Positions 1-42,659 of a DNA stretch of 42,659 bases are shown here, piece after piece. Location: assembly GCF_008245225.1 (NCBI RefSeq), contig NZ_VTAW01000030.1, positions 1 to 42,659 on the forward strand, read 5' to 3'. The notes beneath the pieces are model-generated. The model did not search any database and was not told where the DNA came from. It was given only the letters and a program-made list of their open reading frames with translations. Source of the DNA: Natrialba swarupiae. GTDB taxonomy: Archaea > Halobacteriota > Halobacteria > Halobacteriales > Natrialbaceae. Position numbers and translations under genes: made by a program. Positions within the stretch are counted from its first letter, which is position 1. The number at the start of each line of letters is the position of its first letter.

Positions 1-110
1 CCTCTCTACAAATTCCACTTGGCCAAACGGTTCTCCTCTCTCAATCGAGTGATTATCCGTCAGACCCAGCCGTAGACTACGGAACGTGTGGTTATACTTC
101 GGAAGTACTG

Positions 111-198
111 CTAGTGGCGTTCCAAACCTGAACTGATGGGTGGAACCGATGGCGGTCGTCTCGTTTCACCCATCAGTCGACGTTTGGAACGGTACTAG
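111..198. repeat. 88-bp palindromic element, family II copy 1
   Basis: Imperfect inverted repeat. The left arm CTAGT (111-115), CGTTCCAAAC (118-127) and ACTGATGGGTG (132-142) is mirrored by CACCCATCAGT (167-177), GTTTGGAACG (182-191) and ACTAG (194-198). A second element of exactly the same length, in opposite orientation, lies at 34478-34565. The right end coincides with the serA stop codon (TAG on the minus strand, 195-197). It may be a MITE, a 3'-end hairpin of serA, or both. The palindrome is seen directly; mobility is inferred. Confidence 0.75.
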
Positions 199-1781
199 TT
201 CTGCCCGTCGAGGGTGATGTAGTCGATGCCGATGATGCGATCGTCGTCGTTGAGTTCGTCCTTGGCCGCCTCGGGAACCTGGCTGTCGACGTTGTAGACG
301 GTCAGCGCCTCGCCGCCGTGGGCTTCGCGGGCGTTGAACATGCCGGCGATGTTGACGCCGTGTTTGCCCATCACGGAACCGATGAGTCCGATGACGCCGG
401 GTTCGTCCGTGTTGCGCGTGACGACCATCTTTCCGTGCGGGATGGCGTCGACGCGGTAGCCGTCGACGCGGACGATTCGCGGATCGACGCCCTCGAAGAG
501 CGTCCCGTCCACGGTGACGGAATCGTCGTCGTTGCTCACCGTCACCGAGATGAGACTCTGGAAGTCCTCGGCCTGGCGGGTCTTCGATTCGGTGACGTCG
601 ACGCCGCGGTCCTCCGCGATCTGGGGCGCGTTGACGGCGTTGACCTGCCACTCGAGGGGCTCGAAGACGCCTTTCAGCGCCGAGGCGGTGACGAACTCGA
701 CGTCCTCGTCGGCGATGTCGCCCTCGTAGGTGACCTCGATATCCTCGGTGCGACCCGAGAGCAACTGCGCGGCGACCTTGCCGGCGGTCTCGGCGATCTC
801 GATGTAGGGCTCGAGGCGTGGGAACGCGCTCTCGTCGATCGAGGGTGCGTTGAGCGCGTTCGCGACGGGTTCGCCGGCGATCGCGGCGACGACCTGCTCG
901 GCGGTCGAGGTCGCGACGTTCTCCTGGGCGGCCTCCGTCGAAGCGCCGAGGTGAGGGGTGACGATGATATCGTCGTGCTCGAGAAGCGGCGAATCCGTCG
1001 AAAGTGGTTCCTCGGCGAAGACGTCGAGGGCCGCACCGGCGATCGTACCGTCGGCGGCCTTCGCCGCGAGGGCGTCCTCGTCGATGATGCCGCCCCGGCC
1101 GACGTTGACGACGTAGCCGTCCTCGAGCAGGTCGAGTTCCTCCTCGCCGATCATGCCCTCGGTCTCGGGGGTCAGCGGCGTGTGGATGGTGAGGAAGTCG
1201 GCGGCCGAGAGACAGTCCTCTAGCTCGACGAGTTCGGCGCCGAGACGGTCGGCGCGTTCCTCGGAGATGTACGGGTCGAAGGCGACGATATCCATCCCGA
1301 GCGAGTCGAGTTTCTTCGCGACCTCCTGGCCGACGCGGCCGAGGCCGACGACGCCCAGGGTCTTGCCGTCGAGTTCCGCACCGAGGTAGTCGCTTTTGGC
1401 CCACTCGCCGTCAGTCAGTCGAACGTGTGCCTGCGGGATCGACCGCGCGGTCGCGAACGTCATCGCGACGGTGTGTTCGGCCGCGGCGCGGACGTTGCCC
1501 TCGGGGGCGTTGGCGACGATAACGCCGTTGTCCGTCGCCGCGTCGATGTCGATGTTGTCGACGCCGATCCCGGCGCGCCCGACGATGACGAGGTCCTCGG
1601 CCGCCTCGAGCACCTCCTCGGTAACCTCGGTTCCGGAGCGAACGATCAGTCCGCTCGCGTCCGATACCGCCTCGAGGAGATTCTCGCCCTCGAGTTCGTA
1701 GCCCGTTTCGACGTCGTGGCCGGCGTCTCTGAGTACGTCCAGACCCGCGTCCGCGATCGGGTCCGTGACCAGTACCTTCAT
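195..1781 (-). CDS. serA: D-3-phosphoglycerate dehydrogenase
   Basis: Oxidises 3-phosphoglycerate to 3-phosphohydroxypyruvate with NAD, the first step of serine synthesis, in the cytosol. The 528 residues have the long bacterial/archaeal architecture: substrate and NAD domains (about 1-300) with the Rossmann motif GLGRVG at 146-151, catalytic Arg in NVGRGG (229), Glu in FAEEPL (about 258) and His in TPHLG (277). An intervening regulatory domain follows, then a C-terminal ACT domain (about 455-528, starting near KMVVTRNTDEPG) that in relatives binds serine for feedback control. A TATA-like GGGTTTACCC lies about 30 nt upstream of the ATG. A serB-like phosphatase sits 5 kb away on the other strand. 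The stop codon lies inside the palindromic element at 111-198. Confidence 0.95.
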   Translation of the reverse strand: MKVLVTDPIADAGLDVLRDAGHDVETGYELEGENLLEAVSDASGLIVRSGTEVTEEVLEAAEDLVIVGRAGIGVDNIDIDAATDNGVIVANAPEGNVRAAAEHTVAMTFATARSIPQAHVRLTDGEWAKSDYLGAELDGKTLGVVGLGRVGQEVAKKLDSLGMDIVAFDPYISEERADRLGAELVELEDCLSAADFLTIHTPLTPETEGMIGEEELDLLEDGYVVNVGRGGIIDEDALAAKAADGTIAGAALDVFAEEPLSTDSPLLEHDDIIVTPHLGASTEAAQENVATSTAEQVVAAIAGEPVANALNAPSIDESAFPRLEPYIEIAETAGKVAAQLLSGRTEDIEVTYEGDIADEDVEFVTASALKGVFEPLEWQVNAVNAPQIAEDRGVDVTESKTRQAEDFQSLISVTVSNDDDSVTVDGTLFEGVDPRIVRVDGYRVDAIPHGKMVVTRNTDEPGVIGLIGSVMGKHGVNIAGMFNAREAHGGEALTVYNVDSQVPEAAKDELNDDDRIIGIDYITLDGQN

Positions 1782-1976
1782 GCGCGAGAGACTCGTGCGG
1801 AGCGGGTAAACCCTTCCGTTGTGCCCGGAACAGGAAAAATTTGCCTACAATGGTGCGAACACCGCGGACGCCGTCGCATACGCAGTTTCAGAATGGAGTT
1901 CCCTTTCTCGCTCGCGGGAGCGTCGAACACCCACGAGCCGTCGCCGGTTGTTCTGGGCACGGTATCACGGCCCGCA

Positions 1977-2873
1977 TTAGATCGTGATCAACGCCGCGCC
2001 GACGACGACCAGCGCCGCGCCCGCGACGACGCCTCGAGTCACCCGCTCTACGTCGCGCAACAGGACGGCGGCGAAGACGAGCGTAAACAGCGGGGCTGTC
2101 GCCACGAGCGGATCGACGATCGCGATCCGACCCTCCTCCAGGCCGAGTGCGGCCATGAGCGCGAGCATCGCGGCCGTCGTGAGCACGCCGCTGCCGACGA
2201 AGTACCGGTAGGACGCGGCCGGTTTCTCGAGGACGTCCCGACCGCCGACGGCGAGGACGTACGCACCGAGCGCGACCAGCCCGGCGGTCTCGTTGATCGT
2301 CACCGCCTCGAGTGCCGAGATCGGGGTCTCGAGCATCCCGTAGCGGCGGGCCACGTTCGCGACGGCGAAGGTGGCCGCCGCCGCGATCGGCCACAGCAGA
2401 TCTCGCGGCTGCCACCCACTGAGGTCGCCGCCCCGTGAGACGGTCAGAATCGAGAGGCCCGCGACGAGGACGACGATGCCTACACCGGTTATCGGTCCGA
2501 GCGGTTCATCGAGCACGGCGAGGGCGATCAGCGTCGCGAACAGCGGCCGAGTGCTCAGGATCGCGCTGTTGAGGCTCGCGCCCACCTTGTCGACCCCGAC
2601 GAAGATCGTGATCCGGCCGACGGCGGTGCCGACGACGCCTGCGAGCGCGAAGACGATCAGGACCTCGAGGGTGAGCCCCGCAAACGCCGACCGGCCGTAG
2701 AGCGCGACGACGGCGATCCAGTAGAGCGTCGAGTCGACGAGGACGACGACCATCGACGCCTGAACGGAGCCGCCGCCGGCGGCCATGCCACGTTTGTCGA
2801 ATATCGGCGTGAACCCCCACAGGATCGCCGGAATCAGTGCGAGCGCGAGCACCTCGAGGGTCGCGCCGGTCAT
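1977..2873 (-). CDS. EamA/DMT-family membrane transporter
   Basis: A 298-residue protein of about ten hydrophobic helices arranged as two EamA repeats (roughly 5-140 and 155-295), as in drug/metabolite transporters that export amino acids or other small metabolites. It begins with ALEVLALALIPAILWGFTPI-type helix-1 sequence followed by a cytosolic FDKRG turn, and the second half repeats the pattern. It follows serA in the same direction with a gap of about 195 nt, so co-transcription is not obvious. A serine or amino acid substrate would be a guess from position only. Family assignment is firm; substrate unknown. Confidence 0.85.
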   Translation of the reverse strand: MTGATLEVLALALIPAILWGFTPIFDKRGMAAGGGSVQASMVVVLVDSTLYWIAVVALYGRSAFAGLTLEVLIVFALAGVVGTAVGRITIFVGVDKVGASLNSAILSTRPLFATLIALAVLDEPLGPITGVGIVVLVAGLSILTVSRGGDLSGWQPRDLLWPIAAAATFAVANVARRYGMLETPISALEAVTINETAGLVALGAYVLAVGGRDVLEKPAASYRYFVGSGVLTTAAMLALMAALGLEEGRIAIVDPLVATAPLFTLVFAAVLLRDVERVTRGVVAGAALVVVGAALITI

Positions 2874-3113
2874 CGTCGCTCACTCGCGTTCGTTCCCGCT
2901 CCCATCGTCGATACTGGCGGCCGAACGGGGGTCAACGTTGGGGTATAGTACTGCACGTCATTGTACACCTGATCGGCAGACAGTTCCGCGATCAGTGTGT
3001 ACATCGGTGCAGTTGGTACGATAGCGGTACTTGGGACCGTCGGCTGCCGACCGGCTCACGGCCGTCGACCAGACAGTATTTGGTACTCGGTTAACTATGC
3101 GTTAGCGACGGTT

Positions 3114-4382
3114 ATGACGATATTTCTCTCCCGTGGGCCGGCACGAGACGACTCGAGCGTCGCGACGGCGATCGCGGACGCCGCTGACCCGGAGGCGTTC
3201 GTCGCCGGGCTGGGGTCGTTCGTCGCCACCGTCGAGTCCTGGGTGTGGCTGATGGTCGCGGCGTCGACGGAGACGCCGATCGCCGACGGTGATCTCGACC
3301 CCGTCGGCTCTAACTGGGTTCTCGTCGTCGTGATCCTGCTCTGTTCGATCTTGCTGGCGCGATTCGTTCAGTGGGCGAGCTACCGATATCTGGCGAACGT
3401 AGACGCGGAGACGACGCTCGGCCGCGCGGCGTTTTCCGAGGTCCACACGCCGTTTGCGATCACGATCGGGCTGCTCGGCGTCTATCTCAGCCTGCTCGTC
3501 CTGGATCTCCTCGATTCGACGCCGACCGTCGTGGCACTCATTTCGACCGCGCTGATCGTTCTATGGGCTCGTGCGTCGATCAGGATCGGCCGGCGCTGGA
3601 TCGACGTTCTCCAGGAAGGGGAGTACAGCTACGAGTTCGCGCCGATGTTCGGCAACCTCTGGACGGTGACGGTCGTCGTCGGCGCCGTGTTGCTTCTGGT
3701 TTCGGTCTGGAATCTGACGGTCACGCCGTTTCTCGCTTCGGCGGGAATCCTCGGAATCGTTCTCGGATTCGCTGCACAGGACGCGATCGGCAACCTGATC
3801 GGCGGTCTCGCGCTCTACGTCGACAACACGTACAAGATCGGCGACGTCATCCGGATCGAAGACGAGATGCGCGGGACGGTCACCGACGTCGGCATCCGGT
3901 CTACGACGGTGCTGACCGAGGACAACCTGCTCGTGACGGTCCCGAACGCGATGTTGAACTCGACACAGGTGGTCAACGAGAGTGCGCCACAGCGTCACAT
4001 GCGGCTTCGAATTCCGATTACGGCTGCCTACGGAACCGACTACGAGACGGTCGAACGACTCGTCCTCGAGGTCTGCGAGGAGTGTTCGTTGATTCGAGAG
4101 ACGCCGACACCGAGGCTCCTGTTCGTCGAGTTCGGCGACTCCGCGCTGGTGTTCGAACTCCGGGCGTACATCAACCACCCGCTGGTCGAACGGCGTGCGA
4201 TCGATCAGGTAAACAGAGGAGTGTACGACGCCTTCGACGAGGCGGGAATCACGATCCCGTTCCCACAGCGGGAGCTGAGTTTCCTCGAGGATGGCGACAC
4301 CGAGTACGGGTTCGAAGAGTCCGATCTGACGGTCGAGCGTTCGGCCGAGCGAGACGATCGAGACGTTCCCGACGAACGCTGA
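3114..4382 (+). CDS. MscS-family mechanosensitive channel
   Basis: Small-conductance mechanosensitive channel homologue that would release solutes on hypo-osmotic shock at the cytoplasmic membrane. The frame is open from a GTG at 2997, but the preferred start is the ATG at 3114 (422 residues), because the upstream codons read as non-coding. There are four to five membrane helices in the first 220 residues. The MscS pore helix and beta domain follow: IGNLIGGLALYVDN, then YKIGDVIRIED, GTVTDVGIRSTTV and VPNAMLNSTQVVN, the usual family signature. The acidic C-terminal tail is haloarchaeal. The gene converges with the histidine kinase at 4472. Confidence 0.9.
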   Translation: MTIFLSRGPARDDSSVATAIADAADPEAFVAGLGSFVATVESWVWLMVAASTETPIADGDLDPVGSNWVLVVVILLCSILLARFVQWASYRYLANVDAETTLGRAAFSEVHTPFAITIGLLGVYLSLLVLDLLDSTPTVVALISTALIVLWARASIRIGRRWIDVLQEGEYSYEFAPMFGNLWTVTVVVGAVLLLVSVWNLTVTPFLASAGILGIVLGFAAQDAIGNLIGGLALYVDNTYKIGDVIRIEDEMRGTVTDVGIRSTTVLTEDNLLVTVPNAMLNSTQVVNESAPQRHMRLRIPITAAYGTDYETVERLVLEVCEECSLIRETPTPRLLFVEFGDSALVFELRAYINHPLVERRAIDQVNRGVYDAFDEAGITIPFPQRELSFLEDGDTEYGFEESDLTVERSAERDDRDVPDER

Positions 4383-4471
4383 CAGCCGTTCGATCGACGT
4401 CGCCGGGCGTCTCTCGAAAACTGTCGTGGATCACGCTCGAGATGACCGTAAGATATCATCAGAACTGTCTC

Positions 4472-5950
4472 TCACGGATCGGCGTCTTCTTCCTCGAGAC
4501 CCCGCGGGAGAGAGACCGTGACACACCCCCCAGGTGAACGGGATTCGTACGTGAGTGACCCGCCGTAGTCGTCGACGATCAGCCCGGCCAACCAGAGACC
4601 GAGGCCGCTGCCGTGGTCGATCTGTGTCACCGGCTCCTCGTTGAAGATCCCGGTTCGCTCGGTTTCCGGGATACCGGGCCCGTCGTCGACGATATCGACT
4701 TCGACGCTCTCGTCCGTACTGCCGACGACGATCTCGACGACGGACTCTCTCCCGTTCGTGTGCACGATCGCGTTCTCGACGAGTTCGTAGAGAACCGTCC
4801 GGAGACGACAGTCAGCGATCGGTATCGGCGATTCCTCTTTCGGATCCACCACCGTAATCGTACTCGCGGGGTACTCCTTCCGGAGTTCGGTCGTGACGTC
4901 CGCAAGGAGACGTCGGAGATCGACCGGTCGCTGTGAGTGGTCGTCACCCAGGGTCGTCTCGGCGAGTTTCTTCGCAGTTTCGCTAGTTTCGATGAGCTTC
5001 TGTGTTGTCGAGACGATATCGGCCGCGTACGCCCCACGCCGGTCGTCCTCGAGTGACTTCTCGAGGGTTTCGGCGAACCCACCGATGACGTTGAGATCGT
5101 TCCGGAGGTTGTGACGGAGGACCCGGTGGAGGATCTTGAGGTGTTGTTCGCGCATCTTGAGGTCGGTGATGTCGCGCCCCTCGGGAATCAGTAGTTGGAT
5201 ATCGTTCTGGTGGTCCGTCACCGGACGAACGGAGAAGTCGATGACCGCCGTTCGTTCGGCACCGCGGATACGGACCTCCTCACGGAAGAACTCGCCACTC
5301 CGAGCGCACTCGACGGCTCGACGAGCGGTCTCGCGAGCGTCTTCGCTCGACTGAAACCAGAACGTCTCCCAGATCGGCTCTCCGACGACCTCTTCTCGGT
5401 CGACATCCGCAAACGAGAGCGCCGTTTCGTTCACCTCGATCAGCGTGCCGTCGAGTTCGAGTAGCCCAGTGAACTGGTGGGTGTTGTTGAACACCGCCTC
5501 GAAACGGTGTTCCCGGTACTTCTGTTCGGTGAGGTCGCGAAACAGTCCGGTGAACAGACGTTCCCCGTCGAAGCGGTGTTCGCGGAGGCTAATCAACACC
5601 GGCACCTCGTGACCGTCCTTGTGTAACGCCGGCAGTTCGATTCCGTCCCAGTCGATGTGTTTCTCGTCGGTCCGAAGGTACTTCTCCAGTCCCGCCTGGT
5701 GTGCGTCCCTGAGGCGTGGCGGAATGAGCGTCATCTTCGAGTGGCCGATGAGTTCGTCCGGACTGTAGCCGAGAATTTCCTCGATCGCCGGGTTCGCGAA
5801 CACGATCGTGCTCTCTGCGTCGATCGTCAGAAGCCCCTCGGAGGTGTTCGCGACCAACTGTCTGAAAAACTCGTTTTCGTCGAACGGGAGACCTGGCGAC
5901 TCGAGGGATCGATCGTCGTCGGCATCGGTCGACTCGCTCCCTCGACTCAT
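4472..5950 (-). CDS. Soluble PAS-PAS sensor histidine kinase
   Basis: A cytosolic sensor kinase with no membrane helix. The chosen ATG at 5950 gives 492 residues; an upstream in-frame start at 5983 adds 11 poorly coding residues. Two PAS domains occupy about 25-140 (FANPAIEEILGYSPDELIG) and 145-270. They are followed by a haloarchaeal HisKA helix with the phospho-acceptor in RVLRHNLRNDLNVIGG and an HATPase_c domain with N box ELVENAIVHT, G1 box DDGPGIPE and G2 box GSGLGLWLAGLIV. No receiver domain is fused and none lies next door, so the partner regulator is unknown. A TATA-like CATATATAGG lies about 35-40 nt upstream of the start. Confidence 0.92.
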   Translation of the reverse strand: MSRGSESTDADDDRSLESPGLPFDENEFFRQLVANTSEGLLTIDAESTIVFANPAIEEILGYSPDELIGHSKMTLIPPRLRDAHQAGLEKYLRTDEKHIDWDGIELPALHKDGHEVPVLISLREHRFDGERLFTGLFRDLTEQKYREHRFEAVFNNTHQFTGLLELDGTLIEVNETALSFADVDREEVVGEPIWETFWFQSSEDARETARRAVECARSGEFFREEVRIRGAERTAVIDFSVRPVTDHQNDIQLLIPEGRDITDLKMREQHLKILHRVLRHNLRNDLNVIGGFAETLEKSLEDDRRGAYAADIVSTTQKLIETSETAKKLAETTLGDDHSQRPVDLRRLLADVTTELRKEYPASTITVVDPKEESPIPIADCRLRTVLYELVENAIVHTNGRESVVEIVVGSTDESVEVDIVDDGPGIPETERTGIFNEEPVTQIDHGSGLGLWLAGLIVDDYGGSLTYESRSPGGCVTVSLPRGLEEEDADP

Positions 5951-6060
5951 TGTGGATAGTACGCGAACATACCCTCGGCTCACGACATATATAGGTGCCG
6001 ACTACACCTCTGCTGTCCAGGGTGTCTCGAGACGGCCGTTATCGTCTCCAGATGGTGAAT

Positions 6061-6077
6061 GCCGGAATATTTCCAGC
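6061..6077. promoter_or_regulatory. Near-perfect 17-bp palindrome upstream of the histidine kinase
   Basis: GCCGGAATATTTCCAGC is self-complementary except for one pair. It lies between the 3' end of the cyclase gene and the histidine-kinase promoter, about 110 nt before the kinase start. It could be a protein-binding site or part of a transcription end. The sequence is direct; the role is inference. Confidence 0.35.
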
Positions 6078-6135
6078 ATGGTGATTAACATTTGATACGA
6101 AACTGTCAGCCGGCGACCGGTCGACACTGATGGGT

Positions 6136-6792
6136 TCACTCGAGTTCGGCGACCGCTCTGACCGGGGCGCCGTCGGCGTCGGCGAGCGAAAGCGGGAACG
6201 CGTACAGGAGAAACCGCTCGGGGAGCCCCTCGAGGTTGGTCAGGTTCTCGACGATGGGGAGGCCGGCACCCAGTAGCTGTCGATGGACGGGAAACCCCTC
6301 GGGTTCGTCGTCGCCGGCGTTCGTAGTCGGGGTCGGATCGGGATTGAGCGTATCGGTGCCGACGCCGCAGTCGGCCTCGTGGAGAATCCGGCCGGCGTCC
6401 GGCGTCAAGTGGGGGTGATCCAGGTAGTTGTCGGTCGACCAGTGTTCGTCGTACCCCGTCCGTATCACGAGGATGTCGGCCGGGTCGGTGCCCGTTCCGA
6501 GGTCGTCGGGGAGTGCGTCCGGTCCGATCCGTTCGCGGGGCGAACACGGCGCGACGTCGACGAACCGCGCCTCGAGGACGAACTCGCCGACGTCCCGGTC
6601 CTCGAGGTCGTCGCCGTCGGGTTCAGTGTGACTCGGCGCGTCGACGTGCGTCCCGGTGTGGCTCCCGCAGTGAACGTCGAGGACGGCTGCGCCGTCGTCG
6701 GAGACCGTCGCCGCCTGTGAGATCGTCACCTCGGGATCGCCCGGATACGTTTGCATTCCCGTCTCGATCCGATGGGAGAGATCGCGGTACAC
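6136..6792 (-). CDS. Cyclase-family (kynurenine formamidase-like) metal hydrolase
   Basis: A member of the cyclase/kynurenine formamidase superfamily of small metal-dependent amidases and esterases. The fingerprint HTGTHVDAPSH is present about 45 residues in, providing metal-binding His and Asp residues. The frame is open to a TTG at 6819, but the GTG at 6792 gives VYRDLSHRIETGMQTYPGDP, the usual family N-terminus, and a protein of 218 residues. It is divergent from the serB-like gene at 6873. No tryptophan-catabolism neighbours are present, so the substrate cannot be stated. Family call is firm; the kynurenine activity is not claimed. Confidence 0.85.
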   Translation of the reverse strand: MYRDLSHRIETGMQTYPGDPEVTISQAATVSDDGAAVLDVHCGSHTGTHVDAPSHTEPDGDDLEDRDVGEFVLEARFVDVAPCSPRERIGPDALPDDLGTGTDPADILVIRTGYDEHWSTDNYLDHPHLTPDAGRILHEADCGVGTDTLNPDPTPTTNAGDDEPEGFPVHRQLLGAGLPIVENLTNLEGLPERFLLYAFPLSLADADGAPVRAVAELE

Positions 6793-6872
6793 GATCGATC
6801 GTTCGAAGGGGACTCCCAAGTAGCCTGCCGAAACCTGAACTGGTTTATTGGATCGACCACAAACGGGGAGCG

Positions 6873-7517
6873 ATGACAGTCGTCGCCTTCGACTTCGACG
6901 GGACGCTATCGGACTCCGAAATGACCGTGTTGCTCGGCGAGCGCATCGACGTCGCCGACGAGATGGCAGAGATCACCGAACGCGCGATGAACGACGAGAT
7001 CGGCTACGCCGAGAGCCTCCGCGAACGGGCGGCTCTGCTCGAGGGACTCTCCGAGGCCGACGCCCGTGGGGCGTTCGAGGAGGTCGAACTTCGACCGGGC
7101 GCGGCGGACCTGATCGGGGAACTGAACGACGCGGGCGTCACGACGGCCATCCTGACCGGCGGGTTCGAACGCGGCGTCGCGACCGCACTCGAGCGTGAGG
7201 GGGTCACCGTCGATCACATCGTCTCGAACCGCCTGCCGATGGCGGAGGGCGAACTGACCGGCGACGTCGAGGGTCCGCTGATCGAGGGGACGAAAGACGA
7301 CGCCCTCGAGGATCTGGCCGACGACGTCGGCACCGCCCTCGAGGCGACCGTCGCCGTCGGCGACGGCGCGAACGATCTCCCGATGTTGCAGGTCGCCGGA
7401 CTCGCGATCGGGTTCGACCCGAAGCCGGCAGTCGAACCACACTGTGACGTCGTCGTTACCTCGATGGCCGGTACCCGGGACATCTTGCTCGAGGAAACGA
7501 TCCTCGGGTCCGCCTGA
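6873..7517 (+). CDS. serB: HAD-family phosphoserine phosphatase
   Basis: Predicted to remove phosphate from 3-phosphoserine, the last step of serine synthesis, complementing serA at the left end. The 214 residues carry the HAD motifs in order: DFDGTLSDSE near the N-terminus (nucleophile and acid/base Asp), ILTGGFERG (motif II) and GDGANDLPML (motif IV Asp cluster), with a small helical cap of SerB type between. The ATG at 6873 is preceded by TGGTTTATTGG at about -30, so transcription is probably leaderless. The frame is open upstream, but that part is shadow of the opposite gene. Other small HAD phosphatases share these motifs, so the substrate is likely rather than certain. Confidence 0.85.
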   Translation: MTVVAFDFDGTLSDSEMTVLLGERIDVADEMAEITERAMNDEIGYAESLRERAALLEGLSEADARGAFEEVELRPGAADLIGELNDAGVTTAILTGGFERGVATALEREGVTVDHIVSNRLPMAEGELTGDVEGPLIEGTKDDALEDLADDVGTALEATVAVGDGANDLPMLQVAGLAIGFDPKPAVEPHCDVVVTSMAGTRDILLEETILGSA

Positions 7518-7735
7518 CCTGCGGACGAATCCGACCACATCGCGCCGAGGACGAAGTCGCCGCTCGGTATCCCCAGCCGGGCGTCTCGCGCGGATCGGCG
7601 TCGCGTTGGACCGGTGGGCGTCGAATCCGCTCGAGCGTCGTCCGGCGAAACCGTCGTCCCGAGACGACTGTCGTTTGAAATCATCGATTCCCACACCGCG
7701 GGAGTTATTTACTCGAGACCGAGTACCTGGTCACG

Positions 7736-8104
7736 ATGATGTGGCAAGACCTCGTGTTCATGATCGGCAGCAGCCTCTCGATCGTCTTTCTCGCGCCAAC
7801 GCTGCGCGACGCGACCGCACGCGTTCCCCTCGGGACGAGCCTTCCGTCGATGGGGATCGGATTCGTCTACGCGATGACGTTCGCCACGCTCGGGATGACC
7901 TTCTCCGCTGCTGGCTCGTTCGCAGCGGGCACGATGTGGGCGCTGATCGCTCTCGTTCGCTCGCCCGCGACCCCCACAGTAATCCGGAACACCGATCTCG
8001 AGTTGCTCGCATGTGACCTCCAAAACTGGCTGCACGGCGTCGGCTCGACGGGCGTCCGAACGGAGCAGTACGTCTTCGAGGCGGCCGTCGACGGAAACCA
8101 CTAA
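7736..8104 (+). CDS. Hypothetical haloarchaeal membrane protein
   Basis: 122 residues with two or three hydrophobic segments in the first 85 (DLVFMIGSSLSIVFLAPTL, then IGFVYAMTFATLGMTFSAAG and AAGTMWALIALV), followed by a soluble tail of about 40 residues. A TATA-like TTATTTAC lies about 30 nt before the ATG, consistent with a leaderless transcript. ATG ATG at the start makes the first residue ambiguous by one. No recognised domain. It ends convergent to the duplicated-domain protein at 8299. Confidence 0.75.
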   Translation: MMWQDLVFMIGSSLSIVFLAPTLRDATARVPLGTSLPSMGIGFVYAMTFATLGMTFSAAGSFAAGTMWALIALVRSPATPTVIRNTDLELLACDLQNWLHGVGSTGVRTEQYVFEAAVDGNH

Positions 8105-8298
8105 CGCAGGGATCGGACCGTGGCTCGCCGCCAGCGAATTCACGACCGACGTCTGGTGTGTTCGTCCGACGTCTCGTCGGGAGTGACTCGACGCCGAACG
8201 CGTGCGCCGTTGACCGATACCACAGAAAGGGTGTCTACGGCGGAGTCACGCGTTCGGTCACGTCGTTTCGCGACCGCTCACGTGGCGTCGGCCCGACC

Positions 8299-9021
8299 CT
8301 ACTCGAACGCCACGGTCGAGAGATCGGCCTCGAGCTCGTCGACGTGCTCGTTGAACGACCTGACGAACGCCTCGACGTCGTCGACGAGCCGCCGAAGCTC
8401 CGTCGCCGGCGGCGGGCCGTACTGCGAGAGGAGATAGACGCCGTCCGAGCCGCCGACGCGTAGGTAGGAGACGGCGTCGCCGTCCCACTTGAGCTCCCAG
8501 CGCGTGCCGTCGACCGTCGTCGCGTACGTGCCGTACTCGCCGTCGTAGCGGTGGAGTTCGCCCGCCATGGCGGTAGCGACCTCGCGGATTCGGTCGACGA
8601 TCCGATCCCGCTCGGCCGTCAGCTCGGCCGTCGAGGTGACGGCTGGAAAGTCGGTCGAGATGTCGTCGAACAGTCCTTCGAAGGATGCGACGTACTCGTC
8701 GTAGGCGGCCACGAACGCGTCGTAGTCGGCCATCGCCGTCTCGAGGTCGTCGGGGTCGGGTGGCTGTTTGCTCGAGACGACGTAGATCTCCGACCCCGAT
8801 TTCGGATCGAACCGGAGATACTGGACATCGCCTGCCTCGTACTTGAGCGTCCAGCTACCGGCGTCCGTCTCGAACGTCTCGCTCCCGTAATCGCCGCCCT
8901 GGAAGAGCGCGAGTTCTCGAGCGATTTCGCCGGCGTGAGTCCGGACGCGTGTCGCGAGTTCGTCCCGGCGTGTTGCGACGTCGCCAAGCCCGTTACCGTC
9001 GTCTCCGAGGTCGTCCGTCAT
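8299..9021 (-). CDS. Hypothetical protein with an internally duplicated domain
   Basis: 240 acidic residues with no signal peptide or membrane segment. The protein is a tandem pair of about 100-residue modules (roughly 20-120 and 135-238) with matching features: an N-terminal helix, a G-D/E-Y-G turn (GGDYGSETFETDAGSW versus GEYGTYATTVDGTRW), L-K-Y/W-..-G-D-V/A (LKYEAGDVQYLRF versus LKWDGDAVSYLRV), a Y-x-V/L-S strand, a proline-rich turn, then a long helix (DYDAFVAAYDEYV versus DVEAFVRSFNEHV). This looks like an alpha/beta fold related to no family I recognise. Function unknown. Confidence 0.75.
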   Translation of the reverse strand: MTDDLGDDGNGLGDVATRRDELATRVRTHAGEIARELALFQGGDYGSETFETDAGSWTLKYEAGDVQYLRFDPKSGSEIYVVSSKQPPDPDDLETAMADYDAFVAAYDEYVASFEGLFDDISTDFPAVTSTAELTAERDRIVDRIREVATAMAGELHRYDGEYGTYATTVDGTRWELKWDGDAVSYLRVGGSDGVYLLSQYGPPPATELRRLVDDVEAFVRSFNEHVDELEADLSTVAFE

Positions 9022-9096
9022 CGTCGTCTCCGAGGGGACAGGGGCGGGTAACGGTTGCGTTGTCGTGGTGAGAAGCGTTCGGGAGCGCGATACCGA

Positions 9097-9324
9097 TCAA
9101 CCGCCGTCCGGTTCGTCTTCGTCGTCCATCTCCTGTCCGTTTCCGGTCCCCTCCTCCGCGTCCGGACCGTTTTCGTCGGGCCCTTCCTCGCCGGCAGGGT
9201 CGTCCGGGTCAGCCTCGTCTTCTTCCTCACCGGGGCCACCGCAGCCGGCGAGTGCCATCGTCGATACCGCGGCGGCCGCCGTTGCGAGCAGTCTGCGACG
9301 CGTCCCGCGGGTGTTCGGATCCAT
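9097..9324 (-). CDS. Small acidic Tat lipoprotein
   Basis: 75 residues. The N-terminus RGTRRRLLATAAAAVSTMAL has a twin-arginine pattern and a hydrophobic core, followed by the lipobox LAGC, so export by Tat and lipid anchoring at Cys are expected. The mature part is almost entirely Glu, Asp, Gly and Pro (for example GEEEDEADPDDPAGEEG) and has no recognisable fold. The frame is open further upstream, but the lipobox spacing fixes the ATG at 9324. Function unknown; possibly a surface spacer or cation-binding peptide. Confidence 0.7.
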   Translation of the reverse strand: MDPNTRGTRRRLLATAAAAVSTMALAGCGGPGEEEDEADPDDPAGEEGPDENGPDAEEGTGNGQEMDDEDEPDGG

Positions 9325-9454
9325 ACCCCTCCTTCCGCGGCCAGCGGGGTAAGAGACCAGCCGACATCTGCGTGGTCGGCCGGAGCGATTCGCGCCGGCG
9401 ACCTGACGTGTTCGAAACCCGTACTGACTTATGCTCGGCTTCCCAGGACGGGGT

Positions 9455-9805
9455 ATGGAATTCGCAGTATCGCGCGACGGACGAGTGTTGGTGACCCTCC
9501 ACGAGGGAAGCGATACGACCGCCCGCGACGAAGCGAGGGCGACGTTCGTCGACGCCCTCGAGGCGCTCGAGGCCGACGGGCCGATCGTCGAGTGGGAGAT
9601 CACGCACGTCGAAATCCACGAACTCCCAACTGCACCGTTCGAACCCTACACCGTCGAACTCGCGTTCGTGGCCACGGTCGTCGTCGAGGCCGACAGTGCC
9701 GACCGCGCGGCGAACGTCGGGGCGACTACGATCGACGAGGCACTCGCGGCCGTCGCCGTCGGAACGATCTCGTATACGTCCGCGCCGACGGCGTCTGCGG
9801 GATGA
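9455..9805 (+). CDS. Conserved hypothetical protein
   Basis: 116 residues starting MEFAVSRDGRVLVTLHEGSD. TTATGC about 27 nt upstream supports the ATG at 9455 over the in-frame ATG at 9431. Predicted mixed alpha/beta: N-terminal strands, an Ala/Glu-rich helix, two long strands (PYTVELAFVATVVVEA) and a C-terminal helix. No cysteines or catalytic motif. It precedes the SAMP1-like gene by 64 nt in the same direction, but each has its own TATA element. Confidence 0.65.
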   Translation: MEFAVSRDGRVLVTLHEGSDTTARDEARATFVDALEALEADGPIVEWEITHVEIHELPTAPFEPYTVELAFVATVVVEADSADRAANVGATTIDEALAAVAVGTISYTSAPTASAG

Positions 9806-9869
9806 TACGGTCTGTTGTGAGTCGCGATCGACCGCCCGGACTTATGTCCTCACGGGACAACCACCACGT

Positions 9870-10148
9870 ATGGAGATCGATCTTCGTTTTTTCGCGACGT
9901 TTCGCGATGCGGTCGGCGAGAAAGAGCGAACGCAGACGTTCGACGACGACGCGACGGTCGGTGACGTCCTGGCCACCCTCGAAGCCGAGTACGATGGCCT
10001 CGAGGGACAGTTGCTCGAGGACGGGACGATCCGCGATCAGCTGAGCGTGTTGAAAAACGGCCGCGACGTCGTGCACATGGACGACGCCGGAACGGCACTC
10101 GAGGACGGCGACACGGTGTCCGTATTCCCGCCGGTTGCGGGCGGCTGA
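9870..10148 (+). CDS. Ubiquitin-fold small modifier / MoaD-family protein (SAMP1-like)
   Basis: 92 residues of beta-grasp type: the start MEIDLRFFATFRDAVG, a middle ATVGDVLATLE, LKNGRDVVHMDD and the C-terminus VFPPVAGG. The terminal Gly-Gly is what E1-like enzymes adenylate. In haloarchaea, SAMP1 proteins act both as protein modifiers and as the sulfur carrier of molybdopterin synthase. A pterin-dependent AOR-family enzyme is encoded at 21765, which would need such a sulfur donor, but the two are 11 kb apart. TATA-like ACTTATGT lies about 27 nt before the ATG. Family call is strong; which role dominates is not visible. Confidence 0.88.
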   Translation: MEIDLRFFATFRDAVGEKERTQTFDDDATVGDVLATLEAEYDGLEGQLLEDGTIRDQLSVLKNGRDVVHMDDAGTALEDGDTVSVFPPVAGG

Positions 10149-10454
10149 CGGGGATTCCCGGACTCGGACGCTTTCGTTCTATTTGAAACCCGTGGCAAGT
10201 AACTCCTCTCCAGTCGATCGAAGCGCTACTGGTCAGAGTTCCTCGACCGAAGCGATCGGCGAGATCGAATTCGCCGTCGTCGGAGTGGTCGATCCATCCA
10301 GTGAACGATGCGGATACTGTACCGATCGAACGGTGCGACCGAAGGGGTCGCGGGCCCGTCGAAACTGGCTGACGGCCGACCCGTTAACCGAATCACCCCG
10401 CTGCCGTCGATCGTTTACGAGAGGCATTTAGGCGTCCTCTGCCTGCCACCGGGT
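10149..10454. other. Intergenic region with the azlC promoter
   Basis: 306 nt without a convincing gene. Short frames on both strands are Arg/Ser-rich and lack initiation signals. The right end contains CATTTAGG about 27-30 nt before the azlC ATG, a good haloarchaeal TATA position for a leaderless transcript. Nothing else was recognised. Confidence 0.5.
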
Positions 10455-11279
10455 ATGGGTAGTACAGACGAATCCGGCTCGAGTCGCGTCGCGCCCTCTC
10501 GAGGCGACGGTTCGACAGAGGGCAGACCGGAGTCTACCCCAGCGAGCGTGACGTTCACTCGCGAGGGGATCCGAACCGGATTCGTCACGACGGTTCCAGT
10601 CGCTCTCGGCGTCGGGGGCTACGGGATCGCCTTCGGCGTGCTGGCGAACCAGGCGGGACTGAGCGTGGCCGAGGCGGCGCTGATGAGCGCCACCGTCCTG
10701 GCTGGAGCCTCACAGATCGTCGCCGTCGAACTCTGGGCAGATCCGATCCCCGTCGCGGCGGTGCTGTTTACGGTCTTCGCGATCAACATGCGGTACTCGC
10801 TGATGGGGGCCGCGCTGGAGCCGTGGTTTCGACAGCTCTCGCCGAAACAGATCTACGGCAGCCTCTACTTCATGGCCGACGAGAACTGGGCGCTGACGAT
10901 GCGCGATCTCACTGCCGGGAGCGGGCGCGGCGCGTTCTTGCTCGGAAGCGGCATCGCGATGTGGGTCTTCTGGGTCGGCTCGACGGTCGTCGGGGCGGTC
11001 GCCGGTGGCGTCGTCGGCGATCCCACCCGCTACGGCTTCGACTTCATCCTCGCAGCCGTCTTCGTCGCGCTCGCCGCCGAACTCTGGGAGGGGCGCTCGT
11101 CGCTTCTCCCCTGGCTCGTCGCACTCGGGGTCGCGGTCGCCGCCGCCGAACTCGTCCCCGGCCGGTGGTACATCCTGCTCGGCGGCCTCGCCGCCGCCGA
11201 ACTCGTCCCCGGCCGGTGGTACATCCTGCTCGGCGGCCTCGCCGCCGCCGTCGTCGAGGTGATCCGCTATGACGGGTGA
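10455..11279 (+). CDS. azlC: AzlC-family branched-chain amino acid exporter large subunit
   Basis: AzlC and AzlD together form an exporter of branched-chain amino acids or analogues. The first 35 residues form a hydrophilic Ser/Arg tail. The AzlC core follows: GIRTGFVTTVPVALGVGGYG, GLSVAEAALMSATVLAGASQ, FAINMRYSLMGAALEPW and LSPKQIYGSLYFMADENWAL. The C-terminus is odd: a 17-residue unit, AAAELVPGRWYILLGGL, occurs twice in a row (exact at DNA level), so the protein is 17 residues longer than expected and its last membrane segment is duplicated. The reading frame is kept. The stop overlaps the azlD start by 11 nt. Confidence 0.9.
   Translation: MGSTDESGSSRVAPSRGDGSTEGRPESTPASVTFTREGIRTGFVTTVPVALGVGGYGIAFGVLANQAGLSVAEAALMSATVLAGASQIVAVELWADPIPVAAVLFTVFAINMRYSLMGAALEPWFRQLSPKQIYGSLYFMADENWALTMRDLTAGSGRGAFLLGSGIAMWVFWVGSTVVGAVAGGVVGDPTRYGFDFILAAVFVALAAELWEGRSSLLPWLVALGVAVAAAELVPGRWYILLGGLAAAELVPGRWYILLGGLAAAVVEVIRYDG
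11137..11250. repeat. Exact 51-bp tandem duplication within azlC
   Basis: Unit 11137-11187 is repeated without a mismatch at 11188-11238, and the first 12 nt of a third copy follow (11239-11250). 51 is a multiple of three, so the frame is kept and 17 codons are added. The absence of any base change, even at third positions, implies a very recent event or an assembly artefact. Confidence 0.92.
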
Positions 11280-11604
11280 GGTGTTTCCCGCCGACGGAAT
11301 GCTCTCCCTCGAGCCGGTCGTGGTCGGCGTCGTCCTGGCGATGGCCGTCGTGACCTACCTCACGAAAGTCGGCGGCATGTGGCTCGTCCGCCACGTCGAA
11401 CTGAGCGAGCGCCTCGAGGCCGGACTCTCGGTGTTACCCGGCGCGATCGTGATCGCCATTCTGGCACCGGAACTCGCGGCCGGCGGGCCGGCCGAGTGGG
11501 GTAGTGCCGGGCTCGTGTTACTCGTGATGTGGCGAACCGACAGCATACTGCTGGCGCTGTGTGCGGGGGTTGCCGGCGTCGTCTTCCTCCGTGCGCTTTT
11601 ATAA
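11269..11604 (+). CDS. azlD: AzlD-family exporter small subunit
   Basis: 111 residues with about four membrane helices: VVVGVVLAMAVVTYLTKVGG, a turn with VELSERLEAGLSVLPGAI, IVIAILAPELAAGG and a C-terminal pair. The conserved AzlD features, TYLTKVGG after helix 1 and LPGAIV at helix 2, are present. It overlaps the end of azlC, implying translational coupling in a two-gene unit that makes one exporter. It works only with AzlC in known systems. Confidence 0.9.
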   Translation: MTGEVFPADGMLSLEPVVVGVVLAMAVVTYLTKVGGMWLVRHVELSERLEAGLSVLPGAIVIAILAPELAAGGPAEWGSAGLVLLVMWRTDSILLALCAGVAGVVFLRALL

Positions 11605-11666
11605 TGCGATGCGTGTCTCGTCCGTCCGAGGCGATACTATATCCGTTCGACGATCGAACGTGAGGT

Positions 11667-11933
11667 ATGCCAGAGCAAACGCGTGTCGAACGCTCCTTTC
11701 GTGGGATCTCCGAGCGACTCGCGATCCGGTACCTGACGAACCTCGAGGGCGAGCGAATCGACGAGGACACCGTCGTCGGTGAGGGGTGGACGGCGACGCT
11801 CTCCGCCGAGCAGGTCGACGTCGGGCCGACGCTGTCGCTGACCGAGGTGACGGTCGTCTTCGAAGGTGAGGACGATCATCTCGAGTCACTCGTCGAGGAG
11901 TTCGCCCGAAAGGCGATGCGTGCGGGTGGATAG
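11667..11933 (+). CDS. Conserved hypothetical small protein
   Basis: 88 acidic residues starting MPEQTRVERSFRGISERLA, with IRYLTNLEG, a strand region WTATLSAEQVDVG, LTEVTVVFEG and a terminal helix LVEEFARKAMRAGG. ACTATATCC lies about 28 nt before the ATG, so it probably has its own leaderless promoter rather than depending on azlCD. The next gene begins at the base after its stop, suggesting a two-gene unit. I do not recognise the family. Confidence 0.7.
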   Translation: MPEQTRVERSFRGISERLAIRYLTNLEGERIDEDTVVGEGWTATLSAEQVDVGPTLSLTEVTVVFEGEDDHLESLVEEFARKAMRAGG

Positions 11934-12332
11934 ATGGCCGACAATCCGATCGACGGGCAGGTGCTCTTGCTTACCGCCGCGAAGGCGAGCGTCCCACCGT
12001 CGCGGCTACCGGCGCTCGTCGAACGTGCACAGGCGTTACTCGAGGGTGATCTGGAGCGCTACCGTCGGTCCCACGAGCGCGTCTATGCCGCCGCCGACCG
12101 CGAGGCGTTTCTGGTCGACGAGGGCCACTGGGAGCGACTCGGCGAGCGCATGGGCGTCGACGACCGCGAGCGCTCGGCGATTCAGCGGGCCCACGAGGAG
12201 CAGTTTCGGCGAATCGGGCGACACACCGACCGCAAAGCGGAGTTCGAATCATCACTCGAGATCCGTGAACCAGTACTCGTCGGCGTCGGCGAGAGAGAAC
12301 CAGCCGAAGAATCGGCTCAGCACGGTCAATAG
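11934..12332 (+). CDS. Conserved hypothetical protein, coupled to the preceding gene
   Basis: 132 residues; the ATG directly follows the TAG of the upstream gene, so translational coupling is likely. Mostly helical and charged: PSRLPALVERAQALLEGDLE, HERVYAAADREAFLVDEGHW, LGERMGVDDRERSAIQRAH and a C-terminal EPVLVGVGE segment. No membrane segment, cysteine pair or catalytic motif is visible. Function unknown. Confidence 0.65.
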   Translation: MADNPIDGQVLLLTAAKASVPPSRLPALVERAQALLEGDLERYRRSHERVYAAADREAFLVDEGHWERLGERMGVDDRERSAIQRAHEEQFRRIGRHTDRKAEFESSLEIREPVLVGVGEREPAEESAQHGQ

Positions 12333-12376
12333 CAACTATAAAGAGCGTGTTCTCCCTCTATCCGGACATCGAGACG

Positions 12377-12835
12377 ATGGCTATCGACCACGAGACCGAA
12401 ATGACCGACGCGGAGGTGGACGCGTTCCTCGCTCGCCACGAGACGGGGGTACTCTCGCTCGCTCGAGCCGACGAGCCGTACGCGATCCCCATCTCCTACG
12501 GCTACGACGCCGACGACCGTCTCTTCTACATGCGGATGGTGTCGACACCCGACAGCGAGAAACGCGCCTTCCTCGAGTCCGATCCCGGCGCGCGGTTGGT
12601 CGTCTACGACGAACAGGAGTCGACGTACCGAAGCGTCATCGTAACCGGTATTCTCGAGGACATTCCTCCATCGGAACTGACGCCCGACCAGATCGCCCAG
12701 TACGGCGACACGAAGCGACCACTGTTCGAAATCTGGGCGGACGGGAAGCGAGAACTCGACATCGAACTGTATCGGTTGACCCCGGAGTCGGTCAACGGTC
12801 GTCGAACCGAGGTTCACCGAGGCGAGACTACCTGA
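12377..12835 (+). CDS. Pyridoxamine 5'-phosphate oxidase-like flavin-binding protein
   Basis: 152 residues of split-barrel (PNPOx-like) type, a family that binds FMN or F420. Visible features are TDAEVDAFLARHETGVLSLA, YAIPISYGYDADDRLFYMRM and VVYDEQESTYRSVIVTGIL, the strand order of haloarchaeal members annotated as pyridoxamine 5'-phosphate oxidase family. ACTATAAAG about 38 nt upstream is the promoter candidate; an in-frame GTG at 12347 is less likely as start. The gene converges with the small zinc ribbon at 12839 with only 3 nt between. The substrate is not predictable. Confidence 0.82.
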   Translation: MAIDHETEMTDAEVDAFLARHETGVLSLARADEPYAIPISYGYDADDRLFYMRMVSTPDSEKRAFLESDPGARLVVYDEQESTYRSVIVTGILEDIPPSELTPDQIAQYGDTKRPLFEIWADGKRELDIELYRLTPESVNGRRTEVHRGETT

Positions 12836-12838
12836 CGA

Positions 12839-12988
12839 CTAGTTCGTCGATTGGTTTGGCGCGAACGCGGCCCCCGTGACGTCAGCTCCACAGACAGGAC
12901 AGCCGTGTGCGAGAGTCGCCTCGCGCATCTCCTCGTTGACCTCGATCGTTTGTCCGCAGTCGGGGCAGGTGAATTCATATCTGCTCAT
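12839..12988 (-). CDS. Small CPxCG zinc-ribbon protein (49 residues)
   Basis: Reading the minus strand from the ATG at 12988 gives MSRYEFTCPDCGQTIEVNEE, then MREATLAHGCPVCGADVTGA, then AAFAPNQSTN to a TAG at 12839. Two CPxCG knuckles (Cys 8/11 and 30/33) form a typical zinc ribbon. Haloarchaea encode many such micro-proteins, several linked to stress or biofilm phenotypes. An AT-rich TATA-like AGTATATATAGG stands at 13030-13041. The gene is easy to miss because it is so short. Exact function unknown. Confidence 0.85.
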   Translation of the reverse strand: MSRYEFTCPDCGQTIEVNEEMREATLAHGCPVCGADVTGAAFAPNQSTN

Positions 12989-13085
12989 GAGGGTTGGTCG
13001 GGTGGCGTCTGGTAGGTACTACCTTCGCGTCAGTATATATAGGATTGCGGTTCAGTTCCACGGCCCAGTAGTTCCCGAAGCGTTC

Positions 13086-13760
13086 TTACCGTGTGTTTCC
13101 CTCGAGGATCGCATCGAGGAGTTTCGTCTGGGCCGCGGCGATATGCTCGGCGAACGTCGTTCCCGTAATCTCGAGTTCCTCGGCGACCTCTCCGGCGTTG
13201 GCTTGTTTCGGATGATCGAAGTACCCCATCCGGTGGGCGGTCTCGAGAACCTCGCGCTGGCGGTCGGTCAACGCGCTCCGATCGACGAAGACGAGGTTCC
13301 GATCGCCGCCGTCCTGTTGAGACCGGAGGAGTCGTTGGACATCGAGGTTCGAACACTGGCTCTGGAGTTCGCCGATAATCGACTGGAGTGACGCCATATC
13401 CGGCGCGTGAAACGTCAGGTACAGCGACGAGCCGCGGCTACGGACGTCGACCACGGGGGAGTCGAACCGTTCGACTGTCTCGCAGGGACATCCCCTGGTG
13501 AGGTCGCGATCGAAGCGGTAGACGGAGCCAGTGCCGTACTCGAAGATCGCCGAAAGGTCGACGTCGTCGACCAGTTCGACAGCGTCGTCGAGATCGTCCG
13601 CACCCTCGAGGACGAACTCCTCGGTGACTCGCTCGGGATTGGCTGGATTCGCACTTTTCGACACCGAGTGGGCCCGTCCGCCGACCGACCTGGAGGCGTG
13701 GGTGACGACACACTCCGGCGGATCGTCAATTCTCACTTCTGCACGAATCCCCGAGGACAT
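13086..13760 (-). CDS. HTH-10 (bacterio-opsin-activator-type) regulator
   Basis: 224 residues. The C-terminal third is the haloarchaeal HTH-10 domain: LTDRQREVLETAHRMGYFDHP, then AGEVAEELEITGTTFAEHIA and a final AQTKLLDAIL helix. The N-terminal about 150 residues are a strand-rich sensor module of the kind seen in Bat-like one-component regulators, with a CPC pair that could bind metal or sense redox (inference). GTTTACT lies about 30 nt before the ATG, indicating a leaderless transcript. It is divergent from the winged-helix gene at 13932. Confidence 0.88.
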   Translation of the reverse strand: MSSGIRAEVRIDDPPECVVTHASRSVGGRAHSVSKSANPANPERVTEEFVLEGADDLDDAVELVDDVDLSAIFEYGTGSVYRFDRDLTRGCPCETVERFDSPVVDVRSRGSSLYLTFHAPDMASLQSIIGELQSQCSNLDVQRLLRSQQDGGDRNLVFVDRSALTDRQREVLETAHRMGYFDHPKQANAGEVAEELEITGTTFAEHIAAAQTKLLDAILEGNTR

Positions 13761-13900
13761 CTACCGTTCGATGGTTGCTCCGTTCAAGTAAACCCTCCGT
13801 CCAACGGATGGGTCGGATTCGCTAGATCGCCCCATCGACTCCGGATCGACTGAAGCATCTACCCCGATATAAAATACCCTGTATTTAGTGGGGCTCGTTT

Positions 13901-13914
13901 GGTGGGTCCCCACC
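13901..13914. promoter_or_regulatory. 14-bp palindrome at the expected transcription start of the wHTH gene
   Basis: GGTGGGTCCCCACC is a perfect 6+2+6 palindrome. A TATA-like TATTTA stands at 13883-13887, so the palindrome overlaps the predicted start site, a place where a dimeric repressor would block transcription. An additional GTGGGG/CCCCAC pair (13888-13893, 13908-13913) overlaps it. Autoregulation by the adjacent regulator is an inference. Confidence 0.45.
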
Positions 13915-13931
13915 CGCTACGAGGAAGTACG

Positions 13932-14315
13932 ATGCCCACTTCCGACGCTAATGCAGTTCGAGGATGGCCGACCGGATCCGAGGATACCGACGTCCAGGCA
14001 GTGCTCGCCGCACTCGAGGACAACGCCTGCCGGGCCATCCTCGAGGCGACGAGTAACGAGCCGTTGACCGCGACGGAACTCTCCGAGCGCTGTGAGATTC
14101 CGATGTCGACGACCTACCGCAAAGTGGAGATGTTAACCGACGCCGATCTCGTCGAGGAACGGGTTCGGATCAACACCTCCGGCAAGCACGCCACGGAGTA
14201 TCGCCCCTGTTTCGACGACGTGATCGTCTCAGTCGCCGAGAGCGGCTCGGTCGAGATCGAACTGACGAAGCCGGCGGCCGAATCCGAGTCCCCACACGCC
14301 GTCGCTGGCGATTGA
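13932..14315 (+). CDS. ArsR-like winged helix-turn-helix regulator
   Basis: 127 residues. The winged helix lies at about 22-105: VQAVLAALEDNACRAILEAT, LTATELSERCEIPMSTTYRK (the recognition helix) and VEMLTDADLVEERV, then a wing with KHATEYRP. This is the haloarchaeal single-domain HTH type with a short acidic C-terminal tail. A palindrome lies at its predicted transcription start. It converges with the siderophore-uptake operon that ends at 14360, so it could be its regulator by proximity, but nothing in the sequence proves that. Confidence 0.88.
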   Translation: MPTSDANAVRGWPTGSEDTDVQAVLAALEDNACRAILEATSNEPLTATELSERCEIPMSTTYRKVEMLTDADLVEERVRINTSGKHATEYRPCFDDVIVSVAESGSVEIELTKPAAESESPHAVAGD

Positions 14316-14359
14316 TCGATTTCGCCGACGGTTCCACTCTATCCCGGTCTCACCGGCCG

Positions 14360-15214
14360 TCACAGCGGTCGATCGGCCAGTACGCGAAGTTGGCCGTCGA
14401 CGGTCTCGACGGTCGCCTCGACTCCGAACACGTCCGCCAGCAGCTCTTCGGTCAGCACCTCCGCAGGCGGTCCGCGGGCGTAGACCGTCCCCTCCTGGAG
14501 TGCGATCACGTGCTTGGCGTGTCGTGCGGCCTGTCCGATGTCGTGTACCACGAGTACGATCGTCGTCTTCGACTCCTCGTTGAGCCGTTCGACGACGTCC
14601 ATCACCATCAGCTGATGGCGAAGATCGAGAAACGTCGTCGGCTCGTCGAGCAAGAGCACGTCCGTCTCCTGGGCCAGCGCCATCGCGATCCAGGCGAGCT
14701 GTCGCTGGCCGCCGCTGAGTGCCCCCACCTCGCGATCCCTGAGATCCTCGACGCCCGCTAACTCGATCGCCCGTTCGACGGCCGCCCGGTCGTCGTCGCC
14801 GACCGGCTCGAAGAAGCCGCGGTGTGGGTACCGACCGTGATAGATCAGTTCCTCGACGGTGACGCTGTCGGGTGAGACGCTCTCCTGTGAGAGCAATCCG
14901 AGCGTCCGGGCGAACGCCTTGTCTCCGAACTCCGTTACGTCTCGTCCGTCGAGAACGACCGTCCCGGCGTCGGGCTCGAGTTGGCGTGCGAGCGCGCGAA
15001 GGAGCGTACTCTTGGCGCTGCCGTTCGGGCCGACGATGGCAGTGATCTCTCCGGCCGGAATCTCGAGGGATTCCCCGTCGACGATCGGCTCGTCGCCGTA
15101 GCCGAGGACGAGGTTCTCCCCGCGGAGTGCGGGTCGACCCTCGAGCGACGGCTCGTTGCCGTCGGGCGCGTTGGATTCACGCTCCTGGCGGTCGGGATGT
15201 GTGAGTTCAGTCAT
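14360..15214 (-). CDS. Fe(III)-siderophore-type ABC transporter ATP-binding protein
   Basis: 284 residues. Contains Walker A GPNGSAKST, Q-loop region LLSQESVSPDSVTVEE, signature LSGGQRQLAW, Walker B VLLLDEPTTFLD and the H-loop VVHDIGQAARHA; the FecE/FhuC-type features YHGRYPH and LDLRHQL are present. The first 25 residues form a charged tail. It is the last gene of a four-gene minus-strand operon and its ATG overlaps the FAD oxidoreductase gene by 8 nt. It would power the permease at 16205. Heme, cobalamin and siderophore importers share this fold, so the cargo is inferred. Confidence 0.92.
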   Translation of the reverse strand: MTELTHPDRQERESNAPDGNEPSLEGRPALRGENLVLGYGDEPIVDGESLEIPAGEITAIVGPNGSAKSTLLRALARQLEPDAGTVVLDGRDVTEFGDKAFARTLGLLSQESVSPDSVTVEELIYHGRYPHRGFFEPVGDDDRAAVERAIELAGVEDLRDREVGALSGGQRQLAWIAMALAQETDVLLLDEPTTFLDLRHQLMVMDVVERLNEESKTTIVLVVHDIGQAARHAKHVIALQEGTVYARGPPAEVLTEELLADVFGVEATVETVDGQLRVLADRPL

Positions 15215-16202
15215 TGCTCGCGTCGTCGGGCGTCCCGACGTGTTCGGCGAGGAGGTCGCGTCCGTCGGCGATCCGCCGCCGACGTTCCTCCTCGGAGATC
15301 TGTCGGTCGAGCCGACGTTCCTTGACGTCGGCGCGCACCCGCTCGACCCGTTCGGCATCGAACGAGGCGCCCTCGGGGATCGTTTCGTCGACCCACTCGT
15401 CGACGTGGGCTTCCCACTCCTCGCCGCCGTAGCGGCCGTCGGGGACGATCCAGTCGCGGTAGTCGGCGATCTCGTCCCAGTAGCCGCGGTCGCGGTGGAC
15501 GTCGCGGACGACCGCGAGGCCGACGCGGGCGCCGTTTCCGGCGGCGACGATCGCCTGGTGGGCGACGTCGGTGAGCCTGCCGGCGGCATAGAGGCCGTCG
15601 ATCGCGGTTCGGCCGCCGTGGTCCGTTTCGATGAACCGCTCGTGTTCGTCGAAGATCGTGCCGGCATCGAGTTCGGGCAGGTATTCCGAATCGTACACGG
15701 AGGCGGCGACGACGCGCGTCGCGTCGACGACCTGCCCCTCGGCGGTCTCGACGCGAAACCCATCCTCGAGCGACGTGACGTCCTCGACGAGTTCAGACTC
15801 GACGCGACAGCCCTCGTAGCGGGCGTGTTCCCGGCCGAGTTCGAGGAACGTGGCCGGATCGATCCCGCCCGGAAAGCCGAGGTAGTTCTCGAGGAGGCCA
15901 CACTGATCGATTGCGGACCGACCGCGAGCGAGGACGACCGTCTCGAGGCCCGCGCGGGCGGTGAAGATGCCGGCGGAGAGGCCGGCCGCGCCGCCGCCGA
16001 CGACCGCGACGTCGTAACGGGTCGGTCCGCCGTCCGTGCGGTAGTTCGAATCCGCTTCGCTCGAGTCACATTCCGGTAGGGTTGTATTGCGTTCCATCTC
16101 CAGTCGGTTCGTGTCGTATTCCATTTCGTTCGTCTCGCGGTTCGTCTCCGGTTGGGTCGTCTCGCGGTTCGTCTCGTTCGTGTCGTATTCGTGACCGTTC
16201 AT
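15207..16202 (-). CDS. FAD-dependent pyridine nucleotide oxidoreductase in the uptake operon
   Basis: 331 residues with a thioredoxin-reductase-like fold: FAD motif VAVVGGGAAGLSAGIFTAR and a second FAD motif DGLYAAGRLTDVAHQAIVAA. No CxxC redox pair exists (single Cys in SAIDQCGLLENY), so it is not a thioredoxin reductase. Placed between permease and ATPase genes with 2 nt and -8 nt spacing, it may reduce ferric iron or a ferric siderophore inside the cell (inference from context). The first about 45 residues are a Thr/Asn/Glu-rich repeat (EYDTN twice, ETNRET twice) absent from related enzymes; Met 27 or Met 36 could be the real start. Confidence 0.85.
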   Translation of the reverse strand: MNGHEYDTNETNRETTQPETNRETNEMEYDTNRLEMERNTTLPECDSSEADSNYRTDGGPTRYDVAVVGGGAAGLSAGIFTARAGLETVVLARGRSAIDQCGLLENYLGFPGGIDPATFLELGREHARYEGCRVESELVEDVTSLEDGFRVETAEGQVVDATRVVAASVYDSEYLPELDAGTIFDEHERFIETDHGGRTAIDGLYAAGRLTDVAHQAIVAAGNGARVGLAVVRDVHRDRGYWDEIADYRDWIVPDGRYGGEEWEAHVDEWVDETIPEGASFDAERVERVRADVKERRLDRQISEEERRRRIADGRDLLAEHVGTPDDASND

Positions 16203-16204
16203 GC

Positions 16205-17341
16205 TCAGATATCACCGAGATTCCGTTTTTTGCGCATCAGATAGAGGAAGTACGGGCCGCCGACGAGCCCCGTGATGATGCCGACCGGAAGCTGTGTGGG
16301 GCTCAGGGCGAGTCGAGCGCCGACGTCGGCGACGACCATCAACGCGGGGCCGACGAACAGACAGCCGACGATCACCCGCTTGTAGTCGCTGCCGACGACG
16401 CTTCGGACCACGTGCGGGACGATCAGCCCGACGAAGCTGACGATGCCGGCGACCGCGACGCTCGCCGCGGCCGCGAGGACAGCCACGCTCGCGAGCGCGA
16501 AGCGGACGCGCTCGACGCTCATCCCGAGCGCGCTCGCCGTCTGTTCTCCCAGCAGGAGGACGTTCAACTGTCTCGAGGCGACCAGCGAGAGGCCAACCGC
16601 GAGGACCGTCCACGGGAGGACGAGCCGTACCTGCCCCCAGTCTGCGCCGACGAGCGATCCTGTGGTCCACTGGATCGCGCTCTGGACGACGCCGACATCG
16701 GGCGCGAACAGAAACAGCGCGGTCTGGATCGAACTGAAGACCGTGCCGACGATGACGCCAGCCAGCACCAGTCGAACCGGCGAAGTTCCGCCTTTCCAAG
16801 CGATGGCGTAGACGAGTAGGAATGCAATCATCCCACCGACCGCGGCAAACAGCGGCAAGTAGACGGCCAGACTCGCGAAAGCCACGAGCGTCAGCAAGAT
16901 TGCCAGGCCGGCCCCGGAGGACACTCCCAGGATGAACGGACTCGCGAGTTCGTTGCGCGTGACTGCCTGGAAGATCGCTCCCGAGATTGCGAGGTTCATC
17001 CCGACGAAGATCGCGACGAGTACGCGCGGGAGCCTGACGTCCCAGACGACGATCTGCTCGGTCGCCTCGAGACTCTCCGTGAAGTCGGTGACGGCGGTCC
17101 ACGGCGTAATCTCGCCGGCGAGCACCCGCTTGGCCTGTCCCGTTGCTGGCTCGACCAGCGCGAACCAGGCCTCGCCGACTGTCATGCTGTAAGAGCCAAG
17201 CGAGACCTGGATCAACCCCGCGACGATCGTCACGAGCAGACTCGAGACGACGAGTTTCACGAGCGGGAGATCGATCCAGCTGGTTCGCTCGTCGGGGGTC
17301 TCTGGGGTTGGCTCTGTACTCGGGTGTACGCTGTCGCTCAT
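16205..17341 (-). CDS. FecCD-family ABC permease
   Basis: 378 residues, about ten membrane helices, of the FecCD/BtuC family that imports Fe(III)-siderophores, heme or cobalamin. Family landmarks are RLPRVLVAIFVGMNLAISGA, NELASPFILGVSSGAGLAI, VASRQLNVLLLGEQTASALG and GIVSFVGLIVPHVVRSVVG. An unusually long periplasmic loop after helix 1 is a common haloarchaeal variation. The start ATG directly follows the stop of the binding-protein gene (0 nt gap). It should form a homodimer with the ATPase at 14360. Confidence 0.92.
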   Translation of the reverse strand: MSDSVHPSTEPTPETPDERTSWIDLPLVKLVVSSLLVTIVAGLIQVSLGSYSMTVGEAWFALVEPATGQAKRVLAGEITPWTAVTDFTESLEATEQIVVWDVRLPRVLVAIFVGMNLAISGAIFQAVTRNELASPFILGVSSGAGLAILLTLVAFASLAVYLPLFAAVGGMIAFLLVYAIAWKGGTSPVRLVLAGVIVGTVFSSIQTALFLFAPDVGVVQSAIQWTTGSLVGADWGQVRLVLPWTVLAVGLSLVASRQLNVLLLGEQTASALGMSVERVRFALASVAVLAAAASVAVAGIVSFVGLIVPHVVRSVVGSDYKRVIVGCLFVGPALMVVADVGARLALSPTQLPVGIITGLVGGPYFLYLMRKKRNLGDI

Positions 17342-18529
17342 CTACGCGTCGCCAGTGATGATTGCGGCGAGCTCCTCGCGGTCGAAAAGGTCGTCCTCGG
17401 TGAACTCCTCGGGATACACCTGTTTCGCCGCTATCTCGGTCTGGAAGAGGAGCGTGATCGGCCCCTCGTAGTTGATCCCGCCGGGGTAGACACGTCCCTC
17501 GCGGACGGCCGTGATCGAGTCCGCAAGCGGGTGAGACTGCATGTACGAGACGAGAACGTTCTCGAAGCGTTCCTCGTCGAGCGTGATGTCGTCGTCGTGT
17601 TGGCCTTCGGCGACGATGATCTCGGGATCGAGGTCGGCAAGCGTCTCGTAATCCAGGCGGGTTCCCCACTCCGGAATTCCCGACCCCTCGAGGTTGTCCC
17701 GGACGTTCAGGTCACGCCAGCGTTTGACGAAGTTCGCCTCGTCGTCGATATACCGCGGGAAGAACTCCTCCGGTTCGTCGCCCAGCGCTCTGACGATCAA
17801 TACTTCCGGTCCCTCCTCGGGGATCCGAGATTGGATGTCCGCGAGGAACTCGTCGTAGAACGCCCGAAACTGCTCGAAACGCTCCTGGCGCCTGAACACC
17901 GCGGCCATTCGCTCGAACCCCTCGAAGAGGTCGTAGTACTCGTAGTCCTGTTGCCACTCGTCGTTGCGATGGCGCATGTAGCTCGCGAAAAACGGGGCGA
18001 CGTTCTCTTCGAGCTCCTCGACATCGTCCTCGTCGAGCCCGAAGGTGTGTTCCATCCGTTTCGGGTCGATGACGTGTAAGTCGACGTCGAGTTCGTAGAA
18101 CAGCTCCCTGTCCGCGCTCCGATCCGGTGCAAGCTCCGGCAGGTCCTCCTTCTCGAGGGAGACGCCCGGCAACTCGTCGTAGTAGCCGGTGTAGTACCGG
18201 TGGGGCTCGCCCAGCCCCTCGAGGCCGTCGGTGACATCCAGGGCGACGCCGATGTCGGCGTAGGTGCCGTCGTTCGTGACCCACGTCTCGGGCACGGCGT
18301 CGAACTCCTGACACCCCATCGGGTCCATGCAGACTTCGTAGGGCGTGTCGACGGCGGACTCGGTCTCGGCAACCGGTTCGTCGCTGTGTTCGTCGCCTCC
18401 GTGGCTTCCGTCCGCGTCGTCCGTTTCGTCCGATTCTTCGGTTCCACCCACACATCCTGCGACGGCACCGATTCCCGCCGTAGTGATAGCTGACAGGGAC
18501 TGTCGTCTCGAGAGTCGTTCTCCGTTCAC
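17342..18529 (-). CDS. Siderophore/metal-binding ABC lipoprotein
   Basis: 395 residues, GTG start. The N-terminus LSRRQSLSAITTAGIGAVAG has a twin-arginine motif followed by the lipobox AGC, so the protein is Tat-exported and lipid-anchored. The mature part is of the helical-backbone receptor type (FepB/BtuF class): strands such as PEIIVAEGQ and DLHVIDP flank a long helix (about 200-250). It has a very acidic linker. First gene of the uptake operon; AT-rich TTTATTAAT at about -21 to -29 supports a leaderless GTG start. Ligand not deducible; iron-siderophore is most likely. Confidence 0.9.
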   Translation of the reverse strand: MNGERLSRRQSLSAITTAGIGAVAGCVGGTEESDETDDADGSHGGDEHSDEPVAETESAVDTPYEVCMDPMGCQEFDAVPETWVTNDGTYADIGVALDVTDGLEGLGEPHRYYTGYYDELPGVSLEKEDLPELAPDRSADRELFYELDVDLHVIDPKRMEHTFGLDEDDVEELEENVAPFFASYMRHRNDEWQQDYEYYDLFEGFERMAAVFRRQERFEQFRAFYDEFLADIQSRIPEEGPEVLIVRALGDEPEEFFPRYIDDEANFVKRWRDLNVRDNLEGSGIPEWGTRLDYETLADLDPEIIVAEGQHDDDITLDEERFENVLVSYMQSHPLADSITAVREGRVYPGGINYEGPITLLFQTEIAAKQVYPEEFTEDDLFDREELAAIITGDA

Positions 18530-18544
18530 AATATGAAAATCGGC

Positions 18545-18565
18545 CCAACTATTAATAAATATTGC
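18545..18565 (-). promoter_or_regulatory. AT-rich promoter of the uptake operon
   Basis: An A/T-only core (TATTAATAAATATT on the plus strand) contains, on the minus strand, TTTATTAAT about 21-29 nt before the GTG start of the binding-protein gene. It fits a haloarchaeal TATA box of a leaderless transcript. The TATTAATA within it is palindromic and might also take a metal-responsive repressor; that is inference. Confidence 0.5.
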
Positions 18566-18689
18566 TAAAGAAGTAGAAGGAGATAATATGACAAGGGCGT
18601 ACTCGAGTCCGGGTTAGAACACCGGACGACGAATCAGCTTCAGTCGACTCTCGACAGCGCCGTGAGCGGGTTCGAACACCGGACGGGTA

Positions 18690-18768
18690 GACGGGGTACT
18701 ATCCATCAGCGTCGGTACAGACCCAACCTCGGGACGGGTGCGTCGGGACGGCGGGACAACAATTCGTA
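18690..18768. repeat. Degenerate family I palindromic element (copy D)
   Basis: The ends ACGGGGTACT (left) and ACAACAATTCGTA (right) match family I ends TACGGTTTACT and ACAGCAATTCGTA, and TCGGTAC is shared inside. It is about 79 bp, like the two best copies, but the central hairpin is eroded. It lies in the same orientation as the copy at 20175 and likewise ends a few bases beyond the stop codon of a minus-strand gene (the methyltransferase). TGA follows the right end; the left target copy is lost. Confidence 0.5.
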
Positions 18769-18772
18769 TGAA

Positions 18773-19360
18773 TCACGTCCTCGAGTCGGTCGGCCCGCCA
18801 TCGACGGCCGTCGGAGCTCGAGCGACTAATCGCACCCCGCTTTCCTCGTCGGTCACCCGAAACGGTTCCTCGTAGTGGACGATACGGAGGTCGAGACACG
18901 ATCGCAGGAGATCGTTCGGGTAGAATCCGAACCGGTCCGTCTCGTCGCCGGGCACCCTGAGGTCGTGTTCGTACAGTAACGTCCCGCCGGGGGAAAGCGC
19001 CCGCGTCAGCTTCGCGAGCGTCTCGAGGCTGTAGTAGTGAGACACCGAGATCACGTCGTACCGGTCGACGCCGAACGAGCGCGTCTCGGCGTCCGCGCGA
19101 ACGAACGTGACGTCGACACCTCGCTCGGCGGCCCGTTCACGAGCGACCTCGAGGCCCGCCTCGGCGATGTCGATCGCCTCGACTGCGAACCCGTCTTCGG
19201 CCAGCGCGATGGCGTTTCGCCCGCCGCCCGTCGCCACGTCGAGGGCGGTTTCCCCCTCGAGTCGGTCCCGATACTGCTCGACCAGCGGCGTTGGTTCGGT
19301 CGGTGGGTCGGCGTCGCGATACCGCTCGTTCCAGCGTTCGCGTGGATCGTTGGATGACAT
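18773..19360 (-). CDS. Class I SAM-dependent methyltransferase (TehB-like)
   Basis: 195 residues. Motif I is ALDVATGGGRNAIALAEDG, motif II VEAIDIAEAGLE, then VRADAE and DVISVSHYYS, followed by LSPGGTLLYEHDL. This matches small TehB-like methyltransferases that modify small molecules. The C-terminal pattern, PGDETDRFGFYPNDLL to VRLVARAP, is shared with the second methyltransferase at 27751, so the two are paralogues. A TATA box (TTTATTATTA on the minus strand) stands about 26-36 nt before the ATG. Substrate unknown. Confidence 0.88.
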   Translation of the reverse strand: MSSNDPRERWNERYRDADPPTEPTPLVEQYRDRLEGETALDVATGGGRNAIALAEDGFAVEAIDIAEAGLEVARERAAERGVDVTFVRADAETRSFGVDRYDVISVSHYYSLETLAKLTRALSPGGTLLYEHDLRVPGDETDRFGFYPNDLLRSCLDLRIVHYEEPFRVTDEESGVRLVARAPTAVDGGPTDSRT

Positions 19361-19623
19361 TCGGTGTTATTAATTCAGATACGCATAATAATAAACTTTA
19401 CCAGAGATGGATGCGGAGATCCTCGTCGAACACGCGATTCGCTCGGGTCGCCACGAGTACCGAAGTCGCCTCGGACAGTGCGACCGATCGGTTCGCTCGA
19501 GACGGTTCACCCGCGGTCGACCACACGGCGAGTCTCGGAGCGGTCGCTCCATCGGGAGACGACAGTGATAGCCACGGCCGGCGTAACCGAGTAGATTAAG
19601 TCCTATCAATTCGAACATATCGT

Positions 19624-19821
19624 ATGGCTGTTGAATGGCTGAACACAGACACTCTCATCCGATTGGAGGGGCCACGAGAAGACATCGATGAGTGCATACG
19701 ACAGGTGGAGTTTCGAGGATCTGCAGGGCCGATCCTCGACCGTGCCGAAGAGTTAGGTGTCGAGTGGGAAATGCAACCAAACGGTCTGAGCAGTAACGCC
19801 GGCGACGAAAACCCGTTTTAA
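19624..19821 (+). CDS. Small hypothetical protein
   Basis: 65 residues, starting MAVEWLNTDTLIRLEGPRED, with DECIRQVEFRG and ILDRAEELGVEWEMQPNG; predicted alpha/beta, acidic. ATTAAG lies about 29 nt before the ATG, consistent with a leaderless transcript. Base composition is less GC-rich than its neighbours. No family recognised. It precedes the S14-like gene by 113 nt in the same direction. Confidence 0.6.
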   Translation: MAVEWLNTDTLIRLEGPREDIDECIRQVEFRGSAGPILDRAEELGVEWEMQPNGLSSNAGDENPF

Positions 19822-19934
19822 TAATACTCGCCGAGGGTTTAGTAACACATTTCCGTCCGGAGGTCGTCGTCGGAGTCGATGTGCACCACTCAAGTACGGA
19901 ACGAACGCGGTCTCGAGTCGGGCGGTGATCGGCG

Positions 19935-20141
19935 GTGAGCCCGCCGGACGAGCCGACTGGCGGGGACGACGAGGCGACGACCGACGAGGAATCCGGCGCG
20001 GACGCCGAACGGACTGGTCACACCCACGTCTGCCGCGTGACTGGTCGGGAGGACGGACTGGTCGGAAAGTACGACATCTGGCTGAGTCGGCAGTCGTTCA
20101 GGGAGATGGCCCGCGATATGGGATTTCGAAAGTACAAATAG
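19935..20141 (+). CDS. S14-like ribosomal protein paralogue lacking most zinc ligands
   Basis: 68 residues, GTG start (an in-frame stop at 19926 excludes an earlier one). After an acidic 28-residue extension comes [20 protein letters not shown], then [18 protein letters not shown], which is the small-subunit protein uS14 core. In usual archaeal S14 the positions are CxxC...CxxC; here three of four are lost (CRVT and SRQS), so the zinc knuckle should not form. Canonical S14 lies in the spc ribosomal operon; no ribosomal gene is nearby here. TATA-like GTTTAGTAAC at 19838 implies an untranslated leader of about 65 nt. Could be a zinc-independent substitute or a non-ribosomal paralogue. Confidence 0.75.
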
Positions 20142-20174
20142 ATCGTCCGCCGGAGGCCGGTACAACCCTTTTCA

Positions 20175-20253
20175 TACGGTTTACTGTCAGTCGGTACCGC
20201 CGAACCCGCGACCAGTCTGCGGGTTCGCCGGTAGATCGTGACAGCAATTCGTA
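20175..20253. repeat. Family I MITE-like element, copy A (79 bp)
   Basis: Ends TACGGTTTACTGTC and GACAGCAATTCGTA are imperfect inverted repeats, flanked by direct TCA/TCA (20172-20174 and 20254-20256). The centre is a perfect hairpin, CGAACCCGC / GCGGGTTCG around GACCAGTCT. It sits between the convergent S14-like gene and the hydrolase gene, whose TGA stop is the right-hand target copy. Family copies also lie at 35170-35241 and 42337-42415. Confidence 0.88.
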
Positions 20254-20805
20254 TCACTCGACCAGCCGCTCGGCATTCGCGGCGACGGCCTTTCGCGCAA
20301 GTGCGTAGCCGATCGAGACGACGAGCATTCCGACGACGACCGTTCGGACGAACCCGTCGAAGACGAAAAGCGCCGGGAGCGCGAGCACCGACGCCAGTGC
20401 GAGATCGCCCGGCGAGCCGTCGTAGCCGATCCACCGGCGGGGCTCGAGCCACCGATCGTGGTAGTGGCTGTAGACGGCTCGAGGGGACTCACCCTCCCAG
20501 GGGCGTAACTCGTGGCCGCCGCCGAGGGCGTCCGAGACGGAGTGGGCGGCCGCTGCGAGGAGGAAGACGGCGACCGCGACCGTCACCCCGGACGGAGCAG
20601 CGAGCGCCAGCGCCACCGCGGGAACGACGAGTGCCGCATAGTAGACCGGAAAGTGGAGCGTCTTCCGGTGGGACGCGGCCACGTCGAGGTCCGGAAAGAG
20701 CCCCCCGAGAATCGCGGCGACTCCCGCCTCGAGTGCGAATGCGGGTTCGACGACTGCGACGGCCGCGGCGACGAGAAGGCCCACGAAGACGTGGGTCGTG
20801 GCCAT
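20254..20805 (-). CDS. YdjM/DUF457-type membrane metal-dependent hydrolase
   Basis: 183 residues from the ATG at 20805 (a second ATG at 20808; an upstream frame to 20835 is less likely). Helical membrane protein: MATTHVFVGLLVAAAVAVVE, ILGGLFPDLDVAASHRKTLH, a helix pair, AAHSVSDALGGG and AVYSHYHDRW. The conserved His at TTH, Asp pair PDLD, HRKTLHFP and HSVSDALGGG are hallmarks of the YdjM family, proposed to be membrane-bound metal hydrolases. The substrate is unknown. Its stop codon is supplied by, or coincides with, the target duplication of the MITE-like element. Confidence 0.82.
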   Translation of the reverse strand: MATTHVFVGLLVAAAVAVVEPAFALEAGVAAILGGLFPDLDVAASHRKTLHFPVYYAALVVPAVALALAAPSGVTVAVAVFLLAAAAHSVSDALGGGHELRPWEGESPRAVYSHYHDRWLEPRRWIGYDGSPGDLALASVLALPALFVFDGFVRTVVVGMLVVSIGYALARKAVAANAERLVE

Positions 20806-20964
20806 CATAGGCGGCGGTACGCAGGACGGCAGCATATGTCCGTCGCCTTGGACGTTCCGACGGGCGTCTTCGACGAAGCGAGTGGCGGAAAATCGAGGGC
20901 AGGGGCGTCCAGGGCGATCGATTCACCGGCCGATCCAACCTCGGGGAGCCGTTCCACCGAGCGC

Positions 20965-21534
20965 TCAAGGGGCTGTTCCACCGATGTCCATCACGAACGC
21001 GAGGAGTATCGGGAGAATCAAAAGGAGGCCGACAGCGAGGATCGGAAACACAATGACGGGGACGACCAACGCGGCGATCGTGGCTTTCCCCGTCGATATG
21101 TCGTGAAACGCAGAGAGGGCCTTGATCTGCAGGTAGAGGCCGTAAAACGCGAGGACGATGTTGACGAGCGGGAACCACCAGAACCCGTATCGGACGAGCG
21201 ATGGAAACGCGTACGCCTCGAGCGTATACGTGAGTCCGCTCGCGCCGAACAGCGAGGCGACCGCGTGTGCGAGGACTGCCTCGAGGACGACGCCGATCCA
21301 CATCACCAGCCCCAGAACGACGACGATCGCACCGACCAGGGCCGCATCCGTCGGCGACGTGATGTTGAGCAAAACCCCGATAAGCAAAACGGGTGCCATC
21401 GCGACCGCGAACGTGACGAGCAGGAACTGCAGCGGGTAGCCGATCCCGTGGTTCTCGTCGTACGCCGAGAAGAACGTGCTCGGCTTCTTGATCATATAGC
21501 CGTTGACGCCTTTCCACTGTTTTGCCAACCCCAT
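20965..21534 (-). CDS. YIP1-family membrane protein
   Basis: 189 residues from the ATG at 21534. An in-frame ATG at 21552 exists, but the strong TATA element TATATTAATATA at 21557-21568 lies 28 nt from 21534 and would overlap the other start, so the downstream start fits a leaderless transcript better. Five or so membrane helices follow a cytosolic GLAKQWKGVNGYMIKKPSTFF start. Order and spacing match archaeal YIP1-domain proteins, whose role is not established. No obvious partner nearby. Confidence 0.78.
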   Translation of the reverse strand: MGLAKQWKGVNGYMIKKPSTFFSAYDENHGIGYPLQFLLVTFAVAMAPVLLIGVLLNITSPTDAALVGAIVVVLGLVMWIGVVLEAVLAHAVASLFGASGLTYTLEAYAFPSLVRYGFWWFPLVNIVLAFYGLYLQIKALSAFHDISTGKATIAALVVPVIVFPILAVGLLLILPILLAFVMDIGGTAP

Positions 21535-21764
21535 ATGATCAGATATGGTCATTGTTATATTAATATATCGAAGGGCGGAACGGCTGGCCGATTGTCGTAC
21601 GGAGGGAGTTGGCGGCTGTCGTAAAGCGTCGTCCCACGAACGCCACTGAATCCGTATCGACGAACAAAAACGAGGGTACTAGTGAACTCGGCCGGTCTCG
21701 AGGTACGGACCGGTCGAACGCGGACGACCCACGTTCGATCCGACGCGACTCGAGTGCGTGTGGA

Positions 21765-23699
21765 TCAGTCGTCGCTCGCTGCGGCCGCTCCGCCGCCGTC
21801 GCCGCTGACGCCCGTTCCCGGTCCGATCTCGATCTCGAGTTCCTCGAGTTTCTCGTCGGGGACGACGCCGTCGACCCAGCCGCGGTGGTCGTAGTACTCT
21901 TCTTTCATCTCCTCGAGTTCGCAGTACTCGCCCTCGCTCGCACCCTGTCCACGGATGCCGTCCTCGAGGAAGCGTGCGGGTAGGGAGTCGTCGGAGCCGT
22001 CGAAGCCGGCGAGGTTGTTGTAGTAGCGTTCGAGGTTGTAGACGCGTTCGCCGGCCTCGAGGAGTTCCTCTTCGGTGACGTCGAGTCCGGTCATCCCGTT
22101 GTACTGGAGGACGTACTCCTCGATGCCCTCGGCGAAGGCGTTGAACTTGCAGATGTCGAAGCTGTCGGAGATGGCGTGGAGATCCTGGAACGCCGCAGTC
22201 AGTTCGCCTTTCCCCTCCCACTCGTAGGGATCGACCTTCTCGGGGATGCCGAGAATTTCGGCGGCAGGCGTGTACCCGCGCAGGTGGCAGGCCCCGCGAT
22301 TTGACGTGGCGTAGCCGATTCCCATCCCCTTCATGCAACGCGGGTCGTACGCCGCAATCGTCTGACCCTTGACGGCCAGGGAGTTGTCGTGTGCGTCGCG
22401 CGCTTCGGACACGCGGCGTGGCCCCTCGGCTAGCAAGTCCGCGAGGTCGTTCTCGCGGTGGGCGATCCGCTCGATCATGTCGATCATGGTTTCGGTATCG
22501 CCCCAGTCGAGCCCACCGATGTCGTCGAGTTTGCCCTCCTCGGTCATCTCCATCGCCATCGCCATCATGTTCCCCGTCTCGATCGTGTCGACGCCCATGT
22601 CGTTACAGCGGTCGATCATGATGGCGACGTCGTCGCGCTCGGTGTTACCGGAGTTCGGTCCGAGCGCGTACGCCGACTCGTACTCGTAGGACTCCATCCG
22701 GACGTTCATCTCCTCGCCTTTGTGCATCGCCTGGACCTCGACTTCTTTCTTGCAGGCGACCGGACAGGAGTGACAGGTCGGCTCGTCGACGAGGATGTTC
22801 TCGCGAACGTTCTCGCCGCTTACCTTCTCGGCGTCGAACTCCTCGTCTGCGAATCCGTCCTCGCGGGCATCCCGCGTCGAGGTGTACTTTCCGTTGCGGG
22901 TCGGGAGGCCGGACATCTCCTCGCCGATGTTCATCAGGACGTTCGTGCCGAACTGGGAGAGGCCGCCCTCGTTGGGCGCGGTGACGTCTGATTCCTGGAT
23001 CGCCTGCATCGCCTGCTGGTGGCCCTCGCGGAACGTCTCCGAATCCGCCGGCTGGGGCATCTTCGTGTTCGACTTGACGACGACGGCCTTGAGGTTTTTC
23101 GACCCCATCACACAGCCCGTGCCGCCGCGGCCGGAGGCCCGGTCGTCCTCGTTGATGATACACGCGTATCGGACCTCGTTCTCGCCGCCCGGTCCGATCG
23201 CCATCAGCGAGAGGTTCTTGCCGTAGGAGCCGTCGACTTCCTCCTCGAGTCGTTCGCGGGTCTCGTGGACACCCTCGCCCCAGAGATGGGAGGCGTCCCG
23301 GAGTTCGACCTCGCCGTCCTCGATGTAGGCGTAGACGGGCTCGTCGGCCTCACCCTCGAACAGCAGGCCGTCGAAGCCGGCCCACTTCAACCGGGCACCG
23401 GACCAGCCGCCGTGGTGGCTGTCGGTGACCGTTCCCGTCAGTGGAGACTTCGTACAGACGGCGATCCGCCCGCTCATCGTCACCTGTGTCCCCGAAAGGG
23501 GGCCGTTCATGAACGCGAGCAGGTTCTCCGGCTCGAGCGGATCGACGTCCGGGCCCTGCTCGAAGACGTACTTTACTCCCAGGCCGCGCGCACCAATATA
23601 TTTCTTCGCGTCCTCGTCGTCGATCGGCTCGTAGCTGATCGACTCCGTCGAGAGGTCGATGCGGGCGACCCTGTCTTGGAATCCGCCGAGTTCTGTCAT
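21765..23699 (-). CDS. Aldehyde:ferredoxin oxidoreductase family tungsten enzyme
   Basis: 644 residues. AOR-family enzymes use a bis-pterin tungsten cofactor and one [4Fe-4S] cluster to oxidise aldehydes to acids with ferredoxin. Visible features are the N-terminal pterin-binding domain (YIGARGLGVKYVFEQGP, NLLAFMNGPLSGTQVTMSGR), SHHGGWSGARLKWAGFDGLL, GRGGTGCVMGSKNLKAV, the cluster ligands CHSCPVAC (about 315-322) with a fourth Cys in DICKFN (about 515), and the second pterin motif MKGMGIGYATSNRGACHLRG. The substrate of this paralogue is unknown. It ends in an Ala/Gly/Ser-rich tail. Pterin sulfuration could use the SAMP1-like protein at 9870. Confidence 0.93.
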   Translation of the reverse strand: MTELGGFQDRVARIDLSTESISYEPIDDEDAKKYIGARGLGVKYVFEQGPDVDPLEPENLLAFMNGPLSGTQVTMSGRIAVCTKSPLTGTVTDSHHGGWSGARLKWAGFDGLLFEGEADEPVYAYIEDGEVELRDASHLWGEGVHETRERLEEEVDGSYGKNLSLMAIGPGGENEVRYACIINEDDRASGRGGTGCVMGSKNLKAVVVKSNTKMPQPADSETFREGHQQAMQAIQESDVTAPNEGGLSQFGTNVLMNIGEEMSGLPTRNGKYTSTRDAREDGFADEEFDAEKVSGENVRENILVDEPTCHSCPVACKKEVEVQAMHKGEEMNVRMESYEYESAYALGPNSGNTERDDVAIMIDRCNDMGVDTIETGNMMAMAMEMTEEGKLDDIGGLDWGDTETMIDMIERIAHRENDLADLLAEGPRRVSEARDAHDNSLAVKGQTIAAYDPRCMKGMGIGYATSNRGACHLRGYTPAAEILGIPEKVDPYEWEGKGELTAAFQDLHAISDSFDICKFNAFAEGIEEYVLQYNGMTGLDVTEEELLEAGERVYNLERYYNNLAGFDGSDDSLPARFLEDGIRGQGASEGEYCELEEMKEEYYDHRGWVDGVVPDEKLEELEIEIGPGTGVSGDGGGAAAASDD

Positions 23700-23886
23700 G
23701 GTAAACCGCTAGTCTTTAGATTAGGCGGCCAGCCTGTTAACCGTTCCCAACCACTCGTAACCACTCGTGGTTACGGGTCTGCCGAGCGGATTTTCCGAGA
23801 AGCCCGTTTGACGTTCTCTCGAAGGCGATAGTCCCGAAATCCCGCCGTCGCAAAAATTGCGTCCTCGATTTCGATCGTGGACTCGG

Positions 23887-24102
23887 TTAGAGCAACAGAG
23901 CAACGATTGCCAGGATGATGAAGATCAACACGAAGATGCGAGCAATCTCCATCGAAATCCCGGCGACACCTCGAGCACCGACGGCCGCGGCGATGATCGC
24001 GAGCACGAAGAAGACGATCGCCCAGTACAGAAATCCACCCTCTCCGATCTGGAGTGGCGTTGCGAACTCGAGCATACCTCCGGCTATCACGACGGTGTAC
24101 AT
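23887..24102 (-). CDS. DUF1328-type small membrane protein
   Basis: 71 residues from 24102, or 62 from the ATG at 24075. Two hydrophobic helices, [20 protein letters not shown] and [20 protein letters not shown], are joined by [10 protein letters not shown]. The pattern of a helix, G-x-G-x-A-G and a second helix is that of DUF1328 (YtjA family), tiny membrane proteins of unknown function often induced by stress. It stands alone between AOR and the LOV regulator. Confidence 0.8.
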
Positions 24103-24246
24103 AAACGCCGGCGACCGTCTGGGCCAGTTTGCGGTTCTAACCTCGGACTACAGGTCAGACTCGAGGAGAGTCATGCGGATCGTTGTCGCGTTGTTCCGGA
24201 GATCGTTGAACCTCCTCGAGCGATCATCAGTGCGAAACGACAACAG

Positions 24247-26103
24247 TCAGTACTGTCCCGACTGCTCGTCGAACACCGCCTGGCAGAGCTTCTGCTCGGC
24301 CGTTCGAAGGTGCTCGTGAAACGTTGGCCGCGAGACGTCCATCGATTGGGCGAGTTCCTCGCCGGTGACGGGGCGAGGCCACTCGAAGTATCCACCGAGG
24401 TAGGCTCGGCGTAAGACCGCGAACTGGCGGTCGGTGAGGTTGTCCTCGAGTCGTTCGACGAACTCCTGGCGGGTATCGCCGATCTCGCGCTGGCGAACCG
24501 AGAGAACGCTCGTTCCATCGTAGCGATCCTCGAGCGCCTCGACGACCGACCGGACGTTCCCCGATTGGGGAACCTCGAGTTCGAACCCGGCGCGACCGTC
24601 CCGACATTCGATCGACCGGACGCGGGCACCACGGTCCGACAGTCGAGTGACGGGGTCGTCCTCGCCGACGAATTCGACGAGACACTCGTCGTCCCGGTCG
24701 ACGACGATTCGACAGTCGACGTCGTCGAGGCTCTCGGCGGCACGTCGGATGTCGTCGGCGTCGGCACCGGTGACGGTAAACAGGGAAGCCGTCCCGTCCC
24801 CCCGGTGGGTGGACCGACGATACTCGAGGCGACAGTCGGCTTCGGTGGAGACCGCGATCGGTGCGATCGCGTCGTCGACGAGTTCGAGTTCGACCGCGAC
24901 GATGGCGTCGGTCTCGAGGATCCGGCTGGTCTCGCGGGCGTTGATCCCGCTCGCCAGCGTGCGGGCGAGCGCGGAGAGAATTACCGTCTCGCGGTCGTCG
25001 ACGGGTCGGTCCTCGGCCATCCGAACGGTTATGACGCCGTACTCGATCTCGTTGTACGACAGCGAGAACGTCGCGTGGGTGTGCCCGTCGACCGTCTCGA
25101 CGGAGACGCTCTCGGTCGCCATCGCTTCCGGTGCCGAGCGGTCGGCGGTCACTCGATCGTGAGTGGACGTCTCGCCCGCACTCGCACGGACGTCGACGCC
25201 GCCCATCGTCGGGTTCCGTTCGCCGATCCAGGCACCGTCGTAGGCGGCTTCCGCGACGATTCGCTCACAGACCTCCGCCTCGAGTTCGGACCGGGTGGTC
25301 GAACCGGTCACGGCTGCGGTGACGTCCTGGACGAGTCCCTCGATCCGGTCGAGGACGTACTCCAGTTCCTCGGTTCGGCGCTCGAGTTCGAGTTCGGCCT
25401 GCTTGCGCGCCGTCACGTCGTTCTGGAAGCCGACGAAGTGCGTGAGTTCTCCACGATCGTTCCGAAGGGGAGCGACCGTCACCTCGTTCCAGAACTCGGT
25501 GCCGTCTGCGCGATAATTTTTCAACTCGACGGTGACGGGGCGTCGTTCCTCGATTCCGGCGCGCAACTCGTCGATTGCATCTTCGTCGGTCTCTTCCCCT
25601 TGCAGGAACCGGCAGTTCTGGCCGACGATGTCGTCGAAGTTGTAGCCGGTGACACGCTCGAAGGTCTCGTTGACGTAAATCAGTGGGTTGTCTGCTCGGT
25701 CTGGATCCGAGATGACGGCTCCGACCGGGGCCTCAGCGATCGCACGCTCCTTGAGGGCCCGATCGTCGTCCTCCTGTTCGCGCTCCCCGTCTGATTCGAA
25801 CGTGATCGTTACCCCGTCAGTACCCCGGTGTATCCGCGCCCCGGTCCACCTCCCCTCGAGATCGACGTGTCTCGCCGTTCCGGCTGCCGTCTCCTCGACC
25901 GCCTCCGCGAGTCGATCCCAGCCCTCGAGCGCCGTCGCCCCGGGGTTGTCGTCGGAAATTTCGAACGCCTCACGCGCTGCCCGATTGGCGTACGTGACCG
26001 TCCCGTCGACGATGGCGACGACCGGATCGACGATCCGCTCGAGTACGGCTCTCGTCGGTCCACCGTCACCCCTGCTACCGTTCGCTGACTCGACGTCGTC
26101 CAT
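24247..26103 (-). CDS. LOV-domain Bat-type (HTH-10) transcription regulator
   Basis: 618 residues from the ATG at 26103. Order: a PAS-like domain (about 20-105), a LOV-type PAS domain (about 115-235) with the flavin signature GQNCRFLQG (Cys at about 164), a GAF domain (about 260-400), a Bat-specific strand-rich domain (about 400-545) and a C-terminal HTH-10 (LTDRQFAVLRRAYLGGYFEW, then TGEELAQSMDVSRPTFHEHL). The LOV Cys, the preceding Asn and the following RFLQ are the residues that form a blue-light FMN adduct in plant phototropins. It may therefore be a light- or redox-responsive one-component regulator. Targets unknown; no opsin gene is in the window. Confidence 0.9.
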   Translation of the reverse strand: MDDVESANGSRGDGGPTRAVLERIVDPVVAIVDGTVTYANRAAREAFEISDDNPGATALEGWDRLAEAVEETAAGTARHVDLEGRWTGARIHRGTDGVTITFESDGEREQEDDDRALKERAIAEAPVGAVISDPDRADNPLIYVNETFERVTGYNFDDIVGQNCRFLQGEETDEDAIDELRAGIEERRPVTVELKNYRADGTEFWNEVTVAPLRNDRGELTHFVGFQNDVTARKQAELELERRTEELEYVLDRIEGLVQDVTAAVTGSTTRSELEAEVCERIVAEAAYDGAWIGERNPTMGGVDVRASAGETSTHDRVTADRSAPEAMATESVSVETVDGHTHATFSLSYNEIEYGVITVRMAEDRPVDDRETVILSALARTLASGINARETSRILETDAIVAVELELVDDAIAPIAVSTEADCRLEYRRSTHRGDGTASLFTVTGADADDIRRAAESLDDVDCRIVVDRDDECLVEFVGEDDPVTRLSDRGARVRSIECRDGRAGFELEVPQSGNVRSVVEALEDRYDGTSVLSVRQREIGDTRQEFVERLEDNLTDRQFAVLRRAYLGGYFEWPRPVTGEELAQSMDVSRPTFHEHLRTAEQKLCQAVFDEQSGQY

Positions 26104-26212
26104 GCCTACAGATACGCGGCGATCCGCAAAGAACCATGGTGATCCGGCCGACAGTTCGGCTCTCGAACCGGTACCCACGACGCTTATAATCGTTCATGGT
26201 ATATCGTTATAT

Positions 26213-26401
26213 ATGTCACTGAGTCACACACCGTTCGAACGCCTCCGACAGAAGCTCGAAGATTCCGAACTCGAGTGTCGTCAGTGTGGATTCCGGGACA
26301 CCGACGGCGGATGGCGCGTTACGACGACGGGGAGTCGGGTTCGGTACCAGTTCGTCTGTCCGTCGTGCTCGGCCGTCGAGACCCGAGAGATGCGACTGTA
26401 A
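26213..26401 (+). CDS. Small zinc-finger protein (HVO_0649-like)
   Basis: 62 residues starting MSLSHTPFERLRQKLEDSEL, with CRQCGF and CPSCSA knuckles separated by about 25 residues of strand-forming sequence (GGWRVTTTGSRVRYQFV). The layout (FERLR start, CxxCG, CPSC) resembles haloarchaeal micro-zinc-fingers annotated as HVO_0649 family. Two AT-rich boxes, CTTATAAT about 27 nt and GTATATCG about 15 nt before the ATG, mark a strong promoter. It is divergent from the LOV regulator. Function unknown. Confidence 0.82.
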   Translation: MSLSHTPFERLRQKLEDSELECRQCGFRDTDGGWRVTTTGSRVRYQFVCPSCSAVETREMRL

Positions 26402-26557
26402 CCGGCACCGTTCTCTCGGTCCGCGTCTCCGTTCCCACCAGCGGAGTCGATCCCGGCGTGTCTCGAGGTCGCCTATGGTGGTGGTCACGCCCGGATCGAC
26501 CGCGGGAGGACGGCGACAGACGAAGCCGCTTTACGCGTCGGCCCGCTTTTCCCGCCA

Positions 26558-27658
26558 ATGAGTAAACCCACGCCCGACGTCTACGAGCAGGGCAAGGGCA
26601 TGGACGCCCACAACCAGGTGATGCGCGAGATTCGATCGCGCAAGGAGGCGAGCTACGATCCACACGAACCGACTCGCGTCTGGCTCGACGAGGACAACAC
26701 GCCCGACGGCGTCAAACAGAGCCTGACGATCATATTGAACACGGGCGGCTGTCGGTGGGCCCGCGCCGGCGGCTGTACGATGTGTGGCTACGTCGCGGAA
26801 AGCGTCGACGGCGGTTCCGTCTCCCACGACGCCCTGATGGACCAGATCGACGTCTGTCTCGCACACGAGGCCGAGAATGGGGACGAACCCGCCGAGTTGA
26901 TCAAGATCTACACCTCCGGCTCCTTCTTCGACGAACGCGAGGTTGGCGCCGAAACCCGCAAAGCGATCGCCGAGACGTTCGCCGACCGCGAGCGTATCGT
27001 CCTCGAGTCACTGCCCGATTTCGTCGACCGCGAGAAGATCGGCGAGTTCACCCAGTACGGGATCGACACCGACGTCGCCATCGGCCTCGAGACGGCCACG
27101 GATCGGGTGCGTCACGACTGCGTGAACAAGTACTTCGACTTCGCCGACTTCGAGGACGCCTGCGCCGAGGCGGCGGCCGCCGACGACGCGGCGGCAGAGG
27201 GGGCTGACGCTGGCGTCAAGGCTTATCTCCTGATGAAACCGCCCTTCCTCACGGAGTCGGAAGCCATCGAGGACATGATCGACTCGATCGAACGCTGTGC
27301 GGACGTCTCCGGCTGTCACACCGTCTCGATGAACCCCTGTAACGTCCAGCGCTACACGATGGTCGACGAACTCTACTTTTCGAGCGGCTACCGGCCGCCG
27401 TGGCTTTGGTCGGTCGCCCACGTCCTCGAAAAAACGGCCGACGTCGACGCCATCGTCGTCTCCGATCCCGTCGGCCACGGCTCCGACCGCGGGCCACACA
27501 ACTGCGGCGAGTGCGACGACCTCGTCCAGAAGGCAATCAAGGACTTCGATCTCCGGCAGGATCCGTCGGTGTTCGAGCAGGTCTCCTGTGAGTGTGAACT
27601 GACCTGGGAGACCGTCCGCGAACGCGAGCGTGGGTTCAACCAGCCGCTGACCCGGTAA
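26558..27658 (+). CDS. Archaeosine biosynthesis radical SAM protein RaSEA
   Basis: 366 residues. RaSEA works with ArcS to convert lysine-modified preQ0 at position 15 of archaeal tRNA into archaeosine. The cluster motif is CRWARAGGCTMCGY (C-x7-C-x2-C at about 65-76), the long-spaced version of the radical-SAM triad typical of this family, preceded by LTIILNTGG. TSGSFFDEREVG, VLESLPDF and AIGLETATDRVRHDCVNKYF follow. A C-terminal HNCGECDDLVQKAIKDFDLR adds Cys residues. CTTTACGCG lies 30 nt before the ATG. No other archaeosine gene is nearby. Confidence 0.9.
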   Translation: MSKPTPDVYEQGKGMDAHNQVMREIRSRKEASYDPHEPTRVWLDEDNTPDGVKQSLTIILNTGGCRWARAGGCTMCGYVAESVDGGSVSHDALMDQIDVCLAHEAENGDEPAELIKIYTSGSFFDEREVGAETRKAIAETFADRERIVLESLPDFVDREKIGEFTQYGIDTDVAIGLETATDRVRHDCVNKYFDFADFEDACAEAAAADDAAAEGADAGVKAYLLMKPPFLTESEAIEDMIDSIERCADVSGCHTVSMNPCNVQRYTMVDELYFSSGYRPPWLWSVAHVLEKTADVDAIVVSDPVGHGSDRGPHNCGECDDLVQKAIKDFDLRQDPSVFEQVSCECELTWETVRERERGFNQPLTR

Positions 27659-27750
27659 CGAACCGCTGATCCACTCCCGTCGTGCCGTCGCCCCGATACC
27701 GAATCTCTCGGGGTGTCTCTCTTTGTACTCGGTTCACGTCGGAACGAACC

Positions 27751-28422
27751 GTGACCGAGGATCACCCTCGAGCAGACCGCGAGTCAGCCAAAACGGGCTC
27801 CGAGTCGAATTCCCCCGATGCTGGGTCCCCTCCAAACTCGATCCGGGACGAGTCCAACTCGAGTGACCTCACTCCGGGCGTAGACGGTGCTGACGGCCCC
27901 GTTCCCGTCGCGGGGACGGACCACGAGCCCTCGCCGCTTTTGCGGACGGTTCTCGAGGGGCGCTCGGATGGCCGTGCACTCGACGTCGCGACCGGTCTGG
28001 GCCGGAACGCGATCGCCCTCGCCGACGCCGGTTGGCGCGTCGACGCAATCGACGTCTCGAGGTCGCAACTCGAGCGTGCACGCGAGCACGCCGTCTCGCG
28101 GCCCGCCGCCGTCGAGTGGATTCTGGCCGACGTCGACAGCTACGCCTTTCCCGAGGCAGTATACGACGTCGTGACGATCAGCTTCTACGACGCCCGCGAG
28201 CGTCTTTCTTCGATACTGTCGGCGCTCGCTCCGGGCGGGTTCCTCTTTTACGAACACTACCTCGAGTCGACCGACAGAACTGGACCGGGCGATCGCCACC
28301 GGTTCGCGTCGAACGAGCTCCTGTCGGTGTCTACCGATCTGAGGGTGCTGTACTACGCCGAGTACCGCGTCGACGGCGAACCCCGAGTCACGCTCGTGGC
28401 TCGCAAGCCGGACGATCAGTAG
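27751..28422 (+). CDS. Class I SAM-dependent methyltransferase, paralogue of 18773
   Basis: 223 residues from the GTG at 27751; the open frame extends to 27682 but the added part reads poorly. The first about 60 residues are a disordered Ser/Asp/Pro tail. The Rossmann core has ALDVATGLGRNAIALADAGW, VDAIDVSRSQLE, ILADVDSYAF and APGGFLFYEHYLE. The C-terminal ..DRHRFASNELL to YRVDGEPRVTLVARKP matches the equivalent part of the methyltransferase at 18773. It converges with metX. Substrate unknown. Confidence 0.82.
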   Translation: MTEDHPRADRESAKTGSESNSPDAGSPPNSIRDESNSSDLTPGVDGADGPVPVAGTDHEPSPLLRTVLEGRSDGRALDVATGLGRNAIALADAGWRVDAIDVSRSQLERAREHAVSRPAAVEWILADVDSYAFPEAVYDVVTISFYDARERLSSILSALAPGGFLFYEHYLESTDRTGPGDRHRFASNELLSVSTDLRVLYYAEYRVDGEPRVTLVARKPDDQ

Positions 28423-28512
28423 GCGCAAGCGGGAGGTGGGCGCGAACGCACGGTTTCGCCGTCACGTTTTCTTCGCGAACGGTATCGGAATCGGACTCGT
28501 GTACGCCTAAAC

Positions 28513-29718
28513 TCAATCGGAGAAGAGACTCGAGTGAACCGGAGCGAACTCGTCTTCGTCGTCGGATTCGTCGTCGGTGTCGGTGATCGATCGGCCCTCG
28601 AGACCGGTCTCGAGGAGGTCCGAAAGCGGCGGGCCGACCTTCTCGGGTTCGACGAGGAAGGCGTCGTGGCCGTGGTCGGATTCGACGACGTGGTGGGCGA
28701 CGTCGACGCCAGCGGTGCGACAGGCGTCGGCGAGCGCCTCGGACTGCTCGACGGTGAAGTGCCAGTCGCCGGTAAAGGAGACGGCGAGCAGTTCGCCCTC
28801 GAAGGCCGCGAGGGCGTCGGCATCGGATTCGTAACCAGCAGCGAGGTCGAAATCGTCCATCGCGCGGGTCAGGTAGAGGTAGCTGTTCGCGTCGAAGCGG
28901 TCGGTGAACTTGTCGGCCTGGTAGTCGAGGTACGACTCGACCTCGCGGTACGGGAAAAAGGCGGCGGCGGGATCGGGCGGGCTCTCGCGGACCGTCTCAC
29001 GACCTGCCGAGCGGCGGCCGAACTTCCGTGCCATCGACGCCTTCGAGAGGTACATGATGTGGCCGATCTGTCTCGCGCGTGCGAGTCCCTCCTCGGGCTT
29101 CGGTCCGTCGTAGTAGTGGCCCTCGTTCCAGTTCGGATCCGCGGTGATGGCACGGCGCGCGACCGTATCCAGCGCGAGACACTGCGCATCGAGGCGTGCG
29201 GCCGCCGCGACCGCCGCGGCGCGGTCGACGTCGTCGGGATAGCGGCGCAACCAGTCTAAGACGTTCATCCCGCCGACGCTCCCGCCGACGACTGCGTGGA
29301 GCCGACCGACGCCGAGCGCATCGAGCAGTTCGCGCTGTGCCTGGGTCCAGTCTCCGACCGTCACAGGCGGGAAATCGGTCCCGTACGGGTCGCCTGTTTC
29401 CGGGTTCGTACTCGCCGGGCCAGTCGTACCGTAACACGAACCCGGAACGTTCGCACAGACGACGTAGTACTCGGTAGTGTCGATGGCCTTCCCGGGCCCG
29501 ACGACGTCACCCCACCAGGCCCGTGCCTGACCGGCGGTCTCGTCGCCCGCGTCGGGTCGGCGCGCCACGTGGGCGCTGCCGGTCAGGGCGTGACAGACCA
29601 GAACGGCGTTCGTCCCGTCGAACTCGCCGTAGGTCTCGTAGGCCACCTCGAGCGAGGGGATCGACTCCCCGGACTCGAACCGAAACTCGCCGAGGTCGAT
29701 CGTGTCTTTCGTCGTCAT
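28513..29718 (-). CDS. metX: Homoserine O-acetyltransferase
   Basis: 401 residues of alpha/beta-hydrolase fold that acetylates homoserine with acetyl-CoA for methionine synthesis. Motifs: [30 protein letters not shown], the nucleophile elbow [27 protein letters not shown] with its Asp, and [12 protein letters not shown] with the catalytic His. The C-terminal about 40 acidic residues are a haloarchaeal addition. The ATG overlaps the end of metY by 4 nt, so the pair is translated from one message. Haloarchaeal members of this family are annotated with acetyl specificity; succinyl specificity is not excluded from sequence alone. Confidence 0.93.
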
Positions 29719-31052
29719 GTGTCGACCTGGCCCTCCGTGGTCTCCCGTGTTGCGGTTTCGATCGCGTACTCGAGGTCCGCGAGGATGTCTGCGGGGTCTT
29801 CGATGCCGACGGACATCCGGACCAGATCGCGCGTCACGCCCGCCTCCTCCTGTTCTTCGGGGGAGAGTTGGCCGTGGGTCGTACTCGCCGGGTGGATGAC
29901 GAGCGTCTTCGCGTCGCCGATGTTCGCGAGGAACTGGGCGAGGTCGACGTTCTCACAGAAGCGCTTGCCGGCTTCGTACCCTCCGTCGAGGCCGAACGCG
30001 ACCATGCCGCCGTAATCGGCGAGATACTGCGAGGCGTTGTCGTGGGTCGTATGGGAGTCGAGACCTGGGTAGGTGACCCAGGCGACGTCGTCGTGGTCGG
30101 CGAGGTAGTCGGCGACGATGGCGGCGTTCTCGCAGTGTTTCTCGACCCGCAACGGAAGCGACTCGAGCCCCTGCAGGGTCTGCCAGGCGTCGAAGGGTGA
30201 CTGCTGGTTGCCCAGACTCCGGAGCGAGCGGTAGCGGACGGTCGCGGCGAAGGGCGCGTCGGGAAAGTCACGCGAGAAGTCGACGTCGTGATAGGCGTGG
30301 TTCTGTCCGGCGACTTCGTCGTAGCCGTGCTCGCCCCAGGGGAACGTCCCGCCGTCGACGAGGACGCCGCCAACGGTGGTCCCGGAGCCGTGGAGCCACT
30401 TCGTCGTCGACTCCCAGACGACGTCGGCGCCGTGTTCCAGCGGTCGACAGAGTGCGGGCGTCGCGAACGTGTTGTCGACGACGAGCGGAACGCCGTTCTC
30501 GTGGGCGATCTCGGAGAGGCGTTCGAAATCCGGCGTGACGAGCGAGGGGTTACCGATCGTCTCGACGTGGACGAACGCGGTATCCTCGTCGATCGCGTCC
30601 TCGTAGGCGTCGTACTCGAGCGTCGGGACGAACGTCGTCTCGATGTTCCGCCGGGAGGCCGTCTTCGAGAAGTAGGTGCTCGTCCCGCCGTAGGTGTCCG
30701 TCGAACAGACCACGGTGTCGCCGGCCTCGGCGAGGACGAGCGTCGCGGAGTCGAGGGCGGCCATCCCGCTACCCGTCGCGACCGCGCCCGCACCGCCCTC
30801 GAGGGCGGCGAGGCGATCCTCAAGCGTCGTCACGGTCGGGTTCGCGATCCGCGAGTAGATGTAGCCGTCGTCCTCTAACGCGTAGCGGGACGCGGCGGTG
30901 TCTGCGTCTTCGAACACGTAGGAGGTGGTCTGGTGGATCGCCGGTGCCATCGCCCCCGTCTCCGGATCGGGCCGCTGTCCTGCGTGTACGCTTCGTGTCC
31001 CGAGTCCGTGCCCGGGACAGTCCGGATCGCCGTCGCTCCCGTCGTCGCTCAT
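29715..31052 (-). CDS. metY: O-acetylhomoserine aminocarboxypropyltransferase
   Basis: 445 residues, PLP enzyme of the Cys/Met metabolism family. It makes homocysteine directly from O-acetylhomoserine and sulfide. Landmarks: [79 protein letters not shown], the PLP lysine in [11 protein letters not shown], and [20 protein letters not shown]. First gene of the metYX unit. A 12-bp perfect palindrome sits 5 nt before the ATG, with a TATA-like CATATGAA at about -30. Confidence 0.93.
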
Positions 31053-31056
31053 GTTT

Positions 31057-31068
31057 AGTATGCATACT
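31057..31068 (-). promoter_or_regulatory. Palindromic operator candidate of the metYX operon
   Basis: AGTATGCATACT is a perfect 12-bp palindrome ending 5 nt before the metY ATG, between the TATA-like CATATGAA (about 27-32 nt before the ATG) and the expected start of a leaderless transcript. A bound dimer there would block initiation, so it may mediate methionine-dependent repression. The sequence and position are direct; the regulator is unknown. Confidence 0.5.
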
Positions 31069-31286
31069 GCCCCACGTTCATATGCGTCTCAGTAACGGCA
31101 AAATCCGCTGGCCGTGTCACCAGTTCACACTCTAATGGCGACCTCGACGGTGCACGGCACCGATCACCGACCGTGTCGACATCCTCGCGTCTCCCCCTGT
31201 CACCGCCGACGCAGCCTCGAGTGCCCGTCGACACACCACGAAGCGAGACGGACGCTTTCATAGTCGGTCGGTTCCTATCCGCGACC

Positions 31287-32525
31287 GTGCGATCGAGCGA
31301 TCGCGACCGAATCGTCCTCGCCGCCGTCGTCTTCGCGGTGATGTTCTCACAGCTGTTGCTTTATCCCGGCATCGCGACGCTCGTCGAAACCCTGGGTGCG
31401 GACGCGACGAGTTCGCCTTTCGCCGCGACGCCACTCGACGCCAGCATGTGGTTTCTGGTGGCCGAGTTCGCCGCCTACGTCGCGTTCGTCGGCGTCTGGG
31501 GCGTGGTCAGCGACGTCACCGGCCGTCGAACCCCGCTGATCGTCGTGGGCGCGATCGCCGGTGCGGCGGGGTACGCGGCTCTCGCCGTCGTTCCGGCCCT
31601 AGGGTCGATCCCGTTCGAGGGCGTACTCATCGTGCGGGTCTTTCAGGGCGCGACCACGATCGGTGCGCTCTCGCTGACGATGACCATGCTGATGGACCTC
31701 GAGGGAGGACACGGACGGAACATGGGCGCTGCGGGAATCGCGATCGGTCTCGGTGCAGCCCTCGGCGCGCCGATCGGCGGCCAGCTAACCGAACTCGATC
31801 CGGTTGCCCCGCTGGTCGTCGCGGCGACTCTGCTGGTCGGCGTCGGCGCCGCGGTTTCGCTCGTCGAGGACCGAGCGCCCACCACACGACGGACCGCCCG
31901 CGCGCTCCTCGAGGGCGTTCGACGGCGGCCGACGCTCTCGGTTCCCTACGCGTTCGGGTTCGTCGATCGGATGACCGCCGGCTTCTTCGCGCTCGTCGGC
32001 ACGCTCTACTTCCAGGAGACGTTCGGCCTCACCGCGGGCGCGACGGGACTCCTGCTCGCGTGTTTTTTCGCGCCGTTCGCGCTGTTGCAGTATCCGATGG
32101 GCGCGCTCTCGGATCGGATCGGCCGCGCGGTTCCGATCGTCGTCGGTTCGCTCTGTTACGGCCTCGGAATCCTCGCTGTCGGCGCGGCTCCGTCCGTCGC
32201 CGTCGCAGCCGTCGCGATGGTCTCCATCGGCGTCCTCGGCGCGCTGGTCTCGCCGACGACGATGGCGCTCGTCACCGACCTCGCCGCCGAGGACGAACGC
32301 GGCCTGGCGATGGCTGGCTTCAACCTCGCCGGCAGCCTCGGCTTTCTCGGCGGCTTCCTCGTCGGCGCGACCGTCGCCGGATCGTTCGGCTACGATCTCG
32401 CCTTCCTGGTCGTCGGGGGCCTCGAAATCGCGATCGCGATCGTCGCGGCACCCGTCTTCCTCCGTCTTTCGATCGGCACGAGTGGATCGATCACCGACAG
32501 CGACAGGGTCGGTCACTCCGAGTAA
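31287..32525 (+). CDS. Major facilitator superfamily transporter
   Basis: 412 residues from the GTG at 31287, which has TTTCATAGT about 27-30 nt upstream; the open frame to 31173 adds a non-hydrophobic 38-residue part. Twelve helices. The MFS loop-2/3 motif is GVVSDVTGRRTPLIV and its repeat in the second half GALSDRIGRAVPIVV. RVFQGATTIGALSL and GAALGAPIGGQL match drug:H+ antiporter (DHA) motifs, so an efflux function is plausible. Divergent from metY. Substrate unknown. Confidence 0.87.
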   Translation: MRSSDRDRIVLAAVVFAVMFSQLLLYPGIATLVETLGADATSSPFAATPLDASMWFLVAEFAAYVAFVGVWGVVSDVTGRRTPLIVVGAIAGAAGYAALAVVPALGSIPFEGVLIVRVFQGATTIGALSLTMTMLMDLEGGHGRNMGAAGIAIGLGAALGAPIGGQLTELDPVAPLVVAATLLVGVGAAVSLVEDRAPTTRRTARALLEGVRRRPTLSVPYAFGFVDRMTAGFFALVGTLYFQETFGLTAGATGLLLACFFAPFALLQYPMGALSDRIGRAVPIVVGSLCYGLGILAVGAAPSVAVAAVAMVSIGVLGALVSPTTMALVTDLAAEDERGLAMAGFNLAGSLGFLGGFLVGATVAGSFGYDLAFLVVGGLEIAIAIVAAPVFLRLSIGTSGSITDSDRVGHSE

Positions 32526-32649
32526 TGTAACCGTACTGGGGTACGTGTTTATCCCGACAGATACGTCGAAAATTCTTGGTATGTAATCGCATGACTACGG
32601 ACGGAGAGAGGGTGTCAATTTTTATGTGCTCATCTCCAACGACTGTCTG

Positions 32650-33123
32650 ATGACACGAGAGAACCCAATTTCACGGCGGACCACGTTGAAGCTCACCGGT
32701 GCGGCAGCAGCGACCGCCCTCGTCGCAGGGTGTAGCGACGACGGCAACGGCAACGGTAACGGCAACGGCGACGACGGAGTCGACGGCATCGCGATCGATC
32801 CCGGCACCGACATCCGATTCGACGGTCAGACCGCCGGCTGGGAGGGTCTCGAGCCCTCGTCGATCGAGAGCGAACAGAACCCGACGCTCGTCTTAGAGGA
32901 AGGCGGCGAGTACACCATCGGTTGGACCGAAGGCGACGGCGCGTTCCACAACATCGAGATTCGCGACGACGGCGACGACGTCGTCGACGACCTCCAGACC
33001 GACGAAACCGACGACGACGAGCCCGACGACCAGATCCTCGAGTTCGAAGCCAGCGCCGAGATGGCCCAGTACGTGTGTGAGCCACACGAGACGACCATGG
33101 TCGGCGACCTTCAGGTCGAATAA
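32650..33123 (+). CDS. Plastocyanin/halocyanin-like blue copper lipoprotein
   Basis: 157 residues from the ATG at 32650, with TTTTTATG about 30 nt upstream. Tat signal SRRTTLKLTGAAAATALVAG and lipobox Cys, then a Gly-Asn repeat linker (GNGNGNGNGDDG) to a cupredoxin domain. Copper ligands: His in GAFHNIEI and Cys, His, Met in YVCEPHETTM. Membrane-anchored electron carrier on the outer cell surface, as known for halocyanin. It is shorter and more acidic than typical family members. Redox partners are not obvious here. Confidence 0.9.
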   Translation: MTRENPISRRTTLKLTGAAAATALVAGCSDDGNGNGNGNGDDGVDGIAIDPGTDIRFDGQTAGWEGLEPSSIESEQNPTLVLEEGGEYTIGWTEGDGAFHNIEIRDDGDDVVDDLQTDETDDDEPDDQILEFEASAEMAQYVCEPHETTMVGDLQVE

Positions 33124-33258
33124 CGGCTGCGATCGCGAACCCACTTCTGGGGTTTTCGACGTTTTCGTGCGACGACGCCGAGTTTACGGTCGGTCGGATC
33201 GGTCTCCGACCTTCGAACCCGTCACCGCGTCACTGGGATCCCGCTGGTATCGGTCCGT

Positions 33259-34401
33259 TCAGGCCGAGCAGTTGTTCGGCCCCAGTTCGAGTTCGACCCG
33301 ATCCTCGGGGGGTAACTCGAGCGTCCCACGGTTGTGGTCGATGATCGTCTCGTAGTTCGACGGCTTCTCTCCGGCGTCGGCCATCCGGTCGACGAACGCC
33401 TCTTCCTCGAGAGCCAGGAGATCGATCCCCATTCGCGCCGCGCCGACGGTCGTCGTGATGGGCTTGCCAGGGGCGCCGTGTCCGAACTCGCCGTCGGAGG
33501 TGACCGTGACGTGGCCCGGGAGGACGATGATCCCCTCAGGCTGTGTCAGCACGGTTCGGTGGAGGGTCTCGTAGAGCATCCGTGCACCGCGTTCCCCGTC
33601 GTCTTCGCTGAACTCGAGTTCCGTCCGGCCGGTCGAATCGGCGTGTAAGGTGTCAGCGGTCAACAGCGCCCGGTCGTCCACCAGCAGGTTGATCATCTCG
33701 CTCGTGTGTCCCGGAGCGGGCAACGCCTTGAGTTCGCGAGTGCCGACCGAAAGCACCTCGTTGCGCTCGAGCGGCATATACTCGACGTCGACGCCGCGTT
33801 CGGTCGCACGTTCGCCTAAGTAGTAGGGCACCTCGAGCCGGTCGGCAAGCTCGCGACCGCCGGAAACGTGGTCGGCGTGGACGTGGGTGTCGATCACGCC
33901 CACGACCGAGATCCCCGCCTCCTCGGCGGCGATCACGTACTCGTCGACGTCGGCGGTCGGATCGACGACGACGGCATCGCCCGTTTTCTCGCAGCCGATG
34001 ACGTACCCGAGACACCCTTTCGCTCGACGCTGGACCTGGACGACGGTCAGGTCCGTCCCGACGTCGAGTTCGACCCGGTCGTAGACGCCGCTCCACTCTT
34101 TCATCCCGCCGTCGAGAGCCTGAACGTCGTAGCTCCTCGTCGCCGACTCGAGTTGCGTCGCGAGGTTGCCCGAGGAGATGCCTTTCGCACAGGTCGTGAT
34201 GACGCGTTCCGTGCCACCGATCGTCTCCTCGAACTCCTCGAGTCGACTGTCGATATCCTCTTCGGGACCGAACGGAAAGTGGATCGCTCCCGAGATGTGC
34301 CAGGACTCGAAGCTGTCCGCCGGGCGGGTGTCGACGAGGGTAAACTCGGCGTCCTCGTCCTGGAGTTGCGCGAGTCGGTCCGCGGAGAGGGTAGTAACCA
34401 T
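33259..34401 (-). CDS. Rhodanese and metallo-beta-lactamase fusion (persulfide dioxygenase-like)
   Basis: 380 residues. The N-terminal rhodanese domain (1-105) has the active-site loop TTCAKGISSGN with its Cys. The MBL domain (about 115-370) has THVHADH, the GHT metal ligand (PAPGHTSEMINL), TADTLHADS and LPGHVTV, matching ETHE1-type persulfide dioxygenases and CstB, which oxidise protein or glutathione persulfides and move sulfane sulfur. In the CstB-like fusions the rhodanese domain is C-terminal; here it is N-terminal. It may detoxify sulfide, and it lies 3.5 kb from the sulfide-using metYX unit. Exact activity is inferred. Confidence 0.88.
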   Translation of the reverse strand: MVTTLSADRLAQLQDEDAEFTLVDTRPADSFESWHISGAIHFPFGPEEDIDSRLEEFEETIGGTERVITTCAKGISSGNLATQLESATRSYDVQALDGGMKEWSGVYDRVELDVGTDLTVVQVQRRAKGCLGYVIGCEKTGDAVVVDPTADVDEYVIAAEEAGISVVGVIDTHVHADHVSGGRELADRLEVPYYLGERATERGVDVEYMPLERNEVLSVGTRELKALPAPGHTSEMINLLVDDRALLTADTLHADSTGRTELEFSEDDGERGARMLYETLHRTVLTQPEGIIVLPGHVTVTSDGEFGHGAPGKPITTTVGAARMGIDLLALEEEAFVDRMADAGEKPSNYETIIDHNRGTLELPPEDRVELELGPNNCSA

Positions 34402-34477
34402 AACCGTCGGTACGGGCGCGAGCGACTAAGGTATACTGTCGCCGCCACCTCGAGATCGCCCGCCGCTTTGTGATCGG

Positions 34478-34565
34478 CTAACCCCCTCCCAAGCATCGAC
34501 TGATGAGCGAAATCGACACCAACCGCATGATTTCGCCTATCAGTGCAGGCTTGCCAAAGCACTAG
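34478..34565. repeat. 88-bp palindromic element, family II copy 2
   Basis: Arms ACTGATGAGCGAAAT (34499-34513) and ATTTCGCCTATCAGT (34530-34544), outer ends CTA and CTAG. It is the same length (88 bp) as copy 1 at 111-198 and aligns with its reverse complement without gaps. Stem changes are paired (T/A in copy 1, C/G here; terminal C/G versus T/A), so the hairpin has been kept. It lies in the 294-nt gap upstream of the low-GC membrane protein gene. Confidence 0.75.
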
Positions 34566-34695
34566 TGCCGACTCATTGCGATCCGTATCAGATCCGACCC
34601 ACACGGATCAGCCAACCAGCGGTCGAACCCCGAGCTACCCTGTTTCAACGTTCACACCAGAATACTTTTTCAGGCCATTATACAATATTGTGGGT

Positions 34696-35100
34696 ATGTG
34701 TGCCCAGCGTACAACAGCGTCCGGAACACTCTTCGAACGTCCATCAAACCCGATCGGGTACGTTGCCATCCTCATGGCACTCATAACAGGGGTTCTCCAC
34801 CTGATTGCATCAACGAACGCTATCGAAATGAGTGTGGTATTAGCTATCCTCTTCGTTTTGAACGGAGTTGGATTCATTGGCGGAACGATCCTATACGTCA
34901 CGCGATATTGGCAACCGTGGTTGTTCATTGTTGCCGCCATCTACGCTGTCGTGACGATTCTGGCGCTTTTCCCTGTGCAAGGATGGGGCGTGGAGGCCTT
35001 CTATATGCAGGGAAGTCTAAATCCGATCGCAGTGATTACGAAAGCTGCCGAAGGCGTTCTCGCAGTCTGTGCCCTCTCTCTCTATTTCAGTACGCGTTAG
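34696..35100 (+). CDS. Orphan four-helix membrane protein, low GC
   Basis: 134 residues from the ATG at 34696. Helices: VAILMALITGVLHLIA, MSVVLAILFVLNGVGFIGGT, PWLFIVAAIYAVVTILALFP and AVITKAAEGVLAVCALSLYF. Related to small haloarchaeal membrane proteins of no known function. Its DNA is clearly less GC-rich than the neighbours, with A/T in many third positions, and it lies between two repeat elements (34478-34565 and 35170-35241), suggesting an acquired segment. TATA-like sequence about 26 nt upstream. Confidence 0.78.
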   Translation: MCAQRTTASGTLFERPSNPIGYVAILMALITGVLHLIASTNAIEMSVVLAILFVLNGVGFIGGTILYVTRYWQPWLFIVAAIYAVVTILALFPVQGWGVEAFYMQGSLNPIAVITKAAEGVLAVCALSLYFSTR

Positions 35101-35442
35101 TACTACCTCCGGACGCCGTATCCCACAACCAGACCGTTGCCGACAACGGATCGCCTACCGCTGCCCTCATACGGATTGCCGTCCCGGACGGACCGGCGCA
35201 CGGGTGGCGGATGTGCCGGACCTGACGGACAGTAAACCGTATCACGGCGTCTCGATTTATTCCTCGAGGCGGTCGAAAACGGGAGGACCCACCGTGCGAC
35301 GGTCGGCCGACCACCGAGCGCTCTCCGCGTCGGTAGGGCTGGTGGCCGGCGGCGGATGAACGAGATCACGAGACCCGTATCGAGGGCCGTGTTCGACTCC
35401 CGGACAGGTTCGTTTATCTGACAGTGTGTCGTACGACGATCT
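35101..35442. other. Intergenic region holding a family I element
   Basis: 342 nt. It contains the MITE-like element at 35170-35241 and, near its right end, GTTTATCTG about 30 nt before the SpoIIM-domain gene. Short Arg-rich frames are present on both strands but none has a credible start or recognised sequence; no other feature was seen. Confidence 0.5.
35170..35241. repeat. Family I MITE-like element, copy B (72 bp)
   Basis: Ends TACGGATTGCCGTC and GACAGTAAACCGTA, flanked by TCA/TCA (35167-35169, 35242-35244). The central hairpin (CCGGCGCAC / TGTGCCGG) has diverged from copies A and C and is 7 bp shorter. It reads in the opposite direction to copy A. In the common orientation its flanks are TGA/TGA, against TCA/TCA for A and C, so the flanks behave as duplicated target rather than as part of the inverted ends. 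Confidence 0.85.
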
Positions 35443-36978
35443 ATGTCGCTGTCAGATTCCGTCTCCGCCGTCGTTTCCGTCTTCCGTAACCGACCCGGGG
35501 ATCTCCTTCCGTTCTACTTCCTCGGGGCCGCCGTCCCCGCCATCGTTCGCGTCGTTCCCTTCGTCGCCGTCGTCGTCGGTTATCTCTACCTCGAGATGGC
35601 CGGCCACCTCGAGGGGCTTCCCGAGGCGCTGGCGGAGGTCGACGCCGCTCCGCCGGACCCCGACGCGAGCGAGGAGGAACTCGAGGCGTGGGCCGAGGAA
35701 CTCGTCTCTGCGCTCGAACCGTTCGTGACACCGGAAGCCGTCCTCGTGGTGGGTGCGCTCGTCGTCGTGACGGCGCTCGTGAGCCTACTCGTCGGGGTGA
35801 TCCTGTACGCGATCGCCTCGGCGGGCCAGCTGGCGACCTGTCACGCCCGACTCCGGGACGAGCGGGGGATCGTCGCAGGGATCGCCGGCGTCCGCCGGTA
35901 CTGGCTCCGGTTTCTCGCGTTGTTCGTCCTCGAGTTCCTGCTGTGGATGGTGGCGGCGGCCGTGGTCGGCAGCGTCGCCGCCCTCGCCGCCCTCGCAGTT
36001 GGGGTCCTGTCGCCGATAATCGGCGTCCTCGTCGGGTTCCTCGTGGCGCTCGTCCTGGTGGTTGTCCTCGCGGCGATCCGGGCGGTGTTCGCGTTCGCAC
36101 CGGTCGCCGTCGTCGTCGACGACGCCGGCGTCTTCGAGTCGCTCTCGAACACCGTCGGGTTCGTCCGCTCGCGGCCGATCGGTGCCGCCTTCTACTACGT
36201 CATCTCCGTCGGCTCGTTGCTCGCGGTATCGACCGTCTCGAGTATCCTCGTCCTCGTCGAAATTTTCGTGTTGACCACGGTCGTCATCACGGTGGCACTA
36301 CTCCCAGCACTCGGCCTGCTGAAGACCGCCCTCTACGCCCGGTACCGCGATCGACTCGCGCCGCCGGCGATGCCGGAGCGGTCGGTCCGCCGGCAGTTCC
36401 GTGACGGCCTCCGGCGGGGCTGGCGCGAGATGACGACGTTCGTCCGGGAGACGCCGGGCATCCACGCGGCCGTCGTCGTCCTCGGTCTCGCCTCGTTCGC
36501 GGTCGGCTGGATCGCCGCCGCGCCATACGAGGGTGCCGTCGAGGCGTCGATCCTCGCCCGACTCGAGGGGATCATCCCGCCGGCGTTCGCACTCGAGCTG
36601 TTCGGCAACAACTGGTTCGTCGCGATCACGACGGCCTTCAGCGGTGTCGTCTTCGCGATCCCGGCGATCGCCTCGTTGCTGTTCAACGGCGTCTACATGG
36701 GGATCGTCGGCCAGCTCGAGGCCGACCCCCTCACGTTGCTCGCGTTCGTGATTCCACACGGCGTCGTCGAGATTCCGGCGATCTTCGTCGCGAGCGCGCT
36801 CGGCGTCTGGATCGGCCTCGTCACCTGGCGCGCCTCCCGCGGGCGGATCGACCGGCCGACGTTCGCCGACGCCTTAGAGCGGGCGTTCTGGGTGCTCGTC
36901 GGGATCGGTATCCTACTCGCCATCGCGGCGGTCGTGGAAGCGTTCGTCAGCCCCTACTACTTCCGGCTATTCCTGTAA
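35443..36978 (+). CDS. SpoIIM-domain membrane protein
   Basis: 511 residues with about ten membrane helices. The N-terminal half (about 1-310) carries hydrophobic helices and an acidic loop (EVDAAPPDPDASEEELEAWA) resembling archaeal YIP1/DUF-type membrane domains. The C-terminal about 170 residues are a SpoIIM (stage II sporulation protein M) domain: FGNNWFVAITTAFSGVVFAI, LFNGVYMGIVGQLEADPLTL and FVIPHGVVEIPAIFVASALG. SpoIIM homologues in archaea are not sporulation proteins; a membrane-remodelling role is only suggested. GTTTATCTG lies about 30 nt before the ATG. Confidence 0.85.
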   Translation: MSLSDSVSAVVSVFRNRPGDLLPFYFLGAAVPAIVRVVPFVAVVVGYLYLEMAGHLEGLPEALAEVDAAPPDPDASEEELEAWAEELVSALEPFVTPEAVLVVGALVVVTALVSLLVGVILYAIASAGQLATCHARLRDERGIVAGIAGVRRYWLRFLALFVLEFLLWMVAAAVVGSVAALAALAVGVLSPIIGVLVGFLVALVLVVVLAAIRAVFAFAPVAVVVDDAGVFESLSNTVGFVRSRPIGAAFYYVISVGSLLAVSTVSSILVLVEIFVLTTVVITVALLPALGLLKTALYARYRDRLAPPAMPERSVRRQFRDGLRRGWREMTTFVRETPGIHAAVVVLGLASFAVGWIAAAPYEGAVEASILARLEGIIPPAFALELFGNNWFVAITTAFSGVVFAIPAIASLLFNGVYMGIVGQLEADPLTLLAFVIPHGVVEIPAIFVASALGVWIGLVTWRASRGRIDRPTFADALERAFWVLVGIGILLAIAAVVEAFVSPYYFRLFL

Positions 36979-37068
36979 GCGCCCGCCTCCCATCCAGTAT
37001 CGCGTCCGGCCTGGGCTCCCGGAACTGGCCGTCAACACGCTGAAGGACGCTGCTGACCCAGCGGCGGT

Positions 37069-37350
37069 ATGGACTCGAGTACCGACTTCGTGGAACTCGC
37101 CTCGCGGATTCACACGCAGTCGTGCGACGCCGCCGGCTCCGACACCGAGCGCGTGACGATCCGCTCGCTCGAGTCGGTCGATCCCGACTCGCTGTCGACG
37201 CTGCTCGAGGTCGCCGAGAACGACGGAGCCGCGCCGAGTGACCTCGTCTTCGTCCTCTCGCGGACGAACGTCGACCACCTCACCGAGCGCGCGTCCGAGA
37301 TCGACGACCCCGAGGCGATCGCCTGCGGGATACTGGGGGCGAATCCGTGA
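37069..37350 (+). CDS. Hypothetical small acidic protein
   Basis: 93 residues: MDSSTDFVELASRIHTQSCD, VTIRSLESVDPDSLSTLLEV, NDGAAPSDLVFVLSRTNVDH and a C-terminal IDDPEAIACGILGANP. Coding character is good (acidic, high third-position GC, no competing frame). No recognisable family, and no clear TATA box upstream. It converges with the MATE gene at 37444. Confidence 0.55.
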   Translation: MDSSTDFVELASRIHTQSCDAAGSDTERVTIRSLESVDPDSLSTLLEVAENDGAAPSDLVFVLSRTNVDHLTERASEIDDPEAIACGILGANP

Positions 37351-37443
37351 GCTCTGTCGACGATACTGTCTCGCAACTGCCGGGGCGTCGGTTCGAGCAT
37401 CCCCAACATCGACCCGCTCGTCGTACAGAACCGTCCCCAACGT

Positions 37444-38874
37444 TCAGCTCGGTTCGCCGGAGGGTCGATATCGTCGACTCACTTCCTTCCAGCGCCCGCG
37501 CCGGAACAGCCAGTAGTTGATCCCACCGGGCACGTACGTCTCGAGCAAGAGCGCCAGATAGAGTGCGACGATCCCGAGCGGCGTCACGAGCCCGAGCGCC
37601 GCGACCGGCAACGCGAACAGGTAGCGGCCGATAAGCGAGGCGACGAACGGCAACCGGGTGTCGCCCGCGCCGAGGAGAGCCCCCGCCGCGGCGCCGTCGA
37701 TACCCAATCCGATCGCACTGATCGCGCCGACAGCCACGAAGGTGCCGGCCTGAGCGGCCTCCGCCGGCGTTTCGACGAACAGGCTCGCGATCGGCTCCGC
37801 GAAGGCGACGACCAGGAGGGCGAGCCCGACGTAGATCACGATCGAGAGCCGGATGATCGCCCGGCCGTAGGCGCCGGCCTCGTCTTCCTCGCCGGCACCG
37901 AGTCGCTGACCGACGAGCGAACTCGAGGCGAGTCCGAGCCCCCAGTTGACGCTGTTGAGCAGGCTCCTGATCCGGCGGCCGACCTCGATCGCCGTGACGA
38001 TCACCGGACCGAACGTGGCTGCGATCCACAGAAGCGGGAAGACGATGATCCCCTGAGCGAGACGGCGGCCGATCTCCGGGGCCGAAATCTCGACGATCTG
38101 GCGGACGATAGCCGGTTCGAACCCGACTGCGGCGCGCGTGATCGGGACGGGACTCGGTTCCATGCCGAGGCTGCCGTACGATCGGCCGACCATTCCCCAG
38201 CCGAGGACCACCGTTACGACGCCGGTCGAGACGGTGGTACCGATCGCCGCCCCTGCGACGCCCATCTCGAATCCGAAGATGAGGACGGCGCTCAAGACGA
38301 TGTTGAGGACGGCGCCGCTGGCTCGAGCGACCATCTCGGTGAACGTGTCGCCGACGGCGGTGTAGGTGCGACTGGCGATCAGATTGAGCATCTCGAAGCC
38401 GATCGCTGGCGCGACGAAGACGAGGTAGGTACGACCGTGAGCGAGTGGCTCGGAACTCGGGTCGAACAGGCCGATCATCGGTCCGGCGAGAACGACGAAC
38501 GCGGCCATCATCGGCGTCGCCAACACGAACACCAGGAGAACGCTCTGCCCGACCACCAGCGACGCGCGCTCGCTCTCCTCACCGCCGTAGTTCTGCGAGA
38601 CGAGACTGACCGTCCCGCCTGCAAGCCCCAGCCCGATCATCGCGACGATCTCCCAGTAGGCGAGCGCAAACGCCATCCCCGCAGTTCCCGCCGTCCCGAC
38701 GGCGATTCCGACCATCGCCAGGTCCGCCGTCTGCTTGGACATGATCGCGAATCCGGTGACGATCCGGGGCCAGGCGAGGTCCGCCGTCCGGCGAAAGCGC
38801 TCGGCGTCGATGACTCCCAGTCGCTCGAGGAACCTCCCGACGACGTCGATCACGGCCGGATTCCGACGGTCCAT
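37444..38874 (-). CDS. MATE-family efflux transporter
   Basis: 476 residues, twelve helices in two homologous halves. The first half opens with LAWPRIVTGFAIMSKQTADL, then GLAGGTVSLVSQNYGGEESE, the MATE signature loop; the second with SAPEIGRRLAQGIIVFPLLW and NWGLGLASSSLVGQRLGAGE. These match the NorM/DinF-like branch that extrudes cationic drugs with Na+ or H+. Starts at the ATG at 38874. Substrate unknown. Confidence 0.9.
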   Translation of the reverse strand: MDRRNPAVIDVVGRFLERLGVIDAERFRRTADLAWPRIVTGFAIMSKQTADLAMVGIAVGTAGTAGMAFALAYWEIVAMIGLGLAGGTVSLVSQNYGGEESERASLVVGQSVLLVFVLATPMMAAFVVLAGPMIGLFDPSSEPLAHGRTYLVFVAPAIGFEMLNLIASRTYTAVGDTFTEMVARASGAVLNIVLSAVLIFGFEMGVAGAAIGTTVSTGVVTVVLGWGMVGRSYGSLGMEPSPVPITRAAVGFEPAIVRQIVEISAPEIGRRLAQGIIVFPLLWIAATFGPVIVTAIEVGRRIRSLLNSVNWGLGLASSSLVGQRLGAGEEDEAGAYGRAIIRLSIVIYVGLALLVVAFAEPIASLFVETPAEAAQAGTFVAVGAISAIGLGIDGAAAGALLGAGDTRLPFVASLIGRYLFALPVAALGLVTPLGIVALYLALLLETYVPGGINYWLFRRGRWKEVSRRYRPSGEPS

Positions 38875-39013
38875 CGTCGGACCGTTCCGTCACCGCTCCC
38901 TTCTCTCTGTCGCTTGCCGGTTATTCTCCCTCGAGTCGCGGTATCGATCGAGTCTCGGCCGTCGTCGCGAGCACGACCGCCGATCTCGAGGCCGATTCGG
39001 CCACAGCCAGCGA

Positions 39014-40099
39014 TCAGAGCCGCGAGAGCAACGCCTTGACGTGGTCGACCGAGACGAGCGAGGTCGGTCGATCCATGTGTACGCCGATTTCGCCGGCGGC
39101 AGCGGAGAGACCGACGTGCTGGAGCGGTTCCGGCAACGAGTACGCCCGACGGATCAGATGTCCGAGTTTCATCTCTCGGGCCAGGTCATCGCGCCAGGCG
39201 TCTTCGTACGCCGCGAGCGTCGCGGGTCGATCAGGATCGATTTCGCGAGCGGCGTGGTCCGCGCTGGTCATGCCGTAGAGGATGCCGCCGCCGGTGAACG
39301 GTTTGGTCTGGGCGGCCGCGTCGCCGATCAGGAACGCCCGTCTACTCGTCACCCGGTCGGGTGCGCCGATGGGAATCGCACCCGAACACCGGTGGGAGAC
39401 GTCGATCTCGTAGCCGTCGATCAGTTCCTCGAAATGTTTGGTGACCTGGACGCCCGGCGGCGCGGCGAGTCCGTACTCGACGCCTTCCTCGCCCCGTGGG
39501 ATGCGCCACGCGAAGAACGTCGGCGCGGTGAGGTGGACGTCGACGAAGTCGTCGTGATCGTCCTCTTTCGAAAAGGCGAGCACGCCGTGGAGCAACTCCT
39601 CCGGCTGTGAGAGCCCGAGTTCGTTTCGGACCCGCGATCGAGGGCCGTCACAGCCGGCCAACATTTTCGCTTCGAACGTTTCGGTGCCGTCGGGGCCGTT
39701 CGCGACGACCTCGACGCGGTCGGGTCGCTCCGTGACGTCGGTAACGGTGTGGCCCTCGAGGACGTCCGCACCTGCCTCGCGAGCCAGGTCCGCGAGGTGA
39801 CGATCCAGCCCGACGCGGTCGATGACGTTCGAGGCGACCTCGCGTTTGTAGAAGGGGTAGGCATCGCTGTGGGGGCCACCGACGTGAAATCGTGCGCCGT
39901 AGACCTCGTTCTGGAACAGCTCCGAACGTGCTCCTGGGCCGGTGAAGTTCCAGATATCGGTGCTGACGTGGCCCGAACAGGCAAGCGGCGTGCCGATCTC
40001 TCCCTTCTCGAGTGCCAGCACGTCGTAGCCGTTCTCGGCGGCCCGCCTGGAGAACCGTGCCCCGGCAGGACCGACGCCGACGACGACGAAATCGTACAT
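39014..40099 (-). CDS. Geranylgeranyl reductase family FAD protein
   Basis: 361 residues from the ATG at 40099; an AT-rich TATTTACGAC is about 28 nt upstream, which favours this over the open frame to 40273. N-terminal FAD motif VVGVGPAGARFSRRAAENGY; CSGHVSTDIW; and the family marker GDAAAQTKPFTGGGILYGM. Family members reduce the isoprenoid chains of archaeal lipids or of menaquinone/chlorophyll precursors. Haloarchaea carry several paralogues, so which substrate this one uses is not given by sequence. Confidence 0.87.
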   Translation of the reverse strand: MYDFVVVGVGPAGARFSRRAAENGYDVLALEKGEIGTPLACSGHVSTDIWNFTGPGARSELFQNEVYGARFHVGGPHSDAYPFYKREVASNVIDRVGLDRHLADLAREAGADVLEGHTVTDVTERPDRVEVVANGPDGTETFEAKMLAGCDGPRSRVRNELGLSQPEELLHGVLAFSKEDDHDDFVDVHLTAPTFFAWRIPRGEEGVEYGLAAPPGVQVTKHFEELIDGYEIDVSHRCSGAIPIGAPDRVTSRRAFLIGDAAAQTKPFTGGGILYGMTSADHAAREIDPDRPATLAAYEDAWRDDLAREMKLGHLIRRAYSLPEPLQHVGLSAAAGEIGVHMDRPTSLVSVDHVKALLSRL

Positions 40100-40269
40100 G
40101 TCCGTCACGTTTCCGTCGGGTCGTAAATAGTTTCTCGAGCGAGTCCGAACGCGATCCGAATCGAAAGCGCCGCGGGGCTTTGTCGCCGCCGATCGGGATA
40201 TCTCGCGGTCGCCGGTGCAATCGGGGATGGAAGATTGCACCGCCCTCTCGAGGGAACAGTCCGTACGGC

Positions 40270-40608
40270 TCACCGGATCATCGTCAACAGCATCGTAAAC
40301 TGTGCCGGTGCATCGACCGCGTGCGGAACGTTCGCGGGCATGAATATGGATTCGCCGCGCTGTAGTTCGTGTTCGTCTCCGTCGATCGTGATCGAACCGG
40401 TCCCCTCGAGAACCTGGACCAGTGCGGTGTGGGGGGCGGCGTGTTCGCTGATCCGTTGTCCCTCGTCGAGGGCGAACGCGGTTACCGTCGTGGACGACTC
40501 GTCCACCAGCGTTTTGCTCACGATCGAGTCCGACTGGTACTCGATCACGTCGGCGAGGTCGACGACCGTTCCCTCGAGTTCCACCACGCTATCGTTGACG
40601 TTTCCCAT
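40270..40608 (-). CDS. Cupin domain protein
   Basis: 112 residues from the ATG at 40608. A single beta-barrel cupin: EGQRISEHAAPHTALVQVLE, GTGSITIDGDEHELQRGESI and FMPANVPHAVDAP provide the metal-binding His and Glu positions and the second-motif PxxxPH. Very similar in form to haloarchaeal small cupins of unknown function. It follows the reductase gene upstream of the mobile region, in the same direction. Confidence 0.85.
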   Translation of the reverse strand: MGNVNDSVVELEGTVVDLADVIEYQSDSIVSKTLVDESSTTVTAFALDEGQRISEHAAPHTALVQVLEGTGSITIDGDEHELQRGESIFMPANVPHAVDAPAQFTMLLTMIR

Positions 40609-40819
40609 ACAACTTCCTCGAGTCGGGACGGCCTTGAGAGTCGTCCCGCACACGTTCGGATAGTGCCGTTTCGTGGGTTCGCATCGCACGTGATGGGGTT
40701 CGGAAGTGAAGGACCATTTAGTTGACTACGCTGGATTTAGCGTGTCGGGAGACCCTCATCGAACCCCGGCAGGTAGTCACGCCCACCTTTTTTGCTCTGT
40801 TGAAGAGCGATCCAATCGG

Positions 40820-40834
40820 GCACTGTCTAGTTCC
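40820..40834 (-). mobile_element. Displaced 3' end of the IS6-family remnant
   Basis: The bases GGGCACTGTC upstream of TAGTTC look like an IS6-type terminal repeat (GGCACTGT). In the minus-strand reading the IS6 transposase would end ..EVLN, TAG, directly followed by GACAGTGCCC. The IS701-type element was inserted at this point, separating it from the rest at 42080. Confidence 0.6.
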
Positions 40835-42079
40835 TTGACTTCGCACCTTATGCTGATAGAGCGCGTAGAGACAGCGTTGAACGCTGATGTTCCCCGTTAC
40901 GTCGTTCCTGTCATGTACTGAGCCAATCGACCAGTTGGAGTGTTTCTCGACGAGGCAGAAACACCACGCTAAGACCTACGTCACAGGTCTTGTTGCGGCC
41001 AGCAACAAGACCGTCCAAGGGATTTCGAACTACGTTCTACCGGCCAAAAGTGAGCGCGCCCTGAACAAGTTCCTCACCGAGTATAACTGGGACGAAGACC
41101 AGCTCAACAAAGAACGTCTCGCGCTTCTCCAACAGATGAACGACACGAAGTGGAGCAGTGACGGTGTCGTCATCATTGACGACACCTTCACGCACAAAAC
41201 CGGCGAGAATATCCCGAACGCCGGAAAATTCTACGACCACACGATTCGTGGCTATATCTGGGGCCAGAATCTGGTTTATGCACTCTACGCCGACGAGAAA
41301 ACCACCTATCCACTCGGCTTTCGTCTCTACGAAAAGGACGCACAGCGGCGGGTTGAGTTGGCTATTGAACTCGTCGACGAACTCATCGAGATAGGTGTCC
41401 GCCGGGACACCTATCTCTTCGACATGAGCTACTGTTCCCAGGAGTTCGTCACTCACCTCGAAACCTACGGCAAAGAGTGGTTTTCAGCCGTCAAAAGCGA
41501 CGCACGTGTCTTGTACGGTGGTGAACGAATCCGGGTCGATGCGCTGGCCGAGCGCATCGACACCGTTCCACGGACGATCGACGGCGAAACCTACCACATC
41601 TGGACGCAAAAACGCGACGTGAGCCGTCTTGGTGAGGTGAAACTCCTGATTACGACGAAAAAAGCTAGCGACGAGGATGACGAACTGAGCGTGAAGTACA
41701 TCGTCTCGAACAAAATCGACGCGCCAGCGAGCCATCTCATCGCGTTGTACGCGATGCGATGGCGTGTGGAGACGTTCTTCAGGGACACCAAGCAGGATCT
41801 CGGTTTTGGAGACTGCGAGCTCCGGCATGCCGCAGGTGCCAGTCGCCACTGGCACCTGCTGATGCTGGCCTACAGCCTCCTCAAGCTCGGTACTGCACAC
41901 AGCGCCCTTGGAACGATTCTCGAACGAGCAACCTCGCTGCGTAACGATATCAAGCGATCCTTCCGCGAAAGTGTTGAAAACCTCCTGTCCTGGGCACTCA
42001 ACAGCCCAAACCGTAGTACCGACGAGCTAATGCACCAGATCGAAGGCATGTTCGTCTAACGTGCGAAGTCAAGTAGTTC
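40829..42079 (+). mobile_element. IS701-type insertion sequence with TAGTTC target duplication
   Basis: Element body 40835-42073 with inverted ends CTTGACTTCGCAC (left) and GTGCGAAGTCAAG (right). TAGTTC is directly repeated at 40829-40834 and 42074-42079. One transposase gene fills it (40887-42059). The exact duplication suggests a recent, intact insertion. IS701 elements usually duplicate 4 bp; six bases repeated here may include chance extension or a subgroup difference. Confidence 0.85.
40887..42059 (+). CDS. IS701-family DDE transposase
   Basis: 390 residues. Catalytic triad candidates: Asp in VVIIDDTFTHKTG, Asp in DTYLFDMSYCSQ and Glu in MRWRVETFFRDTKQDLGFGD; the YxxRW-VE-F-K pattern is typical of IS4-like/IS701 transposases. 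The N-terminus RQKHHAKTYVTGLVAASNKT, then ALNKFLTEYNWDEDQLN, is the haloarchaeal IS701 type. Base composition is lower in GC than the chromosome. The frame is intact, so the element may still be active. Confidence 0.9.
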   Translation: MFPVTSFLSCTEPIDQLECFSTRQKHHAKTYVTGLVAASNKTVQGISNYVLPAKSERALNKFLTEYNWDEDQLNKERLALLQQMNDTKWSSDGVVIIDDTFTHKTGENIPNAGKFYDHTIRGYIWGQNLVYALYADEKTTYPLGFRLYEKDAQRRVELAIELVDELIEIGVRRDTYLFDMSYCSQEFVTHLETYGKEWFSAVKSDARVLYGGERIRVDALAERIDTVPRTIDGETYHIWTQKRDVSRLGEVKLLITTKKASDEDDELSVKYIVSNKIDAPASHLIALYAMRWRVETFFRDTKQDLGFGDCELRHAAGASRHWHLLMLAYSLLKLGTAHSALGTILERATSLRNDIKRSFRESVENLLSWALNSPNRSTDELMHQIEGMFV

Positions 42080-42465
42080 AGCACCTCCTCAGCTGGTGTT
42101 CGGCCATTGAGCGCTTGGTTCGGTCGATCGTGGTTATAGTGGTGTCTGAAGCGTCTGAGCCAGCGTCTTGCACTGGCAGGACTGCCCCGCCAGAAGGAGT
42201 GAAAGCAGTCGATCGGCATTGAGACAGTTTGAAACCACTTTTCGACGTAGTTTCGGTCGGTGTCGTTGAGCTGACCGCTCAATTCGTGACGCGCGAGGGC
42301 AGTCAGATAGCCGCCAGCATCGACGAGAAACTCTGATACGGATTGCTGTAACGATTTACCGGCGAAACCGCGACCAGTCTGCGGTTTCGCCGGTGATGAC
42401 TGACAGTAAACCGTATGAGTCGTCGAGATCGTGTTTCTCGGTGAGTCGGTGTAAGAACGCCGTCC
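42080..42465 (-). pseudogene. IS6-family transposase remnant split by a MITE
   Basis: Minus-strand codons read AFLHRLTEKHDLDDS, then, after a 79-bp insert, EFLVDAGGYLTALARHELSG, VEKWFQTVSMPIDCFH and RWLRRFRHHYNHDRPNQALN, the catalytic C-terminal half of a haloarchaeal IS6 transposase. It is truncated at about 42465 where hairpin DNA begins, interrupted at Ser by the element at 42337-42415, and its stop was separated by the IS701 element. It is therefore non-functional. Confidence 0.85.
42337..42415. repeat. Family I MITE-like element, copy C (79 bp)
   Basis: Ends TACGGATTGCTGTA and GACAGTAAACCGTA, flanked by TGA/TGA (42334-42336, 42416-42418). The central hairpin is perfect, GGCGAAACCGC / GCGGTTTCGCC around GACCAGTCT, an identical loop to copy A. 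It is inserted in the IS6 transposase remnant; removing it plus one TGA restores the reading frame LDDSEFLVDAG. Confidence 0.92.
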
Positions 42466-42565
42466 TCAGAAATCAGAGATTTCTGATGGGCTGCACGAGA
42501 ACTCCGTTCTCGTGAACGCCGCGGGGTCAGTCCCGCGGCGTTGACGAGACCCATAGCGTCTCGTT
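42466..42565. repeat. Array of four consecutive perfect hairpins
   Basis: Stem 1 TCAGAAATC/GATTTCTGA (42466-42486, 3-nt loop); stem 2 CACGAGAAC/GTTCTCGTG (42494-42514, 3-nt loop); stem 3 AACGCCGCGGG/CCCGCGGCGTT (42515-42542); stem 4 ACGAGAC/GTCTCGT (42544-42564). Together they cover almost all of 100 bp. It may be the end of another mobile element, for example the 3' region of an IS200/IS605 (TnpB) element with its overlapping RNA, but no TnpB sequence is recognisable in the window. Confidence 0.8.
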
Positions 42566-42659
42566 CGCACACCAGAACGCTTGAGTGGTCAGCATAACTT
42601 TTGAATATCCGGGAGGAATGTTTTGATCCAGTTGTCGGCGAAGCTGACGCGTTTGGATA

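Follow-up and report, generated by a model that had tools for sequence, protein, structure and literature searches.

What stands at the end of this contig, and why do four hairpins follow one another there beside the remnant of an insertion sequence? The window, that is, the whole stretch of DNA analysed, is an entire contig (number 39) of 42,659 bases from the 99-contig genome (G000) of the haloarchaeon Natrialba swarupiae, and position 42659 is the contig end. All four stems reported by the first-pass annotation are present, at 42466-42474/42478-42486 (9 bp), 42494-42502/42506-42514 (9 bp), 42515-42526/42531-42542 (11-12 bp) and 42544-42550/42558-42564 (7 bp), and they are indeed far from random: as DNA, 42463-42580 folds with -38.0 kcal/mol on the plus strand and -38.7 kcal/mol on the minus strand, against means of -17.8 and -19.4 for dinucleotide shuffles (z = -7.3 and -7.5), and none of the 200 shuffles folds as well on either strand. 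That nearly every base is paired was an overstatement, as the stems hold 74 of the 99 bases of 42466-42564. Nor do the hairpins form one back-to-back array, as had been supposed; they are made up of one whole two-hairpin element, a palindrome of the host gene and a truncated element on the opposite strand.

The setting is as follows. A 390-aa DDE transposase (Pfam DDE_Tnp_1; 40887-42059) directly adjoins the C-terminal part of an IS6-family transposase gene (42074-42332, minus strand), which is identified by blastn, Pfam and uninterrupted IS6 copies elsewhere; its blastn matches, starting at query base 15, are haloarchaeal plasmid loci, several of them annotated as IS6, and an rve_3 Pfam match lies in the ORF at 41998-42282. 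Within the remnant sits an 87-bp palindromic dispersed repeat (42333-42419, strand not assigned; 39-nt arms, 77% complementary, around a 9-nt loop) that is separate from the present finding. Another match of this repeat lies at 20172-20260, and a search of this genome lists 60 matches in all, with the query among them and some copies counted once per strand. The IS6 gene resumes at 42420-42460 (minus strand), where it reads FLHRLTEKHDLDD in alignment with the uninterrupted copies and with the intact frame of one of them (L076). Then come element A, complete with 56 nt (42461-42516, minus strand; hairpin 1 at 42494-42514, hairpin 2 at 42466-42486), the GC-rich palindrome that forms the third stem (42517-42540) and element B (42541-42580, plus strand; hairpin 1 at 42544-42564), which keeps only the left arm CAGAACGC of its second hairpin (42573-42580). 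At this point begins the end of an IS630-family element (42581-42659, minus strand), inserted at the loop of that hairpin, and the contig stops inside it. The last 77 bases are 100% identical to two Natronorubrum bangense IS630 copies, and the window's SKRVSFADNWIKTFLPDIQKLC represents the C-terminal residues of the IS630 transposase (the same ORF C-terminus). Several mobile elements are piled up at this end of the contig.

The IS630 element may have a habit of its own. A homologous IS630 end on another contig of this genome (C42, 1-92) joins a further twin-hairpin copy at the equivalent place. In each of the three other copies with both flanks read (L118 2501-3600, L119, L120), the element sits in the middle of a perfect hairpin, as does its one visible end in the window (42581-42659) and at C42, and it seems to target hairpin loops; in L118, the same twin-hairpin unit is in addition interrupted within hairpin 1 by an IS630-type mini-element.

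What the hairpins are becomes evident from homologous sites in other genomes. Five IS6 copies from four related genomes (two from G016 and one each from G003, G024 and G036; L074-L078) are uninterrupted through the region, reading for example ...GGAACGCCGCCGCGGGGTCAGTCCCGCGGCGGCTGAA... in L076, where an intact frame of 235 residues containing SRRGTDPAAAFLHRLTEKHDLD runs through the site. The third hairpin is therefore minus-strand coding sequence for the IS6 residues RRGTDPAA, and its two outermost A-T pairs are supplied by the TT ends of elements A and B; the array does not join exactly where IS6 homology stops, as had been proposed. Other genomes have a single insert at the site: G002 (L079) carries only a 56-nt plus-strand insert that is the full version of element B, and Natrialbaceae archaeon AArc-T1-2 (L018) only a 55-nt minus-strand insert at the place of element A. 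Alignment with these and the empty copies shows that the window holds both. Insertion here has added the unit and nothing else, the target not being duplicated, and each unit follows GCGGCG, one on either strand, because the IS6 site is a palindrome. A and B are two opposite-strand copies of one small mobile element. Our covariance model (R1, built from 59 rows that include A, as L001, and not B) gives element A 74.4 bits (E 5.7e-20) and the truncated element B 28.2 bits (E 2.1e-6). The idea of a recombination hot spot was partly right, in that the IS6 palindrome received one element per strand and IS630 later landed in the second.

The unit has this form: behind RCG come TT, the first hairpin, a linker (mostly GCACA or AGCCCA in 59 aligned copies), the second hairpin and RGGACG, together about 56 nt (52-60) with unlike ends. 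These 59 were picked by a left-hand CG from 75 good copies, 16 without CG being excluded, and the commonest length among the 75 is 57 nt (22 copies). The two hairpins are nearly inseparable, as 260 of 268 distinct second hairpins are preceded by a hairpin and 182 of 187 first hairpins have a second one starting at most 20 nt on. Three-hairpin variants occur elsewhere in the same genome (C95:122200-122300) and at L100 and L108. Four loci of G034 (L132, L133, L137, L138) hold neighbouring tandem two-hairpin units with other stems and linkers, for example TT-CAGAAATC hairpin-AGCCC-hairpin-GGACG, and some of these end in AACG. The twin-hairpin form is probably a superfamily.

Pairing within the stems is kept almost without exception. 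Across the 59 copies, 99.4% of 966 pair cells are paired and six are unpaired, and pairing falls to 35-50% when the partners are slid by 1-3 columns as a control. Changes on both sides are seen in 12 of the 17 pairs, with 176 double-change cells as against three one-sided ones. Four of five covariation measures lie above all 500 shuffles, the shuffle taking no account of relatedness among copies, while the fifth, further pair types, shows no excess (22, shuffle mean 21.7). The sole frequent wobble is a G-T (G-U), which 16 of the 59 copies have as the outer pair of hairpin 1, always with the G on the 5' side. Since this wobble would read A-C on the other strand, it marks the TT...GACG strand as the structured one and points to a single functional strand. 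The scarcity of one-sided changes may reflect recognition of strict DNA pairing, or else the copying of one arm from the other.

The first-pass annotation had proposed searching for the array elsewhere, and the search proved productive: a pattern of hairpin 2 plus the 3' end occurs in 102 of 125 genomes of the family, over which the reversed control pattern has one match. In the genome of the window itself, R1 has 10 matches at E <= 2e-4, A and B among them. Across the phylum, 57 of 294 genomes have R1 matches, 52 of them in the order of the window (its own genome counted, the order's share of the 294 being left unspecified) and the other five weak, with a best E of 1.3e-5; as 19 candidates were scored per genome, copy numbers are lower bounds. 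A wider scan of genome contigs returned at least 119 stretches, and the 80 listed titles examined are all haloarchaeal by name; viral contigs gave no exact pattern match. Many copies in G351, G297 and G371 lie in recurrent larger repeats, and copy number is thus not all due to independent insertion. In four genomes of one genus (G351, G297, G219 and G028; L196-L209, L214-L221, L228-L231), a unit ending GATGACG is part of a larger dispersed repeat, mostly with the context ...CAAAGGGGCAG...GCAGGCG-unit-ACGYAAGCACC....

The borders of the unit are defined by where it has inserted. For 148 of 262 distinct copies, the criterion of our script identifies a homologous place without the interruption, a count that takes in some weak matches and some tandem copies paired with one another. 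In clear cases among the matches listed, the right flank follows directly after CG in the uninterrupted place, with neither duplication nor loss. On the left, 82 distinct non-tandem sites (drawn from 239 copies, 23 tandem-like ones being set aside) have C at -2 in 75, G at -1 in 80 and a purine at -3 in 64, the first two counts being inflated because the script sought CG near the stem. Units also stack head to tail (...GGACG/TT...) in G034 (three units at L133; also L134, L136 and L142), adjoining units are seen as model matches at L286, L308, L259 and L325, and at L100 one unit is nested in the linker of another. Besides the IS6 palindrome, targets include the left hairpin of ISNph5-type IS605 elements, in both orientations (L020, L095, L087), tnpB genes and the 3' part of IS605-like elements (L088). 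At 24% of the 82 sites the insertion point is spanned by a stem of at least 7, as against 7.5% of 1500 control RCG sites; this cut-off was chosen afterwards and an overall rank test over the 82 sites is not significant (p 0.26), so that a preference for palindromic targets is suggested only. The anatomy of the unit and its mobility are, in our judgement, close to certain.

Copies inside genes show a further side of the element. Of 262 copies, 39 are embedded in a stop-free frame that extends for at least 60 codons to either side, and the length is divisible by three in 21 of these 39 compared with 103 of 262 overall, a weak bias. Since the unit has one reading frame that can be open and is most often 57 nt long, it can reside in genes as an insert of 19-20 codons; the in-frame peptide is mostly of the form V-[HDR]-[EK]... 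with AHQ[KN] or NQ[KN] in the middle and an acidic end. A unit stands in frame in a TnpB of 453 aa with OrfB, TNB and HTH domains (L039) and in another of 435 aa (L091). In the L039 gene there are in fact two in-frame units, at 757-816 and 1501-1557 (60 and 57 nt), which lie in opposite orientations. For an in-frame case, an empty homolog was shown for tnpB and for a macrodomain gene; in a DUF58 protein of Halolamina salifodinae (L286), two adjacent units are in frame, with no unit-free homolog at hand. The macrodomain case (L309; Pfam Macro, 4.9e-27) comes from Halostagnicola sp. A-GB9-2: residues 83-101 of this protein are the unit, and the halves on either side of them match Thermus TTHA0132, over its residues 6-79 and 82-157. 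Homologs at E <= 1e-20 are found in 53 of 61 family genomes; judging from alignment splits and lengths, the 19 residues are missing from 51 of the 53 and present in one (G064), and the remaining one (G056) is unjudgeable. Direct reading of ten macrodomain loci with the motif found by script shows the insert in L373 (G064) and its absence from the other nine. The inserts of L309 and L373 have different stems, and both are in frame. Two further attempts in this direction were set aside: TrpB (L112) is no intact in-frame case, its TrpB homology running only from the end of the element onward, and an AlphaFold2 model of the macrodomain with its insert, made with no alignment, had a mean pLDDT of 44.9.

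How might such a unit move? We consider it probable that it is a non-autonomous mobile element with defined ends that acts as a single-stranded DNA hairpin and is mobilised in trans, perhaps by an HUH enzyme. It would move as single-stranded DNA and be recognised by its structure instead of its stem sequence, with one cut at RCG on the left and the other on the right, behind the GACG that the unit itself brings. This 3' GACG would then serve as the RCG target of the next unit, and since the end of a unit recreates the target motif, head-to-tail stacking becomes possible. A single-stranded hairpin element cut behind RCG and behind GACG is in keeping with this tandem rule, with junctions free of target duplication, with hairpins specific to one strand and with stems that vary. 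In outline, elements of the IS200/IS605 type, with their TnpA transposases, are single-strand hairpin elements that are cut in this way. Recognition of a single-stranded DNA hairpin seems to us somewhat better than an even bet. The likeliest mobiliser would be an HUH transposase resembling the IS200/IS605 TnpA, yet this is a guess with evidence against it. The Y1_Tnp domain (PF01797) is present in 10 of 13 genomes tested, and it was not found in G107, G219 and G356, which carry at least 13, at least 11 and at least 18 unit matches, respectively (insertions that could be of old date). Nor do the loci examined include an autonomous form in which a gene separates hairpin 1 from hairpin 2, and between RCG and the foot of the hairpin there is no room for the left guide that belongs to the IS608-style architecture. 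Given the three genomes without Y1_Tnp, the missing parent and the missing room for a left guide, we hold to the HUH enzyme only tentatively.

It is possible, though on balance doubtful, that the unit is instead what remains of an IS605 element whose core was deleted, so that the left and right near-terminal palindromes were fused, as in the terminal-only members of the PATE elements of Haloquadratum. In their description (Dyall-Smith et al., 2011; PMC3119063), the terminal-only elements lack target duplications and have a short terminal oligonucleotide and similar 3' ends, and the size of our unit and its missing duplication fit those of the 52-bp HqIRS46 and ISHwa23. Both are haloarchaeal, non-coding and palindromic, measure about 52-56 bp and lie sometimes in other mobile elements, and the flush junctions behind RCG, with no target duplication in clear cases, are a PATE-like trait of the unit. 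However, a deletion between direct repeats, which the two palindromes would represent by that account, should leave one palindrome, whereas the unit has two unlike hairpins, together with fixed RCG/TT...RGGACG ends, stems that vary freely with paired changes and in-frame copies in cellular genes. Moreover, no transposase-coding IS605 with the ends of the unit was met among the loci examined, and the ISNph5-type IS605 at L020 has different ends and bears the unit as an insert in its left hairpin. For a time we favoured a related idea, that element B is the left end of an ISNph5-type IS605, on account of a relative of B just before tnpA in Halorientalis pHOS300; this was dropped because the unit is an insert in the IS605 left hairpin and homologous places elsewhere lack it.

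Less likely still is that the unit belongs to the small mobile repeats of the SMR-A type, whose members (HqIRS42, 43, 55) are given in the same source as about 110 bp long with inverted terminal repeats, free of target duplications and located in near-terminal palindromes of IS605 and PATE elements, with an unknown mobiliser (Dyall-Smith et al., 2011; PMC3119063). By this account, the SMR-A form would correspond to two units standing tail to tail, which together measure about 106-111 bp and have inverted ends. Tail-to-tail pairs of matching size do occur, on C12 of the window's genome and in G010 and G020, units do sit in IS605 left hairpins, and the lack of target duplication is shared. Yet single units and head-to-tail tandems outnumber the tail-to-tail pairs seen, and single units (52-60 nt with unlike ends) have neither the length of about 110 bp nor the prominent inverted terminal repeats that the description of SMR-A gives. 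The SMR-A families are also said to share no sequence similarity with each other (PMC3119063). The Haloquadratum plasmid PL47 is without a model match, which is uninformative, and a contig of a Haloquadratum metagenome-assembled genome (L296) has one.

Very improbable, by comparison, is that the hairpins represent a structured RNA or, as the first-pass annotation suggested for this array, the omega-RNA at the 3' end of a TnpB element. Strong hairpins and the occasional position within tnpB genes speak in favour of this view, and the unit does occur in tnpB genes and IS605 ends elsewhere, as an insertion. The array of the window has an IS6 gene on its left and an IS630 end on its right, not the 3' end of a tnpB, and Rfam gives no match for the window and six other loci. 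The unit has entered unrelated genes in both orientations, empty sites (here in the IS6 gene) show that it was inserted, and one-sided (G-U) intermediates make up just 3 of the 966 cells. A chance cluster of palindromes at the IS6 edge, conceivable in that GC-rich haloarchaeal DNA is full of short palindromes and hairpin 3 alone is indeed a coding palindrome, is refuted by the shuffles, the R1 scores of both elements and the copies throughout the family.

Two other candidates were discarded. The junction of a head-to-tail transposon circle does not agree with A and B lying on opposite strands around IS6 coding sequence, and an integron attC site, with its G/TT boundary, seems at odds with a right flank that is mostly not TT and with two short hairpins per unit.

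Among known systems, our best reading places the mobile twin-hairpin unit near the haloarchaeal PATE and SMR elements in kind, while it appears to behave like the Rickettsia palindromic elements (RPEs). As summarised in a 2024 review of prokaryotic MITEs (PMC10969869), RPEs are bacterial elements of about 150 bp in ten sequence families that lie in frame in unrelated genes. Like them, the unit is small and palindromic, enters unrelated genes in frame and encodes a recognisable peptide; unlike them, as far as they are described there, it is archaeal and about 56 nt long with many copies in mobile elements or intergenic DNA, and homology is not claimed.

A second comparison is with the REP and BIME sequences with RAYT, short hairpin units, sometimes in tandem, that are thought to be moved as single-stranded DNA by a Y1 transposase. 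Hairpin units and tandems are shared with these, but the twin-hairpin unit is without a GTAG foot, has RCG/GACG as its end motif and needs two hairpins to make one unit. We found no literature joining halobacteria and RAYT. Searches by words and by sequence strings, which covered publications outside their supplements, where tables of PATEs and SMRs may list the element, found no description of a twin-hairpin element, the strings matching only unrelated papers. The suggestion of a new repeat type came close, as this is a dispersed mobile repeat for which we found no description. One may propose, albeit with less than even confidence, that haloarchaea harbour a class of mini-transposons not described so far, twin hairpins of about 56 nt that are moved as single-stranded DNA, renew their stems arm from arm and have repeatedly entered genes in frame as 19-20 residues, making them an archaeal counterpart of the RPEs. 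If one arm is copied from the other, almost no one-sided changes are expected.

If this holds true, few mobile elements with defined ends would be smaller than the unit, in which structure is conserved and stem sequence is not. Such a unit would make it possible to ask, in clean tests, by what means hairpin DNA is recognised and the two arms of a palindrome stay matched. The in-frame copies in the macrodomain and DUF58 proteins may be regarded as natural experiments on the tolerance of proteins towards a foreign insert of 19-20 residues. For the annotation of haloarchaeal genomes, it would mean that the unit need no longer be misread as the end of an IS605 element or as part of a protein.
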